64,000 nucleotides of DNA from Streptomyces sp. NBC_01571. GTDB lineage: Bacteria; Actinomycetota; Actinomycetes; Streptomycetales; Streptomycetaceae. Below are positions 1 to 64,000 of this stretch, in pieces; the stretch's first letter is position 1, and every line of letters begins with the position of its first letter. The stretch covers positions 6,386,001-6,450,000 of the forward strand of contig NZ_JAPEPZ010000001.1 of NCBI RefSeq assembly GCF_026339875.1, written 5' to 3'. The notes beneath the pieces are model-generated. The model was not told the DNA's origin. It searched no databases and was given only the letters and a program-made list of their open reading frames with translations. Both the position numbers and the translations under genes were made by a program.

Positions 1-123
1 GGCGCCACCGGTGGACGTCGTACCGGCGGCGGCACCGGGACCGGCGGCGGTACCCGGGGACGTGCGCCGCAGCGGCGCACGGAGCGTGGCGGACAGGGCG
101 GCGGCGGCCGGCGCGCCGCGTAG
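1..123 (+). CDS. C-terminal end of a Gly/Arg-rich protein (partial)
   Basis: A plus-strand frame is open from the first base of the window and stops at TAG 121-123. Its 40 visible residues are almost only Gly, Arg, Thr and Ala, with GGG-T and RR clusters. Low-complexity Gly/Arg tails of this kind end many Streptomyces DEAD-box RNA helicases and other RNA-binding proteins, so that is the first guess. No diagnostic domain is visible because the body lies outside the window. A strong terminator hairpin follows 60 bases downstream, which fits the end of a transcription unit. A minus-strand frame is also open here, so the strand is not certain. Confidence 0.4.
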   Translation, partial: GATGGRRTGGGTGTGGGTRGRAPQRRTERGGQGGGGRRAA

Positions 124-182
124 GCGCTCCCTCCGGATCCGGCCGGGCCGGGTCCCGACGACGCGCCGCAGCCGCGGACTTC

Positions 183-218
183 ACGGGTCCCGGGCTCCTT
201 GGGGAGCCCGGGACCCGT
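183..218. terminator. bidirectional intrinsic terminator hairpin
   Basis: A perfect 16-bp stem (ACGGGTCCCGGGCTCC and its complement) closes a TTGG loop between the end of the Gly/Arg-rich frame and the stop codon of the minus-strand DUF2625 gene. It has no U-tract, as is usual for Streptomyces, and can serve both converging genes. Confidence 0.8.
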
Positions 219-226
219 CGGGTCTG

Positions 227-961
227 TCAGGGGTGGAAGGTGCCGAGGAAGCCCGGGTCGATCTTGTCGAGCTCCAGGCCGACGTCCCGGTGGAGGTCCA
301 GGAGCTCGGTCATGTGCAGTGCGCGACGGCGGGCCGCGGGCAGGTCGCGGCGGTTGTCGGCGGACCACAGCACCGGGTCGAACGTGATGCCCTGGGAACC
401 CGGGAGGGGCCCCGTCTCGGCACGCCAGCCGGGCCAGCGCAGGTTGTCGTAGAAGTCCTCCGTGCCGCCTTCCAGGAGCCAGCTGAGCCAGGCCGCGTGG
501 CCCACGCCGAGGGCCTCCCAGCGCAGTGAGTCCGGCGCGAAGTAGACCACTTCGCCGGGACCCCCGGGGCGGCCCATCGCGTCCGGCTCGGTTCCGTTCA
601 GCACATAAGTCCCGCCGAGGACGTCATGGCCGACGACGAGCCCGCCGTCCGGCCGCCACGCCGGGTCGAAGCGGGCGGGGAACTCGTTGACGTCGGCGAT
701 GCCCGGCGGGCCCTTGGGCGATCCGTCGCCCGGGCTGCCGTAGATGCGCAGCCATCCGCTGTCGAGTGACACGCCGCCGCAGTTGAGGACGAAGGCACCG
801 AGCCAGGAGCGCGCGGTGACCTGCAGTTGCAGCAGGGCGGCGCGGGCCTGGGCGGGCTCCACCGGGAGCACCTCCAGGGACACCGTGCTCGTGGAGATCG
901 CCTCGGACAGGAGGGGCCATGCGGGCTCCTCGACATCGGTCAGCTCGGTCAGGTCTCGCAT
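227..961 (-). CDS. DUF2625 family protein
   Basis: A 244-residue soluble protein. Its central part (LNCGGVSLDSGWLRIYGSP, around residues 60-80) matches my recollection of the DUF2625 signature, where a Gly-rich segment is followed by GWLRI.GS. The biochemical function is unknown and no signal peptide or catalytic motif is visible. I chose the ATG at 959-961 because the conserved part begins shortly after it. The same frame stays open further upstream, but there it overlaps the next gene and has shadow-type composition. It is probably monocistronic and ends just before the hairpin at 183-218. Confidence 0.7.
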   Translation of the reverse strand: MRDLTELTDVEEPAWPLLSEAISTSTVSLEVLPVEPAQARAALLQLQVTARSWLGAFVLNCGGVSLDSGWLRIYGSPGDGSPKGPPGIADVNEFPARFDPAWRPDGGLVVGHDVLGGTYVLNGTEPDAMGRPGGPGEVVYFAPDSLRWEALGVGHAAWLSWLLEGGTEDFYDNLRWPGWRAETGPLPGSQGITFDPVLWSADNRRDLPAARRRALHMTELLDLHRDVGLELDKIDPGFLGTFHP

Positions 962-996
962 GGGTATCCCGTGGGTTCCGGGCCGGAGCGCTGCGC

Positions 997-1347
997 TCAG
1001 AAGGCCGCCGTGCGTTCCCGGCGCACCGAGTAGGTCACAAAGCCGGCGCCGAGGCCGAGGAAAAGGGTGCCGCCGACGACGTACGGCGTCGTGTTGACGC
1101 TTCCGGTGTCGGCGAGCCGGGTCTGGTCGTCGCCCGGCTCCGTGGCGGCCTGCTCCGCTCCGGCCGCCGCGGCCGGAGCCGTCGTGGTGGCGGCCGTCGT
1201 GGTGGTGGCCGACCGGTCGGCGGTCGGTGCCGACCCGTGCCGAGCAGGCTCTTCCGGAGTCGCGTTGGCGGACGGGACGAACCACAGGGCTCCCAGGAGG
1301 GTCCCCGCTGCGGTGGCGGTCAGCAACGAGCGACGTGCGGCGGACAC
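997..1347 (-). CDS. small LAXTG-anchored surface protein
   Basis: A 116-residue exported protein that starts at GTG 1345-1347 with an AGGGGA ribosome site upstream. The N-terminus is a signal peptide (MSAARRS, then a hydrophobic stretch ending near ANA-TPEE). The middle is a Thr/Ala/Pro-rich linker of about 45 residues. The C-terminus has the full wall-sorting layout: LADTGS, a 20-residue hydrophobic helix, then the basic tail RRER. LAXTG is the motif of class E sortases in high-GC actinobacteria, so the mature protein is probably linked to peptidoglycan. There is no folded domain between signal and anchor, which makes it a very small wall-linked stalk. It lies 35 bases upstream of the DUF2625 start on the same strand. 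Confidence 0.8.
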   Translation of the reverse strand: MSAARRSLLTATAAGTLLGALWFVPSANATPEEPARHGSAPTADRSATTTTAATTTAPAAAAGAEQAATEPGDDQTRLADTGSVNTTPYVVGGTLFLGLGAGFVTYSVRRERTAAF

Positions 1348-1457
1348 GTAATATCGATCCCCTTGTGGCGCTGGCGAATTGGCCGTGTGGCCCGATGCTA
1401 ATGAAAGGCGCGGGTCGTGGGAAAGTCGCGGGGACCTCGGGCCGTACGCTCCGTCTC

Positions 1458-1805
1458 ATGAGTACTCCTGAGACATCACGATTTGTCCGGCTTCGCGTGG
1501 AGCTGGTACTGGAAGTGGACGACGCGGACGCCGTCACCAAGGCCGCGCTGCGTCGCATCGCGGACGACTCCGGCATGCAGGCCGACGAGCGGGCGCACGC
1601 CGAGAACGCGGTGACGGAAGACACTGCCGAAGCCCTCGCCCATCTCGTCGACCCGTTCGACCTGGTCAGTGAGGTTCCCGGGGTCGAGCTCGCCCAGGCG
1701 TCCTGGAGCAGCGAGCCGATCGACTACGACCCCGATTCGCCGGAATGGGACCTCGACGAGGATGATGACGACGAGGACGACGACGAGGAAGTCGGAGTCG
1801 GCTGA
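1458..1805 (+). CDS. conserved acidic hypothetical protein
   Basis: A 115-residue protein that starts at ATG 1458. The N-terminal half is mixed alpha/beta-like (VRLRVELVLEVDDADAV and following), and the C-terminus ends in a run of about 15 Asp/Glu residues (residues 96-111). I recall similar short proteins with acidic tails as widespread in Streptomyces, without a known role. No enzyme motif is visible. The acidic tail could mediate binding to basic partners or simply give solubility. A hairpin terminator follows at 1826-1853. Confidence 0.65.
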   Translation: MSTPETSRFVRLRVELVLEVDDADAVTKAALRRIADDSGMQADERAHAENAVTEDTAEALAHLVDPFDLVSEVPGVELAQASWSSEPIDYDPDSPEWDLDEDDDDEDDDEEVGVG

Positions 1806-1825
1806 GGCCCCTTGGGAAATTCTTG

Positions 1826-1853
1826 ACCCCGGGTGGCAACCGCCGCCCGGGGT
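1826..1853 (+). terminator. terminator hairpin after the acidic protein gene
   Basis: ACCCCGGG pairs with CCCGGGGT (8 bp), extended inward by GGC/GCC around a short loop. It lies 20 bases after the stop codon at 1805. Confidence 0.65.
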
Positions 1854-2071
1854 TCATTCGTCTCAGACGACGCACCGGCCACTTCCGCACCACGGGTTTC
1901 GGTCCGGCCGCCGGTCCACCCGGTCGGGGTCCTGCGGGCCCGATCGGCCCGGTTGATGCCGTTGATCGACGTGGCGTGCCCCACATACCCCAGGGGCGTG
2001 GAACGGGACGAACCGGTCGTACGTTGAAAGTTCCTACGGGGTTCTATGCGGTATTTGGTGATTCGGTAACG

Positions 2072-3337
2072 ATGGAGAAGCGTGTGATGACGGACAGTAA
2101 GCGGGGCCGGGGCCTGATGGCCGCGTCCGCACTGCTCGGCGGAGTGCTGGTGCTCTCTGCGTGCAGCGGAAGCGGCAGCAAGGCGGACGCCTCGGACGGC
2201 GGCCGGTCCTCACAGACCCAGGCCGACGAGGCGGCGGCCAAGAAGAGTTCCGAGGCGCAGATCAAGATCACGCCCGCCGACGGCTCCGACAACGCGTCCA
2301 TCAACAACGCCGCCGCGGTCACTGTGACCAAGGGCACACTCACCTCCGTCTCCATGAAGACGGAGTCCGGCGCGGCGGTCGCCGGCCAGATATCGGGCGA
2401 CAAGAAGAGCTGGAAGCCCGCCGCCCAGCTGGACCGTGCGACCACGTACAAGGTCGCCGCCGAGGCCACCGACTCCGCGGGCCTCGTGGCCCACGAGAAC
2501 GCCTCGTTCACCACGGTCTCCCCGGCGAACAGCTTCATCGGCAACTTCACGCCGGAGGACGGTTCCACCGTCGGCGTCGGCATGCCGGTCTCGATCAACT
2601 TCAACAAGGCGATCACCAACAAGGCCGCCGTGCAGAAGGGGATCACCGTCTCCTCCAGCAGCGGCCAGGAGGTCGTCGGGCACTGGTTCGGCGCCAACCG
2701 CCTCGACTTCCGTCCCGAGAACTACTGGACCGGCGGCTCGACCGTCACCCTCAAGCTGAACCTGGACGGCGTCCAGGGCGCGAGCGGTGTGTACGGCGTG
2801 CAGCAGAAGACGGTCACGTTCAAGATCGGTCGCAACCAGGTCTCGGTCGTCGACGCCCAGACCAAGACCATGAAGGTCACGCAGGACGGCAAGACGATCA
2901 AGACGATCCCGATCTCCTCGGGGTCGCCGGAGCACAAGACGTACCAGGGTCAGATGGTGATCTCCGAGAAGTTCAAGGAGACCCGGATGAACGGTTCGAC
3001 GGTCGGCTTCACGAACTCCGACGGCAAGGGCGAGTACGACATCAAGGACGTGCCGCACGCCATGCGGCTGTCGAACTCGGGCACCTTCGTGCACGGCAAC
3101 TACTGGGGTGCCAAGTCCATCTTCGGCTCGGTGAACACCAGCCACGGCTGTGTCGGCCTGTCCGACACCAAGGGTGCCAACGACCCGAACACCCCCGCGG
3201 CGTGGTTCTACAACCACTCGCTGATCGGTGACGTCGTCGTCGTCAAGAACACCGGCGACAAGACCGTGGCCCCGGACAACGGCCTCAACGGCTGGAACCT
3301 GGACTGGGCGTCCTGGAAGGCCGGTTCGGCCGTCTGA
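2072..3337 (+). CDS. L,D-transpeptidase lipoprotein (YkuD family)
   Basis: A 421-residue exported peptidoglycan cross-linking enzyme that makes 3-3 meso-DAP/LL-DAP links. The N-terminus is a lipoprotein signal with lipobox VLSAC, so the mature protein is membrane-anchored. A Ser/Lys-rich linker and two Ig-like modules (about residues 60-250) precede the YkuD catalytic domain (about 255-390). This is the arrangement of mycobacterial LdtMt2. The catalytic motif is SHGCVGL with His358 and Cys360, preceded by a conserved His in 'VHGNYWG'. ATG 2072 and ATG 2087 are both possible starts. A strong terminator follows, so the gene is probably monocistronic. Confidence 0.93.
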   Translation: MEKRVMTDSKRGRGLMAASALLGGVLVLSACSGSGSKADASDGGRSSQTQADEAAAKKSSEAQIKITPADGSDNASINNAAAVTVTKGTLTSVSMKTESGAAVAGQISGDKKSWKPAAQLDRATTYKVAAEATDSAGLVAHENASFTTVSPANSFIGNFTPEDGSTVGVGMPVSINFNKAITNKAAVQKGITVSSSSGQEVVGHWFGANRLDFRPENYWTGGSTVTLKLNLDGVQGASGVYGVQQKTVTFKIGRNQVSVVDAQTKTMKVTQDGKTIKTIPISSGSPEHKTYQGQMVISEKFKETRMNGSTVGFTNSDGKGEYDIKDVPHAMRLSNSGTFVHGNYWGAKSIFGSVNTSHGCVGLSDTKGANDPNTPAAWFYNHSLIGDVVVVKNTGDKTVAPDNGLNGWNLDWASWKAGSAV

Positions 3338-3366
3338 CGCCCGCTCCCGCTCCCACAGAACCCCGC

Positions 3367-3398
3367 GATGGCGGCGGCCCGCACGGGCCGCCGCCATC
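3367..3398 (+). terminator. terminator after the L,D-transpeptidase gene
   Basis: A 14-bp perfect stem (GATGGCGGCGGCCC and its complement) around a GCAC loop, 30 bases after the stop codon. Confidence 0.85.
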
Positions 3399-3400
3399 GG

Positions 3401-3475
3401 CGTTCCCGCGGGCTTCCAGAGCGGTCGTTCCCGCGGGCTTCCGGAGCCGGCGTTCCCGCAGGCTTCCGGAGCCGG
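3401..3475. repeat. three tandem 25-bp repeats
   Basis: Three adjacent units of 25 bp (3401-3425, 3426-3450, 3451-3475) share CGTTCCCGCGGGCTTCC as their first part and differ at only a few positions. They sit between the terminator hairpin and the promoter region of the ABC transporter. No coding frame explains them. Confidence 0.85.
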
Positions 3476-3567
3476 GCACAGGTGAACTTCCGTGCCGTCA
3501 CAGCCTTCTCATCGTTCTCTTATTTCGGCCTTATGGCTTCATCACGCGCCGTACCTACCTTGCGGCC

Positions 3568-5025
3568 ATGTTCTTCACCTACCTGAGGCGCGAACTGCGC
3601 CGCCGCAGGAAGGCGGCGCTCGTCGTCGCCTCCGGGCTCGCCCTGGGCATCGCCCTGGTCATCGTGGTCAGTTCCGTGTCGTCCGGCATGGAGAAGGCCC
3701 AGGGCAAGGTCCTCCAGTCGCTGTACGGGCTGGGTACGGACATGACCGTCACCAAGGCCGCGGCACCGCCGACGGGCACCGGTCAGCGCCCGCGCTTCAA
3801 CTTCGGCGCGAACGACAACGGCTCCGACAAGGAGCAGAGCAGCGACCGCGTCCTGGTCCAGGGATTCCAGACCCTGGCCGCCTCGACGGTCTCCAAGGTC
3901 GACTCACAGCACGGCGTGGCGGACTCCGTCGGCGGCCTCAGTCTCCAGGTCATCCGGGTCAACGGCCAGTTCACGCGGGGCCGGTTCCAGCAGAACGGCG
4001 GCGGCAGCCGGCAGGGCGGCCGCCAAGGCGGGCAGCAGCCCCCGCAGGGCCGCGTCGAGGGCGGTGGCGCCAACTTCGACGTCAACAACTACTCCGTCTA
4101 CGGCACCGACGTCACCAAGCCGGCGCTCGGCCCGCTGACCTCGTCGAAGATCACCAGCGGCCGTACCTTCACGACGTCCGAGACGAACGCCGAGGTGGTC
4201 GTCGCCGACACGTCGTACGCCAAGGAGAAGAAGCTCTCCGTCGGCAGCACCGTCACCGTCAAGAACGTCAAGTTCAAGGTGATCGGGATCGCGACTCCCG
4301 ACAGCGGTGACGCGGCGGCCAACCTCTACATGCCGCTCCAGCAGGCGCAGACGCTGGCCGGCGCCAAGGACAAGGTCACCACGATCTACGTCAAGGCCTC
4401 CGACTCGCAGCAGATCTCCAGCGTCAAGAGCACCATCCAGAAGAACATCTCGGGGACCACGGTCACCACCTCCGCGGACCTCGCGGACACCGTCTCCGGC
4501 TCCCTGTCGACCGCCTCCGACCTCGCCTCCAACGTCGGCAAGTGGCTCTCGATCGCGGTGCTCGTGGCCGCGTTCCTGGTCGCCGGTCTGCTCACCTCCT
4601 CGGCCGTCTCCCGGCGTGTGCGCGAGTTCGGCACCCTCAAGGCGCTCGGCTGGAAGTCGGGCCGGGTGACCCGTCAGGTCGTCGGCGAGGCCATCGTCAA
4701 CGGTCTGGTCGGCGGCGTCCTCGGCATCGCGCTCGGTCTGGCGGGCGCGTACGCGGTCACCGAGATCAGTCCCGACCTGCAGGCGCAGATCGGCGGTTCG
4801 GGCGGCGGCGGACAGGGCGGCCCGGGCGGCTTCGGTGGCTTCGGCGGTCCCGGCCGGCGGGTCGCGTCCAAGGCGCTGGACGTCACGCTCACCGCGCCCG
4901 TCAGTCTCTCGACCATCGCCGGAGCGGTCGCTCTCGCCGTCGCCGGCGGCCTGATCGCCGGTGCCTTCGGCGGCTGGCGCGCCTCCCGGCTGCGGCCCGC
5001 GGACGCCCTGCGCCGCGTCGAATAG
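3568..5025 (+). CDS. ABC transporter permease, FtsX/MacB type
   Basis: A 485-residue membrane protein with one N-terminal helix (about 18-40), a long extracytoplasmic region (about 45-320) and three C-terminal helices (about 327-345, 375-395, 449-470). This is the FtsX/MacB_PCD layout, in which the ATPase partner drives conformational change for export or signalling rather than classic pore transport. Two low-complexity insertions are visible: a Gln/Gly/Arg stretch near residues 145-170 and a Gly-rich loop near 411-430. The start lacks a Shine-Dalgarno sequence (CTTGCGGCCATG), so the message may be leaderless. The ATPase gene follows 74 bases downstream. Confidence 0.9.
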   Translation: MFFTYLRRELRRRRKAALVVASGLALGIALVIVVSSVSSGMEKAQGKVLQSLYGLGTDMTVTKAAAPPTGTGQRPRFNFGANDNGSDKEQSSDRVLVQGFQTLAASTVSKVDSQHGVADSVGGLSLQVIRVNGQFTRGRFQQNGGGSRQGGRQGGQQPPQGRVEGGGANFDVNNYSVYGTDVTKPALGPLTSSKITSGRTFTTSETNAEVVVADTSYAKEKKLSVGSTVTVKNVKFKVIGIATPDSGDAAANLYMPLQQAQTLAGAKDKVTTIYVKASDSQQISSVKSTIQKNISGTTVTTSADLADTVSGSLSTASDLASNVGKWLSIAVLVAAFLVAGLLTSSAVSRRVREFGTLKALGWKSGRVTRQVVGEAIVNGLVGGVLGIALGLAGAYAVTEISPDLQAQIGGSGGGGQGGPGGFGGFGGPGRRVASKALDVTLTAPVSLSTIAGAVALAVAGGLIAGAFGGWRASRLRPADALRRVE

Positions 5026-5099
5026 ACCGGCCCCGCACGGACCGTGCGGGCCACACCCCCGCACGGCCCACCCCCTCACGCACAACCAGGAGCGGCACC

Positions 5100-5783
5100 A
5101 TGTACGAACTCAGCGGCGTCATCAAGCGCTACCAGCGGGGCAAGGGCACGGTCGACGCGCTCGCCGGCATCGATCTGACCATCGCGGACGGAGACCGGCT
5201 GGTCATCCAGGGCCCCACGGGTGGCGGAAAATCCACCCTGCTGCAGATGCTCGGCGGACTCGACCGGCCCACCGGAGGCAGCGTCGAACTCGACGGCATC
5301 GATCTGGCGAAACTGTCCGAGGCGAAGCTCACGAAGGTGCGCGGCGAGAACATCGGATTCGTCTTTCAGAGCTTCAACCTGATTCCCACACTCACCGCGC
5401 AGGAGAATGTGGAGACGGCTCTCGTGCCCCTCGGGGTGAAGGGGAAGGAGCGGCGCGCGCGGGCCGCCGAGGCCCTGGAGTCGGTGGGGCTCGCCGAGCG
5501 GCTCGGGCATCTGCCCGCCGAACTCTCCGGCGGCCAGCAGCAGCGCGTCGCCATCGCCCGTGCCCTGGTCAAGCAGCCGAAGGTGCTGCTCGCCGACGAG
5601 CCCACCGGCAATCTCGACGAGTCCATGCGCGACGAGATCATGGACGTGCTGGAGACCATGTGGAAGGAGCGGGGGCTCACTTTCATCATGGTCACCCACG
5701 ATTCCGCGATAGCGAGGAAGGCCCCCCGCCTCGCGACGATTCGCAAGGGAAAGATCAGCGTCAAGGAGAACGCGGGGGCGTGA
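5100..5783 (+). CDS. ABC transporter ATP-binding protein (LolD/MacB type)
   Basis: A 227-residue ATPase subunit for the FtsX-type permease just upstream. It has Walker A GPTGGGKST (about residues 38-46), a Q-loop in FVFQSFNLIPTLTA, the signature LSGGQQQR (about 142-149), Walker B VLLADEP and the switch His in VTHD. The close match to the LolD/MacB/FtsE subgroup agrees with the permease type. The ATG at 5100 is preceded by AGGAG at suitable spacing. The two genes form a transport operon. The substrate cannot be read from the sequence, but cell-envelope or peptide export is usual. Confidence 0.93.
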   Translation: MYELSGVIKRYQRGKGTVDALAGIDLTIADGDRLVIQGPTGGGKSTLLQMLGGLDRPTGGSVELDGIDLAKLSEAKLTKVRGENIGFVFQSFNLIPTLTAQENVETALVPLGVKGKERRARAAEALESVGLAERLGHLPAELSGGQQQRVAIARALVKQPKVLLADEPTGNLDESMRDEIMDVLETMWKERGLTFIMVTHDSAIARKAPRLATIRKGKISVKENAGA

Positions 5784-5863
5784 ACGAGAACAAAAGGGAG
5801 AGTTCGGGCACTTAGCGGAGCAATTCCGTCAACTCTGCACCGCAGCCCCGCTATTGAGGGGCC

Positions 5864-5904
5864 GATCACCCCCCGGCATACTTGCGTTTTCCGGAGGGGT
5901 GATC
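5864..5904 (+). promoter_or_regulatory. stem-loop over the ribosome site of the subtilisin gene
   Basis: GATCACCCCCCGG (5864-5876) pairs with CCGGAGGGGTGATC (5891-5904), giving 13 bp with one bulged base and a 14-base loop. The right arm contains the GGAGG ribosome site and ends directly before the GTG at 5905. If transcribed, this structure would hide the ribosome site. If not, the dyad could be an operator. A second dyad, CCGGGTGAA (5931-5939) with TTCACCCGG (5947-5955), follows. Confidence 0.6.
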
Positions 5905-8900
5905 GTGCATGCGTACGAGACTTCCCCCGGCCGGGTGAACGGGGAATTCACCCGGACCTCATCTCCAGGGGGAGACTTGCGCAGACAAGTGAAAAGAGCG
6001 TGCGCGGCGATCGTCGCCACGGCGGCGTCCGTGGCTCTGGCGGCGGGAATGACCAGCCCGGCGTCCGCGAGGGTCCCGGCACACGCCGGACACGTCAACA
6101 GCGCTTCCGCGGCCGGGATCACGGCCAAGCACCGCATCACACTGATCACCGGCGACCGGGTGGTCGTCGACGCCAAGGGGCGTGTCGTCGGCCTCGAGCG
6201 GGCCAGGGGCCGTGCGCACGTGCCCGTCCAGATCCGCAAGGCCCGCGGCCACACCCTCGTGGTGCCGGCGGACGCGCAGGCGCTGATAGCCGCCGGCAAG
6301 CTGGACCGGCGGCTCTTCGACGTCACCGAGCTGAACACGGCCGCGACCCGCGCCTCCCAGAAGCAGGGTCTGAAGGTCATCGTCGGCTACCGGGGAGCCG
6401 CGACGGCCGCCCGGGCCGACGTCCGCGGGTCGGGCACGCTCCGCCGGACCCTGAAGTCCCTGAACGCGGACGCCGTGCGGACACCGCAGCGGGACGCGGC
6501 CGAGCTCTGGTCCGCGGTCACCGACCACGGCCGGGCGGCCTCCGGCATCGCGCACGTCTGGCTGGACGGCGTGCGCAGGGCGAGCCTCGACAAGTCCGTG
6601 CCGCAGATCGGCGCCCCCAAGGCCTGGGCCGCCGGGTACGACGGCAAGGGCGTCAGGATCGCCGTCCTCGACACCGGTGTCGACGCGACGCACCCGGACC
6701 TCAGGAACCAGGTGATCGCGTCCCGGAACTTCTCCGCCGCCGCCGACACCACCGACCACTACGGCCACGGCACGCACGTCGCGTCCATCGCGGCGGGCAC
6801 CGGTGCCAAGTCGCACGGGAAGTACAAGGGCGTCGCGCCCGGCGCCAAGATCCTCAACGGCAAGGTTCTCGACGACACCGGAAGCGGTGACGACTCCGGC
6901 ATCCTCGCGGGCATGGAGTGGGCGGCCGACCAGGGCGCCGACGTCGTCAACCTGAGCCTCGGCGGCCCGGACACCCCCGACGTGGACCCACTGGAGGCCG
7001 AGGTCGACAAGCTCTCGGCCGAGAAGGGCATCCTCTTCGCGATCGCGGCGGGCAACGCAGGCCCCGAGTCCATCGGCTCGCCGGGCAGCGCGGACGCCGC
7101 GCTCACCGTCGGCGCCGTGGACGACCACGACAAGCTGGCGGACTTCTCCAGCACCGGCCCCCGCCTCGGCGACGGCGCCATCAAGCCGGACGTCACCGCC
7201 CCCGGCGTCGACATCACCGCGGCCGCCGCCCCGGGCAGCGTCATCGACACGGAGGTCGGCGAGAAGCCCGCCGGCTACCTGACCATCTCGGGCACGTCGA
7301 TGGCGACCCCGCATGTCGCGGGCGCCGCCGCCATCCTCAAGCAGGAACACCCGGACTGGACGTACACCGAGCTCAAGGGCGCGCTGACCGGCTCCGCCAA
7401 GGGTGGCTCGTACACGCCGTTCCAGCAGGGCGCGGGCCGGATCGCCGTCGACGCGGCGATCAAGCAGACCGTGATCGCCGATCCGTCCTCGGTGAGCTTC
7501 GGCGTCGCGCGGTGGCCGCACACCGACGACACGGCCCTGACCAGGCAGCTGACGTACCGCAACCTCGGCACGAAGGACATCACCCTGGCCCTCGGGGTCA
7601 AGGCCACCGACCCCAAGGGCCACACGGCACCCTCGGGCTTCTTCAAGCTCGCCGCCACCACCCTCACCGTCCCGGCCGGCGGCCGGGCGTCCGTCGGCGT
7701 CGCCGCGAACACCAGGCTCGGCGGCAGTCTCGACGGCGCGTACGCCGCGTACGTGACGGCGACGGGCGGCGGTCAGTCGGTGCGCACGGCGCTCGCGGTC
7801 GAGCGTGAGCCGGAGTCGTACGACGTCACCCTGAAGTACGTCGACCGCGCCGGTGAGACGCCCACGCACCTCACCGACCTGGAGGGCTACACCGGGCTCG
7901 GCGCCGACCGGGACTACGCGTCGCAGAACACCGCGGACAGCGTGACCCTCCGGGTACCCAAGGGCAGGTACCTGCTCAACTCCCTCTCCGTGCAGGACCT
8001 GGTGGAGGCGAAGGGCGGGGTCGACTGGCTGGTCCGGCCCCGGCTGGACGTCACCGGGAACACCACGCTGACGCTGGACGCCCGCACCGCAGAGGGTGCG
8101 GACATCACGGTGCCGGACGCGCGGGCAGAGCCGTTGTCGGCGGTCGTCAACTACTTCGACGACACGACGGGCTTCGGGCTCGGCCTCGGGCTGGACTCCT
8201 TCCGGAACCTGCGGATGGCGCACCTCGGCCCGTCGCTCACGCCCGGTCTGTTCCAGAGCTGGGCCGGACAGTGGACCAAGGGCGCCGGCGCCGAGTACGA
8301 CACCTTCACCGGCGCGAAGGTCAGCAGGCTCCAGGGCGCCCACGTCAAGCACTACAAGGCGGGCGAACTGGCCAAGGTGCGGGCGGACATGGGAGCCGCG
8401 GCCGCCGGCAAGACGGGCGCGATCACCGCGTTCGGCTTTCTGCCCGACGACGACAGCGTCACCGTCGCCGTCGACCAGAAGCTGCCGGGCGCGCGCACGC
8501 TCTACCTGTCGACCGGTGAAAAGGTCCAGTGGACGTTCGACTTCGAGCAGCACGCCGGCCCCGACGCCACCGGATTCCCGGTCGTCGACGCCTACTACAC
8601 GCTCGGCGACCCGCAGATCTTCAAGGCGGGCACGAGCTACACGAAGCGGTTCAACACGGCCGTCTTCGGCCCGAAGATCAGCGCCGACTTCGGTGTCTTC
8701 CGGGAGGGCGACAACCTCGTCGGATACCTGCCACTGTTCGCCGACGGAAGCACCCACGCCGGGTCCTCGCAGTTCAGCTCGGTCACCACGACGCTGTACC
8801 GCAACGGGACGAAGGTCGGATCGAACGACGACCCGCTCTTCGGGGACAAGGAGTTCAAGGTCCCGGCCGCCCAGGCGGAGTACCGGCTGACGGCCTCGGT

Positions 8901-9288
8901 CAAGCGCAGTGTGAAGGTCGCCGCGGCCTCCACGCGGATCGACGCGAGCTGGACCTTCAGGTCCAAGAAGACCGACTTCGCGAAGCTGCCCGCCTCCACG
9001 GTCCGCTTCAACGCCGCGACCGGCCTGGACAGCCGCGTCGAAGCCGGCAAGAAGGTCACCATCCCGCTCACCGTGCAGGGCTCGGCCGCGGGCCGGAACC
9101 TCAAGTCACTGTACGTGTACGTCTCGTACGACTACGGCCAGACCTGGACCATGCTCAAGGTCAAGGACGGAAAGATCACCGTCAAGAATCCGGCGAAGGG
9201 CAAGGGCATCTCCTTCCACGCGAAGATCACCGACAAGCAGGGCAACAAGTCGACGGTCTCGATCTACAACGCGTACTACGGAAAGTGA
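5905..9288 (+). CDS. secreted subtilisin-like serine protease (S8), large
   Basis: About 1127 residues. The N-terminus has a long basic region and then a signal peptide (AAIVATAASVALAAG, cleaved near ASA-RVP). Next come a pro-region (about 60-225), the S8 catalytic domain and a long C-terminal extension rich in beta-type sequence (about 530-1127). The catalytic triad is visible: Asp256 in VLDTGVDATHPDL, His288 in GHGTHVA and Ser465 in GTSMATPHVAG. The length and C-terminal beta modules resemble the large extracellular Streptomyces S8 peptidases. I preferred GTG 5905 because GGAGG lies 7 bases upstream. TTG 5977 (N-terminus LRRQVKRA) is a serious alternative that would make the second dyad untranslated. 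Confidence 0.9.
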   Translation: MHAYETSPGRVNGEFTRTSSPGGDLRRQVKRACAAIVATAASVALAAGMTSPASARVPAHAGHVNSASAAGITAKHRITLITGDRVVVDAKGRVVGLERARGRAHVPVQIRKARGHTLVVPADAQALIAAGKLDRRLFDVTELNTAATRASQKQGLKVIVGYRGAATAARADVRGSGTLRRTLKSLNADAVRTPQRDAAELWSAVTDHGRAASGIAHVWLDGVRRASLDKSVPQIGAPKAWAAGYDGKGVRIAVLDTGVDATHPDLRNQVIASRNFSAAADTTDHYGHGTHVASIAAGTGAKSHGKYKGVAPGAKILNGKVLDDTGSGDDSGILAGMEWAADQGADVVNLSLGGPDTPDVDPLEAEVDKLSAEKGILFAIAAGNAGPESIGSPGSADAALTVGAVDDHDKLADFSSTGPRLGDGAIKPDVTAPGVDITAAAAPGSVIDTEVGEKPAGYLTISGTSMATPHVAGAAAILKQEHPDWTYTELKGALTGSAKGGSYTPFQQGAGRIAVDAAIKQTVIADPSSVSFGVARWPHTDDTALTRQLTYRNLGTKDITLALGVKATDPKGHTAPSGFFKLAATTLTVPAGGRASVGVAANTRLGGSLDGAYAAYVTATGGGQSVRTALAVEREPESYDVTLKYVDRAGETPTHLTDLEGYTGLGADRDYASQNTADSVTLRVPKGRYLLNSLSVQDLVEAKGGVDWLVRPRLDVTGNTTLTLDARTAEGADITVPDARAEPLSAVVNYFDDTTGFGLGLGLDSFRNLRMAHLGPSLTPGLFQSWAGQWTKGAGAEYDTFTGAKVSRLQGAHVKHYKAGELAKVRADMGAAAAGKTGAITAFGFLPDDDSVTVAVDQKLPGARTLYLSTGEKVQWTFDFEQHAGPDATGFPVVDAYYTLGDPQIFKAGTSYTKRFNTAVFGPKISADFGVFREGDNLVGYLPLFADGSTHAGSSQFSSVTTTLYRNGTKVGSNDDPLFGDKEFKVPAAQAEYRLTASVKRSVKVAAASTRIDASWTFRSKKTDFAKLPASTVRFNAATGLDSRVEAGKKVTIPLTVQGSAAGRNLKSLYVYVSYDYGQTWTMLKVKDGKITVKNPAKGKGISFHAKITDKQGNKSTVSIYNAYYGK

Positions 9289-9322
9289 GCCGCCGCGCCT
9301 CCTGGTGAGGTGAGCCCGCAGC

Positions 9323-9361
9323 GGACGGTCCGCCGGAAGAACGGTTTCCGGCGGGCCGTCC
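9323..9361. terminator. terminator hairpin after the subtilisin gene
   Basis: GGACGGTCCGCCGGAA pairs with TTCCGGCGGGCCGTCC with one mismatch around a short loop, 34 bases after the stop codon. It lies between converging genes, so it can act on both. Confidence 0.8.
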
Positions 9362-9483
9362 GTGTTTCCCCGGCGAGATCTTCGGCGGATCGCCCGCCTG
9401 CTCCGACACCCAGGGCGGGCACGGCCGGGGCCGGGCGCGTGGCCGCCCGGCGGCCCGAAGGCGCCGGGCGGTGCGCGGTGCGG

Positions 9484-10398
9484 CTACGACTGGGCGTTGG
9501 CTCCCGCGCGGGTCGCGTCCGTGCCCCAGCTGGCCAGCAGCCGCAATGCCTCCGCCGACGCGGACCCCGGCTCCGCGTGGTACGTGATCAGCGCCTGCTC
9601 GCTGTCGGCCGCCATCCGGAACGACTCGAACCGCAGGTCCAGGTCACCCACCAGCGGATGCCGCAGCTCCTTCACGCCGTGCGTCTTCTCCTTCACGTCG
9701 TGCGTGGCCCACAGCCGCCGGAAGTCCGGGCTCTTGACGGAGAGCTCCCCGACCAGCGCCGACAGCCTCGGATCGTCCGGGTGACAGCCCGCGTCCATGC
9801 GCAGCACGCACACGATGTCGATCGCCTTCTGCTCCCAGTCCACGAACAGATCGCGGTACTCGGGCCGCAGGAACACCAGCCGCGCCCAGTTCCGCTCGCC
9901 CGGCGCGAGCTCCGCCCAGTCGCCGAACACGGCCGCGGCCATCCGGTTCCAGACCAGGATGTCCGCCCGCCGTCCGGTGACGTAGGCGGGCACGCCGTCC
10001 AGCATGTCCAGCAGGTGCCGCAGCGCCACCCGCACCTGCTGCGGCCGGGCCGTCTGCTTCTTCTTGAGCTGCTTGGGCCTGGCGAGGTGGGTCAGATGCG
10101 CGTGCTCGGCGTCCGACAGACGCAGGGCGCGGGCGATGGCGTCGAGCACCTCCGCCGACACGTTCCGTCCGTTGCCCTGCTCGAGCCGCGTGTAGTACGC
10201 GACCGACACCCCGGCCAGCTGCGCCAGCTCCTCGCGCCGCAGCCCCGGCACCCGGCGGTGCCGTCCGAAGTCGGGCAGCCCCACGTCCTCCGGCTTCAGC
10301 CGGGCCCGGCGCGTGCGCAGGAACTCACTGAGCTCGGCACGCCGGTCCAGCGGCTGCCCGGCTTCCCCGGCGATCTCCTGGAAGGGCTGCTCGTTCAT
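9484..10398 (-). CDS. XRE-family regulator with MmyB-like ligand domain
   Basis: A 304-residue regulator. The helix-turn-helix is at about residues 45-95 (REELAQLAGVSVAYYTRLEQG), followed by an MmyB-like ligand-binding domain (about 130-290). In this large Streptomyces family the ligand is thought to be a fatty acid or a similar molecule, and the regulator commonly lies divergent from a single dehydrogenase or reductase gene that it controls. Here that neighbour is the zinc alcohol dehydrogenase at 10572. The start ATG 10396-10398 was chosen because the conserved N-terminus begins there. Confidence 0.88.
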   Translation of the reverse strand: MNEQPFQEIAGEAGQPLDRRAELSEFLRTRRARLKPEDVGLPDFGRHRRVPGLRREELAQLAGVSVAYYTRLEQGNGRNVSAEVLDAIARALRLSDAEHAHLTHLARPKQLKKKQTARPQQVRVALRHLLDMLDGVPAYVTGRRADILVWNRMAAAVFGDWAELAPGERNWARLVFLRPEYRDLFVDWEQKAIDIVCVLRMDAGCHPDDPRLSALVGELSVKSPDFRRLWATHDVKEKTHGVKELRHPLVGDLDLRFESFRMAADSEQALITYHAEPGSASAEALRLLASWGTDATRAGANAQS

Positions 10399-10413
10399 AC
10401 GTCCAGTATTCAC

Positions 10414-10466
10414 GGTCGTACGCAGCGGAGCCTGACCCCGCCAGTAGTAGGACCAGCGGTCGTACG
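10414..10466. promoter_or_regulatory. repeated GGTCGTACG sites in a divergent promoter region
   Basis: Two identical copies of GGTCGTACG (10414-10422 and 10458-10466) lie 44 bp apart, close to four helical turns, between the divergent MmyB-like regulator and alcohol dehydrogenase. Each holds the palindromic core CGTACG. They are plausible binding sites for the adjacent regulator. This is inferred from position only. Confidence 0.4.
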
Positions 10467-10571
10467 TAAAGCCGTGGCCTGGGTGAACGGCGTCCGACGG
10501 GGCACGCTGGTGACCGTGCCCGTCGGAACAAGACAGCCGGGCACAGACCACTCCTGAGGAGAACCCCCGGC

Positions 10572-11612
10572 ATGACCACTGTTGCTGCGTACGCCGCCCC
10601 CGCCGCGAAGGCCCCGCTGGAGCGCACCACCATCGAGCGCCGCCCCGTGGGCGAGTTCGATGTCCTGATCGACATCAAGTTCGCCGGTATCTGCCACTCG
10701 GACATCCACCAGGCCCGTGAGGGCTGGGGTGAGGCGATCTTCCCGATGGTGCCCGGTCACGAGATCGCCGGCATCGTCTCCGAGGTCGGCTCCGGCGTCA
10801 CCCGGTTCAAGGTCGGCGACCGCGTCGGCGTCGGCTGCATGGTCGACTCCTGCCGCGAGTGCGAGAACTGCAAGGCGGGCCTGGAGCAGTACTGCGTCAA
10901 GGGCAACGTAGGCACCTACAACGCCCTCGACAAGAACGGCGAGCCCACCTACGGCGGCTACTCCGAGAAGATCGTCGTCGACGAGAACTACACCGTCCGC
11001 ATCCCCGACGGCCTCTCCCTCGACGAGGCCGCGCCCCTGCTCTGCGCCGGCATCACCACGTACTCCCCGCTCCGGCACTGGAACGCCGGCCCCGGCAAGA
11101 AGGTCGCGGTCCTCGGCATGGGCGGCCTCGGCCACATGGGCGTCAAGATCGCGCACGCGCTCGGCGCCGAGGTGACCGTGCTGTCGCAGTCCCTGCGCAA
11201 GAAGGACGACGGCCTGAAGCTGGGCGCCGACCACTATTACGCCACCAGCGACCCGAAGACCTTCGAGGAACTGCGCGGCACCTTCGACATCATCCTGTCC
11301 ACGGTCTCGGCGCCGCTCGACTTCGGGGCGTTCCTCTCGCTGCTGCGCACGGACGGCGCGCTGGTCAACGTCGGCGCCCCCGAGGAGCCGATCTCCCTCA
11401 ACCTCTTCTCCGTGATCGGCGGCCGCAAGTCCCTGTCCGGCTCAGGCATCGGCGGCATCCAGGAGACCCAGGAGATGCTCGACTTCTGCGCCGAGCACGG
11501 CCTCGGCGCGGAGATCGAGCTGATCAGCGCGTCCGAGATCAACGACGCGTACGAGCGGGTGCTGTCGAGCGACGTCCGCTACCGCTTCGTGATCGACACC
11601 GCGACGATCTAG
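10572..11612 (+). CDS. zinc-dependent alcohol/aldehyde dehydrogenase (CAD-like)
   Basis: A 346-residue medium-chain dehydrogenase that interconverts alcohols and aldehydes with NAD(P)(H). The catalytic-zinc Cys lies in GICHSDIH, and the GHE motif follows in VPGHEIAG. The four structural-zinc Cys residues are in [15 protein letters not shown]. The nucleotide fold begins at GMGGLGHMG (about residues 180-188). The overall pattern fits the YahK/cinnamyl-alcohol-dehydrogenase subgroup. It is divergent from an MmyB-like regulator that probably controls it. GAGGAGAA precedes the start codon. Confidence 0.92.
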
Positions 11613-11632
11613 TGGGGCGACGCGGGTGAGAA

Positions 11633-11666
11633 GGGCGCCGACCGGTCACAGGACCGGTCGGCGCCC
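11633..11666 (+). terminator. terminator after the alcohol dehydrogenase gene
   Basis: A 15-bp perfect stem (GGGCGCCGACCGGTC and its complement) around an ACAG loop, 20 bases after the stop codon. Confidence 0.88.
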
Positions 11667-11968
11667 TCGTTTCTCCTTCCGCGCGCCCCCGTCCCGGGTG
11701 CGGGCCGGATGGGTGCGGGATAGGCTTTTCGACGGCAAGGTCAGGTTCTCCGGGCGGTGTTTCAGACGCCGGAGCCTCAGTCGTGATGACCAGTTCCTCC
11801 TACCGAGACCTTCGACGAGCGTGGTGCTCCCCCACATGTGCGCGGGGGCGGGCGACAGCCGTATCCCTTCTTCGAAGGCATTGACTCTCGCTTCAGGGTG
11901 CCGTGTGGGCGCCCTGGGGGTGCCGCCCCGCGGCCGCTGTCGTGCGGCCCCGTGATTTGGAGGTCGGG
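11667..11968. other. 302-bp leader/promoter region of the P450 operon
   Basis: No gene is supported here. It must contain the promoter of the ferredoxin-P450 operon. A GC-rich hairpin around 11823-11846 (CTCCCCC opposite GGGGG) and GGAGG just before the ferredoxin start are visible. I could not assign a riboswitch or operator. Confidence 0.4.
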
Positions 11969-12196
11969 ATGAGAGTTGTCGTCGATCTGTCGCGGTGTCA
12001 GGGCTACGCCCAGTGCGCGTTCCTGGCCCCGGACGCGTTCCGGATGCACGGCGAGGAAGCGCTGATGTACGCCCCCAACCCCGACGACGCCCAGCGCGAG
12101 CAGGTGCTGCGCGCCGCGGCGGCCTGCCCGCTCCAGGCCATTCTGGTCGACCGGCTGGAAGGGCGGGACGCGTCGGTGGGGACATCACCGTCATGA
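11969..12196 (+). CDS. [3Fe-4S] ferredoxin for the adjacent P450
   Basis: A 75-residue ferredoxin. It shows Cys-x5-Cys in CQGYAQC and a later Cys-Pro in AACPLQA, the ligand set of Streptomyces [3Fe-4S] ferredoxins that pass electrons to cytochromes P450. The start ATG 11969 has GGAGG 7 bases upstream, and the longer upstream frame is unlikely. The stop codon overlaps the start of the ferredoxin reductase (ATGA at 12193-12196), so translation of the two is coupled. Together with the reductase and P450 it makes a complete NAD(P)H-to-haem chain. Confidence 0.92.
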   Translation: MRVVVDLSRCQGYAQCAFLAPDAFRMHGEEALMYAPNPDDAQREQVLRAAAACPLQAILVDRLEGRDASVGTSPS

Positions 12197-13584
12197 GCAG
12201 CGCCCACACCCTGCAGCGGTTCAAGCGCGACGGCCGCGTGGTGATCGTCGGCGCGTCACTGGCGGGACTGCGCGCCGCGGAGGCCCTGCGCGGCGAAGGT
12301 TTCACCGGCTCCTTGACCATGATCGGTGACGAACTGGGCGAGCCCTACGACCGGCCTCCGCTGTCCAAACAGGTACTCACCGGATGGGTGCCGGCCGGGG
12401 GCACCACACTGCCGCGTCGGTGCGACATCGACGCGGAGTGGCTCCTGGGCGTCCCCGCCGACGGCCTGGACCTGGCCGCCGACCAGGTGCGGCTCGCCGA
12501 CGGTCGCAGGATCCCCTTCGACCGCATGCTGATCGCCACCGGGGTACGGGCCCGGCCCTGGCCCGTCGAGGCCGAAGCGGCCCTGGACGGCGTGTTCGTC
12601 GTCCGTACCCGTGAGGACGCGGACGGTCTGCAGCGGGCGATCGCCGCCGGACCCTCCCGCGTGCTGATCATCGGCGCGGGCTTCACCGGTTCCGAGATCG
12701 CCTCCGTCTGCCGCGAGCGCGGCCTTCCGGTGACCGTCGCCGAACTCGGGCCGGCCCCGCTGGTCGGAGGACTCGGCGCGATGATCGGTGAGGTCGCCGC
12801 CGACATGCAGCGCGCCCACGGCGTCGACCTGCGCTGCGGCGTCAAGGTCACCCGGTTGGAGGGCGACGCGCGAGGGCGGTTGCGCCGCGCCCACTTCTCC
12901 GACGGCAGCACCGTCGACGCGGAGGTGGCGGTGGTGGCGCTCGGCGGCATCCGCAACACCGAGTGGCTGCGGGACTCGGGACTGGCGGTGGGCGTATGGG
13001 GAGTCGCCTGCGACGCGGGCTGCCGCGCCTTCGACCTCAACGGCCTGGTCACCGACGACATCTTCGTCGCCGGAGACGTGGCACGCAGCCCCAACCCGGT
13101 CTACGAGTACCGGTTCATCTCCCTGGAGCACTGGGCCAACGCCGTGGAACAGGCCGAGATCGCGGCCCACAACATGGTCAGCACCCAGGCGGACCGCTGG
13201 CCGCACCTGTCGATCCCGGCGTTCTGGTCGATCCAGTTCGGCGTCAACATCAAGTCCGTCGGTGTACCGACCTACGCCGACGAGGTCGTCGTCGCCCAGG
13301 GATCCGTGGCCGACCGCCGCTTCGTCGCCGCGTACGGCTATCAGGGCCGGGTCACCGCGGCGGTCAGCTTCAACAACGCGAAGTGGCTCGACCACTACCG
13401 GGAGTTGATCGAGACGGCCGCGCCCTTCCCGCCTCCCTGCCCCACACCCGACCAGCCCGCCGACGCGAAGCCGGTGCCCGTCGACTTCCCCGGCCCCACG
13501 CTGCTCGCCCAGGGCGCCACCGTGGTCGTCACCGGGCACGACCCGGGCGAACGGCGCGTCACCGTCATGCGGCAGGGCCGGTAG
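12193..13584 (+). CDS. FAD-dependent ferredoxin reductase
   Basis: A 463-residue flavoprotein that moves electrons from NAD(P)H to the ferredoxin encoded just upstream. The FAD-binding Gly motif is VVIVGASLAGLRAAEAL near the N-terminus and the NAD-binding motif is VLIIGAGFTGSEIA (about residues 157-170). The second FAD contact is FVAGDVARSPNP (about 291-302), and a C-terminal reductase domain of the BphA4/putidaredoxin-reductase type follows. The start overlaps the ferredoxin stop by four bases. The P450 follows after 84 bases of GGAGG-rich spacer. Confidence 0.92.
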   Translation: MSSAHTLQRFKRDGRVVIVGASLAGLRAAEALRGEGFTGSLTMIGDELGEPYDRPPLSKQVLTGWVPAGGTTLPRRCDIDAEWLLGVPADGLDLAADQVRLADGRRIPFDRMLIATGVRARPWPVEAEAALDGVFVVRTREDADGLQRAIAAGPSRVLIIGAGFTGSEIASVCRERGLPVTVAELGPAPLVGGLGAMIGEVAADMQRAHGVDLRCGVKVTRLEGDARGRLRRAHFSDGSTVDAEVAVVALGGIRNTEWLRDSGLAVGVWGVACDAGCRAFDLNGLVTDDIFVAGDVARSPNPVYEYRFISLEHWANAVEQAEIAAHNMVSTQADRWPHLSIPAFWSIQFGVNIKSVGVPTYADEVVVAQGSVADRRFVAAYGYQGRVTAAVSFNNAKWLDHYRELIETAAPFPPPCPTPDQPADAKPVPVDFPGPTLLAQGATVVVTGHDPGERRVTVMRQGR

Positions 13585-13668
13585 CGGGAGGGAGCCAGGT
13601 GGGAGGAAGCCGGTGGGAGCGCCGGTGGGAGGACGAAGCCCGGTGGAGGGAAGTAGGAGGGAACCGAC

Positions 13669-14883
13669 ATGACCACGACCGAGACGCCCGACACCCTGCA
13701 CCGGATCCTCGACCATTCCTCCCGGGCCGACCCGTACCCGCTCTACGCCGAACTGCGCAGGACGCCGGTGGCCCTGCAGGAGGACGGCAGCTACGTCATC
13801 AGCACCTTCCGTGAGCTCACCGGCATACTCCACGACCCGCGCCTGAGTTCCGACGTACGCAACCTGTCGCGTCCGATGGCGGCGGTCGAGGGACGCGCCA
13901 CGCCGTCGTTCATCAACCTCGACCCGCCCGAGCACGACCGCCTGCGGCGCCTGGCCATGCGTCACTTCGGCCCCCCGCACACCCCGTGTCTGGTCTCCGG
14001 CATGGAACCCGAGCTGGTCGCCACCGTCGGCGGTCTGATCGACGGCTTCGCGGGCGAACAGCGGATCGACATCGTCGACGACTTCGCCTACCCGTTCCCG
14101 GTCACCGTGATCTGCCACCTGCTCGGCGTGCCACGCGAGGACGAACCGCGGTTCCACGTGTGGGTGAACGCCATCGTCGAGTCGATCGACTACGACCCCA
14201 GGACCGACCCGCCGGAGAAACTGGACAACGGCGTGCAGGCCACCAAGGACCTGCGGGAGTACCTCGGCGGACTGCTGGAAGAACGCCACGGCCACCCCGG
14301 CGACGACCTGTTGACCCGGCTGGCCAACGACGACGGGCCCGACGGGCGGATGACCGACGAGGAGATCATCAGCACGGCCAACCTGCTGCTCATCGCCGGC
14401 CACGAGACCACCGTCAACCTCATCACCAACGGCATGCTGACGCTGCTGCGCCACCCCGAGGTGCTGCAACGCCTGCGTACCGAACGGGACCTGGTGGTGC
14501 CCCTGGTGGAGGAACTGCTGCGCTACGAGCCACCGGTACAGATCATTCCCTGGCGGGCGGCGTACAGCGACATCGCGATCGGCGACACCGTCATCCCCAA
14601 GGGCTCGCAGATCATGCTCATGCTCGCCTCGGGCAGCCGCGACCCGGACCGCTTCGTGGACCCCGACCGCTTCGACCCCGACCGGCGGGACAACCAGCAC
14701 CTGGGCTTCGGCAGTGGCATCCACCTCTGCTTCGGCGGACCGCTGGCCCGGCTGGAGACCCAGATCGCACTGACCGAACTGGCACGCCGCCTCGAACAGC
14801 CCAGGCTGCTCGTCGACCCGCCGCCGTACCGGCCCAGCCCCGTCCTGCGGGGCCCCGTCCATCTGCACGTCGAGCAGAGCTGA
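13669..14883 (+). CDS. cytochrome P450 monooxygenase
   Basis: A 404-residue soluble bacterial P450. The I-helix oxygen-binding motif is AGHETT (about residues 243-248), the K-helix ExxR is ELLR in VEELLRYEPP, and the haem loop FGSGIHLCFGG places the thiolate at about Cys354. It is the last gene of the ferredoxin-reductase-P450 operon and so has dedicated redox partners. No polyketide, peptide or terpene biosynthetic gene is adjacent, so the substrate cannot be guessed. The spacer before the start contains repeated GGAGG-like sequences, the last of which serves the ATG at 13669. Confidence 0.93.
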   Translation: MTTTETPDTLHRILDHSSRADPYPLYAELRRTPVALQEDGSYVISTFRELTGILHDPRLSSDVRNLSRPMAAVEGRATPSFINLDPPEHDRLRRLAMRHFGPPHTPCLVSGMEPELVATVGGLIDGFAGEQRIDIVDDFAYPFPVTVICHLLGVPREDEPRFHVWVNAIVESIDYDPRTDPPEKLDNGVQATKDLREYLGGLLEERHGHPGDDLLTRLANDDGPDGRMTDEEIISTANLLLIAGHETTVNLITNGMLTLLRHPEVLQRLRTERDLVVPLVEELLRYEPPVQIIPWRAAYSDIAIGDTVIPKGSQIMLMLASGSRDPDRFVDPDRFDPDRRDNQHLGFGSGIHLCFGGPLARLETQIALTELARRLEQPRLLVDPPPYRPSPVLRGPVHLHVEQS

Positions 14884-14992
14884 GCCGGCGACGGGCGCGG
14901 AGCACGGAGTACTGAGGGCTGCGTGCTGAGCGCCGGCTGTGGAGCACCGAGCACTCCGTGGCGACGCGGCCGCCGCCGCGTGCAGTGACAAA

Positions 14993-15030
14993 AGCGGGGC
15001 CCTGGGGCGATCACGCCCCGGGGCCCCGCT
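14993..15030. terminator. bidirectional terminator between P450 and alkaline phosphatase
   Basis: AGCGGGGCCCTGGGGCG pairs with its near-perfect complement (one mismatch) around ATCA. It lies between two converging genes. Confidence 0.88.
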
Positions 15031-15043
15031 GTCAGTGTGTGGC

Positions 15044-16348
15044 TCAGCGGCGCGTCAGGGCCTGACGCAGCACGTCGTACACGTGGGTGTTGGGGTGCTT
15101 GCCGGTGAAACGGTCGGACAGCGGGCCGGCCGCGGTCACCGGCACGTCCACACCGGTGTGACCGGACGTGGTCCAGTCGACGTAGAAGCTCTTCTCGCTG
15201 CCGCGGATGCTGAACGGACCGTCCTCGGCGGAGATGGCGTCACCGGACTCGTCGGCGGCGTCCGACTCCTCGACGGCCAGGCCGCCGGTCTCGTGGTCGC
15301 CGGTGATGACGAGCAGGGTGTCGGAGTGCGTGGCGACGTACGCGCGGGCCACGGCCACGGCCTTCTCCAGCTCCTGCATGGACTGCAGGGTGCGGGTGGC
15401 GTTGTTGGAGTGCGCGAACTCGTCGGTGCCCTCCTCCTCGACCATGAGGAAGAAGCCCTTCTTGTTCTTGTCCAGCGTGCCCAGGGCCTTGCTGGTCATG
15501 GTGGAGAGACCGACCACCGGGCTGTACACGTCGCCCTGGCCCTCGGGACGCTGCTGGAACATCTCCTCGTTGGCGAAGAGACCGAGGAGCTTGCCGCCCT
15601 TGGCGCGGCTGAGCTGGTCCGCGCTGTTGACGTAGGAGTAACCGGCCTTCTTGGCCTTCTTGATGAGGTCGCCCTTGGTGCCCTTGCTCGCCTCGGACGG
15701 GTCCTCGGCGGGCTGGTCCTTGAACGCGCCGGCGCTGCCCGCGGGCAGCCACCAGTCCTCGCCACCGCCCAGGATGACGTCGGGCTTGCTGACCTCGATG
15801 TACTGGCGGGCGATCTCGTCCTGCGCCGAACGGTTGGCGGTGTTGGAGAAGAACGCCGCCGGCGAGGCGTCGGTGACCTGCGCGGTGGTGACCAGACCGG
15901 TGGCCTTGCCGGCCGCCTTGGCCTGCTGGCCGAGGGTGGCGAGCGGGTTGCCGTCCACGTCGACGCTGATCGCGCCGTTGTAGGTCTTCTCGCCGGTGGC
16001 CCACGCGGTCGCCGCGGCGGCCGAGTCGGTGACGACGGCCTTCGGGTCGTCCGGCTCCGTGGTCAGCTGGCCCGAGACGGGGAGCTTGTCCATCGCGAGC
16101 TGGCCACCCAGGCCGGCCAGGTGCAGACGGGCGGCCTGACGCATGGCGGCGCCCATGCCGTCGCCGTTGATGAAGATGACGTTCTTGGCGGTCGGGGCCT
16201 TGGCCTTGGCCGCGGCCTGCGGAGCCGAGGCCGACGCGCCCAGCGTCGGGTTGACCACCATCGTCACGACGGCGGCGGCGACTGCGGCGGCTGCGGGAGC
16301 GGCGAACCGCCGAGCCCTACGGGCATCCAGGGACACAACGTCCTCCAT
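15044..16348 (-). CDS. phoA: secreted alkaline phosphatase (PhoA family)
   Basis: A 434-residue exported phosphomonoesterase that frees phosphate from organic phosphate esters outside the cell. The N-terminus is a signal with an Arg pair and a long Ala/Val-rich core. The metal/nucleophile region is NVIFINGDGMG followed by VTDSAAAATAWATG, in which the Ser is the phosphorylated nucleophile. ITGDHETGG supplies further zinc ligands, and GHTGVDVPV near the C-terminus supplies the last His. Expression under phosphate limitation by PhoP is usual for this family, and heptamers resembling PHO-box units occur upstream. Confidence 0.93.
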   Translation of the reverse strand: MEDVVSLDARRARRFAAPAAAAVAAAVVTMVVNPTLGASASAPQAAAKAKAPTAKNVIFINGDGMGAAMRQAARLHLAGLGGQLAMDKLPVSGQLTTEPDDPKAVVTDSAAAATAWATGEKTYNGAISVDVDGNPLATLGQQAKAAGKATGLVTTAQVTDASPAAFFSNTANRSAQDEIARQYIEVSKPDVILGGGEDWWLPAGSAGAFKDQPAEDPSEASKGTKGDLIKKAKKAGYSYVNSADQLSRAKGGKLLGLFANEEMFQQRPEGQGDVYSPVVGLSTMTSKALGTLDKNKKGFFLMVEEEGTDEFAHSNNATRTLQSMQELEKAVAVARAYVATHSDTLLVITGDHETGGLAVEESDAADESGDAISAEDGPFSIRGSEKSFYVDWTTSGHTGVDVPVTAAGPLSDRFTGKHPNTHVYDVLRQALTRR

Positions 16349-16662
16349 TGCTGTTCTTGCCCATCATTTGACCGTGAACATAAGGTTCTTTGGGGGGAGG
16401 TTGACCAAGAACAGATGGCCAGTACGCGACGAGATCTTCAGCGGCAGGTAAAGGCGCAGGTCCGGCGCGTCCTAAACTTGTCCGAACAGGTCACGCGAGG
16501 GCGAACCCCGCGCCGGGGCTCCCGCCCTTCTCACACCTCGGCAAGGTCACGCCCCTGCCCGCCCGAAGTCGCAGGTCGTCACCGGTCCGGGGTTGCCCGG
16601 TCATGGGCGCGGACAGGCCAGAGGCGCGCCCTCGTCGAGGACGCGCCCCGCGGGCCGCAGGT
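16349..16662. promoter_or_regulatory. promoter region of the alkaline phosphatase gene
   Basis: The 314-bp gap upstream of the phosphatase holds no gene. Read on the minus strand, it has GTTCACG followed by GTCA (16369-16379) and GTTCTTGGTCAACC (16399-16412). These resemble single units of the 11-bp direct repeats bound by PhoP in Streptomyces, but they are not cleanly in phase, so the PHO-box assignment is tentative. Confidence 0.3.
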
Positions 16663-17607
16663 CTACTCGGCACCGCTGTCGCCGAACGTCCACACGGCGT
16701 GGTCACCCGGCCCGACGACGAGCTTCGAGTGACCGATCCGTTCAACGTGACGGTCCTTCACCGGCCGGTTGAGCGACAGTTCGATCCGCTGCAGGCCCGC
16801 GTCGTCGCGCGCTACGGCGTCGAACCGGATCGCGGTGCCGCCACGCTCCGCGACGACGCCACCGTCCGGCACGGTCCGGACGGCGAACCCGCCGGCCCGG
16901 AGCAGCGGCACGGTGTCGGCGAGGTCGCCCTCGGTGACCGCGAGGCGGACGGAGGTCACGTCACGCATCAGATGGTTGCGGTAGTCGTCGGACAGGTAGC
17001 GTTCCCGGCCGACGTCACCGGGGAAACCCGCCGGCTCGGTGTTGCCGCGCGGGTCGGCGAAGTACTCCGGGCGGTACTCCATCGCCCAGGTTCCGAAGGC
17101 GTCGTACTCGGCGGTGGTGAGGACGGCGTCGAACCACGGAACGGGGACGCCGTCACCGAAGTCACGTGTCTGGAGGAACTCGACGGGGTCAGCGACGCCC
17201 TCGTCCTTCAGGCGCTCCGTGACCGTCGCCAGGTCTCCGGCACGCTCGGTCGACAGGCCCAGCCCGGCGGAGCCGAGGGTGCCGTCCTGGCCGGCGACGT
17301 CACCGACCCCCAGCAGCTCGAGGTAGGTCTCGTGGCCCATCAGATAACGACCGGTCCAGGTCTGACCGTCGGTACCGGTGGTGGTGCGGACCTGGAAGTT
17401 GGCGAAGTCCCGCAGATAGTCGGAGTGCTCGATGGCGTCGGCGGTCTCCCGGTCGAACACACCGTAGGAGTGGTTGAAGAACAGCAACTGCCGATCGTGC
17501 GACGACCGGTTCTGCTCGGCCTGCGCCGTCCCCACGCCACCCCCGATCGCACCGGCGAGGGTCACAGCGAGCAAGGTGATCATCCGTAATGTCCGGCGAA
17601 TCAGCAT
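16663..17607 (-). CDS. secreted DUF5829 family protein
   Basis: A 314-residue exported protein. It has a signal peptide (MLIRRTLRMITLLAVT, then a Gly/Ala core, cleaved near AQA-EQN). The conserved N-terminal part LLFFNHSYGVFDRETADAI matches my recollection of DUF5829, a family of unknown function in Streptomyces. Several short motifs resemble glyoxalase-fold proteins (RLAVTEGDL, GGTAIRF near the end), so it could be a secreted VOC-like protein. Two start codons (MLIRR and MITLL) are possible. It is probably transcribed alone, from a promoter near the dyad at 17676-17696. Confidence 0.75.
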   Translation of the reverse strand: MLIRRTLRMITLLAVTLAGAIGGGVGTAQAEQNRSSHDRQLLFFNHSYGVFDRETADAIEHSDYLRDFANFQVRTTTGTDGQTWTGRYLMGHETYLELLGVGDVAGQDGTLGSAGLGLSTERAGDLATVTERLKDEGVADPVEFLQTRDFGDGVPVPWFDAVLTTAEYDAFGTWAMEYRPEYFADPRGNTEPAGFPGDVGRERYLSDDYRNHLMRDVTSVRLAVTEGDLADTVPLLRAGGFAVRTVPDGGVVAERGGTAIRFDAVARDDAGLQRIELSLNRPVKDRHVERIGHSKLVVGPGDHAVWTFGDSGAE

Positions 17608-17675
17608 GCGGGGGATCGTAGGGCGGGGAGCGCGCGGTTGCCGCTCCTTTCGAACCAGCCTGAAATGACCACACC

Positions 17676-17696
17676 TTGACCTACACCGAGGTGTAG
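17676..17696. promoter_or_regulatory. MerR-type operator-like dyad
   Basis: TTGACC is directly followed by the dyad CTACACC-GA-GGTGTAG (7 bp arms, 2 bp centre). A dyad set right behind a TTGAC -35 box is the classical layout of MerR-family promoters on the plus strand. No MerR gene is present in the window. The site also lies about 70 bp upstream of the DUF5829 start on the other strand. Confidence 0.4.
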
Positions 17697-17713
17697 CTCG
17701 CCGGCGGCCGTTC

Positions 17714-17763
17714 GGTGCGGGTGCGGGTGCGGGTGCGGGTGCGGGTGCGGGTGCGGGTGCGGG
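17714..17763. repeat. simple repeat of GGTGCG, about 8 copies
   Basis: An uninterrupted hexamer tract of roughly 50 bp in an intergenic region between the DUF5829 gene and the DUF4291 pseudogene. It has no support as coding sequence. Confidence 0.9.
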
Positions 17764-18019
17764 GCGCGGGCGAGCGGCGTCACATCGCTGACGCGGACCG
17801 TCCCTTCCGACGCCCGGCCTCCGGAAGCCCTGGTGCCGTACGACGTCACCCGCGTCGTCGCCACCAGCGCCGCTTCTGCTCGGCTGTCCGAGGATCCGAT
17901 CCGACCCCCTTTTGAACCAGAAGGCCGTCGCGTGTTGTTCCTCCCGGTCGGCTCGCTGGGAAGCGATTCAGCTGTCGCACGGACCGGCCCTAGGGCGGGA
18001 GGTCGGGTCAGCCCATTCC

Positions 18020-18482
18020 TCATCCATGCAGGTGGGCGATGAGCTCGTCCTGGCCGGTGTGAAGCCCTCCGGGGGCAGCAGCCGGGCGGCCGGGCGGCTG
18101 AGTCCAGGTCGCCGCCGCTGACGAGGGCGTGGACCTCGTGGGCGAGTGGGGCGACGTCGCGGACGGCGATCGTCCACTCGTCCGCGTAGCGTCGCGCCGC
18201 CCCACCCGAGAGGCCCAGTTGCGGGGACCGGTACGGCAAGGGCCGCAGCCGCAGGTCCCGCTCGGGGTCCCACTGCACGCGCGCGGGCGCCCGCTTCAAC
18301 TCCCGCTTCCAGGCGGCCTGGTTCTCGTACAGGCCGCGTGCACGGTGCGAAAGGCACGCGTGGCGCAGCGCCCACTCGAAGCCCTCACGGGTGATCTCGA
18401 CGGCCAGAACGGTTTCCTGACCCTCCTTCGACCCCCAGCCGGAGCGGTACATCATCCACAGAAAGCCCGGCTTGATCCATGT
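18020..18482 (-). pseudogene. 3' part of a split DUF4291 gene
   Basis: This minus-strand segment encodes about residues 47-197 of a DUF4291 protein, beginning at TWIKPGFLWMMYRSGW. It is closely similar over its whole length to the intact copy at 25930-26523. It has no start codon, and the first 46 codons are missing. Upstream of the Thr-Trp codons the sequence changes abruptly to the dyad repeat at 18469-18494. An 8-bp tandem duplication (two copies of GCCGGGCG on the plus strand, 18081-18096) breaks the frame near the end, and at least one more frame change follows before the original stop at 18020. The missing 5' part appears on the same strand at 26601-26744. Confidence 0.88.
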
Positions 18483-18494
18483 CAAGCCTTGCTC
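18469..18494. repeat. dyad repeat copy A (island end inside DUF4291)
   Basis: GGCTTGA (18469-18475, belonging to DUF4291), TCCATG, then the island-side arm TCAAGCCTTGCTC (18482-18494). Similarity to the other copies continues rightward as ACAGACCTTTG. The right arm matches copies B and D; the left side is DUF4291 coding sequence. The centre is 3 bp shorter than in copies B, D and E. Confidence 0.8.
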
Positions 18495-18835
18495 ACAGAC
18501 CTTTGACGCCAACCCATCGACCGGGCGCACGTCCAACGGATCGGGGGACCTCCTGCGGCGGCGCGCAGCTCCTCGGCAGATGGCCTTCGACTGCGCCGTA
18601 TGTCGAAGGCGAGCGGGAGCATCTGGTCGCCCTCGGAGTCGAGGCCGGCGAGCAGGTTCGCGACCCTGCCCCTTGCGGCGCGGTTCGCCGGGGCCGGAGG
18701 TGGGCGCAGGGTCCGTCCGGCGATCTCCTTGTAACGGGCGGTGAGGCGTTCGAGGGCACCATGGGCCTGTCCGGTTCGCGGCGAGTTGTCTTGCTCGCGC
18801 AGTGGGCCGTTGCTAAGCCTTGGGCACTCGACTCC
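18495..18835 (-). other. unrecognised region with a truncated minus-strand frame
   Basis: 341 bp with no gene I can name. A minus-strand frame (18482-18856) has coding-like composition in its middle (LLAGLDSEGDQMLPLAFDIR). It ends with RSVSKA and a TGA supplied by dyad copy A, so it may be the remnant of a gene cut by the island boundary. I do not recognise the family. Confidence 0.35.
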
Positions 18836-20242
18836 ATGGAGGACGCTGTGTATCAAGAGCCCCCTCTTCCCGCTCCTCCGCGTTCACGTGCCCGGGGATT
18901 CATCTGCGCCGTCGCGGCGATCGCCCTCGTGACGCTCACCGCCGCGACAAGTCCCCCCGACGCGCACACCCGGACCGCGGCGGACCCGGCAGCCGTGGTC
19001 CGCGAGTGGAACGCCATCGCCACCGACACGATCAAGACCAGCCTCGGCCCACGCCCCTCCGGGCAGGCAGTGATCTGGGAGGGATTCGTCTCCGTCGCCG
19101 TGTACAACGCCGTGGTGGGGATCGAAGGCGGCTACGCCCTGTACAAATGGCACCAGCGCGGTCCGGCCAAGGCATCCTCCGCGGCGGCCGCCGCCACCGC
19201 GGCCCACGACATGCTGCTCACCTACTTCCCCGCCTTCAAGGAGCGGCTCGACACCGCCTACGCGGACTCGCTCGCCGCTCTTCCGGCCGGTCATACCAGA
19301 GACCAGGGCGTGGACTACGGAAAGCGCGCCGCCGCCCGCATCATCGAACTCCGGGAAGGGGATGGAAGGTTCGCGGACGTTCCGTTCACCGCTTCCCCGG
19401 CACCGGGAGTCTGGCGGCCCACCCCTCCCGCGTTCCAGCCCTTCATCGACACCTGGCTCGCCAGGCTCCGCCCCCTCCTGCTCGCCTCCCCGCAGCAGTT
19501 CCGGCCCGGCGGACCACCCGCCCTCTCCTCGGCCGCTTACGCCGAGGATGTCCGGGAACTGAAGACCATGGGCGTGAAGACCGGCTCGAGCAGGAGCGCG
19601 CAGCAGACCGAGACCGCCCTCTTCTTCAGCGGCAACCTGGTCGAACAGGTCCAGATCGCCGTACGGGACCACGCCGCCCGGCACCGGCTCGGCATCGCCG
19701 AGACGGCCCGGCTGTTCGCCGCGGTGAACGCGTCGGCGACCGACGCCGTCGTCACGGCATGGGACGCCAAGCTCCACTACGGCACCTGGCGGCCGATCAC
19801 TGCCATCCGCCTCGCCGACACCGACGGCAACCCCGCGACGACGGCGGACCCGGCCTGGGAGCCGCTGCTCCTCACCCCGCCACACCCGGACTACGTCGCC
19901 GGCCATACGACCGTCGCCGCCGCCGTGGCACGCGCCCTGACCGGCGTCCTCCGCACCTCGCACATCGACCTCCACGTCCCCTCCGAGGTCACCGGCACCA
20001 CGCGGTTCTACGGGTCCGCCGACGACCTCAACCAGGACGTCGTCGACGCGCGTGTGTGGGGCGGCGTCCACTCCCGCACGGCGGACGTGGTCGGCTGCCG
20101 GGCCGGCACCCGCGTGGCCGCCTGGGCGCTGGACCACTACTTCCAGCCGGTCGCCAAGGACGGCACCCAGCGGTCCCTGCCGACCCGAGCGGCTCGGCAG
20201 GGCAGCGTCGCCGAGCCGGAGTGCGGCGACGACACCGACTGA
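18836..20242 (+). CDS. vanadium-dependent haloperoxidase / PAP2-superfamily protein
   Basis: A 468-residue exported protein with a hydrophobic signal (FICAVAAIALVTLTAAT) after a short Pro-rich N-terminus. The vanadate/phosphate-binding set is visible in order: Lys and Arg in KLHYGTWRP (about residue 313 onward), AGH with His357 in DYVAGHTT, and VHSR with His412 in RVWGGVHSR. This is the haloperoxidase spacing rather than that of short PAP2 phosphatases. The biochemical activity (halide oxidation or phosphatase) cannot be decided from motifs. It is the only intact gene between dyad copies A and B and ends in its own terminator, so it behaves as a free-standing cargo gene. Confidence 0.85.
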   Translation: MEDAVYQEPPLPAPPRSRARGFICAVAAIALVTLTAATSPPDAHTRTAADPAAVVREWNAIATDTIKTSLGPRPSGQAVIWEGFVSVAVYNAVVGIEGGYALYKWHQRGPAKASSAAAAATAAHDMLLTYFPAFKERLDTAYADSLAALPAGHTRDQGVDYGKRAAARIIELREGDGRFADVPFTASPAPGVWRPTPPAFQPFIDTWLARLRPLLLASPQQFRPGGPPALSSAAYAEDVRELKTMGVKTGSSRSAQQTETALFFSGNLVEQVQIAVRDHAARHRLGIAETARLFAAVNASATDAVVTAWDAKLHYGTWRPITAIRLADTDGNPATTADPAWEPLLLTPPHPDYVAGHTTVAAAVARALTGVLRTSHIDLHVPSEVTGTTRFYGSADDLNQDVVDARVWGGVHSRTADVVGCRAGTRVAAWALDHYFQPVAKDGTQRSLPTRAARQGSVAEPECGDDTD

Positions 20243-20253
20243 ACCACGGAGCC

Positions 20254-20286
20254 GCAGAGGACCCGGCGTCGAGCCGGGTCCTCTGC
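20254..20286 (+). terminator. terminator after the haloperoxidase gene
   Basis: A 14-bp perfect stem (GCAGAGGACCCGGC and its complement) with a 5-base loop, 12 bases after the stop codon. Confidence 0.9.
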
Positions 20287-20368
20287 GGATCCTGCCTCGA
20301 GCACTGGATCAGCGGGGAGACCTTTTGCTTGCAGGGGCCGGCCACTTCCGACAGAGGGAAAAGGCCGT

Positions 20369-20403
20369 GAACGCGCCTTGATGATCCATGTCAAGCCGTG
20401 TTC
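20369..20403. repeat. dyad repeat copy B (internal island boundary)
   Basis: Arm GAACGCGCCTTGA (20369-20381), 9-bp centre TGATCCATG, arm TCAAGCCGTGTTC (20391-20403). The arms are inverted repeats of each other at 11 of 13 positions. To the right, ATAGTCCTTTGCG is shared with copy D. It lies in the intergenic gap between the haloperoxidase terminator and the NmrA-type gene. Confidence 0.9.
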
Positions 20404-20536
20404 ATAGTCCTTTGCGCGGAGGTGCCCGTTCGGCTGCTTCCTGATCCAGGTGCCTTACGACATGTTCAGGACGACCGGTACGACGCCAAGGGGTCCAGCG
20501 GAGCGGTGAATACTCAGTCGTCGCGTCTGCCTGAGC

Positions 20537-21427
20537 TCAGGGGGTGCCACGCGCGGTGTTCGGTGACGGCCACCAGGCCGCGTCGGAGATCGGGGTCGCC
20601 GGTGAGCCGGTGAGCCGGGGGACGACGTCGGTGACCGAGGAGATCTCGCCCTTCTCGATTGCTTGGTACCAGGAGATCCAGGTCTCGATCTGTTCCCCGC
20701 TCATGCCCTGCCGCCAGCGCCGCGAGAAGGCTTGCTCAAGGGTCTCTGGTTCGAAGCGGTAGGGTCGGCCGGTGGCCGTGGCGATCCGGGTAACCGCTTC
20801 GTGGAGGGTCAGGGCCTCGGGCCCCGTGATCTCCAGGATTGCGCCGTCGTGCTCGGAGCGGGGACGCTCGTCGAGGGTGACGGCAGTGATCACGTCCGCG
20901 ATGTCCTCGTGGGTGGCGAAGGCGGCCCGGCCGGTGCTCGCGGGGCCGCTGACGACGAATCCCTTGTCGGCGAGGGCGGCCGGTGTCGACGTGTAAAAGC
21001 CCGCCCGGAGCACCGTGTGGCGGATCCCGGCTCCGGCCAGGAACTGTTCGGTCAGCCACTGGTCGCGGGCGTTCAGGTAGGTGGCGGTGGGCGAGGCGCC
21101 GACGAGGGACACGTACAGGACCCGGTCCACGCCGACCGCGATCGCGGCCTCGACCGCCGTGGCGTGTTCCTCCAGCCGGCTTCCCGTGCGGTGTCCGGAG
21201 ACCAGGATGAGCGTCGAGGCACCCTCCAGCGCCTCGCGCATCGCCGAGGCGTCGCCGTAGCCGGCGGGACCGCGTCGCTGTGCGCCGGGCAGGTCGGGCA
21301 TGCGGTCGGGGCTGCGTCCGACGAGGAGTTGGGGGACGCCACGGTCGGCGAGGCGGACCGCGATCCGGCTGCCCAGTGCTCCGGTCACTCCGGTGACCGC
21401 CACCGTGGCGTAATGCTTGTCAGACAT
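20537..21427 (-). CDS. NmrA-like NAD(P)H-binding reductase (QOR2-type)
   Basis: A 296-residue atypical short-chain dehydrogenase. The N-terminal nucleotide motif VAVTGVTGALGSRIA is the GxxGxxG of the NmrA/NAD(P)H quinone oxidoreductase-2 group. SLVGASPTATYLNARDQ replaces the classical YxxxK, as in that group. Likely roles are quinone or small-molecule reduction, or NAD(P)H sensing. The start ATG 21425-21427 has AAGGGA upstream. It lies in the B-C module of the island with a muconolactone-isomerase-like gene, an NMT1-like protein and a TetR regulator, all on the minus strand. Confidence 0.82.
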   Translation of the reverse strand: MSDKHYATVAVTGVTGALGSRIAVRLADRGVPQLLVGRSPDRMPDLPGAQRRGPAGYGDASAMREALEGASTLILVSGHRTGSRLEEHATAVEAAIAVGVDRVLYVSLVGASPTATYLNARDQWLTEQFLAGAGIRHTVLRAGFYTSTPAALADKGFVVSGPASTGRAAFATHEDIADVITAVTLDERPRSEHDGAILEITGPEALTLHEAVTRIATATGRPYRFEPETLEQAFSRRWRQGMSGEQIETWISWYQAIEKGEISSVTDVVPRLTGSPATPISDAAWWPSPNTARGTP

Positions 21428-21648
21428 GAATTTCCCTTGTTCTGGGGCCGATGTCGACTGCGGCACCCGTGATTCCTATCAAATCTGGCGGAAGTGTCGA
21501 TACGGTAGATTCCCTCCTCCGCTGTACGATCGCGCGGCAGTTCACCCGCATGCGCGTCCTGCGGCTCCGTCACCGGCCGACTCCCGGCTCGGTGCGGCAG
21601 CCGTGAGCGACGCACCGAGCCGGGGCGGTGGGCCACCGCACCGGAAAG

Positions 21649-21942
21649 TCAGCCGGCCAGGCCCGGATCGTTGGGATGCGGCTGCAGGGTGGTGATCACC
21701 GCGGTGACCCAAGGCCACAGCGGCAGACTTCCGAGGACCTTCTCACGCAGCTCTATCTCGTTGTCGGCGCGCCATATGGCGATGACGCGAGGGTCCTCGG
21801 CCGTGCGCCACAGCCGGGACAGGTGACCTCCGGCGGTGAGCTCCTTGGCTCGCACAGCTTCGGCGGCGCGGCGACGGTCGACTTCTGCCTGGTCGGTTCC
21901 TTCAGGCACGTTGACGGTCACCTCCACCAAAAACTCCATCAT
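21649..21942 (-). CDS. muconolactone Delta-isomerase-like protein
   Basis: A 97-residue protein with the ferredoxin-like small fold of the muconolactone isomerase (MIase) family. It begins MEFLVEVTVNVPEG and has the conserved HLSRLWR and WPWVTAVITTLQPHPNDP ends. True isomerases act in the beta-ketoadipate pathway on muconolactone. Related family members in other clusters act as dimeric alpha/beta-barrel proteins of unclear activity. No other catechol-pathway gene is present, so the substrate is open. The first or second Met may be the start. Confidence 0.8.
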   Translation of the reverse strand: MMEFLVEVTVNVPEGTDQAEVDRRRAAEAVRAKELTAGGHLSRLWRTAEDPRVIAIWRADNEIELREKVLGSLPLWPWVTAVITTLQPHPNDPGLAG

Positions 21943-22328
21943 CTTCTTTTCCTCTCTTGCTTCTCAGGGGATTTCTTCGGGAGGGGATGCAAGATTTCGC
22001 GACCGCCTGCTGGAGGCTCTCGGCGAACGCCTGGCTCGCACCTGGCCGGTGGTAGGGGTATTGCCTCCGAGCCGTCCGAGCGGGCACTGCCCGCGCCGGC
22101 CGTCGCGATATCGTGGACGTCTCGCACGAGGAGGCTTAGCGGCTCTATGGGCCGAGTCACTGGCTATCGAGTCGGTCGACGGCCCTGTGATCAACCCGCC
22201 AGGACGGGCGACAACACGGCGCGCCATCTTGGGATTAGGGCACGGCGACCCGGAACCCGCCGCTTAAGCGTGTCGCGCGACTTCGAGGCCCGGGTCGGGC
22301 AGGCCGACCCCGCACCGGCCACTCGCGA
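21943..22328. other. 386-bp gap without a supported gene
   Basis: Short frames exist on both strands, but none shows a recognisable domain or a ribosome site. The region upstream of the isomerase-like gene probably carries its promoter. The base composition is a little less GC-rich than the neighbouring genes. No repeat was noticed. Confidence 0.4.
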
Positions 22329-23234
22329 TCACTGAACGTATTCGGGCGGGCTCGCCTGGGGGGTGGTGGTTGCGGTGCGGTAGAACTCGGCTGCCGTGAA
22401 CGTGGCGGGGACTCCCAGTTCGGCAGAGATCGCCGTGATTGCGTTGATGCCGATGGCGAGGTCGACTTGGCCATCGGTGGTGAAGGCCGGTGCGATGAAC
22501 GCCTCGTAATGGGCCCGGACTTCTTCCGTGGTGTGTCGGCCAAGGAACGTGTGCAGGTGTCGCACTGTGGTGTCGGGATCGTCGTGGATCACCTGCAGGG
22601 CGCGCCGGTGGGCTCGTACAACGGCCTGGACTGCGGGATCGTCCGGCTTGGTGTAGGTGGGGTCGACGGCCACGCCCACGGTGGGGATTTGGAAGTGGTC
22701 GCCGACAAAGGCCAGTACCCGCCAGCCGTGCTCGCCGGCCACTGCCGCCGGTGCCATGGTGTCGCCGATCACAGCGGCGTCGATGCTGCCGTCCTGCAAT
22801 CCGCGCAGGTCCATGCCGTAGTCGCCGGGCCAGCGGACGATGGTCTGGACGTCTCGGTCCGGGTCGAGGCCGGCCTGGCGCAGCACAATCCGGGTGAAGC
22901 AGCCAGGTCCTGTGTGCGGGGGGTGTACCGCCAGTCGTCGGCCGTGCAGGTCTGCCAGCGAGGTCAGGCCGGGGCGGGCGAGGAACCAGAACAGGGGACG
23001 GTAGGTGTTCACATTGAGTGCGACCCAGGGGATGTCATCCCTCAATCGGGACAGCAATGTCCGGCCGAGCCCGATGACTGCACCGTGGCGCAGTCGCTCT
23101 GCATCCCAGGTGCAGCCGTCGCGCAGGGCCACGTGGACGCCCTCTTCGGCGTAGAAGTCCTCCTGATCGGCAATGTAGGTGACCAGTTCCTCGTGCGGGC
23201 CCCGCCCGACGTAGGCGAGATCGATCATGTGCAT
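22329..23234 (-). CDS. NMT1/SsuA-like substrate-binding-fold protein without signal peptide
   Basis: A 301-residue protein of the NMT1/THI5-like periplasmic-binding fold (LRHGAVIGLGRTLLS, then LADLHGRRLAVHPPHTGPG and DYGMDLRGLQDGSIDAAVIGD). Such proteins usually bind small amines, sulfonates or pyrimidine precursors for ABC importers. Here there is no lipobox or signal peptide, and no permease or ATPase gene is adjacent. A cytoplasmic binding or enzymatic role is therefore possible (THI5 itself is an enzyme). I chose ATG 23232-23234, which has AGGGA upstream; an earlier ATG in the same frame is less likely. It shares the island module with TetR, MIase-like and NmrA-like genes. Confidence 0.72.
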   Translation of the reverse strand: MHMIDLAYVGRGPHEELVTYIADQEDFYAEEGVHVALRDGCTWDAERLRHGAVIGLGRTLLSRLRDDIPWVALNVNTYRPLFWFLARPGLTSLADLHGRRLAVHPPHTGPGCFTRIVLRQAGLDPDRDVQTIVRWPGDYGMDLRGLQDGSIDAAVIGDTMAPAAVAGEHGWRVLAFVGDHFQIPTVGVAVDPTYTKPDDPAVQAVVRAHRRALQVIHDDPDTTVRHLHTFLGRHTTEEVRAHYEAFIAPAFTTDGQVDLAIGINAITAISAELGVPATFTAAEFYRTATTTPQASPPEYVQ

Positions 23235-23348
23235 GAAGGCTTCCCTATGTGTGAAGGTGTGCTGGATGGGCCCTGCCATCCCGTACGCAGCAAGGACACG
23301 CGCAGCAACCCGCAGCGGGCCGAGGAATACCCTGGCCGGTTGCCCCGG

Positions 23349-24026
23349 CTACGGGCTCACCTCGTACTCGTCGTCGCGGGCCGCTGGAACGACCGCTCGG
23401 GGCACTTCCTCGGCGACGCCGCTGTGCGCAGGACGGATCGCCCCGTAGAGAACAGTGTTGACGGTCGCTCGCAGCAGATCGGCCGCTGTCCAGTGGAGCT
23501 CGCGCGGCAACTGTGAAGTGACCAGCCGCTCCAATGCGCCTCGGGTGATCTCACTCAGCAGTTCGGGCGGCGCCGACAGCAGTCCTCGCAGGTGTGCCTC
23601 CCGGAACAGCTCGTCGAGCCGCCTGTAGACCACCGCGTCCATGCGCTGCTCTACGTAGTGGCGCAGCATCGCATCGCCCCGTCCAGTTGCGAGCTGAGCC
23701 GCGCCAATCCGTTCGAGTTCACTGCCTGCCGCAATCAGGAACTGCTCGACCCGCACGCCGAACGGCTGTGCCTCTGCCTCCTCGACCGCCCGCAGTCTGC
23801 TCTCCACCGCCGCGAACTTCCGATCCAGTACCTCGGCCAGCAGGCTGCGCTTGTCCGGAAAGTAGCGGTAGATGGTCTTCTTGCTCATCCCGAGCTCGCG
23901 CGCGAGGTCGTCCATGCTCACCCCCGCGAAACCCGAAGCGAAGAACAGTCGCCCAGCCGCTTCCGCGATCACGTTGGCACGCTGCCGATCTCGATCGGAA
24001 ACTTCCGAACCTCGTTGGGTTTCCAT
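23349..24026 (-). CDS. TetR/AcrR family transcriptional regulator
   Basis: A 225-residue repressor-type regulator. The N-terminal helix-turn-helix is at about residues 15-65 (GVSMDDLARELGMSKKTIYRYF), followed by an all-helical ligand domain. It is the most upstream gene of the minus-strand set that continues with the NMT1-like, MIase-like and NmrA-like genes, and is a natural candidate for their control. The gene lies 154 bases from dyad copy C, at the edge of its module. Confidence 0.88.
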   Translation of the reverse strand: METQRGSEVSDRDRQRANVIAEAAGRLFFASGFAGVSMDDLARELGMSKKTIYRYFPDKRSLLAEVLDRKFAAVESRLRAVEEAEAQPFGVRVEQFLIAAGSELERIGAAQLATGRGDAMLRHYVEQRMDAVVYRRLDELFREAHLRGLLSAPPELLSEITRGALERLVTSQLPRELHWTAADLLRATVNTVLYGAIRPAHSGVAEEVPRAVVPAARDDEYEVSP

Positions 24027-24179
24027 AGTTTCCAGATTGGGCTTCCGTCCCTCGCACTGTCAAGACACGCGGACTTGGGCTTGTAGCCCGTCAGGAAACG
24101 CGTGTTCTGTCCGCGATCTCCACGAAAGTGTCCGCTTGACCTGCTGGTTTCCTGTGGGCCCAGCGGTGCAGGTGGTTGT

Positions 24180-24215
24180 GAACGCGCTTTGACGACCCCA
24201 CGTCCAGCCTCGCTC
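24180..24215. repeat. dyad repeat copy C (diverged internal boundary)
   Basis: Arm GAACGCGCTTTGA (24180-24192), 10-bp centre CGACCCCACG, arm TCCAGCCTCGCTC (24203-24215). This is the most diverged of the five copies but keeps the same order and orientation. It separates the TetR module from the Mrr-type remnant. Confidence 0.7.
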
Positions 24216-24228
24216 ATGATCCTCTTCC

Positions 24229-24927
24229 GGGCTCCGTCTCCTGGGCCTCAAGAAGTTCGTCACCGTGTTCGATCGCACCGGACAGCTGGTGCTGGACTGG
24301 GAGTTGCCCGGCTACAGCGTGGTCCCTGACGTCAAGTCCGTTCGATACGTGTCTGGGACCGACCAGGACAAGGAGACCGCGCGCCCAGTGGGCCGGCGTC
24401 GCGCCCTGTACCGGGAGGTGCTCGCGCAGTGCGTGCTTCTCGTTCTGCACGAGCTCTTCGCCGCGGATGAGCTGGGCGCGCTCGAGTCGGTGACACTGAA
24501 CGGGTTCGTGGATGGGCATGACCCTACGACGGGCCGGCGTGGCCAGATCCACCTGGCGACCGTGATGGCCTCGGTCTCGATGTTCCGTGGCCTGCACCTG
24601 GCGCAGGTGGACGCGAGCAGTCGTCTGGCCGACGCACTCCGCGGGCAGCTCTCGGCCCGCCCGGACCAACTCTCGCCGGTACGGCCGAGTCGTCGGCCGC
24701 AGGATGTCGGGAACCGTGTGGTCGCGCATGGCAGCGATGAGGAACCTGACCTGTACGACATGGATCCGATCGCCTTCGAGGATCTCGTCGCCGATCTCTT
24801 CCGGGCCATGGGGATGCAGGCGGTCACGACCCAGCGCTCCAACGACGGCGGTGTGGACGTCGACGCGCTGGATCCGGCACCGACCCGCAGCAGCCAGCTG
24901 TGTCTGAGGTCTGTGAACGCTGCATGA
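24229..24927 (+). pseudogene. internal fragment of an Mrr-type restriction endonuclease-like gene
   Basis: The frame reads without interruption from just after dyad C to a TGA inside dyad D. It has no convincing start (the first usable ATG/GTG is inside the domain), and the coding similarity ends with the sequence. Near its C-terminus it has MDPIAFEDLVADLF...RSNDGGVDV, the first half of the Mrr catalytic domain including the Asp of GGVDV. The following Glu/Gln-x-Lys (QAKR-type) strand and the rest are missing. The final residues RSVNAA come from the dyad arm. It therefore looks cut at both ends by repeats C and D and cannot be an active nuclease. Confidence 0.78.
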
Positions 24928-24949
24928 TGATCCACGTCAAGCCGTGTTC
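24915..24949. repeat. dyad repeat copy D (internal island boundary)
   Basis: Arm GAACGCTGCATGA (24915-24927), 9-bp centre TGATCCACG, arm TCAAGCCGTGTTC (24937-24949). The right arm and the next 9 bases are identical to copy B. On the left, GGTCTGT extends the arm and mirrors the ACAGACC to the right of copy A. Confidence 0.9.
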
Positions 24950-25038
24950 ATAGTCCTTTTGCGAGCTGGCGTCACACATCCCTGGCCGCACACGAGGCCC
25001 GATGCTAAATCCTGGGCGTACGTCGTAGCCTTTGCCTC

Positions 25039-25812
25039 GTGACCAGCGAGAACCAGCAGACTAGCGATCTGACGCCTGATGAACTGCCCCATCACCAGTC
25101 GTTGTTGGAGGGCACGGCTTGGGCCTCACTCGGCACCGCGAGAGGGAACGGCGGATTTCTGTCGGCCACGCTGCCCCGCCTTCTCGATGCCGACCCGACG
25201 GTTCAGATCCGGGCCATCAGCGAGCTGGAGCCGGTATGTCATCAGAACAGCTTCTACGAAGCCACGCTCCCCGTGGCGCTGTACGTGGCCGCGATCCTCG
25301 CCCACCCCGCGACGGCGGCCGTCGGGCCTGGCCGTCGGGCTGACTCGGAAAGAGACTGTCCGGTGAGGGCGGCCCTGCTGGACTGGCTTGGATCACTCGC
25401 CTACGACGCCGACGACGAGTGCCTTGCCATCGCCGAGCGTCACTTCGAAGGTGACGACCTCGACGACTATCCAGAAATGCGTGTCTTTCTGGACCACCGC
25501 CCCACGTTCTACCGTGCCGTTTCAGCTTACCTGGGCCACGAAGACACTGCTGTTCGTGAGGCCGCGGTCGTCGCCGCCATCCCCTTGACTGAGCATCCTG
25601 CCCTCATTGGCCACAGAGACGAACTTGGACGCCGCATCCATCACCTCCTCGCTACAAGTACCAACCGCTACAACCGCAACCGCTGTCTGGACGCACTCAA
25701 GAACTGGATCTACGACATCGCTGCCGTGGAGAGTCCCGCTGACGTTGCCGCACGCGTTCGGTACGTCCGTGACGTTTGGACTGGTGGCTGTACGGAGGAA
25801 CCCCCGTTCTGA
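25039..25812 (+). CDS. HEAT-repeat-like hypothetical protein
   Basis: A 257-residue soluble protein from GTG 25039. It is mostly helical, with repeated paired-helix segments (DPTVQIRAISELEPVCH, EDTAVREAAVVAAIPL) of HEAT type. I recall close relatives scattered in Streptomyces genomes, usually near toxin/immunity or hypothetical genes, and a role as an immunity or adaptor protein is possible but unproven. It is the first gene after dyad copy D and lies on the plus strand together with the intact DUF4291 gene 117 bases downstream. Confidence 0.72.
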   Translation: MTSENQQTSDLTPDELPHHQSLLEGTAWASLGTARGNGGFLSATLPRLLDADPTVQIRAISELEPVCHQNSFYEATLPVALYVAAILAHPATAAVGPGRRADSERDCPVRAALLDWLGSLAYDADDECLAIAERHFEGDDLDDYPEMRVFLDHRPTFYRAVSAYLGHEDTAVREAAVVAAIPLTEHPALIGHRDELGRRIHHLLATSTNRYNRNRCLDALKNWIYDIAAVESPADVAARVRYVRDVWTGGCTEEPPF

Positions 25813-25929
25813 CGTCGGACGCCACTTGGCCAGTACGGGCGGCTGCCTGCTGCCAGCGTGCTCCGTCACGTCTGTCAGCGGTCGAAAATTCGGTGGTCGC
25901 CTGAGCCGGCCGGGCTCACGCTGTACGCC

Positions 25930-26523
25930 ATGGAAGAACCGCACCGCAGGATCCGCGCGCTCCACACGGCGTCCACGATCACCGTCTACCAGGCCTACCG
26001 CCCGGAGATAGGCGGCCCCGCCGCCCGCAAAGGCCGTTTCCCCGCCGCTTGGAAGCCTGACCGCATGACGTGGATTAAACCCAGTTTTATGTGGATGATG
26101 TACCGCTCCGGCTGGGGCATGAAGGAGGGTCAGGAGACCGTCCTCGCCGTCGAGATCACCCGCGACGGATTCGACTGGGCGCTGCGCCATGCCTGCCTGT
26201 CGCATTACGTCCGCGGACTGCATCCCGATCGCAGCGCCTGGCAGCGTGACCTCAAGCGCGCGCCGGCCCGCGTCCAGTGGGATCCCGAACGCGATCTGCG
26301 CCTGCGTCCCCTGCCGTACCGCTCGCTGCAACTGGGGCTCTCGGGCGAGGCGTCGACGCGGTACGCGGACGAGTGGATCGTCTCCATCAGTGACGTGACC
26401 CCGCTCGCCCACGAGGTCCACGCACTCGTCAAGGACGGAGACCTGGACGCGGCGAGCCGACTACTTCCTCAGGAGCAGGGATACCCCGCCGGCGAAGAGA
26501 TCCTGGCCCACCTGAGTTCCTGA
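25930..26523 (+). CDS. intact DUF4291 family protein
   Basis: A 197-residue protein beginning MEEPHRRIRALH, with the family's QAYRPEIG, MTWIKPSFMWMMYRSGW (from about residue 46) and FDWALRHA motifs. The function of DUF4291 is unknown; the protein is small, soluble and conserved from actinobacteria to fungi. This copy lies inside the 8.1-kb insertion, on the strand opposite to the split copy, and its own Met-Thr-Trp-Ile-Lys site is unbroken. It could compensate for the disrupted copy. The ATG 25930 aligns with the start of the split gene at 26744. Confidence 0.85.
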   Translation: MEEPHRRIRALHTASTITVYQAYRPEIGGPAARKGRFPAAWKPDRMTWIKPSFMWMMYRSGWGMKEGQETVLAVEITRDGFDWALRHACLSHYVRGLHPDRSAWQRDLKRAPARVQWDPERDLRLRPLPYRSLQLGLSGEASTRYADEWIVSISDVTPLAHEVHALVKDGDLDAASRLLPQEQGYPAGEEILAHLSS

Positions 26524-26583
26524 CCGGCAACAGGAGCACAACCGCCGGGACCACCCACAAGCCACATCGCGGCAAACGTCTGC

Positions 26584-26618
26584 GAACGCGGCTTGATGAT
26601 CCACGTCATCCTGTCCCG
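26584..26618. repeat. dyad repeat copy E (other island end inside DUF4291)
   Basis: Island-side arm GAACGCGGCTTGA (26584-26596), centre TGATCCACG, then TCATCCTGTCCCG (26606-26618), which is DUF4291 coding sequence on the minus strand. It is the mirror case to copy A: here the left arm is repeat and the right side is gene. Confidence 0.85.
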
Positions 26619-26744
26619 CTTCCACGCCGCGGGGAAACGGCCTTCCCGGACGGCGGGCAGGCCGATCTCCGGCGAGTACGCCTGGCAGACGGTGACCGTG
26701 GACTCCCCGTAGACCGCACGGATTGCGCGACGAGGTTCTTCCAT
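26601..26744 (-). pseudogene. 5' part of a split DUF4291 gene
   Basis: This minus-strand segment encodes residues 1-48 of a DUF4291 protein (MEEPRRAIRAVYG, then QAYSPEIG, ending MTW). It then runs into the dyad repeat, where the frame continues as IIKPRSQTF without family similarity. The upstream flank also resembles the upstream flank of the intact copy (both end in YAM before the start). Codon 48 is exactly where the 3' part at 18020-18482 takes up, on the same strand. The two pieces together give one full-length protein. Confidence 0.88.
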
Positions 26745-26795
26745 GGCGTACGGCGTGGCGTCCGGGCTGCCGGCGAATTCGGGGGGCATGACGGA

Positions 26796-27902
26796 TCAGG
26801 CCCGCAGACCCTTGAGCCCGTCGTAGGCGGCCATCACCATCTCCAGCCCGCGGTTGTCGGCCGCGGGTTCGCGCATCTGGTGCGTCACGTAGGCCACCGT
26901 CATACGGCCCTCGGGTTCGATGACGACCAGGGAACCGCCCCAGCCGCCCCACCCGTAGATGCTGTCGAACAGCCCGTAGCCCAGGCCCCAGCGCATGGGC
27001 GTGCCCAGGAGCCGGTCCTCGCCGCTGAACTGCTCCTGCCTCGCGAGGTCACAGCCCGCCCGCGACAGCAGCCGTGTCCCGCGCACAGCTCCCGCGCAGG
27101 CCATCACCGACTGCACGAGGCCGACCGAGCGGGCGTTGCCGAAGCCGTTCGCCGCGGGGATCTCCGCACGACGCCAGGCCACGCTGTTGCCGTCACGGAC
27201 CCGTACCCGGGTGGCGGCGGAGGGAGCCGCCTTGCTGCTGGGCGCGCTCGCGGCGTAGTCCTCGTCCTGGGAAGGGGGCGGGATCGTGGCTGCCACCCGG
27301 TGGTCGTGCTCGGCGGCCAGCCCGATGTGGAAGTCGGCGCCCAGCGGTCCGGCCACCTCCTGGGCGAAGAACTCGCCCAGGCTGCGGCCGGTGATCCGGC
27401 GTACGACCTCGCCCACGAGGAACCCCTGGGTGAGCGAGTGGTACCCGGCCGCGGTTCCCGGTTCCCACCGCGGAGTCTGCGCGGCCAGACGTGCCGTGGC
27501 GGACGGCCAGTCGTAGAGCTCCTCGATCGGCCCGTCCCAGTCGGGCAGGCCCGCGGTGTGCGCGAGCAGGTGCCGCACCAGCACCTTCTCCTTGCCCGCC
27601 CTGGCGAACCCGGGCCAGTACCGGCCGACCGGCGCGTCGAGGTCGAGCTCGCCACGGTCGGCGAGGACCAGTGCGCACAGCGCCGTCATCGTCTTGGTGA
27701 CGGACCAGGTGTTGGTGATCGTGTCCCGCTGCCATGGGATCGTGCGGTCCGCGTCGGCGAACCCGCCCCAGACGTCCACCACCGGTTCGCCGTCCACGAA
27801 GACGGCCACCGAGGCGCCGGCGTCCCCCTCGTCCAGCAACGCGGACAGCGCGCGGGGCACGGCGGTGAACAGGTCGTCGTACGAGCCCTGGATGTCGGCC
27901 AT
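26796..27902 (-). CDS. serine hydrolase, beta-lactamase class C / EstB type
   Basis: A 368-residue cytoplasmic serine hydrolase of the beta-lactamase fold. The nucleophile motif SVTK (SxxK, about residues 66-69) lies after NTW, the second motif is YHS (Tyr-x-Ser, about 154-156), and a WGG near residue 316 stands where the KTG/HxG motif is expected. These changes favour an esterase or amidase such as EstB over a true beta-lactamase. There is no signal peptide. The gene starts at ATG 27902 and ends 52 bases from the 5' piece of the split DUF4291 gene, so it probably marks the original chromosome beyond the island. Confidence 0.87.
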   Translation of the reverse strand: MADIQGSYDDLFTAVPRALSALLDEGDAGASVAVFVDGEPVVDVWGGFADADRTIPWQRDTITNTWSVTKTMTALCALVLADRGELDLDAPVGRYWPGFARAGKEKVLVRHLLAHTAGLPDWDGPIEELYDWPSATARLAAQTPRWEPGTAAGYHSLTQGFLVGEVVRRITGRSLGEFFAQEVAGPLGADFHIGLAAEHDHRVAATIPPPSQDEDYAASAPSSKAAPSAATRVRVRDGNSVAWRRAEIPAANGFGNARSVGLVQSVMACAGAVRGTRLLSRAGCDLARQEQFSGEDRLLGTPMRWGLGYGLFDSIYGWGGWGGSLVVIEPEGRMTVAYVTHQMREPAADNRGLEMVMAAYDGLKGLRA

Positions 27903-28042
27903 GCGTGGTTTCTAGCCCGCAACCGCCCGCCGGGGCAACCGAATTCCCGGCCTCGTTCACCGGCTCGGGAACGTACGAGAGTCCGTGCAACTGTCCGGCG
28001 CACCCACGCGTCTGATGTGCGACGCATGAGACGAGGAGGGGC

Positions 28043-28990
28043 ATGGCCGAGCGCTGGGACGTCCCGCCTGTGGGTCCGGCCGCCGTAGCGCCTGAGAAGT
28101 GGTTGCTGCGTGTCGGTGTCGTGGGCCTGCTCATCGCGGCCCCGGGCGTGGCGGTGGGCTGCTTCGAGGGGTTCGGTGGCGGCACGGAGGCCGGTGACCT
28201 CGCCTGGATCATGATGTTCTTCGGCGGCCTGCTGACGGGCGTCGCGGCCTGGGTCGGACTGGTCCGCAGGCTGGATCCCGGGTCGAGGAGGGAGCGTCGT
28301 CGCAGGACCGCCGTCCGGCGTGCGCGGGAGGCGCCCCTGCCTGCCGCGGAACTCGCCCATGACGCCCTCCTCGAAGCGGCTGTGCGCTCCACGGCCGAGG
28401 CCGTACGGCAGCGACCGCCCCAGCCCGTCACCGACAGCCGGGGGAGATTGGCCTGGTGGCGCGACCGCGGCCTGCTGAGCGCTTTCGCCCTTCCCGGCAT
28501 CGCCGCCTCGACCGTCGTCATGGCGTGTGTCGGATTCGGCGGCGTGCTGCACCTCTTCGGCGGACCCGGCCACGGGTGGTTCTTCCTCGTGGGCTCGGCC
28601 TGCGGCCTGCTGACCCTCGGGTTCGAAGCGCGGCTCGCCCGCGGTCTCGCCCGCGTGGCCGTCAGCGAGGACGTACGCCCGATGCGCTGGCTGCTGCTGC
28701 GTGAACAGGACGCGGGCGAGGCGTACTTGGTGCTGTACCGGGCCCACGGCGATCCGGACGGGGCTCCGCCGATGCTTCTGCGGCTGGCCAAGAAGCGGCA
28801 GGCGCGACGACTTCCACCGGCGGGCGTCGCGGACGTCCACGGCCCGCTCCGACCTGTCGCCGTGCTCGTGCCGTGGATCGACGGCGCACCTGTGTGGTCC
28901 CGCCACCCCGTGGTCGCGCTCGACTTGACGACCGAACGCGACCGAGCGCGGCTGACCTATCTCAAGGGATCCGGGAGCCACGGCCAGTAG
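28043..28990 (+). CDS. hypothetical membrane protein
   Basis: A 315-residue protein from ATG 28043 with AGGAGG upstream. It shows two hydrophobic helices near residues 25-75 and two near 150-200. A cytoplasmic, Arg-rich segment separates the pairs, and a C-terminal domain of about 110 residues follows. I do not recognise a family. The C-terminal part (LLRLAKKRQARRLPP, then a PWIDGAPVWSRHP segment) resembles uncharacterised Streptomyces membrane proteins. It may be co-transcribed with the VOC gene 72 bases downstream. Confidence 0.7.
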   Translation: MAERWDVPPVGPAAVAPEKWLLRVGVVGLLIAAPGVAVGCFEGFGGGTEAGDLAWIMMFFGGLLTGVAAWVGLVRRLDPGSRRERRRRTAVRRAREAPLPAAELAHDALLEAAVRSTAEAVRQRPPQPVTDSRGRLAWWRDRGLLSAFALPGIAASTVVMACVGFGGVLHLFGGPGHGWFFLVGSACGLLTLGFEARLARGLARVAVSEDVRPMRWLLLREQDAGEAYLVLYRAHGDPDGAPPMLLRLAKKRQARRLPPAGVADVHGPLRPVAVLVPWIDGAPVWSRHPVVALDLTTERDRARLTYLKGSGSHGQ

Positions 28991-29062
28991 GAACGCCTCG
29001 CGAGCGGAACCCGGCGGGCCGAGCCCGGAGCGGGGCTCTGCCGTCTCCGTACACTGACGGGC

Positions 29063-29449
29063 ATGGCATGCCGCATCAGTGAGCTGGTCCTCGACGTCGC
29101 CGACCCCGACCGGCTCGCCGCGTTCTGGAGCGAGGTCCTCGGCTACGTCGAACTCGGCCGGGAGGACGACGGAAGCATCGAGATCGGGCCGCCCGACGCC
29201 GGCTTCGGCGGCCCGCAGCCCACCCTCGTCCTCAGCCCCAACAGCGAGCCGCGGACCGGGCGGAAGCTCCCCCTGCACATCGACGTCAACGCCACCGACC
29301 GCGACCAGGACGCCGAGCTGGAGCGGCTGCTCGCGCTCGGCGCAACGCCCGTCGACGTCGGCCAGACCGGCACCGAGACCTGGCACGTCCTGGCCGACCC
29401 GGAGGGCAACGAATTCTGCCTCCTGCGCACCCGGCTCCAGCCTCTCTGA
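29063..29449 (+). CDS. VOC (glyoxalase/bleomycin-resistance fold) family protein
   Basis: A 128-residue protein with two beta-alpha-beta-beta-beta modules of the vicinal oxygen chelate fold. The family pattern is visible in VLDVADPDRLAAFWSEVLGY at the N-terminus and WHVLADPEGNEFCLL at the C-terminus. Single-domain members are dimeric and may be metal-dependent enzymes or drug-binding resistance proteins. The substrate cannot be inferred. A MITE begins 98 bases after the stop. Confidence 0.88.
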   Translation: MACRISELVLDVADPDRLAAFWSEVLGYVELGREDDGSIEIGPPDAGFGGPQPTLVLSPNSEPRTGRKLPLHIDVNATDRDQDAELERLLALGATPVDVGQTGTETWHVLADPEGNEFCLLRTRLQPL

Positions 29450-29547
29450 CCACGTGCGTCCAGCCCTCCGGCGGCCACGCGTGACGGGCGCCGGTGCCAC
29501 GCACGGGGGTTGACGTCCTCGGCCGCTGGGTTGAGACGAGGCGCCTA

Positions 29548-29709
29548 AGGGCTGTCCCGTAATCCCCGGTGGATCAGCGCGCGGCGTCGGATGCGGTGCA
29601 TCGCAAGGCGGAGGGTCGTCCTCGTACTGGGTGTATTCGGGCGATCCGACAACGCGGCGAGGTGCCGTGGCTGTCGTCGTGCGCCCGCCGGGGATCACGG
29701 GACAGCCCT
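29548..29709. mobile_element. MITE copy 1 (162 bp)
   Basis: Perfect terminal inverted repeats AGGGCTGTCCCGT at the outer ends continue inward with few mismatches, flanked by TA on both sides. There is no transposase inside. It is nearly identical to the reverse complement of the element at 59416-59578. The ends resemble those of IS5-like elements of Streptomyces as I recall them. The outer end on the right supplies the TAA stop of the kinase gene (29709-29711). Confidence 0.88.
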
Positions 29710-30608
29710 TAGGCCGGAAACAGCCAATCCAGCGCGGCAAGGCTCTTGTCGACGTACTTGCCTTGTCCCGTCTCGATGCCGTGTGCCAGGTCCTCGAAGA
29801 CACTGCACCTGGCATAGAACACGGCGCGCTCGTGGAGCGCCGCGAGGTCGTCGGCGCCGGTTCGACAGCTGCTGATGGCGGCGCGGGCGGCGGCGGGGCC
29901 GAGATCGCGGTGGATCAGCCCGAAGTCGTGGGCCGGATCGACGACAGCCGCATCGCTCCAGTCGATGATCCCGGTCACCGTCCACGTGACCGGGTCGACG
30001 AGAACGTGTTCGATCCCCAGATCGTTGTGGGAGAACACCGGGGAGTATCCGTCGCGCGGTGGTGCGGCATCCAGGAACGCCTCGACGGGTCCGCGGTGCG
30101 CCTGCGGTACCTGCCCGGCCACCGTCACGAAGTTCTCCGCGGCGTCCTGTCGCCACTCGGCCAGCGGCTGGTGGTCCGCTTCCACCAGATCGGCCAGCCG
30201 GTCGACCGAAACGGTGTGCAGCGCGGTGAGCAGCTCGCCGAGCGTGGCGGCGATCGACGTGCCGTGGGCCGATCGCTGGTGCCGCGACATGTCCAACAGT
30301 GACGTGCCGGGGAGCTTGGGGTAGGCCAGACATCCCTGCTCCGCGACCGTGAACGTCGGTTCGGGGACGGGCAGCGGCGAGATGCCGGCGACGGCAGCGA
30401 GCAGGCGGGCCTCACGGCCGACCAGGGCGGTCCGCCGGGCCGGGTCGGGCTCCTTGCTGAAGCGCACGATCAGCTCACCGTTGACCTCGTACGCCAGGTT
30501 GTCGAGGCCCTCGCCGACCGGCACGACGGACTCGATCCGATAGTCGAGCATGTGCGTGACCACGACGCTGCGGACGTCCGCGACGCGGTCGCGGCTGCGA
30601 CTGGTCAT
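29709..30608 (-). CDS. aminoglycoside-phosphotransferase-family kinase-like protein
   Basis: A 299-residue APH/choline-kinase-fold protein. The catalytic loop HNDLGIEHVL (Brenner-type HxDxxxxN position) and the metal-binding IIDWSDA stand at about residues 192 and 214. The N-terminal nucleotide lobe begins VVPVGEGLDNLAYEV. Such proteins phosphorylate aminoglycosides, macrolides or endogenous metabolites; the substrate is not predictable. The annotated ATG 30608 has little room for a promoter-leader, because the likely -10 lies only about 15 bases upstream. A start at the GTG/ATG of VTHMLDY (about 20 codons in) is therefore possible. Its stop codon is formed at the MITE border. Confidence 0.82.
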   Translation of the reverse strand: MTSRSRDRVADVRSVVVTHMLDYRIESVVPVGEGLDNLAYEVNGELIVRFSKEPDPARRTALVGREARLLAAVAGISPLPVPEPTFTVAEQGCLAYPKLPGTSLLDMSRHQRSAHGTSIAATLGELLTALHTVSVDRLADLVEADHQPLAEWRQDAAENFVTVAGQVPQAHRGPVEAFLDAAPPRDGYSPVFSHNDLGIEHVLVDPVTWTVTGIIDWSDAAVVDPAHDFGLIHRDLGPAAARAAISSCRTGADDLAALHERAVFYARCSVFEDLAHGIETGQGKYVDKSLAALDWLFPA

Positions 30609-30620
30609 CCGCCGAACTTA

Positions 30621-30650
30621 TCAATCGGTATCCATCGGCATCAATCGATC
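30621..30650. promoter_or_regulatory. three helically phased decamer repeats upstream of the kinase gene
   Basis: TCAATCGGTA, TCCATCGGCA and TCAATCGATC follow each other without gap, 13 bases before the annotated start. This AT-richer block is the obvious promoter/operator zone for the minus-strand kinase gene. The exact 10-bp phase puts the ATCG core on one face of the helix. Confidence 0.5.
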
Positions 30651-30847
30651 GCATGAGGCCGGCGGCGGTCATCGGGCGGACGATCCCACACGCCATGGAG
30701 ACGAAGGCGGTGCGCACGTCGAGCGGTGTTCACAGCGCTCTTCCCGGCCGAAGCGTCTCGCGGGATCGACGCTGTGCGGGGCGACCGTGTCGGCACGGCG
30801 GGCCGGTACAGCGTGGGGGCCAACTCGTGTGCCGGGCCCGAACGCTG

Positions 30848-31132
30848 TCATGCGGACGCCACCACCTCGCCGGCCATGACCCGGGGAGGGTTGGGGAGCA
30901 GGGACGCAAGGTTGTCGCGCACGAAGTCCGCAGCCCTCGCGTTCGATTCGTCGGCACCGGCCTGGTTCTGGAAGACGCTGGTCGAGACCATCACTCCGTC
31001 CCCGGCATCGATCCAGTAGTAGGCCACGAAGCCGGAGACCTGGCGCATGAGCGGCACGAACCCCTCGTTCACGAGACGCGCGGTCTCGGCCGCGTCGGTC
31101 ACCCCTTCGTACCGCCGGACTGCTGCGTACAT
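30848..31132 (-). CDS. small ABM/dimeric alpha-beta-barrel-like protein
   Basis: A 94-residue protein beginning MYAAVRRYEGVTDAAE. It has the pattern of dimeric alpha/beta-barrel (antibiotic biosynthesis monooxygenase-like) proteins: a strand, a helix with FVPLMRQVSGFVAYYWIDAG, then VMVSTSVFQNQAGADES. I chose ATG 31130-31132 because GAGGAG lies 8 bases upstream; an in-frame ATG at 31207 would add 25 residues of unlike composition. Function unknown, possibly stress- or haem-related. Confidence 0.72.
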   Translation of the reverse strand: MYAAVRRYEGVTDAAETARLVNEGFVPLMRQVSGFVAYYWIDAGDGVMVSTSVFQNQAGADESNARAADFVRDNLASLLPNPPRVMAGEVVASA

Positions 31133-31262
31133 CGCCAGGCTCCTCAGCGCGTTCTGGGTTCGTCCTCTGCCGAGACGTCGTACCCCTGCGACGGCTGCCT
31201 GGCTCATGAGGCGCCCGGCAATCACCTGAAGGGTCGCCTCGGGTGATCCGAACGGCGGCCGC

Positions 31263-31308
31263 CGGCCCGGACACCCGGCCCGGACACCCGGCCGGGACAC
31301 CCGGCCCT
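31263..31308. repeat. tandem 13-bp repeat, about 3.5 copies
   Basis: The unit GGCCCGGACACCC is repeated with one change in the third copy. It lies in the 303-bp intergenic region between the ABM-like gene and the epimerase. Confidence 0.75.
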
Positions 31309-31378
31309 GCGCAGATCTGCCGTGAGACGCCATCGACGTGGAGCGGTCCGGCCTCGGCCGGTGCACCGGACTCCCGTG

Positions 31379-31408
31379 TTGAACGCGTTCAAAAATAAGA
31401 GCTACGCT
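31379..31408 (+). promoter_or_regulatory. palindromic operator and -10 box of the epimerase gene
   Basis: TTGAACGCGTTCAA (31379-31392) is a perfect 14-bp palindrome in an otherwise AT-poor region. It is followed by AAAATAAGAG and a -10-like TACGCT (31403-31408), with the start codon 28 bases later. The palindrome occupies the -35/spacer zone, where a repressor of TetR type would block the promoter. No adjacent TetR gene was seen. Confidence 0.6.
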
Positions 31409-31435
31409 GATGTCGAGCGAAGCCCAGGGGGTTCG

Positions 31436-32416
31436 ATGAAGGTAGTGCTGCCCGGGGGAACCGGACAGGTGGGCACGATTCTCGACCGTGCGCTGACGGC
31501 GGCCGGCCACGAGGTCACGGTGGTGACCCGGCGTCCCGTGCGGGCGCACGACATCGGATGGGACGGGGCCACGCTCGGCCGCTGGGCCGCGGCGGTCGAC
31601 GGCTGCGATGTCGTGATCAACCTGGTCGGGCACAGCGTCTCCTGCCGTTACACCGCCGAGAACCTGCGAGCCATGATGGACTCCCGCGTGGATTCGGCGC
31701 GGGTGGTCGGCGAGGCGATCGCCGCCGCCGCGCGGCCACCACGCGTCTGGCTGCAGATGAGTACGGCGACGGTCTACGCCCACCGCTTCGACGCGGCACA
31801 CGACGAGGCGACCGGAGTGATCGGAGGCTCGGAGGACGGAGTGCCGGACTACTGGGCGTACAGCGTCGAGATCGCGAAGAACTGGGAGCGCACGCAGGCC
31901 GAGGCGCCGACTCCCGCGACCCGCAAGGTGGCGCTGCGCTCGGCGATGGTCATGAGCCCGGATCGGGGCGGCGTGTTCGACGTACTGTCACGACTGGTGC
32001 GACTCGGGCTGGGCGGTCCGGTGGCCGGCGGCGCGCAGTACGTCTCCTGGATCCACGACGAGGACTTCGTGCGAGCGGTGGAGTTCCTGATCGCCCGGGA
32101 CGACCTCGACGGGCCGGTGAACCTCGCCTCGCCCGGCCCCCTTCCACACCGCGACTTCATGCGGGCGCTGCGCACGGCCTGGGGCGTCCCGCTGGGGCTG
32201 CCGGCGACGCGCTGGATGGCCGAGTTGGGGGCGTTCGCGCTCCGCTCGGACACGGAGCTGCTGCTCAAGAGCCGTCGGGTGGTGCCGGGCCGGCTGCGCT
32301 CAGCCGGGTTCACTTTCGCCTGTCCCGAGTGGCAGAGTGCCGCCACGTCCCTCGTGCGGCGGGCCAGGCCGGCGCGTCTGCCGGACCCGGGGCCGACGGA
32401 GGCCGGGACGACTTGA
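31436..32416 (+). CDS. NAD-dependent epimerase-like protein (SDR39U1 / DUF1731)
   Basis: A 326-residue extended short-chain dehydrogenase. The N-terminus MKVVLPGGTGQVGTIL is the GxxGxxG nucleotide motif. QMSTATVYAHR supplies the Ser and Tyr region, and the C-terminal part (AELGAFALRSDTELLLKSRRVVPGRL) is the DUF1731 module of the YfcH/TIGR01777 group. The physiological substrate of this group is unknown. ATG 31436 has an AGGGGG site upstream. It is probably regulated through the palindrome at 31379. Confidence 0.87.
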   Translation: MKVVLPGGTGQVGTILDRALTAAGHEVTVVTRRPVRAHDIGWDGATLGRWAAAVDGCDVVINLVGHSVSCRYTAENLRAMMDSRVDSARVVGEAIAAAARPPRVWLQMSTATVYAHRFDAAHDEATGVIGGSEDGVPDYWAYSVEIAKNWERTQAEAPTPATRKVALRSAMVMSPDRGGVFDVLSRLVRLGLGGPVAGGAQYVSWIHDEDFVRAVEFLIARDDLDGPVNLASPGPLPHRDFMRALRTAWGVPLGLPATRWMAELGAFALRSDTELLLKSRRVVPGRLRSAGFTFACPEWQSAATSLVRRARPARLPDPGPTEAGTT

Positions 32417-32531
32417 GGTCTCCGACGCCGGTCACGCGAAACCGCCTGGGTAATCGGCTCCTGCCGCCGAAGGCCGAACATCGCACAGGGCCTGGCGGAA
32501 CGGGCCACGCTTTCGTCGCGTTGGTCGCGGG

Positions 32532-34964
32532 TCATGCGTGCGGCAGAGGCTGTTCCGTCCAGACGGTCTTGCCGTCGTGGGTGTAACGGGTGCCCCACCG
32601 CTCCGTGAGCTGCGCGACCAGGAAGAGCCCGCGTCCGCCCTCGTCCGTGCTGAGGGCCCGCCGGAGGTGCGGGGAGGTGTGGCTGGCGTCCGACACCTCA
32701 CAGATCAGGCTGTGCGTACGGATGAGGCGCAGGGTGACGGGGCCGGCCGCGTAGCGGTAGGTGTTGGTGACGAGTTCGCTGGCGACCAGCTCGGTGGTGA
32801 AGGCCATTTCCTCCAGCCCCCATTCGGTCAGTTTCGCCGTGGTCAGCTCCCTGGCACGGGCAGCGGCGGTCGCCTCCAGGGGCAGCTGCCATGTGGCGAC
32901 ATCCTGTGGTGGGAGCACCCGGGTGCGGGCGATGAGCAGCGCGACGTCGTCGGTGGGGAGGCGTTCCTTCGGCAGCAGCGCTTCGACCACGGCGCGGCAG
33001 GTGCTGTCCAGGGAATCGTCGGTGTGGGTGAGGCATTCGTGCAGGCGCTCCAGCGCGGCGTCGACGTCGCTGTTGCGCGCCTCCAGAAGACCGTTGGTGT
33101 AGAGCGTGAGCAGGCTGCCCTCGGGGAGGTCGAGGTCGTACGTCTCGAACGGCAGCCCGCCCAGACCCAGCGGCGGACCGGCGGGCAGGTCGAGCACGGT
33201 CACCTCGCCGTCCGGGGTGGACACCGCCGGCGCCGGGTGGCCGGCGCGTGCCAGGGAGCAGCGCCGGGAGACCGGATCGTAGACCGCGTACACACAGGTG
33301 GCCCCGAGCATCTGTTCCACCGTGGGCCCGTCGCCGGCGTTCGCCTCCAGCTCGGCGGCCAGCAGACTGACCAGATCGTCCAGCCGCGCCACCACCTCGT
33401 CCGGTTCCAGGTCGAGGCTGGCCAGAGTGCGCACGGCGGCGCGCAGGCGGCCCATCGAGGCCGCGGCGTGGATCCCGTGGCCGACCACGTCGCCCACGAC
33501 GAGTGCGACCCGGGCCCCGGACAGCGGGATCACGTCGAACCAGTCACCGCCGATGCCCGGTTCACCGCTCGCCGGGAGGTATCGGCAGGCCACCTCCACC
33601 GCCGGCAGGTCGGACGCCGCGCTCGGCAGCAGACTGCGCTGCAGAGTCAGCGCGGCGCTCTGCTGCTGGGTGAAGCGGCGCGCGTTCTCGATGCAGACGG
33701 CCGCACGCGAGGAGAGCTCGTGGGCCACCGCGGCGTCGTCGTCCTCGAAAGGCTCCGAATGACGCACGCGCCACAGGCTGACCACGCCCAGTACCAGGCC
33801 GCGAGCCACCAAGGGCACCACGATCAGTGAGTGAACGCCGAGACCCATGGCGATCTCGATCCGCCGCCGGTCCATGGCGTACCACTCGGGCCGGAGGGAC
33901 AGCAGCCGTTCGAGAATCGGGCGGCGCTCGGCGAGGCACCGCGCCTGCGGGGATTCCGGAAGGAGCGGGACCACCTCGCCCTCCTGGTACGGCACCCGGG
34001 GTTCCGGCGGCGAGAGGGCCACGCGGAGCAGCGCACCTGTCATACCGGAGCGTGGCTCGCCACCGAGTGTCACCGGCTTCAGGAGGTCCACGGAGCAGTA
34101 GTCGGCCAGGCCGTCGGCGGCCACCTCGGCAAGCTCCCGGGCCGTCTGTGCCACGTCCAGTGAGGTTCCGATCCGGGCGCTCGCCTCGTTCATCAGGGCG
34201 AGCCTGCGCCGGGCCCGGTGGCGGTCGGTCACGTCCTCGATCGTCTCGGCCACGCCGAGGACCCGGCCCGCGGGGTCTTCCATCCGGAACGCCGAGACGG
34301 AAACGATCCGTTCCCGACCCGGATCATGGCGTGCCCGGGCCGACTGCTCCGTGAAGATCAACGGCTCGCCGGTCTCCAGGACGTGCCGTACCCGTTCCTC
34401 GGCCGGACCCGCGTCCTCGTCGACCATGAATTCGCTGGGGCGATGGCCCACCGGCGCCTCGGCAGGGACACCGCTCGCCTTTTCGACCGCGCGGTTGACC
34501 CGGATCACTCTCCGGTCCGGGCCATGGACCACCAGACCGATCGGGGACCGGTGGTACAGGCCGTCCAGCAGCGCACGGTCCCGCTGCCAGGCGATGACCT
34601 CCGCGGCGGGGGCCCCGACCAGGAACCATTCCCGGGCGTCCCCGTCCCGAGTGATCGCGCGGGCCCGGAAACCCATCTCCACCCGTCGCCCGTCGCGGTG
34701 TCGGACGGGCAGGACCCCGAACCAGCCTCCCGTCCGCATGGCGTCCATGACGACGGACCGCACGACCGGCAGGTCACGGGCGTCCACGAGAAGGTCCTGC
34801 CACATCCGTCCGAGCACTTCCTTGCCCGGATAACCCAGCAGCTCCTGGGCGCGGGCGCTCCAGCCGACCACGGCGCCCCGATCGTCGAGCACGGCCGAGG
34901 CACCGCGCTCCAGGGCGAACGGATCCTCGGGGCTCTCGCTGAAATGCATCGACGGCATCCCCAT
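32532..34964 (-). CDS. PAS-PAS-GAF-SpoIIE-HATPase anti-sigma switch protein
   Basis: A 810-residue cytoplasmic signalling protein. The order is PAS (about 15-125), a second PAS (about 135-255), GAF (about 270-445), SpoIIE/PP2C phosphatase (about 465-670) and an RsbW-like HATPase domain (about 690-800, FTTELVASELVTNTYRYA and EGGRGLFLV). Such fusions combine dephosphorylation of an anti-anti-sigma protein with an anti-sigma kinase in one chain and are abundant in Streptomyces. In the SpoIIE domain the metal motif GGDWFD is intact, but the usual YTDGL reads LYTNGLLE (Asp to Asn). No sigma factor or antagonist gene is adjacent. The start is taken at ATG 34964. Confidence 0.88.
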   Translation of the reverse strand: MGMPSMHFSESPEDPFALERGASAVLDDRGAVVGWSARAQELLGYPGKEVLGRMWQDLLVDARDLPVVRSVVMDAMRTGGWFGVLPVRHRDGRRVEMGFRARAITRDGDAREWFLVGAPAAEVIAWQRDRALLDGLYHRSPIGLVVHGPDRRVIRVNRAVEKASGVPAEAPVGHRPSEFMVDEDAGPAEERVRHVLETGEPLIFTEQSARARHDPGRERIVSVSAFRMEDPAGRVLGVAETIEDVTDRHRARRRLALMNEASARIGTSLDVAQTARELAEVAADGLADYCSVDLLKPVTLGGEPRSGMTGALLRVALSPPEPRVPYQEGEVVPLLPESPQARCLAERRPILERLLSLRPEWYAMDRRRIEIAMGLGVHSLIVVPLVARGLVLGVVSLWRVRHSEPFEDDDAAVAHELSSRAAVCIENARRFTQQQSAALTLQRSLLPSAASDLPAVEVACRYLPASGEPGIGGDWFDVIPLSGARVALVVGDVVGHGIHAAASMGRLRAAVRTLASLDLEPDEVVARLDDLVSLLAAELEANAGDGPTVEQMLGATCVYAVYDPVSRRCSLARAGHPAPAVSTPDGEVTVLDLPAGPPLGLGGLPFETYDLDLPEGSLLTLYTNGLLEARNSDVDAALERLHECLTHTDDSLDSTCRAVVEALLPKERLPTDDVALLIARTRVLPPQDVATWQLPLEATAAARARELTTAKLTEWGLEEMAFTTELVASELVTNTYRYAAGPVTLRLIRTHSLICEVSDASHTSPHLRRALSTDEGGRGLFLVAQLTERWGTRYTHDGKTVWTEQPLPHA

Positions 34965-35163
34965 ACCCACCACCTTGCCTACATGGCTTCGATGGTCCTC
35001 CCTGCGGTCCCCGTCCGCGACTCTCCCGTTCGCCCCGGCCGGCGGTTCGGCAGGAGCGACACGGTGACCCTCGGTGAGGGTGACGACGCAGGCGACGGAG
35101 GGGCCACGTTCGTCGTCCCGGCGGGACGCCTCGGCCGTGGCACCGCGCCGCTGACGATCAATG

Positions 35164-35838
35164 TCACGGCCGGTCGGCCCCCTCGGCCACGCCGATCGGG
35201 CAGGACACACCGGTCCCGCCGATCCCGCAGTAGCCGTCGATGTTGCGGTGCAGATACTGCTGGTGGTACGCCTCCGCCGGATAGAAGGTGCGGCCCTCCG
35301 CCGGGAGGAGTTCCGTGGTGATCGTGCCGTGGCCCGAGCGTGTGAGGACCTTCTGGTAGGCCTCGCGGGAGGCGCTCGCGGCGGCTGCCTGGGCCGGGGT
35401 GTGGGTGTAGACGGCGGAGCGGTACTGCGTGCCGGAGTCGTTGCCCTGGCGGAAGCCCTGGGTCGGGTCGTGGGACTCCCAGAAGAGTTTCAGCAGCTCC
35501 CCGTACGAGACCTCGGCCGGGTCGTGGACCACGCGGACGGCCTCCGTGTGGCCGGTCAGGCCCGAGCAGACCTCCTCGTAGGTGGGGTTCTCGGTGAAGC
35601 CGCCCTGGTAGCCGACGAGGGTCGTGTACACGCCCTTCGGCAGCTGCCAGAACTTGCGCTCGGCGCCCCAGAAACAGCCCAGGCCGAAGTCGGCGATCTC
35701 CAGGCCCTCGGGGTAGGGGCCGAGGAGGGGCGTGCCGAGGACCGTGTGCCGGTCGGGGACCGTGAAGATCGGCTCGGACCGTCCGGACAGGGCCTGCTCG
35801 GCGGTCGGGAGCTGTGGGGTGCGGCTGTACAGGAACAT
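35164..35838 (-). CDS. msrA: peptide methionine-S-sulfoxide reductase MsrA
   Basis: A 224-residue enzyme that repairs Met-S-sulfoxide in proteins, using thioredoxin as reductant. The catalytic Cys lies in [13 protein letters not shown]. The family motifs [18 protein letters not shown] and [19 protein letters not shown] are complete, and resolving Cys residues are in [12 protein letters not shown] near the C-terminus. The N-terminal extension of about 45 residues is typical of Streptomyces MsrA. It is a separate unit between the switch protein and the membrane-anchored helical protein. Confidence 0.95.
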
Positions 35839-35902
35839 GCGGTCTCCACGGGGTCACGGGGTACGAGGCCGGGGGGTGGGATCCGCGGCCTACAACGCGG
35901 GG

Positions 35903-35933
35903 GCCCCGGCCGGCATTCCGTTCCGGCCGGGGC
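35903..35933 (-). terminator. terminator hairpin downstream of the anchored helical-repeat gene
   Basis: An 11-bp perfect stem (GCCCCGGCCGG and its complement) with a 9-base loop. It lies 27 bases past the stop of the minus-strand gene at 35960. Confidence 0.8.
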
Positions 35934-35959
35934 TCCCGGTGCTCGCTCGGCGCTCCGCC

Positions 35960-37078
35960 TCAGCGGGGGAGAGACGCGGGACTGCCCCCGTTCGCCTCGT
36001 ACCCGGCCACCGCCAGCGCGCGGTACACCGCGTAGTCCGCCGCAGGGTCGGGGGTGAGGGTCCAGGGGAGGGCGCCGACGTAGCCGTCGACGTGCACCAG
36101 CTGGTTCATGGCCTCCGCCCACCGCTCGCCGCGGACCAGGAAGAACACCAGGAGATGGCGGACGTGCGCCAGCATCGGGTCGTCCGGGCGGGCCGCGTGC
36201 ACCGCGAAGAGCGCGCCGTGGACCGCCTTGGTGACGACCTCGCTCTGGTAGAAGCTGCGGACCAGGTTGACCTCGGGCAGGTGCTCGAAGACCGCGAAGA
36301 GGGGCATGGCCGCGAGCAGGGACCCCTGCGGGGCGCGCGCGGCGGCGGCCTCCGCGAACGAGTACGCCACCTCACGCGAGCCGTGCCACTTCTCGCACCA
36401 GTAGTGGAGGGCCGCCAGGTGCGCTCCCATGTGGGAGGGCGCGCGGTCCAGGATCTTCAGCCACAGCTTCTCGAACTCCGCCTGGGGATAGGCGAGACCG
36501 CGGGCCACCGACAGCTCGACGATGTACGGGATCGGGTCACCGGGGGAGAGCAGCGCCGCCTCGCCGCAGGCCGACCTCGCCTCCTCCATGATGATCCGGA
36601 ACTCGTCCGTCCCCGGAGTCGACGTCCGCCACGCCTGCTGCACCAGGAACTCCGCGTGCACGGCGGCGCCGCCCGCGTCCTTGGGCGCTTCGGCCCGCCA
36701 CACGCGAAGCCACTGGCCGCCCGGCGTGTCACTGACCCCGCCGGGGCGCTGCTGCAACTCCAGCGACGCGGCGCCCGCGAAGGCCTGTACCCGCTGCCAG
36801 CGCGTCTCGCCGGCGGTCTCCGTGCCCGACAGGAGCTGCGCGGCGGCGCGGTAGTCCTGCGTGTGCTGCACCACGTCCAGGACGTCGAGAAGATCCGAGT
36901 CCGGGCCCGGCATGCGGATGTCCAGCTCCTCCTGCCGCAGGAAGCCGTAGTTCGCCGGGTCCGCGGCGTCCGGGTCGCCGGGCGAGACCAGCTGAATACC
37001 GGCGCGCCGACGCCTGAGAACCGGCAGCAGGACCAGGCTGAACAGGGCCAGCGCCATCAGGACCCAGAGAATTTGCAT
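35960..37078 (-). CDS. membrane-anchored helical-repeat hypothetical protein
   Basis: A 372-residue protein with one N-terminal membrane helix ([20 protein letters not shown]) followed by RRRR, so the body faces the cytoplasm. The rest is helical and TPR-like ([26 protein letters not shown]), without an enzyme motif. Conserved proteins of this length occur next to metB in Streptomyces as I recall. A scaffold or regulatory role is possible. It diverges from metB, with 243 bases of promoter region between them. Confidence 0.72.
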
Positions 37079-37321
37079 GCCTCAAGCGAACCAGACGGGT
37101 CCGACAATTGGCCAACCCGGTCGGACGCGGGCCCGCCCCGCTGTCCCGCGCCGGTTCGTGCGGTCGCTCGGCGCGGGCCCGCCCGGTCGCCTCGCGCCGG
37201 TTGGCGTGATCGCTCCGCGCGGGCCCGCCCGGTCGCCTCGCGCAGCACCCGGTGCGCCGCGCCGCGACCCGGCCGGGACCGGGCCGCCACCAGCCCCGCG
37301 GGCGCACTACGCTCGGGACCC

Positions 37322-38476
37322 ATGAGCGACAGGCACATCAGTCAGCACTTCGAGACCCTCGCGATCCACGCGGGCAACACCGCGGATCCCCTGACCGGCG
37401 CGGTCGTCCCGCCGATCTACCAGGTCTCGACCTACAAGCAGGACGGCGTCGGCGGGCTGCGCGGCGGCTACGAGTACAGCCGCAGCGCCAACCCCACCAG
37501 GACCGCCCTGGAAGAGAACCTCGCCGCCCTGGAGGGCGGTCGCCGCGGCCTCGCGTTCGCGTCCGGACTGGCGGCCGAGGACTGCCTGTTGCGTACGCTG
37601 CTCAGCCCCGGCGACCACGTGGTGATCCCCAACGACGCCTACGGCGGCACGTTCCGCCTCTTCGCGAAGGTCGTCTCGCGCTGGGGCGTGGAATGGTCCG
37701 TGGCCGACACCAGCGACCCCGACTCCGTTCGGGCCGCCCTCACCCCGAAGACCAAGGCGATCTGGGTCGAGACCCCCTCCAACCCGCTCCTCGGCATCAC
37801 CGACATCACCGCGGTGGCGCAGATCGCGCGCGAGGCGGGCGCCCGGCTCGTCGTCGACAACACCTTCGCCACCCCCTACCTCCAGCAGCCCCTCGCGCTC
37901 GGCGCGGACGTCGTCGTGCACTCCCTCACCAAGTACATGGGCGGCCACTCGGACGTCGTCGGCGGCGCGCTGATCACCGGCGACCAGGAGCTCGGCGAGG
38001 AGCTGGCGTACCACCAGAACGCGATGGGCGCGGTCGCCGGGCCCTTCGACTCCTGGCTGGTGCTGCGCGGCGCCAAGACGCTCTCGGTGCGCATGGACCG
38101 GCACAGCGAGAACGCCACGAAGGTCGCCGACATGCTCACCCGGCACGCGCGCGTGACGCGTGTCCTGTACCCGGGCCTGCCGGACCACCCCGGTCACGAG
38201 ATCGCCGCCAAGCAGATGCGGGCGTTCGGCGGCATGGTCTCCTTCCAGGTCGAGGGCGGCGAGGAAGCGGCCGTCGAGGTCTGCAACCGCGCCAAGGTGT
38301 TCACGCTCGGCGAGTCCCTGGGAGGCGTCGAATCCCTGATCGAGCACCCGGGGCGCATGACGCACGCCTCCGTCGTGGGCTCGGCCCTGGAGGTACCGGG
38401 CGACCTCGTCCGGCTCTCCGTGGGCATCGAGAACGTCGACGACCTGCTCCAGGACCTGCAGCAGGCCCTCGGCTAG
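37322..38476 (+). CDS. metB: cystathionine gamma-synthase/lyase (PLP-dependent)
   Basis: A 384-residue Cys/Met-metabolism PLP enzyme. The PLP-binding lysine lies in HSLTKYMGGHSD. YEYSRSANPTR, ETPSNPLL and SLGGVESLIEHPGRMTHAS are the further family motifs. The synthase joins O-acyl-homoserine and cysteine to cystathionine; the lyase cleaves it. Motifs alone do not separate the two, and actinobacterial enzymes may do both (reverse transsulfuration). The start ATG 37322 was chosen because family similarity begins there. The much longer upstream open frame is a GC artefact. Confidence 0.92.
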   Translation: MSDRHISQHFETLAIHAGNTADPLTGAVVPPIYQVSTYKQDGVGGLRGGYEYSRSANPTRTALEENLAALEGGRRGLAFASGLAAEDCLLRTLLSPGDHVVIPNDAYGGTFRLFAKVVSRWGVEWSVADTSDPDSVRAALTPKTKAIWVETPSNPLLGITDITAVAQIAREAGARLVVDNTFATPYLQQPLALGADVVVHSLTKYMGGHSDVVGGALITGDQELGEELAYHQNAMGAVAGPFDSWLVLRGAKTLSVRMDRHSENATKVADMLTRHARVTRVLYPGLPDHPGHEIAAKQMRAFGGMVSFQVEGGEEAAVEVCNRAKVFTLGESLGGVESLIEHPGRMTHASVVGSALEVPGDLVRLSVGIENVDDLLQDLQQALG

Positions 38477-38533
38477 GAAGCCGGCCGGTCACCGGCGGGA
38501 CGGCCCGGCACCGCCCGTCGCACGCCGGTCACC

Positions 38534-38561
38534 CGGGACGGCCGGATCACCGTCCGTCCCG
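38534..38561. terminator. hairpin between metB and the converging small membrane protein gene
   Basis: CGGGACGG pairs with CCGTCCCG (8 bp, 12-base loop), flanked by further weak pairing ACC/GGT. It lies 58 bases after the metB stop and 12 bases before the end of the converging gene. Confidence 0.5.
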
Positions 38562-38572
38562 CGCCGGGTCAG

Positions 38573-38821
38573 TCACCAGCCCGTCAGCGGTGGAGTCGTC
38601 TGGGACGGCGGCTCCACCCAGGGCCGGGCCGTCGCCGCCCAGACGACGAAGGCCACGGTCGCCGCGAACAGCAGCAGCCACGTCAGGCGGCGGGCCAGTG
38701 TCCTGCGGCGCAGCATGTGGCTCCCGAGGCGCACGGCCTCCGCGTACAGATCGGGCGGCACCTTGGGCGGTGTCCGCTCCAGCAGCCGTCGTACGGCCGT
38801 CTCGCGCTCGTGCAGGGTCAC
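38573..38821 (-). CDS. small membrane protein coupled to a sigma-factor-like gene
   Basis: An 82-residue protein starting at GTG 38819-38821. The start overlaps the stop of the sigma-like gene by four bases (GTGA), so translation is coupled. The N-terminal 45 residues are charged and helical (LHERETAVRRLLERTPPKV). One membrane helix follows (LTWLLLFAATVAFVVWAATA), then a short outside tail rich in Pro/Thr. The arrangement of a short cytoplasmic domain plus one helix next to an ECF-type gene suggests an anti-sigma-like partner. No zinc His-x3-Cys-x2-Cys motif is present. Confidence 0.75.
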   Translation of the reverse strand: MTLHERETAVRRLLERTPPKVPPDLYAEAVRLGSHMLRRRTLARRLTWLLLFAATVAFVVWAATARPWVEPPSQTTPPLTGW

Positions 38822-39318
38822 GAGGGTGCCACCTCCACCACCGCCGGGGCCGGTCCGCGCGGCGGGTGGAGCAGGGTCACCGTCGCGCGGGCGCAGATCG
38901 CTCTGACGCGTTCCGTGGGCAGCCCGAGCAGGGCCGCGGCCTGTTCCTCGGCGACACCCTCGTAGAGCCTCAGGACCAGGATCAGCCGTTCCTGGGGTGT
39001 CAGCCGCGCCAGGGGGCCCGCGGGGGCGGGGCGGTTCCGTCCGAAGCCTCCGTGCCGGTGCCAGGCTCCGCGTGCGAAGCGCACGGCGAGGTGCTGGCGG
39101 GCCCGGTCGTACGGGTCCTCGCCGCGCAGCCGGTCCCAGGAGGCGTACGTGTGGGCCAGCGCCAGTGTCAGCAGGCGCCGCGCGCGCGGGTTGGCCTCCG
39201 GTGGTTCCGCCGTGAGCAGTGTGGCGGCATGCAGCAGCCGCCCTGCCGCGCCCGCGACGAATGCCTCGAACTCCCGGGCCCGGCGGGCACCTTGGGACGC
39301 ACGCCGTTCTCGCAACAC
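38818..39318 (-). CDS. ECF sigma-factor-like protein
   Basis: A 166-residue protein with a recognisable region 4 (LTPQERLILVLRLYEGVAEEQAAALLGLPTERV, about residues 105-140), the -35-binding helix-turn-helix of ECF sigma factors. The region-2 part (about 15-80) is present in length but weakly conserved. It keeps YASWDRLRGEDPYDRARQHL, a SigE-subfamily-like linker. It may be a divergent sigma factor or a DNA-binding relic that modulates a true sigma. It is translationally coupled to the small membrane protein and located next to metB. Confidence 0.75.
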   Translation of the reverse strand: MLRERRASQGARRAREFEAFVAGAAGRLLHAATLLTAEPPEANPRARRLLTLALAHTYASWDRLRGEDPYDRARQHLAVRFARGAWHRHGGFGRNRPAPAGPLARLTPQERLILVLRLYEGVAEEQAAALLGLPTERVRAICARATVTLLHPPRGPAPAVVEVAPS

Positions 39319-39626
39319 GCCTCCCGCCCGAGGGCGACCCTGAGGGGAACGAGACTCCGGCCGCGTACGACGGACCGCACCGTGTGCGACAGGAGCCCGG
39401 TCTCATATGAGGCCAGACGTGGCCTTCCGGTCAAGAGCCCGGCGCACATCACGCGCGTGTGCCCGGCGCACACCACGCGCGCGGTGGTGGCGCGGGCACC
39501 GGGACCCCGGGTGGCCGACGCGACGCCGGGAGGCCGCGGAGTCCCGGGAGGCCGGGACGGGGCGCGGATACCGGGGGAGCCGGGGGAGGGGACGCCCAGG
39601 GGGAGGAGACGGGTGAGGGGCGGGGG
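39319..39626. other. 308-bp intergenic region, G-rich
   Basis: No gene is supported. It holds a near-duplicate of about 22 bp (GTGCCCGGCGCACA-type sequence around 39425-39480) and a G-rich tract 39560-39625 before the MarR stop codon. The promoter of the sigma-like operon should lie here. No clear hairpin terminator was seen. Confidence 0.4.
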
Positions 39627-40148
39627 TCAGGACGTCGGCCGGTCCGACGACGCGACTCCCGTGGGCGTCATCCGGGCCGAGAGGGCGCCATTGAAGCGCA
39701 TGAGGAGCGCGCAGAAGACCTCGCGCTCCTGCGGCTCCCAGTCGTCCGTCAGTTCGGCCATCAACTGACGCCTGGAGGAGCGGACTTCCTCGAGGCGGGC
39801 GTGCCCGCGCGGCGACAGCTGGAGCACCACGGCGCGCCCGTCCTCCGGGTGCGAGGTGCGCTTGACGAGGCCGGTGTCGACCAGCGGCGCCACCTGCCGG
39901 GTGACCGTCGAGGAGTCGATGCCCATGCTCGCGGCGAGCGCCTTGACACCCATCGGACCCTCCTTGTCGAGGCGGTTGAGCAGGAGGTACGCGGCACGGT
40001 CCATGGAGTTGCGCACCTGCCCCACCCCGCCGAGCCGGGTCTGTTCGGCACGGCGCGCGAACACCGCGACCTCGTGCTGCAGCGTTTCGAGAAGACCGGT
40101 GTCACCGACGGTCGTCATGTCCATCGACATCTCTGGTGTTGTGGGCAT
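39627..40148 (-). CDS. MarR family transcriptional regulator
   Basis: A 173-residue winged-helix regulator. The DNA-binding part is GVKALAASMGIDSSTVTRQVAPLVDTGLVKR, followed by the wing HPEDGRAVVLQLSPRG. N- and C-terminal helices for dimerisation flank it. It is divergent from ilvA with 146 bases between starts, so it could act there. An effect on ilvA is only inferred from position. Three Met codons near the start leave the exact N-terminus open. Confidence 0.88.
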   Translation of the reverse strand: MPTTPEMSMDMTTVGDTGLLETLQHEVAVFARRAEQTRLGGVGQVRNSMDRAAYLLLNRLDKEGPMGVKALAASMGIDSSTVTRQVAPLVDTGLVKRTSHPEDGRAVVLQLSPRGHARLEEVRSSRRQLMAELTDDWEPQEREVFCALLMRFNGALSARMTPTGVASSDRPTS

Positions 40149-40268
40149 GGCCGGGGGCTCAATTCATGCGTGGGGAGCTGGGTTGGGGGACAGGGTACGC
40201 GGCCGGGAGGCGGGTCGTACCGGCGCTGCGGAAACCAGTCTCGGAGGGTGGTCACACAAGGAGCCCGC

Positions 40269-40298
40269 ATGCGTGAACTGCGAGACTGGTGGTCATGA
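40269..40298 (+). CDS. 9-codon upstream ORF overlapping the ilvA start
   Basis: ATG 40269 is preceded by a strong AAGGAG (40258-40263) at 5-base spacing and reads MRELRDWWS before TGA 40296-40298. Its stop overlaps the ilvA start as ATGA (40295-40298). ilvA itself has no good ribosome site, so ribosomes probably reach it by termination-reinitiation from this short ORF. The two consecutive Trp codons are notable. This ORF is visible only by eye because of its length. Confidence 0.6.
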   Translation: MRELRDWWS

Positions 40299-41524
40299 GC
40301 TACAGCACCGCTGACTCCTTGCCCAGGGTGACGTCGGACGACGTACGAGGCGCCCAGAAGATGCTGTCGGGCGTGGCGCGGATGACCGCGATGGAGGGCA
40401 GCAGGTACCTGTCCCAGCTGGTGGGCGCCCCGGTGCACCTCAAGTGCGAGAACCTCCAGCGCACCGGTTCGTTCAAACTGCGTGGCGCGTACGTGCGGAT
40501 CGCGGGGCTTCTGCCGGAGGAGCGCGCGGCCGGTGTGGTCGCGGCGAGCGCCGGGAACCACGCGCAGGGAGTGGCCCTCGCGTCCTCTCTGCTGGGCGTG
40601 CGTTCCACGGTCTTCATGCCGACGGGGGCCCCGCTGCCGAAGGTCGCGGCCACCCGTGACTACGGCGCCGAGGTGAGGCTGCACGGTCAGGTGGTCGACG
40701 AGACGCTGGCCGCCGCCCAGGAGTACGCGGCCGCGACGGGAGCGGTGTTCATCCATCCCTTCGACCACCCCGACATCATCGCGGGCCAGGGCACGGTCGG
40801 TCTGGAGATCCTGGAGCAGTGCCCGGAGGTGCGCACGATCGTCGTCGGGATCGGCGGCGGCGGCCTGGCCGCGGGCGTCGCGGTCGCGGTGAAGTCGATC
40901 CGACCCGATGTGCGGATCGTCGGTGTGCAGGCGGCGGGCGCCGCGGCGTACCCGCCCTCGCTGGCGGCCGGCCGGCCGGTGCCGGTCGCGAACCCGGCGA
41001 CGATGGCCGACGGCATCAAGGTCGGACGGCCGGGCGACGTGCCGTTCGAGATCATCCGTGACCTCGTGGACGAGGTGCGCACGGTCTCCGAGAACAGCCT
41101 GTCCAGCGCGCTGCTGCTCTGTCTGGAGCGGGCGAAGCTGGTCGTCGAACCGGCCGGCGCGAGCCCGGTGGCGGCGCTGCTGCAGGAGCCGGACACCTTC
41201 GAGGGGCCGGTCGTCGCGCTGTTGTCCGGCGGCAACGTGGATCCGCTGCTGATGCAGCGCATCCTGCGGCACGGCATGGCGGCGAGCGGACGCTACCTGG
41301 CGGTCACGCTCCGGCTGACGGACCGGCCCGGGGCCCTGGCCACACTTCTCGGGGTGTTGTCAGTGGCGGACGCTAACGTCCTCGACGTGAGCCACGTGCG
41401 AACCGATCCCCGGCTCGGGCTCACGGAGGTGGAGGTCGAGCTGCACCTGGAGACGAAGGGCCCGGAGCACTGCGCCGAGGTCGGCCGCGCCCTGCGCGAG
41501 GCGGGCTACACGGTCATCGACTGA
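40295..41524 (+). CDS. ilvA: threonine ammonia-lyase (threonine dehydratase)
   Basis: A 409-residue PLP enzyme that converts threonine to 2-oxobutyrate, the first step toward isoleucine. The PLP lysine lies in TGSFKLRGAY, the Ser/Asn contacts in ASAGNHAQGVAL, and the phosphate-binding loop is GIGGGGLAAG. The C-terminal 75 residues form one ACT domain (LTDRPGALATLLGVL), which is the short-form regulatory arrangement. The catabolic (TdcB-like) form has the same layout, so the biosynthetic role is inferred. Translation seems coupled to a 9-codon upstream ORF. Confidence 0.92.
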   Translation: MSYSTADSLPRVTSDDVRGAQKMLSGVARMTAMEGSRYLSQLVGAPVHLKCENLQRTGSFKLRGAYVRIAGLLPEERAAGVVAASAGNHAQGVALASSLLGVRSTVFMPTGAPLPKVAATRDYGAEVRLHGQVVDETLAAAQEYAAATGAVFIHPFDHPDIIAGQGTVGLEILEQCPEVRTIVVGIGGGGLAAGVAVAVKSIRPDVRIVGVQAAGAAAYPPSLAAGRPVPVANPATMADGIKVGRPGDVPFEIIRDLVDEVRTVSENSLSSALLLCLERAKLVVEPAGASPVAALLQEPDTFEGPVVALLSGGNVDPLLMQRILRHGMAASGRYLAVTLRLTDRPGALATLLGVLSVADANVLDVSHVRTDPRLGLTEVEVELHLETKGPEHCAEVGRALREAGYTVID

Positions 41525-41589
41525 GGTCGGAGGCAGGTCCGGGGCAGGTCGGATGCCCTTTCGTCGCCCGATGGAAAAATCTGTTGAGC

Positions 41590-41607
41590 AACGCGATACA
41601 TCGCGTT
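41590..41607 (+). promoter_or_regulatory. palindromic operator upstream of the drug exporter operon
   Basis: AACGCGAT-AC-ATCGCGTT is a perfect 8-bp dyad with a 2-bp centre. The next bases (ACGGTGTG) and AT-rich sequence before it (AAAAATCTGTTG) suggest a promoter around the dyad. Palindromes of the CGCGATACATCGCG type are common before PadR- or TetR-regulated DrrAB exporters. The regulator gene is not next to it in this window. Confidence 0.65.
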
Positions 41608-41690
41608 ACGGTGTGTCTTCCGTCCGCTCGTGGGGGCCGGAGCAGGCGCGCAACCGCTCGTCTCACTCCCCCGAACCCACCCGAAATCAG

Positions 41691-41759
41691 CAGTACACAC
41701 CAGTACTCCCCAGTACTCACCAGTGCTCACGGTACTCACGAGAACTCAGAAGAACTCAC
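41691..41759. repeat. decamer repeat array in the exporter leader
   Basis: CAGTACACAC, CAGTACTCCC, CAGTACTCAC and CAGTGCTCAC follow without gap (41691-41730). Three weaker units (GGTACTCAC, AGAACTCA, AGAACTCAC) continue to 41759. The exact 10-bp period and low GC make the array stand out between the operator at 41590 and the first exporter gene at 41792. Confidence 0.85.
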
Positions 41760-41791
41760 CGTGAAAATCCCCAAAGACGTGGAGAACTCAC

Positions 41792-42802
41792 ATGCCAGGC
41801 GCCATCTACGCCGAAGGCCTGGTCAAGACCTTCGGTGACGTAAAGGCTCTGGACGGCGTCGACCTCGACGTACCCGAGGGCACCGTCCTGGGCCTCCTCG
41901 GGCCGAACGGCGCGGGCAAGACCACCGCCGTCCGCTGCCTGACGACCCTGTTGCGACCCGACAGCGGCAAAGTGGTCGTCGCCGGCGTCGACGTGCTCAG
42001 GCACCCCGACGCGGTACGGCGCAGGGTCGGCCTGTCCGGACAGTTCGCAGCGGTCGACGAGTACCTGACCGGCCGCGAGAACCTCCAGATGGTCGGCAGG
42101 CTCTACCAGATGAGGTCCAAGGCCGCGAAGGACCGGGCCGTCGAGCTGCTCGCCCAGTTCCATCTGACGGACGCGGCCGACCGCCCCGCGAAGACCTACT
42201 CGGGCGGCATGCGCCGCCGGCTCGACCTGGCCGCCGCGCTGGTCGTCTCCCCGCCGGTGATGTTCATGGACGAGCCGACGACGGGCCTCGACCCGCGCAA
42301 CCGCCAGCAGCTGTGGGAGGTCATCAAGCAACTCGTCTCCGGCGGTACGACGCTCCTGCTGACCACCCAGTACCTGGAGGAGGCCGACCACCTCGCGCAC
42401 AACATCTGTGTGGTCGACCACGGCCGTGTCATCGCCCGCGGCACCGCCGACGAGCTGAAGGCGCGGACCGGCGGCGAGCGCGTCGAGGTCGTCGTGCACG
42501 ACCGCGAGCACTTGGCGACCGCCGCCGGGGTGCTGCGCGGCTTCGGCAAGGGCGAGAGCACCGTCGAGGACCACACCCGCAAGCTCACCGTCCCCGTCAC
42601 CGGCGGCGCCAAGCTCCTCGTGGAGGTCATCCGGGAGCTGGACACGCGCGGTATCGAGATCGACGACATCGGCCTGCGCCGGCCCACGCTCGACGACGTC
42701 TTCCTCTCCCTCACCGGCCATGTGGCCGAGGTGAAGGAAGAGGAGCACGGCGAGGCCGCGGACGCGAAGGGCCGCAAGGCGAAGAAGGAGTCCGTGAAGT
42801 GA
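41792..42802 (+). CDS. DrrA-type ABC exporter ATP-binding protein
   Basis: A 336-residue ATPase of the daunorubicin-resistance (DrrA) family. It has Walker A GPNGAGKTT (about residues 36-44), the signature YSGGMRRRLDLA, Walker B VMFMDEPTTGLDP and the switch His position in TTQYLEEAD. The C-terminal DrrA-type extension (about 230-310) ends in a Lys/Glu-rich tail. With the permease encoded next it forms a two-gene drug or lipid exporter. The stop overlaps the permease start (GTGA, 42799-42802). The upstream dyad and decamer array suggest tight regulation. Confidence 0.94.
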   Translation: MPGAIYAEGLVKTFGDVKALDGVDLDVPEGTVLGLLGPNGAGKTTAVRCLTTLLRPDSGKVVVAGVDVLRHPDAVRRRVGLSGQFAAVDEYLTGRENLQMVGRLYQMRSKAAKDRAVELLAQFHLTDAADRPAKTYSGGMRRRLDLAAALVVSPPVMFMDEPTTGLDPRNRQQLWEVIKQLVSGGTTLLLTTQYLEEADHLAHNICVVDHGRVIARGTADELKARTGGERVEVVVHDREHLATAAGVLRGFGKGESTVEDHTRKLTVPVTGGAKLLVEVIRELDTRGIEIDDIGLRRPTLDDVFLSLTGHVAEVKEEEHGEAADAKGRKAKKESVK

Positions 42803-43650
42803 GTGCCGTGACAGACGCCGCCCCCGTGCCGGCCCCCAAGGGAGTCCTCGGCCAGTCCGTGCGCGACTCCCTGGTCATCGCCCACCGGAATCTGATCCGC
42901 ATGGGCCGGATTCCCGAGATGCTCATCTTCGGGCTGATCCAGCCCATCATGTTCGTGGTGCTGTTCACCTACGTGTTCGGCGGCTCGATCCAGATCGGTT
43001 CGTCCAGCACCACTCAGGCCTACCGCGAGTTCCTGATGGCCGGCATCTTCGCCCAGACCGTCACGTTCGCCACGGCGGGTGCGGGTGCGGGCATCGCGGA
43101 CGACATGCACAAGGGCCTCATCGACCGCTTCCGCTCCCTGCCGATGGCGCGTGGCGCGGTGCTGACCGGCCGCACCCTCGCCGACCTGGTGCAGACGGCG
43201 CTCACACTCGTCGTCCTCGCGGTCGTCGCGGTGATCGTCGGCTGGCGCACGCACGAGAACCTCGGCAAGGTACTCGCCGGATTCGGCCTGCTCCTGCTCC
43301 TCGGGTACGCGTTCTCGTGGATCGGCGCGCTCATCGGCCTGTCCGTGCGCACTCCCGAAGCAGCGACCTCGGGCGGCCTGATCTGGCTGTTTCCGCTGAC
43401 CTTCATCTCGAACGCGTTCGTGGACGCGAATCAGATGCCGGCCTTCCTGCGGCACATCGCGGAGTGGAACCCGTTCAGCGCCACGGTGCAGGCGTGCCGC
43501 GAGCTGTTCGGCAACCTCCCCCCGGGCTTCCGGACACCCGACGCGTGGCCCATGCAGCACCCCGTGTGGGCCTCGCTGATCTGGTCGGTCGTGATCATCC
43601 TGGTCTTCCGGACGCTGGCGGTACGCAAGTACCGGTCCGCCACGGCCTGA
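42799..43650 (+). CDS. DrrB-type ABC-2 exporter permease
   Basis: A 283-residue integral membrane protein with six hydrophobic helices of the ABC-2 type (QPIMFVVLFTYVFGG first). The conserved loop ends in FPLTFISNAFVDANQMP and WNPFSATVQACRELFG. It pairs with the DrrA-type ATPase whose stop overlaps this GTG start; GAAGGAG lies 8 bases upstream. The substrate is unknown, but hydrophobic antibiotics are usual. A bidirectional terminator follows. Confidence 0.93.
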   Translation: MSAVTDAAPVPAPKGVLGQSVRDSLVIAHRNLIRMGRIPEMLIFGLIQPIMFVVLFTYVFGGSIQIGSSSTTQAYREFLMAGIFAQTVTFATAGAGAGIADDMHKGLIDRFRSLPMARGAVLTGRTLADLVQTALTLVVLAVVAVIVGWRTHENLGKVLAGFGLLLLLGYAFSWIGALIGLSVRTPEAATSGGLIWLFPLTFISNAFVDANQMPAFLRHIAEWNPFSATVQACRELFGNLPPGFRTPDAWPMQHPVWASLIWSVVIILVFRTLAVRKYRSATA

Positions 43651-43709
43651 CCGGGCCCGCCCGGCCGAGTCGGCGGAGCGGGGCCCGGTGACAGGGGCCC
43701 GCACATGAC

Positions 43710-43737
43710 GGTGCCCCCGGCGCGGGCCGGGGGCACC
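43710..43737. terminator. bidirectional terminator between the exporter and greA
   Basis: A 12-bp perfect stem (GGTGCCCCCGGC and its complement) around GCGG. A second, wider pairing ACCGGGCCC/GGGCCCGGT (43650-43658 with 43681-43689) lies just before it. Confidence 0.85.
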
Positions 43738-43789
43738 ATCGGAGCGAAGGTTCCGGGACCGGAGTTCGGCCGTGCCCGGTCGGGGGGGC

Positions 43790-44287
43790 TCAGCCCTGGT
43801 AGGGCTCGGCCTTGAGGATCTTCACCGAGGCGAGCTTGCCGTTGGGCAGCTCGTACTGGGCGTCCTCGCCGACCTTCTTGCCGTTCACGCCGGAGCCCAG
43901 GGGGGACTGCGGCGAGTACGTCTCGATGTCGGCGCTGGCGTACTCGCGCGAGGCGAGCAGGAAGTCCAGCGTGTCGTCCTCGTCACCGTCGAAGGCGATG
44001 GTGACGACCATGCCGGGGGCGACCACGCCGTCCGCCGCGGGGGCCTCGCCCACCTTGGCCTTCTCCAGGAGCTGGGTCAGCTGGCGCACACGGAGCTCCT
44101 GCTTGCCCTGCTCTTCCTTGGCCGCGTGGTACCCGCCGTTCTCCCGCAGGTCGCCCTCCTCGCGCGCGGCCGCGATCTTGGCGGCGATCTCCGTGCGCGC
44201 GGGACCAGACAGGTACTCCAGCTCGGCCCTGAGCTGGTTGTACGCCTCCTGGGTCAGCCAGGTGACGTTCTCGCTGGTCTGGGTCAC
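43790..44287 (-). CDS. greA: transcription elongation factor GreA
   Basis: A 165-residue factor that rescues backtracked RNA polymerase by stimulating transcript cleavage. The N-terminal coiled coil carries the acidic tip in EEGDLRENGGYHAAKEEQ. The C-terminal FKBP-like domain includes YSPQSPLG, close to the family's SPxSPxG. The GTG start 44285-44287 has GAGGAG upstream; a longer upstream frame is not supported. It is a core housekeeping gene. Confidence 0.95.
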   Translation of the reverse strand: MTQTSENVTWLTQEAYNQLRAELEYLSGPARTEIAAKIAAAREEGDLRENGGYHAAKEEQGKQELRVRQLTQLLEKAKVGEAPAADGVVAPGMVVTIAFDGDEDDTLDFLLASREYASADIETYSPQSPLGSGVNGKKVGEDAQYELPNGKLASVKILKAEPYQG

Positions 44288-44465
44288 AGGTGCTCCTCGT
44301 AGGTACTGGGAATACAAAGCATCGCCCTACCCAGAAGCATGTTCTTTCACGGGTGGGCGAAACCACGAGCCTAACAATTCAGCGGCTCAAGGGGGAGGAC
44401 ATAAGACATCAGAATTACGTCAACCCAGGTCAGGACTGGTGTCACGGGTGAAGTGACCGGGGATG

Positions 44466-44864
44466 TCAGTCGGCGTGACAGCCGAGCAGCTCCGCCGTGC
44501 TGCCGCGGGAGGTCGTACGGAGCGTGACGACCTTGTCGATGCGCGAGGCGTCCTGGTCGAAGCGGAAGTCCGCGCGGCCCACCTCCGCGCCGTCGGCGCT
44601 CTGCGAGCGGAGGGTGCAGTAGCCGTGGGCGTCCGCGTCCTTGTGCACCTCCAGGTGCACCTGGACGGAGTCGGCCGAGGCGTCGAAGGTGATCACCTGG
44701 GCGCTGATCTTGTTCTCGCCGACGTAGTAGTACGCGAACCAGCCGATCAGGACGAGCAGGGCGACCCCGAGAACACTGCCGAGGATCTTGAGTTTCCGGT
44801 CGGCACGCTCGTCCGCGGAGCGGCCGTACCGGCCCTCGGGCAGCTGTGTGCGCGCCGTACTCAT
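44466..44864 (-). CDS. DUF4307 family membrane protein
   Basis: A 132-residue protein with a charged N-terminus, one membrane helix (ILGSVLGVALLVLIGWFAYYY, about residues 27-47) and an extracytoplasmic beta-rich domain of about 85 residues holding two Cys (GYCTL and LLGCHAD). This matches DUF4307 of actinobacteria, which is usually found next to mca, as here (divergent, 181 bases apart). The function is unknown; a link to mycothiol metabolism is only suggested by the neighbourhood. Confidence 0.85.
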   Translation of the reverse strand: MSTARTQLPEGRYGRSADERADRKLKILGSVLGVALLVLIGWFAYYYVGENKISAQVITFDASADSVQVHLEVHKDADAHGYCTLRSQSADGAEVGRADFRFDQDASRIDKVVTLRTTSRGSTAELLGCHAD

Positions 44865-45045
44865 GATCGTCCTCTCGGCAGGGCCTGGACCGGGGCATGG
44901 CCGAGGTCCTGGAAGGGGCCCAGGGACCGGGCCCCGGAATTATTCGCCCCCCGATTCCGTCACTATAGAAGCCGCCCACAGCGCTGATTCACGCCGGGCG
45001 CCGACAGCCGACCCAGGCGACAGCCGACTGACCGAGGATTGAGTC

Positions 45046-45927
45046 TTGACTGACCAGCTGCGACTGATGGCCGTGCACGCCCACCCCGACGACGAGTCGA
45101 GCAAGGGAGCGGCCACCATGGCGAAGTACGTGTCCGAGGGGGTGGACGTGCTGGTCGTGACCTGCACGGGCGGGGAGCGCGGCTCCATCCTCAACCCGAA
45201 GCTCCAGGGCGACACGTACATCGAGGAGCACATCCACGAGGTACGCAAGAAGGAGATGGACGAGGCCCGCGAGATCCTCGGCGTCAAGCAGGAGTGGCTC
45301 GGCTTCGTCGACTCGGGCCTGCCCGAGGGCGACCCGCTGCCGCCGCTGCCCGAGGGCTGTTTCGCGCTCGAGGACGTCGACAAGGCGGCCGGTGAGCTGG
45401 TCAGGCAGATCCGCTCCTTCCGTCCCCAGGTGATCACCACCTACGACGAGAACGGCGGTTACCCGCACCCCGACCACATCATGACCCACAAGATCTCGAT
45501 GGTGGCCTTCGACGGCGCGGCGGACACCGAGAAGTACCCGGAGTCCGAGTACGGCCCGGCCTTCCAGCCGCGGAAGCTCTACTACAACCAGGGCTTCAAC
45601 CGCCCGCGCACCGAGGCACTGCACAACGCGCTGCTGGACCGCGGCCTGGAGTCGCCGTACGGGGACTGGCTGAAGCGCTGGAACGAGTTCGAGCGCACCG
45701 AGCGCACGCTGACCACGCACGTTCCGTGTGCCGAGTTCTTCGAGATCAGGGACAAGGCGCTGATCGCGCACGCCACCCAGATCGACCCCGACGGCGGCTG
45801 GTTCAAGGTCCCCATGGAGATCCAGAAGGAGGTCTGGCCGACCGAGGAGTACGAGCTCGCGACGTCCCTGGTCGATACCTCCCTCCCCGAGGACGACCTC
45901 TTTGCGGGCATCCGCGACAATGCCTGA
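45046..45927 (+). CDS. mca: mycothiol S-conjugate amidase Mca
   Basis: A 293-residue zinc amidase that cleaves mycothiol-xenobiotic conjugates to a mercapturic acid and GlcN-inositol, the detoxification route of actinobacteria. The zinc motif is HAHPDDESSKGAAT at the N-terminus, with a later His-x2-His in YPHPDHIMTH. The TTG start at 45046 (LTDQLRLMAVHAHPDDE) fits family N-termini and has GAGGA upstream. It overlaps the next small gene by 8 bases. MshB is the paralogue to consider, but the length and LNPKLQGDTYIEEH segment favour Mca. Confidence 0.93.
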   Translation: MTDQLRLMAVHAHPDDESSKGAATMAKYVSEGVDVLVVTCTGGERGSILNPKLQGDTYIEEHIHEVRKKEMDEAREILGVKQEWLGFVDSGLPEGDPLPPLPEGCFALEDVDKAAGELVRQIRSFRPQVITTYDENGGYPHPDHIMTHKISMVAFDGAADTEKYPESEYGPAFQPRKLYYNQGFNRPRTEALHNALLDRGLESPYGDWLKRWNEFERTERTLTTHVPCAEFFEIRDKALIAHATQIDPDGGWFKVPMEIQKEVWPTEEYELATSLVDTSLPEDDLFAGIRDNA

Positions 45928-46180
45928 CATGAGCGCAAGCCTGGCACTGACGCACCTCGTCCCCCTCGCCAAGGAGGTCGACGAGAACAAGGTCACCCCC
46001 GGTGTCCTCGGCTTCATCGTCTTCGCGGTGATGGCCCTGGCCGTGTGGGGTCTGATGAAGTCCATGAACCGCCGACTGGGCAAGGTCACCTTCGAGGAGG
46101 AGGCGGGGAAGGACACCGCGGCCTCCGGCAAGGGGGCCGGCGGCCCGGCGGGCGGAAAGGCCTCCCCCGCGAAGGGCTGA
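45920..46180 (+). CDS. small membrane protein downstream of mca
   Basis: An 86-residue protein (ATG 45920, overlapping the mca stop). It has one hydrophobic helix (GVLGFIVFAVMALAVWGLM) and a Lys/Gly-rich cytoplasmic tail. This gene is a constant follower of mca in Streptomyces as I recall, but its function is not known. Translation is coupled to mca. Confidence 0.78.
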   Translation: MPDMSASLALTHLVPLAKEVDENKVTPGVLGFIVFAVMALAVWGLMKSMNRRLGKVTFEEEAGKDTAASGKGAGGPAGGKASPAKG

Positions 46181-46761
46181 GTCCCCGGCGCGCCCGCTCC
46201 GCGCGGCGCGAGTGGTCCGCCGGGACGGTAGCGGGTGTGCGTACGCCGGTCGTGGACGGCCGGGGTACGCACCCGGGCGGCCGCTCCCGCGGGCGGTGAC
46301 GCCCGGACGCGTGGACACCGACGAGACGACGGCCGAGGCTGCCCTGCGGCCACGGCTCCCCGGCCGTCCACGTCGCACGGACACGGCCGCCGGCCGGCGG
46401 CATGCCGGTCGCGGACCCGGACGCGGTGCCGATCGGGACGTGGTGCCGATCGGGACGTGGTGCCGATCCCGGCGTCTCCGGTGCCGATCTCGGCGTACGC
46501 GGTGCCCGAGTCCGGCATACGCGGGGTGGATCTCGTCGTACGCGCTGCCGATCCTGGCGTACGCGGTGCCCGACTCCCGCGCATCCGGTGCCGATCTCGG
46601 CGCACGCGCTGCCGATCTCGGCTCCGGCGTACGCGGGTTGGATCTCGGCGTACGCGGTGCCGACTCCGGCGTACCCGGTGTCGTCCGTTTCCCGGCGCGC
46701 GGGTACCGGAAGCCGTCGCGCGTACGCCGGTCGGCGGGGCGTGCCGTACGGCCCCCGGGTC
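46181..46761. repeat. 581-bp intergenic region with about twelve degenerate 21-bp repeats
   Basis: Repeat units run from 46425 to 46680. The consensus is GGTGCCGATCTCGGCGTACGC, with most units 21 bp and some of 17, 22 or 27 bp. In a plus-strand frame a 21-bp unit would read GADLGVR, but the 22-bp units break any frame, so the array is probably non-coding. The flanks 46181-46424 and 46681-46761 show no gene. Confidence 0.8.
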
Positions 46762-49700
46762 CTACGGGACCCTTCCGACCGCCACCCCCATGACCTCCCG
46801 GGAATGCCGGCTGGGCACCATCCGCAGGCGCCAGGCCTGCCATCCCGCGTCCAGGTCGACCCCCCGTTCCAGCAGGAGCTGGTACGCCTCGACGTAGTCG
46901 TCGAGCTTTCCGTCGCGGGAGGGGTGGCCGGAGCGGGAGAGCTGGGCCAGTTCCTCCAGGGCGACGGCGCTGCCCACTTCCAGGCCGCCCGCGGACGCGT
47001 ACGGCAGCAGGGTGCACCTCAGGAACCTCGCCCAGTCCTCGCCCCGCCGGTCGCCGTACGAGGCGAAGAGGCCGGCCGCCTCGTCGCACAGCGCGAGGGC
47101 CTGTGGCGTACGGGCGTTGCCCGCGTCGACCACCGCCAGTTCCAGGCACGTCCACGCCTCGCCGTGCGCCACGCCGATGCGCTGGAAGTCGGCCCGCGCG
47201 TCCACCAGCAGCTGGCGGGCGAAGCCCGAGTTGCGCAGCGAGCCGGTCTGGGCGGCGCGCTGGTCGCGGGTGACGCGGGCCGAATGGTGACGCGCGCACG
47301 CGAGCCCGTAGACGTCCCGCATCCGGGAGAACATCGAGCGGGAGCGCTCCAGCTCACGGACCGCCCGGTCCAGGTCGCCGGTCTCCTCCAGCGCCTGGCC
47401 CAGGTAGTACACCGTCCAGGCCTCCCCGCGCGCGTCCTCGTTCTCCCGGTGCCGGGAGGCCGCCTGACGCAGGCCCGTGACCGCGGTGGACGGGTCGCCG
47501 TCGACGAGACGGGCCCGGGCCAGCTGGGTCAGGGCCCAGGCCTCGCCACGGGCGTCGCGGGTACGTCCGTACAGATCGAGGGCCTCGTGCAGCTCCCGCT
47601 CCGCGCGCGGTACGTCGCCCATGCGCAGGCCCAGCTGGCCGAGCTGGAAGTGGGCCCAGGCCTCGCCGTGCACGGACTCGCCCTCGTGGTGCAGGACGAG
47701 GGCCTCGGTGAGCAGCGCCAGGGCGGTCGCGATCCGGCCGCGGTCGCGCTCCACCGCGGCCAGCGCGTGCATCGTCCAGGCGCGGTCCGCCGCGAGGTCG
47801 GGGGAGACCTGCAGGTCCATGGCCTCCTGAAGCCTGGCCGCCGCCTCGGTGAGGTTGCCCTGGTGGTGCAGGGTGATGCCGAGCGAGCACAGGGCGCGGG
47901 CCGCGCCCGCGTCGTGGTGCGCCTCGAAGTAGAGGTTCACCACGGACGACAGGGTGGTGTGGGCCTTGTCCAGCTCGCCGAGCTGGCGGGCCGCGATGCC
48001 GGTGCGCCACTGGACCGAGCGGACCAGCAGCCCCTGGTCGACAGCCTGCGTCAGCTCGCTGATCTCGCCCAGGCGGTAGAGGTCGCCGCGCAGCAGGCAG
48101 TAGTCGCACAGGGCGCCCAGAAGGTGCAGTACGGCCGCCTGGTCCACGCCCTCCGCGTGCCGCAGCGCCGCCGTGATGAAGCTCGACTCGTCGTCCAGCC
48201 AGCGCAGGGCCGCGTCGAGGGAGGTGAACCCGTGCGGGCCGAACTGGTCGGCCCGGGTGGACGTCTTGCCGTCGACCAGCCGGATCACCGAGTCCGCGAG
48301 CTCCGCGTAGTTCACGATCAGGCGTTCCTGTGCCGCCGTCCGCTCGGCGGGTTTCTCCTCGTCCAGCAGCCGTGCCTGCGCGAAGGCCCGGACGAGGTCG
48401 TGCAGGCGGTAGCGGCTGCCGCGGACGTGGTCGATCAGGCCCGCCTGTGCCAGTGCCGTCAGGTGGCGGGTGGCTTCCGGTTCGTCCGTCGCCAGCAGGG
48501 ATGCCGCCGCGGCGGTGCCCAGTGAGGCCCGGCCGGCCAGCGCCAGCCGGCGCAGCAGCCGCCGTGCCGCGTCCGTCTGGTCGGTGTAGCGCAGCCACAG
48601 CGCCCGCTCGACCGGTTCCACGGGACCGTACGCCCCGAGGTCGGCGGCGAGCCCGCGCGAGGTGCGGGCGCCGAGCGAGGAACCCGCGAGGCGCAGCGCC
48701 AGCGGGAGACTGCCGCACAGCTCCCGCACCCGGTCGGAGGCCTCGGCGTCGTACGGGTCCGACGCGTCCTGGGCGGCAGCGTTCAGCAGTTCCTCGGCGC
48801 CCGCCGCGTCGAGCGCCTCGACGGGGAGCTGGTGCACCCAGGCGGGGAAGTCGGCGGGCAGGTCGAGTGCGGTGCGGGCGGTGACCAGGACCAGGCTCTC
48901 CGAGCGTTCCGGGACCAGGGTGCGCACCTGCTCGGCGTCGGAGGCGTCGTCGAGCACGATCGTGACCGGCAGACCCGTCAGGTGCTGGTGGTACAGCTCG
49001 GCGAGCCGCCTGACCTGCTGGTCCGGTGAGGAACGTTCACGGAAGAGAAGCTGCTCGCGGGGCGCGCCGAGCCGGTTGAGGAGGTGGAGGAGGGCGTCGC
49101 GGGTGGTCAGGGGCGCCTCCTCGGTGCTGTCGCCGCGCAGGTCGACCACGCACGCGCCCCGAAACTGGTCCCGCAGGCTGTGCGCCGCCCGGATCGCGAG
49201 GGTGCTGCGGCCGGAGCCGGGCACGCCGTGCAGCACCACCACCGTCGGTTTCGACTCCGTGCTGGCGCGTGCCGCGTGCACCCACTGGGCGACCCGTGCC
49301 AGCTCGGTCCGGCGCCCCGCGAACGGACCGTCCGGCTCGGGCAGTTGCCCGAACGACTGCTCCAGCACGCTGCGCCGGCGCGCGGCCGCGCTCTTGTCCG
49401 TGCGGCGCAGCTGCGGCGCACCCTGTTTGGCGCCCGCGGAGGCGCTGACCACCCGCTGCTGGTCGAGGAAGGGGCGGATGCCGCGGACGTCCAGGGCGGT
49501 CAGCCACTGCAGCCGCAGCTGCTCGGGACCGCCGGGCCGGCCGAGTGCTCCGGCCCGGCGGCTCGCGGCGGGCACGTGGGTGGCGGTCACCTTGAGCACG
49601 GTGGCCGCCGCGGCCGCCACCGCGACCGTCGCTCCCGCGCCGATCGCCGTGCCCGCGCCGGTACCCAGCGCCAGGTCCGCGGCGCAGGCGGCGACCGCGG

Positions 49701-49962
49701 CAACGGCCGCCACCAGGAGTGGGGTTCCGGCGCCCTCCCGGGCGTAGCGCTGTGCGAACGTCAGCCGGCCGGTGTCCGCCGCGTCGAGGGCGCGGGTGTA
49801 GGCCGCGTACTCCTCGGCGGCGGCCTGGCCCAGGGTGTCGAGCTCGGCGCGGGCCCGTGACAGAAGCACGGCTCCGTCCGTACGTCCGCCCGAGCGCCGT
49901 ACCTCCTCCTCGACGGCCCGGGCCAACAGCCGTTCGGCCTCCGTCCGGTGGCTGTCCCGCAT
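46762..49962 (-). CDS. NB-ARC ATPase with TPR repeats, membrane-anchored
   Basis: A 1066-residue STAND-type protein. The N-terminal part is helical with two hydrophobic helices (about residues 78-125). The NB-ARC domain (about 200-470) has Walker A GVPGSGRSTLA and Walker B TIVLDDASD. A winged-helix/linker region (about 480-600) follows, then at least eight TPR-like units to the end (LHEALDLYGRTRDARGEAWALTQLARARL and similar). It lacks the SARP DNA-binding domain of AfsR relatives, so it is not an obvious transcription activator. The start ATG 49962 has GGGGGAC upstream; the same frame is open much further but without domain content. The terminal Cys and metal motifs expected of an enzyme are absent. 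Confidence 0.85.
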   Translation of the reverse strand: MRDSHRTEAERLLARAVEEEVRRSGGRTDGAVLLSRARAELDTLGQAAAEEYAAYTRALDAADTGRLTFAQRYAREGAGTPLLVAAVAAVAACAADLALGTGAGTAIGAGATVAVAAAAATVLKVTATHVPAASRRAGALGRPGGPEQLRLQWLTALDVRGIRPFLDQQRVVSASAGAKQGAPQLRRTDKSAAARRRSVLEQSFGQLPEPDGPFAGRRTELARVAQWVHAARASTESKPTVVVLHGVPGSGRSTLAIRAAHSLRDQFRGACVVDLRGDSTEEAPLTTRDALLHLLNRLGAPREQLLFRERSSPDQQVRRLAELYHQHLTGLPVTIVLDDASDAEQVRTLVPERSESLVLVTARTALDLPADFPAWVHQLPVEALDAAGAEELLNAAAQDASDPYDAEASDRVRELCGSLPLALRLAGSSLGARTSRGLAADLGAYGPVEPVERALWLRYTDQTDAARRLLRRLALAGRASLGTAAAASLLATDEPEATRHLTALAQAGLIDHVRGSRYRLHDLVRAFAQARLLDEEKPAERTAAQERLIVNYAELADSVIRLVDGKTSTRADQFGPHGFTSLDAALRWLDDESSFITAALRHAEGVDQAAVLHLLGALCDYCLLRGDLYRLGEISELTQAVDQGLLVRSVQWRTGIAARQLGELDKAHTTLSSVVNLYFEAHHDAGAARALCSLGITLHHQGNLTEAAARLQEAMDLQVSPDLAADRAWTMHALAAVERDRGRIATALALLTEALVLHHEGESVHGEAWAHFQLGQLGLRMGDVPRAERELHEALDLYGRTRDARGEAWALTQLARARLVDGDPSTAVTGLRQAASRHRENEDARGEAWTVYYLGQALEETGDLDRAVRELERSRSMFSRMRDVYGLACARHHSARVTRDQRAAQTGSLRNSGFARQLLVDARADFQRIGVAHGEAWTCLELAVVDAGNARTPQALALCDEAAGLFASYGDRRGEDWARFLRCTLLPYASAGGLEVGSAVALEELAQLSRSGHPSRDGKLDDYVEAYQLLLERGVDLDAGWQAWRLRMVPSRHSREVMGVAVGRVP

Positions 49963-50409
49963 GTCACGTCCCCCTCCGGCGGCAACTCCCTTGTGGTCAA
50001 GTGTCCTTGGTGGGCGGCGTGAGCGCGAGAGGGCGGCGATCACCGGAGGGCGGTACGCGCCCGCTGGAGCGGCGCTTCTCCGCCGTGCCGGACGGCACGG
50101 GGGAGTGGAGGCGTGGACCCTGTCCCCGGAGATCAGCAGGGGGCGGGGCGCCGAAGGTGCCTGGCGGGCGGCACCGTCTCGGCGGTCATGATGTCCCTCC
50201 TCCGGGGAGCCTCGACGGTTCCAGCGCTGCCGGCCTCGGTCCACTGTCCTGTGATGCCGGGGCGTCCGGTACGCCGTCGCGGGCGGCCCCTTCCCCGAAG
50301 GGGACGCTGTCGTCCAGGACGTGACGGCACGCGGTGCGGCTCGGCCAAGCGAGGCAGAGCCCGTGCGGGCCTGGCCGACGGGGCCGGGCGTTGTGAGAGG
50401 CTGGGGCGC
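49963..50409. other. 447-bp divergent intergenic region
   Basis: No gene is supported. It separates the divergent NB-ARC/TPR and DUF255 genes and must hold both promoters. A dyad CCGTGCCG-GA-CGGCACGG is visible at 50083-50100. It could be an operator or a short hairpin. Confidence 0.45.
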
Positions 50410-52434
<2,025 letters not shown>

Positions 52435-52474
52435 AACGGCTGATCCCCAACCGACTCAAACGCGACGAGCGTTC

Positions 52475-52544
52475 GATTTGTTCAGCAAATCATCCGAGTG
52501 TGATGAAACGTGGTCTTCACCGGAACAACCTGTGAGCTTCACAG
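52475..52544 (+). promoter_or_regulatory. two palindromes in the promoter of the glycosyltransferase locus
   Basis: GATTTG-TTCAG-CAAATC (52475-52491) and CTGTGA-GCT-TCACAG (52530-52544) are both perfect. The second lies just before a -10-like CATAGTCT, about 60 bases ahead of the first gene. They are the only AT-rich palindromes nearby and are likely operators. No cognate regulator is adjacent. Confidence 0.5.
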
Positions 52545-52605
52545 ATCACCCATAGTCTCTGCTCGGTGACGCGGCGGATGTGACACGCCGTCGCGCCTGG
52601 GGGAT

Positions 52606-53880
52606 TTGGGGATCTGGGGGGATCTGTTGCTCACGTCTGTCTTCATCGCTGCCGTTTCGCTGGCCCTTTTCTGGATGGCCGCCTTCACCCTGTGGTGGCA
52701 GATGCACGCGTGGCGTACGCCCGAAGTGCTGGCTTCCACCCGCTTCAGCAGACCGGACGGCGGTGACCGGCTCGCCTTCTCGCTGCTGCTGCCGGCCCGC
52801 CACGAACAGGCCGTGCTCGACCACACCATCCAGCGGCTGCTGGAGTCGAGCCACACGGACTTCGAGATCATCGTCATCGTCGGACACGACGATCCGGAGA
52901 CCACCGAGGTCGCCCGGCAGGCCGCGGCCCGTGACGCACGGGTGCGGGTCGTCGTCGACCAGCACGAACGGAAGAACAAGCCGAAGGCCATGAACACGGC
53001 GCTGCCGCACTGCCGCGGCGACGTCGTGGGAGTCTTCGACGCCGAGGACCAGGTGCACCCGGAACTGCTCGCCCATGTCGACCACGCGTTCCGCACGACG
53101 GGTGCGGACGTCGTCCAGGGCGGGGTCCAGCTCATCAACTTCAACTCCAGCTGGTACAGCCTCCGCAACTGCCTGGAGTACTTCTTCTGGTTCCGCTCAC
53201 GGCTCCATCTGCACGCGCAGAAAGGATTCATTCCGCTCGGCGGAAACACCGTGTTCGTCCGGACGGACGTGCTGCGGGAGGCCGACGGCTGGGATCCCGA
53301 CTGCCTCGCCGAGGACTGCGACCTGGGGGTGCGCCTGTCCAGCGTCGGCAAGAAGGTCGTCGTCGCCTACGACTCCGACATGGTCACCCGGGAGGAGACC
53401 CCCGGCACCCTGATGTCGCTGCTCAAGCAGCGCACCCGCTGGAACCAGGGCTTCCTGCAGGTCTACCGCAAGAAGGACTGGAAGCAACTGCCGGGCTTCT
53501 GGCAGCGGTTGCTGGCCCGCTACACGCTCATGACGCCGTATCTGCAGGCGGTCTCCGGTGTGGTCATCCCGCTCGACGTGGCCGTCGCGCTCTTCCTCGA
53601 GGTGCCCGTCGGCATCGCCTTCATCACCTTCCTGCCGGCCGTGACCGCCCTGGTCACCTTCGTCTTCGAACTCGTCGGACTGCACGACTTCGGCAAGCAG
53701 TACGGACTCCGCGTCCGCTTCGTGCACTATCTCAAGCTCGTCGTCGGCGGCCCCTTCTACCAGGTGCTCCTCGCCGGCGCGGCCGTCCGGGCCGTGTGGC
53801 GTGAGCAAAGGGGCCGGAACGACTGGGAGTTGACCAGTCACATCGGCGCGCACCTCACGGAGGCCGAAGTCGCCCGCTAG
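52606..53880 (+). CDS. membrane glycosyltransferase, family 2
   Basis: A 424-residue GT2 enzyme with one N-terminal helix, a cytoplasmic catalytic domain (about 55-285) and three to four C-terminal helices. The nucleotide-sugar Asp is in VFDAEDQVHP, the acceptor-side motif is CLAEDCDLGVRL, and QRTRWNQG (Q-x-x-R-W) marks a processive-type synthase, although short. It may make or extend a surface polysaccharide. The frame begins at TTG 52606; TTG 52627 has the better spaced GGGGGG site. It is the first gene of a locus of three glycosyltransferases and a copper oxidase. Confidence 0.85.
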   Translation: MGIWGDLLLTSVFIAAVSLALFWMAAFTLWWQMHAWRTPEVLASTRFSRPDGGDRLAFSLLLPARHEQAVLDHTIQRLLESSHTDFEIIVIVGHDDPETTEVARQAAARDARVRVVVDQHERKNKPKAMNTALPHCRGDVVGVFDAEDQVHPELLAHVDHAFRTTGADVVQGGVQLINFNSSWYSLRNCLEYFFWFRSRLHLHAQKGFIPLGGNTVFVRTDVLREADGWDPDCLAEDCDLGVRLSSVGKKVVVAYDSDMVTREETPGTLMSLLKQRTRWNQGFLQVYRKKDWKQLPGFWQRLLARYTLMTPYLQAVSGVVIPLDVAVALFLEVPVGIAFITFLPAVTALVTFVFELVGLHDFGKQYGLRVRFVHYLKLVVGGPFYQVLLAGAAVRAVWREQRGRNDWELTSHIGAHLTEAEVAR

Positions 53881-53980
53881 GGCCTGAAGCGATCCGTCAG
53901 GCCCGATGAGCGATCCGCCAGGGCCTGAAGTGATCGGCCAGAGCCTGAAGCGAGCCGCCAGGACCTGAAGCGACCCGCCG
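53880..53980. repeat. five tandem 20-21-bp repeats
   Basis: Units at 53880-53899, 53900-53920, 53921-53940, 53941-53960 and 53961-53980 share the pattern GCCTGAAGCGATCCGCCA. They begin directly at the stop codon of the first glycosyltransferase and end about 110 bases before the next gene. Confidence 0.85.
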
Positions 53981-54093
53981 GGGACCCGCCCGGCGGACCG
54001 ACGTCGGTTCCGCATGCCGTGGTTCCAGGAGCCCTGCCCGCGAACGCCCTGAACCTGTCGATACGTCCCGAAAGTCCCGAGAGGACCTTCCGC

Positions 54094-55752
54094 GTGACCT
54101 CCACTCTTCCCGCGGCGACCACTTCCACGGTCCCCGCGCAACGGCCCTCCGCGTCCGAAACCGTCCACGACCTCCCTCCGCGCAGGCGGCTGCGCACCTC
54201 GCGCGCCGACCTCGCCCTGTGCGGTGTGCTGCTGCTGGCGATCATCGTCGTGCAGGGCTGGAACATCGCCGACTACCCGACCCTCAGCGACGACGAGGGC
54301 ACCTATCTCGCCCAGGCCTGGGCGGTGCAGCAGGGCAGGGGCCTCGCCCACTACACGTACTGGTACGACCACCCGCCCCTCGGCTGGATCCAGATAGCCG
54401 CCCTGACCTGGATCCCCGCCCACCTCGCTCCCTCGCAGATGACGGTCGGCCCGATGCGGGTGACGATGCTCGCGGTCAGCGCCGTCAGCGCCGTGCTCCT
54501 GTACGTCCTCGCGCGCCGTCTCTCGCTGCCGCGCTGGGCGGCCGGGCTCGCGATGGTCCTCTTCGGCCTCTCGCCGCTGTCGGTCGTGCTCCAGCGCGAG
54601 ATCTTCCTCGACAACATCGCGGTCATGTGGACGCTGCTCGCGTTCTGCCTCGCCGCGTCCCCGAACCGCCACCTGTGGCACCACTTCGGGGCAGGCGTCG
54701 CCGCCGCGGCCGCCGTGCTCACCAAGGAGACGATGCTGGTCGTCCTCCCCGCCCTGCTGGTCACCCTGTGGCGGCACGGCCACCGCGACACCCGCAAGTT
54801 CGCGCTCACCGGAGCCGTCACCGCCTGCGCCCTGATCGGCCTCGCCTATCCGCTCTTCGCCCTGCTCAAGGGCGAGCTCTTCCCCGGCGCGGGCCATGTC
54901 TCGCTCTGGGACGGCATCACGTACCAGATGAGCCGGCCGGGCTCCGGCTTCGTCCTCGACCCCGGCTCCGGCTCGTACGGCGTGCTGCACTCCTGGCTCT
55001 ACTACGACCGCGTACTGCCCCTCGGCGGCCTCGCCGGAGCCCTGCTCCTCCTGGTCACCTGGCGCTGGTCGCTCACCGCCCGCGCCCTGGCCGGACCCGC
55101 GCTCACCGTCGCGATCCTGGCCCTGGTGGCACTGCGCCCGAGCGGTTACCTGCCCGCGATGTACGTCATCCAGGCGCTGCCGTTCCTCGCGCTCGTCCTC
55201 GCCGGGGGCACCGCGAGCGTGCTCCACGCGGTGCTGCGCCGACGCCGCGACACCGCGGAGAAACCCGTCCTCACCTGGGGACGGCGGGTGACGGCGGCCG
55301 CGCTCGTGGCGGTGGCCGCCGGGTTCGTCCTGCCGCGCTGGTACGACGGCGACCACACCGCCGTCACCGCCGACGCCAACGCCCCCTACCGGGCGGCTGC
55401 TTCCTGGCTGAGGACCGAGGTGCCGGACCCGGCGGGCACCCGGGTCCTGGTGGACGACGCGCTCTGGCTCGACCTGGTGCACGACGGTTACCGGCCCGGC
55501 CTCGGGGTCATCTGGTTCTACAAGGCGGACCTCGACCCGGCGGTGACCAGGACGATGCCGGGCGGCTGGAAGGACATCGACTACGTCGTCGCCTCCCCGA
55601 CCGTGCGGCGCGACGCGGTGGACCTGCCCCACGTCAGGTCGGCCATCGAGCACTCCACGCCGGTCGCCACCTTCGGCAGGGGAGAGGACCGCATCGAGAT
55701 CCGGCGGATCACCGCGAGCACCACCACGTCGAGCACCGGAGGCAGTCGATGA
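54094..55752 (+). CDS. glycosyltransferase family 39-like membrane protein
   Basis: A 552-residue multi-spanning protein of the PMT/ArnT fold (GT-C). It has about ten to eleven membrane helices from residue 45 on, with the catalytic acidic pair in the first outer loop (LSDDEGTYLAQ) and a C-terminal extracytoplasmic domain. Such enzymes move a sugar from a polyprenyl-phosphate carrier to a protein, lipid or glycan outside the membrane. GTG 54094 is chosen because GAGAGGA lies 7 bases upstream. The stop overlaps the next start (ATGA), so it is coupled to the polyprenyl-phosphate-sugar synthase that could make its donor. Confidence 0.88.
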   Translation: MTSTLPAATTSTVPAQRPSASETVHDLPPRRRLRTSRADLALCGVLLLAIIVVQGWNIADYPTLSDDEGTYLAQAWAVQQGRGLAHYTYWYDHPPLGWIQIAALTWIPAHLAPSQMTVGPMRVTMLAVSAVSAVLLYVLARRLSLPRWAAGLAMVLFGLSPLSVVLQREIFLDNIAVMWTLLAFCLAASPNRHLWHHFGAGVAAAAAVLTKETMLVVLPALLVTLWRHGHRDTRKFALTGAVTACALIGLAYPLFALLKGELFPGAGHVSLWDGITYQMSRPGSGFVLDPGSGSYGVLHSWLYYDRVLPLGGLAGALLLLVTWRWSLTARALAGPALTVAILALVALRPSGYLPAMYVIQALPFLALVLAGGTASVLHAVLRRRRDTAEKPVLTWGRRVTAAALVAVAAGFVLPRWYDGDHTAVTADANAPYRAAASWLRTEVPDPAGTRVLVDDALWLDLVHDGYRPGLGVIWFYKADLDPAVTRTMPGGWKDIDYVVASPTVRRDAVDLPHVRSAIEHSTPVATFGRGEDRIEIRRITASTTTSSTGGSR

Positions 55753-57008
55753 GCAGTTTCGAGAGCACGGTCCCCGGTGAGCTGGGCGTTCCGGCGGCAG
55801 GAGCGGCGGAGGTTCCCGAACCGGGTGCGGTCACCATCGTCGTACCGACCTTCAACGAGGCCGGCAACGTCCCCGAACTGCTGCGCCGGATCACCGAGTC
55901 GGTACCGGCCCGGCTGCCCTGCGAGGTGGTCTTCGTGGACGACTCCACCGACGACACCCCCGAAGTGATCGCCCGGGTCGCGCAGGACTGCCCGTTCCCG
56001 GTGAGCGTGCTGCACCGCGAACGGCCCACCGGCGGCCTCGGCGGCGCGGTCGTCGAGGGGCTGAGGGCGGCGACCTCCGACTGGATCGTCGTCATGGACG
56101 GCGACCTGCAGCACCCGCCGTCCCTGGTACCGGAACTGGTGGCCTCCGGAGAGCGATCCGGTGCCGGCCTCGTCGTCGCCAGCCGCTACGTCAAGGGCGG
56201 CAGCCGCGCGGGACTCGCCGGCGGCTACCGCATCGCCGTCTCACGCGGCGCGACCTGGCTGACCAAGACCCTCTTCCCGCGCCGACTGCACGGCATCAGC
56301 GACCCGATGAGCGGCTTCTTCGCGATCCGCCGCAGCGCGGTCACCGCCGACATCCTCCAGCCGCTCGGCTACAAGATCCTCCTCGAACTCGCCGTACGCA
56401 GCCGCCCCCGCCGGGTCACCGAGGTGCCCTTCGTCTTCCAGGACCGGTTCGCCGGCGAGTCCAAGTCGACCGCGCGGGAGGGCTTCCGTTTCCTGCGCCA
56501 CCTGGCCGGGCTGCGCACCGCCTCTCCGGTCGCCCGGATGGTCGTCTTCGGGCTGATCGGCGCCACCGGCTTCCTGCCCAACCTGCTCGGCCTGTACGCG
56601 CTCACCGCCACCGGCCTGCACTACCTGCCGGCGGAGATCCTCGCCAACCAGTTCGGTGTCGCCTGGAACTTCCTGCTCATCGAGCACCTGCTGTTCCGTG
56701 AACGCCGCAGGCACCGCAACCGCTGGGACCGCGTGGGCCGCTTCGCCCTGCTCGCCAACGCCGATCTGGTGCTGCGCATCCCCCTGATCGCCCTGTTCGT
56801 CCACCACTTCGGAATGGGCGCGCTGTCCGCCACCGCCCTGGCGCTGGTGACGACCTTCGTCCTGCGCTTCGCGGGCACCGAGGCGCTGGTGTACCTGCCG
56901 CGCCGCAGCCGTGCGGCCGCGGACGGGAGCCGCAGCGGCGACCGCGACCGCGACCGCGACCGCGACCGCGACCGCGACCGCGACCGCACAGCAAGGAGAG
57001 CCGTGTGA
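55749..57008 (+). CDS. polyprenyl-phosphate sugar synthase fused to a GtrA domain
   Basis: A 419-residue two-domain enzyme. The N-terminal GT2 domain of dolichol-phosphate-mannose-synthase type (about 25-270) has VPTFNEAGN, VVMDGDLQHPP and the SDPMSGFF motif. The C-terminal GtrA-like domain (about 275-400) has four membrane helices (VARMVVFGLIGATGFLPNL first). It would charge undecaprenyl phosphate with a sugar and help present it outside, supplying the GT39-like protein upstream. The last 20 residues contain an Asp-Arg repeat encoded by a hexanucleotide tract. Start and stop overlap both neighbours by four bases. Confidence 0.9.
   Translation: MSSFESTVPGELGVPAAGAAEVPEPGAVTIVVPTFNEAGNVPELLRRITESVPARLPCEVVFVDDSTDDTPEVIARVAQDCPFPVSVLHRERPTGGLGGAVVEGLRAATSDWIVVMDGDLQHPPSLVPELVASGERSGAGLVVASRYVKGGSRAGLAGGYRIAVSRGATWLTKTLFPRRLHGISDPMSGFFAIRRSAVTADILQPLGYKILLELAVRSRPRRVTEVPFVFQDRFAGESKSTAREGFRFLRHLAGLRTASPVARMVVFGLIGATGFLPNLLGLYALTATGLHYLPAEILANQFGVAWNFLLIEHLLFRERRRHRNRWDRVGRFALLANADLVLRIPLIALFVHHFGMGALSATALALVTTFVLRFAGTEALVYLPRRSRAAADGSRSGDRDRDRDRDRDRDRDRTARRAV
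56938..56987 (+). repeat. in-frame GCGACC hexamer tract, about 8 copies
   Basis: The tract lies at the 3' end of the GT2-GtrA gene and encodes alternating Asp and Arg. Because the unit is six bases, copy-number changes keep the frame and only alter the length of the tail. Confidence 0.9.
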
Positions 57009-59416
57009 AATTCCTGGTCCGACCACGACGCAGAACCTCACTCCTGGCCGTGGCGGGTCTGGCCGCCGGGCTGCTGCTCGTCTCGCCGCAGTCCGCCTCG
57101 GCCGCGAACCTCGTCACCAACCCGGGCTTCGAGACCGCCGGTACGGACGGCATGCCGTACTGCTGGGAGAAGTCCGGCTGGGGCGACAACGACTTCACGT
57201 TCGCCACGGTGAGCGGATCCCACTCCGGCTCCAAGGCCATGAAGGTCAGCGTGACCCGGCGGGTGGACGGCGACCGCAAGGCGCTGATCACGGAGTCCGC
57301 GACCTGTGCGCCGGTGGTCACCGCGGGCACGCAGTACGACCTGGGCCTCTGGTACAGAACGACGACTCCCGATGCCTCGATCACTCTCTTCCGGCACGAC
57401 GCGACGGCGGGCTGGCAGTACTGGACCGACCTCAAGACCCTGGACATGGCGGCCGCCTGGACCCCGGCGAGCGTCCGTACGCCCGCCGTCCCGGCCGGTA
57501 CCGACCGGATCACCTGGGGTGTCTCGGTGTACGGCACCGGCTCGGCGACCACCGACGACTACACGATGGAGCAGGTCGTCGACCCGATCCCGCCGGCCAC
57601 CTGCACCGGCACCGCCGATCAGTGCGCGGGCGGCCGCTGGGACGTGCTCCCGACCCAGAACCCGGTGCGCTCCATGCACTCCGTCGTCCTCAACAACGGC
57701 AAGGTGCTGCTGATCGCCGGGTCCGGAAACAGTGAGGAGAACTTCGACGCGGGCACGTTCACCAGCGCGGTCTACGACCCGGTGAACGGCACCTACAAGG
57801 TGATCCCCACGCCGAAGGACATGTTCTGCGCGGGGCACGTCCAGCTGGCCGACGGGCGGGTGCTGGTGATGAGCGGCAACAAGGCGTTTCCGGTCGCGGG
57901 CGGCCACGGTTACGAGGGGTACAAGGAGTCGTACGTCTTCGACCCCGTCACCGAGACGTACAGCAGGACGAACGACCTGAACGACGGCCACTGGTATCCC
58001 TCGGCCACCGAGCTCGGCAACGGTGACGTCATCTCGTTCGGCGGACTGCGCGAGGACTCCACCGGTTCGGTGACCGCCGAGCGCTGGTCGGCGCGGCAGC
58101 AGCAGTGGCTGCCGCTCTGGCAGGTCAACCAGACCTGGTCGTACTGGGGTCTGTACCCGTCGATGATCCTGATGCAGGACGGGCGGCTCTTCTACTCGGG
58201 CAGTCACGTCTTCGGCAACGGCACCCCGGGTACCGGCTCGGCGATCTACGACTACGACGCGAACACGGTGACGGCGATCCCGGGGCTGCGGAACAAGGAC
58301 GAGCGCGACCAGTCCGCCAGCGTGCTGCTGCCCCCGGCCCAGGACCAGAAGGTCCTCACGCTCGGCGGCGGCAACATCGACTCCAACCCGGAGGCGGGCC
58401 GGCTCACCGACGTCATCGACCTCAAGGCCGCGAACCCGGCGTACACGACGGGTCCGCAGATCCCGCAGGGCACCGTCGACCTCGGCAACGGCAGGGTCCC
58501 GGAGACGGGCGGTCAGGGCAAGATGTACGTGTCCGCCGTCCTGCTGCCCGACGGCAAGGTGCTGGAGACGGGCGGCGGTCTGCACAACCGTGCCGACCCC
58601 GTCTACGAGGCGTCGATCTACGACCCGGCCTCCTCCACCTTCGATCCGGTGGCCGCCGACCCCGAGGCGCGCGGCTACCACTCGTCCGCGTTCCTGCTGC
58701 CCGACGGCCGCGTCATGGCCACCGGCGACAACCCGGGCAACGGCACCTGGAACCACAACGTGTCCCTCTACACGCCGCCCTACCTGTTCAAGGGCACCCG
58801 CCCGGCCATCACCTCCGTGATCGACAACGAGTGGGTGTACGGGGACACCCAGCGCATCACGGTCGACCGGCCCGTCGTGAGGGCGGAGCTGATCCGGCCC
58901 GCCGCGGTGACGCACTCGTCCGACCCCAACCAGCGGTTCGTGGACCTGCCGCTGAGCGTGGACGGCGACAACGTCGACCTGAACGTGACCAGCAACCCCG
59001 ACATGGCGCCGCCGGGCTGGTACATGCTCTTCGCGGTCGACGCCAACGGGGTCCCGTCGGTCGCCAAGTGGGTGCATCTGCAGGGCCCGTCGGCGTTGGC
59101 CACGGACACCGCCTCGGCGCACGCCCACTCCTTCGCCGACTCCCTGGAGGGCACGGTCACCAAGGGGGGCAAGAGGCGGAGTTCGCAGAAGGTCAGCACC
59201 ACGATCTCCGGCTGCGACCGGCACTACGGCAGCGTCAACGTCTGTGTGCCGACGGTCTTCCCGGCCGACGTCGGAAAGGCGACGGCCCCGCGCTGCGCGT
59301 GGCTGAAGACGAACGGCTACGGCCGACTCGAGGTCAACGGCAAGGACGACCCGCTGGGTCTCGACCCGAACAGGGACGGGGTGGCCTGCGACGCCAGGGA
59401 TGTGAAGCGCGGCTGA
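57005..59416 (+). CDS. secreted galactose-oxidase-like copper radical oxidase with excalibur-like tail
   Basis: A 803-residue exported protein from GTG 57005 (AAGGAG upstream). It has a signal peptide (cleaved near ASA-ANL), a CBM-like N-terminal domain (about 36-200), a Kelch-type propeller (about 210-600) and a DUF1929 domain (about 600-705). The galactose-oxidase ligand set can be traced: Cys in DMFCAGH (about 277), Tyr in GHWYPS (about 330), Tyr-His in ARGYHSSA (about 557) and His in VTHSSDPNQR (about 636). The last 65 residues end in LDPNRDGVACD, an excalibur-like calcium-binding motif not usual for GlxA proteins. Such oxidases make peroxide and aldehydes and in Streptomyces act on a surface glycan made by a neighbouring synthase. 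The stop codon is completed by the MITE. Confidence 0.88.
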   Translation: MKFLVRPRRRTSLLAVAGLAAGLLLVSPQSASAANLVTNPGFETAGTDGMPYCWEKSGWGDNDFTFATVSGSHSGSKAMKVSVTRRVDGDRKALITESATCAPVVTAGTQYDLGLWYRTTTPDASITLFRHDATAGWQYWTDLKTLDMAAAWTPASVRTPAVPAGTDRITWGVSVYGTGSATTDDYTMEQVVDPIPPATCTGTADQCAGGRWDVLPTQNPVRSMHSVVLNNGKVLLIAGSGNSEENFDAGTFTSAVYDPVNGTYKVIPTPKDMFCAGHVQLADGRVLVMSGNKAFPVAGGHGYEGYKESYVFDPVTETYSRTNDLNDGHWYPSATELGNGDVISFGGLREDSTGSVTAERWSARQQQWLPLWQVNQTWSYWGLYPSMILMQDGRLFYSGSHVFGNGTPGTGSAIYDYDANTVTAIPGLRNKDERDQSASVLLPPAQDQKVLTLGGGNIDSNPEAGRLTDVIDLKAANPAYTTGPQIPQGTVDLGNGRVPETGGQGKMYVSAVLLPDGKVLETGGGLHNRADPVYEASIYDPASSTFDPVAADPEARGYHSSAFLLPDGRVMATGDNPGNGTWNHNVSLYTPPYLFKGTRPAITSVIDNEWVYGDTQRITVDRPVVRAELIRPAAVTHSSDPNQRFVDLPLSVDGDNVDLNVTSNPDMAPPGWYMLFAVDANGVPSVAKWVHLQGPSALATDTASAHAHSFADSLEGTVTKGGKRRSSQKVSTTISGCDRHYGSVNVCVPTVFPADVGKATAPRCAWLKTNGYGRLEVNGKDDPLGLDPNRDGVACDARDVKRG

Positions 59417-59578
59417 GGGCTGTCCCGTGATCCCCGGCGGGCGCACGACGACAGCTACGGCACCTCGCCGCGTTGTCGGATCGCCCGAATACGCCCAGCA
59501 TGAGGACGACCCTCCGCCTTGCGATGCACCGCATCCGACGCCGCGCGCTGATCCACCGGGGATTACGGGACAGCCCCT
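59416..59578. mobile_element. MITE copy 2 (163 bp)
   Basis: It has terminal inverted repeats AGGGCTGTCCCGT at the outer ends, is inverted relative to copy 1 at 29548-29709, and differs from it at only a handful of positions. There is no transposase. Its first base is the last base of the oxidase stop codon (TGA 59414-59416). Confidence 0.88.
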
Positions 59579-59594
59579 AGCGCCGCGGCACGTC

Positions 59595-60329
59595 CTAGCT
59601 CTCGACCGGCCCGAACTCCGCGAGGGCGCGCACCACGATGGCCTCCAGGCTCTCGTGGTGCGCGCCCCTCCAGTAGGCGCGCCCGCACTCCCGGCACTGC
59701 GCGAACACGTCGTACGACTGCTCGGTGCCGCTCTCCAGCTGGCCGGCGACCTGTTCCTTGGCGGCTTCCCGGAGCAGACCGTTGCAGGCGGTGCAGCGCG
59801 TCCAGGGCTTCAGCTCGGGCGCGAACCGGCCCAGGACGTCCCGGAGTTGGTCGTCCGGCCGGGTGCTGTAGACGAACGCGCCCGCCCACAGTTCGCGGCG
59901 GCGCAGCAGCCCCCGGTCGCGGCTGAGCATGACACGCCGCTCGGCCGCGGAGCGGGTGGCGAGGGCGGGGTCACCGATGTCCGTGGACTCGTAGGCCACG
60001 TCGACGCCGAGGAGGCGCAGGCGGCGGGCGAGGGTGCCGAGGTGGACGTCGAGGAGGAAGCGGAGCGGGGCGCCGGGGACCCGCTGCGGGCGCTCGACCG
60101 GTCGTACGTGTACGGACTCGCCGGCCGCCGGGACGTGTGACACCGGGACCTCGCGGCCGTCCACGACCAGGGCGCCGACCTCGGTCAGCGGGACGCCGAG
60201 CGACTCGACGACGTGGCCGAGGGTCGAGGAGCCGTCGGTGGTGACGGCGGTGGCGCCGGAACGCCGTGCGTGCGGCACGAACAGGCCCAGCTCCGGGGCG
60301 AAGGCGACGAGGATCTCCGGTCCGTTCAC
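59595..60329 (-). CDS. Mut7-C RNase-domain protein with ubiquitin-like N-terminus
   Basis: A 244-residue cytoplasmic protein. The N-terminal 85 residues form a Mut7-C ubiquitin-like (beta-grasp) domain. The C-terminal Mut7-C/PIN-fold RNase domain (about 88-240) has the acidic residues FLLDVHLGTLARRLRLLG and RDRGLL, and a zinc ribbon with CTAC and CREC pairs. Homologues are predicted nucleases linked to RNA decay or toxin-like roles, without established substrate. Its 3' end is 17 bases from the MITE. Confidence 0.85.
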   Translation of the reverse strand: MNGPEILVAFAPELGLFVPHARRSGATAVTTDGSSTLGHVVESLGVPLTEVGALVVDGREVPVSHVPAAGESVHVRPVERPQRVPGAPLRFLLDVHLGTLARRLRLLGVDVAYESTDIGDPALATRSAAERRVMLSRDRGLLRRRELWAGAFVYSTRPDDQLRDVLGRFAPELKPWTRCTACNGLLREAAKEQVAGQLESGTEQSYDVFAQCRECGRAYWRGAHHESLEAIVVRALAEFGPVES

Positions 60330-60341
60330 CCGGTCAGGATG

Positions 60342-60986
60342 TCATGAGCCCTTCGCCACCGGCAGGCCGTGTTCCAGGACGTCCACCGCGCGGTCGACGA
60401 CGTCGGCGAAGTCCTCCTGATGGTTGCCCTCGGCCCAGTAGAGCGAGGTCTCCAGCAGACCTCCGATCAGCGACATCGCGAAGACGCGCACTTCGAGGCT
60501 GTCGGGATCCCGGCCGACGCGTTCCGCGATCGCCCGGCACAGCAGGCGGCCGGTGACGGACATGCTCTCCATCATCCGGGAGCGGACCGCGGGGATCTCG
60601 ACCATCAGCCGGGTCCGCAACCGGGTCACCTCGGGCTCCTCGGAGTTCCCGAGGCCGATGGCCCTCCTCAGCACGTACCGCAGGGATTCGAACCACGGTT
60701 CGTCCGCGGGCCGTGCCCGCAGCTCCTCCTCGAGGAGCGCGTCGTACTCGTCCGTGAGGACGATGTCCTCCTTGGCCGGGAAGTAGCGGAAGACCGTGGA
60801 CGGGGAGACCTCGGCCGCCTCCGCGATCTGCTCGACGGTCGTCGCGTCGTACCCCTGCTCCTGGATCAGCCGGTACGTCGCCTCACGGATCGCGATCCGG
60901 GTCTTCATCTTCTTCCGCTCCCTGAGCCCCGGCTGGGTGCCCGGGGCGGGAGGGGAGCTGTGTGCGGTGGCGGCCATGACGCTCAT
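60342..60986 (-). CDS. TetR family regulator of the adjacent multidrug exporter
   Basis: A 214-residue repressor. The helix-turn-helix is YDATTVEQIAEAAEVSPSTVFRYFPAKED (about residues 45-75) and a helical ligand domain follows. The start ATG overlaps the stop of the exporter gene by four bases (60983-60986), so the exporter and its regulator form one operon. Exporter control by this TetR is therefore likely and would be autoregulatory. The much longer open frame upstream overlaps the exporter and is a shadow. Confidence 0.9.
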   Translation of the reverse strand: MSVMAATAHSSPPAPGTQPGLRERKKMKTRIAIREATYRLIQEQGYDATTVEQIAEAAEVSPSTVFRYFPAKEDIVLTDEYDALLEEELRARPADEPWFESLRYVLRRAIGLGNSEEPEVTRLRTRLMVEIPAVRSRMMESMSVTGRLLCRAIAERVGRDPDSLEVRVFAMSLIGGLLETSLYWAEGNHQEDFADVVDRAVDVLEHGLPVAKGS

Positions 60987-62551
60987 TGTCGGGCATCGGC
61001 GGGCGTGGGAACCATGCCGGTGTCCTCCTCGGGTGCGTGGGCGCGGGCCGGCTCGGGGTTCGGCAGCAGTGCCGCGGCGAGCAGCGCGGTGACGAGTGCC
61101 GCGATCCCGCTGACCAGCAGGACCAGGTCCATGCCGTGGAGGTAGGAGGCGTTCGCGGAGGCCGCGAGGGCGTGGTCGCCGAGCCGTGCCGCGACCACGT
61201 GGGCGCCGACCACCGAGTCCGCGGCGGTGTCCGCGGCCGCGTGCGGGAGACCGGCGGTGTCGAGCCGGTCGCCGTACGTGCTCGCCAGCAGTGAGCCGAG
61301 CAGCGCGATTCCGATCGCGCTGCCCACCTGGCGCACGGTCATGAGGAGTCCCGAGCCGCTGCCGGCGCGGTCGCGGGGCAGTGCGCCGAGGGCGGCGGAC
61401 ATCGCGGGCACCACGGCGAAGCCGAAGCCGAGTCCGGCGATCGACAGCCACAGGGCGGTGAAGCCGTAGCCGTCGTCGACGGACGTTCGGCTGCCGAGGA
61501 CCGCGGCGAAGGCGAGGGTGAACAGGCCCCCGCTGATCACCGCCCGCGCCCCGAACCTGGCCAGCAGCGGCTGGGCGCCCCTGGAGGCGATCAGCAGTCC
61601 GCCCATCATCGGCAGCATCCGCACCCCGGTGCCGAACGCGTCGTGTCCGAGCACCGCCTGCAGATACTGCGGCAGCACGAACATCAGCCCGGACAGCACG
61701 AACATCACGAGGGTCGCCGCGAGCGTGTTGAGCAGGAAGCCGCGCCGGGCGAGAAGGGAGAGGTCCAGCATCGGGCGGGGGCTGCGGCGCTCGCGGACGA
61801 CGAGCAGCGCGATCAGGACGAGGGAGGCCGCGAAGAGGCCGAGGATCAGCGGATCGCCCCAGCCGCGGTCCGGGGCTTCGATGATCGCGTAGATGAGGAT
61901 GCTGAGGCCGGCCGCGGTGAGCGCCGTGGAGACGATGTCGACCTTGGGCGAGGCCGGGTCGCGGGTCTCGGGGAGCAGGAAGACGCAGGCGGCGATGCCG
62001 ATCGCGGCCATGGGCACGTTGACCAGGAAGACCGAGCCCCACCAGAAGTGGTCGAGCAGCCAGCCGCCGAGGATCGGGCCGAGCGGCAGGCCCAGCGCGG
62101 AGGCGGCGGAGACCGCGCCGACGGCCTTGGTGCGTTCTTCGGGTCCGAACAGCGACGGCAGGACGGCCATCGCGAGCGGCATCACGAGCGCGCCGCCGAC
62201 CCCCATCAGCGCGCGGGCGACGATCAGCGGGGCGACGTCGTCGACCAGCGCGCCCACCAGGGAGCCGGCCAGGAAGATGCCGAGGCCGGTGATGAGCATC
62301 CGGCGCCGTCCGAAGCGGTCGCCCAGCAGGCCCGCCGGCAGCATCAGCGCGGCGAAGACGACGACGTAGGCGTCCGCCATCCACTGCTGTTCGCCCGTGC
62401 TCGCGTCCAGGTCACGGGCCATCGTCGGCAGCGCCACATTGAGGATCGTCATGTCGAAGCCGAGCACGAGCATGCTCGCGACCAGGGCCCCGAGGGCCCA
62501 CCAGCGGCGGGGGTCGCGCCCCACGGCCTCGTTCTGAGTGAGAGTCACCAT
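60983..62551 (-). CDS. DHA2-type MFS multidrug exporter (EmrB/QacA)
   Basis: A 522-residue transporter with 14 predicted membrane helices. The DHA2 features are the early segment VASMLVLGFDMTILNVALPTMARDL (helix 1), LPAGLLGDRFGRRRMLI (motif A) and LPLGPILGGWLLDHF (motif C-like). It uses the proton gradient to expel drugs or metabolites. It is the first gene of an operon with its TetR regulator. ATGGTGACTCTC at 62551 is the natural start. Confidence 0.92.
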   Translation of the reverse strand: MVTLTQNEAVGRDPRRWWALGALVASMLVLGFDMTILNVALPTMARDLDASTGEQQWMADAYVVVFAALMLPAGLLGDRFGRRRMLITGLGIFLAGSLVGALVDDVAPLIVARALMGVGGALVMPLAMAVLPSLFGPEERTKAVGAVSAASALGLPLGPILGGWLLDHFWWGSVFLVNVPMAAIGIAACVFLLPETRDPASPKVDIVSTALTAAGLSILIYAIIEAPDRGWGDPLILGLFAASLVLIALLVVRERRSPRPMLDLSLLARRGFLLNTLAATLVMFVLSGLMFVLPQYLQAVLGHDAFGTGVRMLPMMGGLLIASRGAQPLLARFGARAVISGGLFTLAFAAVLGSRTSVDDGYGFTALWLSIAGLGFGFAVVPAMSAALGALPRDRAGSGSGLLMTVRQVGSAIGIALLGSLLASTYGDRLDTAGLPHAAADTAADSVVGAHVVAARLGDHALAASANASYLHGMDLVLLVSGIAALVTALLAAALLPNPEPARAHAPEEDTGMVPTPADARQ

Positions 62552-62642
62552 GAAATGAGAGTAGCTCTCAAAAGATGGCTACCGTCAATAAGGTGTACCT
62601 GTCGGGTTGTCGCGATGCCGCGGGGTGTTCCGGGCACGGCAA

Positions 62643-62670
62643 AGGGCCGCGGCTCGTGAGCCGCGGCCCT
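62643..62670 (-). terminator. terminator after the PAQR gene
   Basis: A 13-bp perfect stem (AGGGCCGCGGCTC and its complement) with only GT between the arms, 44 bases past the minus-strand stop at 62714. Confidence 0.85.
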
Positions 62671-62713
62671 GGGGAGGCCGGAAGGGTGCCGGGAAGAGCC
62701 CGGCTCGTGGGGG

Positions 62714-63439
62714 TCAGCCGTGCTGGTAGGCCACCAGCGAGATGCCCACGTAGTGCACGACGAACGCCGCGAGGGTGAGGGAGTGGAAGACCTCGTGGAA
62801 GCCGAACCAGTGGGGGGAGGGGTTGGGGCGCTTGATCCCGTAGATCACTCCGCCCGCGCTGTAGAGCAGGCCGCCGACGATCACCAGGACGAGAACGGCG
62901 ATCCCGCCCGTCCGCATGAAGTCCGGGAGGAAGAAGACGGCGGCCCAGCCCATCGCGATGTAGCAGGGGGTGTAGAGCCAGCGGGGCGCGCCGACCCAGA
63001 AGACCCGGAAGACGATGCCGGCCGCCGCGGCGCCCCAGATGCCCCACAGGAGCCACTGCCCCTTGGCCTCCGGGAGCAGCAGCATCGTCAGCGGCGTGTA
63101 GGTGCCCGCGATGATCAGGAAGATGTTGGCGTGGTCGAGTCTGCGCAGCACGCCGTCCATGCGCGGGCTCCAGTTGCCGCGGTGGTAGAGCGCGCTGACC
63201 CCGAACAGCAGGCAGGCGGTCAGGACGAAGATTCCGCAGGCGATGCGGCCGCGGGTCGAGCTCGCGAGGGCGGTGAGCACCAGGCCGGAGATCAGGACGG
63301 CCGGGAACATGCCGAGGTGCAGCCAGCCGCGGAGCTTGGGCTTGACCGGATGTGATTCCGGCTGCGACAGGGGTGGCGCTACGGGGCCGCGGCCTGCGGC
63401 CGGCGAGTCCGTGGGCGCGTCGGGGACGGGCGCAGTCAT
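62714..63439 (-). CDS. PAQR / hemolysin-III family membrane protein (TrhA-like)
   Basis: A 241-residue integral membrane protein with seven helices. It has the metal-binding pattern of the PAQR family: LLFGVSALYHRGNW after helix 2 and FHEVFHSLTLAAFVVHY at the end, which carry the three His plus an acidic residue. Bacterial members are called membrane homeostasis protein TrhA or hemolysin III and are thought to be hydrolases or membrane-fluidity factors. Residues 1-40 are a Pro/Ala-rich cytoplasmic extension. Confidence 0.9.
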   Translation of the reverse strand: MTAPVPDAPTDSPAAGRGPVAPPLSQPESHPVKPKLRGWLHLGMFPAVLISGLVLTALASSTRGRIACGIFVLTACLLFGVSALYHRGNWSPRMDGVLRRLDHANIFLIIAGTYTPLTMLLLPEAKGQWLLWGIWGAAAAGIVFRVFWVGAPRWLYTPCYIAMGWAAVFFLPDFMRTGGIAVLVLVIVGGLLYSAGGVIYGIKRPNPSPHWFGFHEVFHSLTLAAFVVHYVGISLVAYQHG

Positions 63440-63772
63440 ACGCCGAATCGTACCTACGGAACCGTAAGTTACGTATCAGTACGGCGCGCCGACCGGTCAA
63501 GAACAGCCATCTTCTCACGCTCCTGACCTGCTGCGGCGTCCAGGCAAAAAATCCTTCAGCTGAACCCCGCATGGACGCAAAGAAGCGCGGGTACGCGTGG
63601 CGATGCTCACGCCGCTCAGGTGTGAGGCCCTCTGGACATATGGGCGAATGCGTCGGATGATCAAATGAGTGCGGTCGGCACCGGATGAGCGCCAGGGTTC
63701 CCTCACCGTGAAGCATCCGGGTCGCAGCCCCCAAGGGGCACAACAAACAAAACCCCTCATCTAGGAGCAATC
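63440..63772 (+). promoter_or_regulatory. leader/promoter region of pckG
   Basis: The 333-bp gap is less GC-rich than its surroundings and contains no gene. AGGGG (63734-63738) and CCCCT (63753-63757) can pair around an A/C-rich loop shortly before TAGGAGC, the ribosome site. The direct control of PEP carboxykinase by carbon status suggests operators here, but I cannot name one. Confidence 0.4.
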
Positions 63773-64000
63773 GTGGCGCGCGACATCGCGGCTCCCTCCA
63801 CCGTTCCCACCCAGCACAAGGACCTGATCTCGTGGGTCAACGAGATCGCCGAACTGACGCAGCCGGACAGCGTGGTCTGGTGTGACGGATCCGAGGCCGA
63901 GTACGAGCGGCTGAGCGAGGAGCTCGTGCGGAAGGGCACCTTCAAGAAGCTCGACCCGATCAAGCGCCCCAATTCCTACTACGCCGCTTCCGACCCGACC
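63773..64000 (+). CDS. pckG: GTP-dependent phosphoenolpyruvate carboxykinase (N-terminal part)
   Basis: The first 76 residues are present and the window ends inside the gene. They match the N-terminus of actinobacterial GTP-type PEPCK ([20 protein letters not shown], then [12 protein letters not shown]). The enzyme converts oxaloacetate to phosphoenolpyruvate in gluconeogenesis. The GTG start 63773 has TAGGAG 7 bases upstream. The catalytic P-loop and metal sites lie beyond the window. Confidence 0.92.

Follow-up and report, generated by a model that had tools for sequence, protein, structure and literature searches.

Arrays of small gene cassettes within DUF4291 genes of Streptomyces, probably mobilised in trans by an AICE serine integrase

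Arrays of small gene cassettes were found at one split point in the DUF4291 genes of several Streptomyces species, with a repeated dyad site between the cargoes and hybrid gene/dyad junctions at the two ends. The cassettes are non-autonomous and are probably mobilised in trans by the DUF4291-specific serine integrase of an AICE family, the action in trans and the growth of the arrays being the conjectural part of this reading.

The split DUF4291 gene of the window

The window (the whole stretch of 64,000 nucleotides that was analysed) was found to contain a minus-strand DUF4291 gene in two parts, separated by the array listed in Table 1, and an intact DUF4291 copy in the last interval (Pfam match, E=3.7e-74). 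The first-pass annotation had described a split gene running into opposite halves of one dyad and giving a full-length protein when joined. The split and the hybrid ends A and E were found as described, whereas the reading frame of the 3′ piece was kept only as far as about codon 177, the C-terminus lying in another frame, so the joined pieces do not give one full-length protein and the host gene is apparently a pseudogene. Three dyads had been called complete; B and D were found to be full sites, whereas C was degenerate and contained indels (its alignment score was 23, that of B 39.5 and that of D 39) and fell below the 40-bit profile cut-off. Dyad C is a worn or rearranged boundary, since it is degenerate and an internal fragment of the Mrr/type IV restriction family lies between C and D. 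The true start of the cassette 1 gene probably lies downstream of the mechanical ORF start, and the DNA of cassette 1 was found to have a 92% identical counterpart in L111 and L103.

Table 1. Features of the DUF4291 locus in the window
Feature	Position	Strand	Basis
DUF4291 host gene, 3′ part (codons 46/47 onward; frameshifted after about codon 177)	18020..18485	-	sequence comparison
A junction, attR-like: gene-left half and dyad-right half, crossover CA	18450..18504	+	profile and junction letters
Cassette 1 gene, mechanical ORF, no Pfam match	18479..20242	+	
Dyad B: full cassette att site, 9-nt spacer, 86 bits	20359..20413	+	profile
B-C interval: NAD(P)-binding / NmrA protein	20537..21466	-	
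B-C interval: muconolactone isomerase family	21649..21942	-	
B-C interval: NMT1-like substrate-binding protein	22329..23279	-	
B-C interval: TetR-family regulator	23349..24026	-	
Dyad C: degenerate, with indels, uncertain boundary	24170..24225	+	alignment
C-D interval: internal fragment of ~705-aa Mrr_cat / mREase_IV (Mrr/type IV restriction) cassette family	24265..24927	+	
Dyad D: full cassette att site, 87 bits	24905..24959	+	profile
D-E interval: cassette gene of 257 aa without a Pfam match, with relatives in both L075 and L106	25039..25812	+	
D-E interval: intact cassette-borne DUF4291, orientation opposite to host gene	25930..26523	+	Pfam
E junction, attL-like: dyad-left half (with 3 extra nt) and gene-right half	26574..26628	+	profile and junction letters
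DUF4291 host gene, 5′ part (codons 1-48)	26601..26744	-	sequence comparison

Recurrence of the dyads and of the cassettes

Matches to the dyad core at up to three mismatches numbered three, against 0.02 expected in shuffles. In the window's own genome, 14 such matches were found where the reversed pattern gave 10; the top three were those of this locus and the remaining ones were at noise level. The core was found at 34 sites in 19 of 392 genomes of the genus, with no match for the reversed-pattern control, whereas a looser core pattern (two mismatches), in 12 named genomes, gave 24 matches but the control also gave 5. Scoring of 58 loci gave 71 dyads, 35 left (A) junctions and 19 right (E) junctions, with one split point in DUF4291; the 35 A junctions take in the integrase-bearing inserts, and the counts are not fully independent owing to close relatives among the loci (L062/L113 and L072/L106). 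An attB in DUF4291, attL- and attR-like ends, attP-like inner dyads and a different cargo in each interval, all proposed from the window by the first-pass annotation, were upheld and found to recur in other species, S. olivochromogenes and S. rhizosphaerihabitans being among those with arrays; what it had taken for a single island is a recurrent cassette system.

The association of the dyads with DUF4291, on which that annotation had staked its reading, was found at many loci, whereas five of the 19 first-fetched dyad loci (L058, L060, L063, L072 and L075) contained no DUF4291 match in the stretch read; L075 was nevertheless found to contain an E-type junction at its end. The unbroken gene looked for in relatives was found in 26 of the 30 pattern-hit loci, and not in the exact neighbourhood of the window: four relatives (L227-L230) with a 77-81% identical neighbouring hydrolase contained no DUF4291 in flanks of about 1.5 kb. 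In genome G024, the same hydrolase neighbour (90%) was found next to a larger array and the 5′ half of a DUF4291 gene.

Among the plasmid records, one true dyad (Streptomyces cadmiisoli plasmid) and one half-site-like match were found. In viral contigs, the strict dyad pattern was not matched and the loose one was matched seven times, each time with a profile score below 20 bits. A window dyad found no match in phage records, and the consensus dyad a single weak one, in a virus record of 4.3 kb (E=0.3). As neither set contained a convincing match, a phage or viral source of the dyads was rejected.

The interval between sites was found to have a median of 1.5 kb, and one array (L065) contained at least nine sites. 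The cassettes recur across different arrays and the homology blocks stop in the dyads. Four whole cassettes were matched at both ends (for example L070 9412-10454 with L073 8030-9058, at 91%), and many of the 170 alignments ending at sites were host DUF4291 3′ halves at A junctions rather than cassettes. Identity was 97% for the cassette against 77% for the host gene in L059/L068, and 92% against 78% in L103 and the window. No recombinase was found inside the cassettes: none of the 58 PF07508 matches of the 19 dyad genomes lay between array sites, and no tyrosine recombinase (PF00589) was present inside their arrays among the matches listed. The TraB, SpdB and Rep proteins of the AICE had no match between array sites, the window array included, and beyond the AICE loci they were matched only in the left flank of L059 and, weakly and for Rep, in L116. 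The near-identical strains L072 and L106 (98%) were considered as a case of precise cassette gain or loss, which was rejected since their indels do not fit a clean gain. Protection from insertion by a recoded attB in the cassette-borne DUF4291 was likewise rejected, several copies keeping the host-type core.

Crossover point and integrase-bearing elements at the same target

The crossover lies at the dinucleotide CA, which forms the middle of the 6-nt spacer of the AICE attP, and was placed there because of the junction letters of the A and E hybrids compared with the gene copies. To the left of CA, a dyad letter was kept in the E junctions: 12 of 19 contained C, and 2 of 19 contained T at the following position. 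All 17 gene copies retrieved by protein similarity contained T and C at these positions (three further matches were A junctions and were excluded). The 26 attB sites and typed letters obtained with a pattern fixing GATCCA are uninformative about those letters. To the right of CA, the E junctions contained C in 16 and T in 3 and the gene copies C in 15 and T in 2, with T in 43 of 71 dyads; the A junctions contained C (18), T (13), G (3) or A (1), a composition between those of gene and dyad. Two of the 35 A junctions (L181 and L184) were exceptions, with a dyad-like C left of the core, and the core A was missing from three of the 71 dyads and one of the 35 A junctions. With these exceptions, the 35 A and 19 E hybrids against the 17 gene copies give the 2-bp crossover of a serine integrase. 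The motif around the crossover was invariant among 26 DUF4291 proteins, most of which had been picked via DNA covering it.

The right half of the AICE attP was found to consist of 25 nt ending in CCTTT, with a mirrored arrangement in the left half. An attP of about 50 bp with half-sites of about 25 bp and inverted arms is that of a serine integrase, and 25-bp attP half-sites are described for the LI integrase (PMC3783163). The arms of the AICE attP match the dyad, and the right half-site and the crossover are identical between cassettes and AICE, whereas the left half-site of the cassettes is 3 bp longer. The AICE attP halves of four inserts scored 72-82 bits on the cassette profile with 3 nt added and below 8 without. 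Two profiles together gave 26 E ends. The seven with a six-nt spacer all lay beside the integrase, which was true of none of the 19 whose spacer is three nucleotides longer (nine-nt), a contrast that rests on the added six-nt profile run as the 19 came from the nine-nt profile. With the six-nt profile these seven E ends were found, and a full six-nt dyad was not; two of its three full-profile matches were known A junctions and the third (L067) resembles one. Arm covariation was not found among 64 sites (paired value 0.791 against 0.788 in shuffles, reached by 144 of 500), so the dyad is read as duplex.

A serine integrase with PF00239, PF07508 and PF13408 domains was found to adjoin the DUF4291 5′ half in seven genomes, five copies being full-length and two degraded (L219 and L220), and all seven genomes found with the integrase clade (at least 78% identity) contained it in this position. 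Four of the seven integrases lie in AICE-type conjugative elements (L171, L172, L178 and L216), which contained TraB, SpdB-like and Rep genes with the integrase next to att and thereby the int, rep and traB set of an AICE, a set not found in the window array. In genome G306, two DUF4291 copies are occupied, one by an AICE (L172) and the other by a lone cassette (L173). The integrase insert L170, with no TraB or Rep match, carries a 63-68% identical member of a cassette family of about 225 aa. No integrase of the clade was found in the window's own genome at E<=1e-100, in the 19 dyad genomes at 78% identity or above, or inside or beside any array. The L059 integrase, beside a DUF4291 3′ end, was rejected as the cassette enzyme, being outside the array and only 27% identical; its AICE has the backbone of the DUF4291-site AICE (TraB 88%) with this different integrase. 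An integrase fragment of L075 was also set aside, as it lies outside the array in a start context unlike that of the DUF4291 elements.

Proposed mechanism, alternatives and related systems

The attB would lie within the conserved RMTWIKPSF motif of DUF4291, where the cassettes, mostly of 1-2 kb and each with one att site of about 50 bp, would insert site-specifically. A circular cassette would recombine at CA to give the gene/dyad and dyad/gene junctions, and later cassettes may enter at the array end or at an inner dyad, which would leave full dyads between the cargoes. Most probably, recombination is carried out by the large serine integrase of the AICE family with the same attB, acting in trans on a cassette att that would be a modified attP with a left half-site 3 bp longer, the added bp perhaps affecting synapsis or directionality. 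Serine integrases normally join attP to attB only, so the growth of the arrays would need an unusual pairing, which counts against this mechanism.

The 3-bp difference could instead point to another, unseen integrase, closely related and specific for 9-nt sites, carried outside the genomes searched (for example on a plasmid or phage), with the AICE integrase as a cousin only. Such an enzyme would suit the clean 3-nt difference in the E ends examined and the absence of the clade (at least 78% identity) from the 19 dyad genomes, but is unlikely given the lack of PF07508 matches between array sites of those genomes (0 of 58), the viral contigs without a profile-scoring dyad and the phage records without a convincing one, and the right half-site and crossover that match those of the AICE. 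The arrays might also be remains of AICEs, formed by DAICE/CIME accretion as tandem insertions at one attB and decayed to cargo and att, with no separate cassette lineage. The identical attB, the common arms, the degraded integrases of L219 and L220 and the cassette gene shared by L170, an insert with neither TraB nor Rep match, agree with such an origin, and accretion and defective AICEs are on record in Streptomyces (PMC9513070); it is nevertheless quite improbable, as the AICE TraB, SpdB and Rep have no match between array sites, integrase presence cleanly separates six-nt from nine-nt E ends, and the small units are found again in different arrays.

Arrays of small cassettes with one palindromic site each are shared with integrons and CALINs, in which a tyrosine IntI acts on folded attC sites. 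The conserved arm sequence without covariation (64 sites) and the crossover at 2-bp CA make an integron scarcely credible here, and none of the PF00589 matches listed lay inside the arrays; the present site is read as duplex, with a probable serine recombinase and a target inside a protein gene. Modules of the pdif/dif type are moved by XerCD tyrosine recombinases at 28-bp sites. In Acinetobacter, small modules are described that are shuffled among plasmids at short repeats (PMC13141974), and the present units resemble them in being short modules between repeated sites, but movement by host XerCD can be given almost no weight: the arrays differ from those plasmid-borne modules, the site, at about 50 bp and with a spacer of 9 nt (or 6 nt) and a 2-bp crossover, is not the 28-bp 11-6-11 site, and the core was present in only 19 of 392 genomes.

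Among AICEs, those with a serine integrase are in the minority, making up 19 of 144 in one survey (PMC3218068); the first-pass annotation knew of no family with this target, and while no report of DUF4291 as an AICE target was found in the open-licence literature, a serine-integrase AICE family was found here to use it. The cassettes differ from AICEs in that int, rep and tra were not found in them and in their longer left half-site. CIMEs and defective AICEs lack a recombinase and sit at the attB used by an autonomous element, whose integrase is proposed to move them (PMC9513070). The cassettes, as att-bounded units without recombination genes of their own, resemble these, but are small, recur between arrays, reach at least nine sites in one array and contain a site variant not found beside integrases.

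The composite SCC of staphylococci is formed by a serine recombinase (Ccr) at one chromosomal attB gene, with tandem units of which many lack a recombinase, and its units are far larger. The present arrays differ in target gene (DUF4291 rather than rlmH), enzyme, phylum and their much smaller units, and contained no PF07508 match between array sites (0 of 58) where SCC contains ccr genes. An attP x attP reaction is reported for CcrA/CcrB (PMC3783163).

An integron-like Streptomyces system on a serine integrase is a tentative extension of the proposed mechanism. A conjugative element would give the enzyme and small cassettes would carry an attP stretched by 3 bp; the stretch would shift a distal (zinc-ribbon-type) motif outward with the core contacts kept and may alter site pairing, giving stacking instead of single integration, and the cassette-borne DUF4291 would replace the broken gene and supply a fresh attB.

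Arrays of cassettes are commonly taken to be integrons with a tyrosine recombinase, and Streptomyces is better known for gene exchange via larger elements; the present data point to small-cassette arrays at a serine-integrase site. They identify a conserved codon motif of DUF4291 as a new attB and provide a 55-nt tag as a search handle for accessory and defence-like genes in Streptomyces genomes. The 6-nt attP found with the integrase and the 9-nt site found with the cassettes form a natural experiment on half-site spacing and serine-integrase directionality. If the AICE integrase is the enzyme, the arrays would be an integron-like system on a different recombinase class.

The split gene and recurrence of the dyad

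The DUF4291 gene of the window was found to be divided into two pieces separated by a gap of 8.1 kb, and the two pieces were seen to meet opposite halves of one dyad (a cassette att site of about 50 bp) at both break points, as had been claimed in the first-pass annotation. The pieces had also been expected to join into one full-length protein, which was not borne out; the 3′ piece was found to be frameshifted after about codon 177, which makes the host copy an apparent pseudogene. Among the three complete dyads described between the pieces, B and D were found to be strong and C degenerate. The break sits in a highly conserved motif, R45-F53 being invariant across an alignment of 26 proteins, the majority selected via DNA spanning that very motif. 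A perfect tandem repeat of the GGTGCG hexamer was present at 17714-17761, between a minus-strand gene (16663-17607) and the 3′ piece.

Pieces and intact copy of DUF4291
Feature	Position	Strand	Source or match
DUF4291 5′ piece	26601-26744	-	window
DUF4291 3′ piece	18485-18020	-	window
Intact DUF4291 copy	25930-26523	+	PF14124 E=3.7e-74

The core CTTGATGATCCAYGTCAAG at no more than one mismatch was found at 34 sites in 19 of the 392 genomes of the genus, and its reversed-pattern control gave 0 matches in the 392 genomes. More than one core site was present in 9 of the 19, the sites being clustered at distances of 0.6-6.4 kb on the same strand and contig, and genome G301 contained one additional site on a second replicon. 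A stricter pattern in 84,980 species gave 23 stretches, 21 from Streptomyces and two from 'Actinobacteria bacterium OV320', and a looser search (2 mismatches) of 12 of the named genomes gave 24 matches against 5 control matches. More sites were found by a 55-nt profile made from 52 sites. A further pattern, designed to match either the left junction or the unbroken site, was present in 88 of 392 genomes, and 26 of the 30 loci fetched by it contained an unbroken DUF4291. A dyad was found on the S. cadmiisoli plasmid NZ_CP030074 (L060, 10077-10131) and dyads or half-sites in L058, L063 and L072, with no DUF4291 match in the stretches read; other targets or carriers are a possible reading.

Cassette arrays and the point of exchange

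The 58 scored loci were found to contain 71 dyads (above 45 bits), 35 A junctions (gene left, dyad right; counting inserts with an integrase) and 19 E junctions (dyad left, gene right; scored by the nine-nt profile). The 67 intervals between consecutive sites ranged from 0.6 to 7.0 kb, with a median of 1.47 kb and quartiles of 1.1 and 2.1 kb; five of them were a single cassette directly between A and E. Conservation ended at the dyad edges. Among 587 inter-array alignments of at least 300 bp, 170 ended (many of these being host-gene halves) and 20 started no more than 60 bp from the centre of a site in each of the two loci; four alignments did both. Cassettes were 97% identical between L059 and L068 against 77% for the host genes, and 92% against 78% between L103 and the window. 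Since homology ends at sites and cassettes may be much more alike than host genes, the cassettes appear to move horizontally as units. L072 and L106 were 98% identical on either side of the array, which differed by indels not exactly at dyads. In each of L066, L175 and L184, two A-type junctions were present and a DUF4291 3′ half lay at both, which is read as insertion into more than one tandem DUF4291 copy.

Shared gene families were counted inside arrays, or within 4 kb where the array end was not located. A family of about 225 aa was found in 13 loci (arrays among L057-L113), with no Pfam or PADLOC match in the one member scanned and a relative within an integrase insert (L170, 8392-8973). 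A protein of about 705 aa with Mrr_cat and TerD domains and a PADLOC mREase_IV match was found in 8 loci (L108, 7699-9816, E 2.6e-58; relatives within arrays), and this recurrent cassette is possibly defensive. DUF4291 in cassette orientation, whole or partial, matching the cassette copy of the window, was found in 13 other loci.

No covariation was seen between the dyad arms, which is why we take the palindrome to be recognised in duplex form. At the second position left of the core, C was found in 12 of 19 E junctions and 35 of 71 dyads, and at the next position T in 2 of 19 and 9 of 71, respectively, whereas gene copies found by protein similarity contained T and C at these positions (17/17). 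Right of the core, E junctions contained C (16) or T (3) and gene copies C (15) or T (2), whereas T was present in 43 of 71 dyads. A junctions contained the gene-like T on the left in 33 of 35 and were mixed on the right (C 18, T 13, G 3, A 1). The core CA was found to be conserved in dyads (C 71/71, A 68/71) and gene copies (17/17). From these junction letters the exchange is best placed in the CA dinucleotide, although in two A junctions the left letter is dyad-like. Crossover within 2 bp is the hallmark of serine recombinases.

Integrase-bearing insertions at the same point

Four larger insertions were found at this DUF4291 point, in L170 (7.6 kb), L171 (13.7 kb), L172 (13.7 kb) and L178 (9.8 kb). 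In all four, a protein of about 505 aa begins at the E end (PF00239, PF07508 and PF13408 in L171). By their TraB, SpdB-like and Rep genes, L171, L172, L178 and L216 (genome G280) are identified as actinomycete integrative and conjugative elements (AICEs); L170 gave no match to these genes. Integrase matches at E<=1e-100 were found in 30 of 392 genomes, of which seven reached at least about 78% identity (full-length in G316, G306, G280, G094 and G241, degraded in G326 and G085), and the DUF4291 5′ half adjoined the integrase in 7/7. The surroundings of five other integrases (53-65% identity; L217, L218, L221-L223) contained no DUF4291; L217 and L223 contained the same AICE backbone. The clade integrase was not found in the genome of the window at E<=1e-100, and of the 58 PF07508 matches that the 19 dyad genomes gave, 0 lay between array sites. 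In L059 (12-5587), an AICE with a near-identical backbone (TraB 88%, Rep 79%) and a different serine integrase (27% identity) abuts the 3′ end of an already split DUF4291; the integrase may have been exchanged for one that uses an adjacent target.

Outward from CA, the right half was tGTCAAGCCGcGTTCACAGaCCTTT in 64 cassette dyads and tGTCAAGccGtGTTCatAGaCCTTT in 5 junctions of integrase loci, and the left half GaTCATCAAGCcGCGTTCACAG in cassettes and GATCAAGCcGcGtTCATAG in seven integrase-linked ends. The cassette left half contained the same motif displaced 3 nt outward, the core-proximal letters being unchanged. The attP halves of four inserts scored 72-82 bits on the cassette profile with 3 nt added and below 8 without. 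Since that profile was derived from nine-nt sites, a six-nt version was also run over the same loci and eight read for integrases; it gave seven E ends, 7/7 beside an integrase, and no full six-nt dyad, whereas the clade integrase was beside 0 of 19 nine-nt E ends. Passages of PMC3783163 place the zinc-ribbon motif of LI integrase at bp 16-24 of the 25-bp attP half-site and 5 bp closer to the centre in attB, propose that its positions determine which sites can pair, and report attP x attP recombination for A118 integrase and CcrA/CcrB. The 3-bp shift in cassettes is the same type of change as that between the LI sites, and we infer that it enables stacking.

Proposed mechanism and relation to known elements

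The mechanism as a whole is probably one of circle insertion in trans and stacking. A cassette circle with one dyad would be inserted at CA in DUF4291 by the AICE integrase, followed by the insertion of further cassettes at a junction or a dyad. With the AICE absent, the array would persist, as in the window, either as a relic or as a reserve, and cassettes with a complete DUF4291 could provide an intact gene again and supply a new attB. Of the DUF4291 copies in G306, one contained an AICE and another a cassette, which together with the two-A loci agrees with repeated use.

AICE accretion and defective AICEs (passages of PMC9513070) and serine-integrase AICEs (passages of PMC3218068) are already described. 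In the open-licence literature, we found neither DUF4291 reported as an integration target nor any description of cassette arrays of the serine-integrase type in Streptomyces. The cassette system is filed as accretion at an integrase site, here in integron-like form. The integrases of L217, L218 and L221-L223 provide a natural series for target-site evolution.
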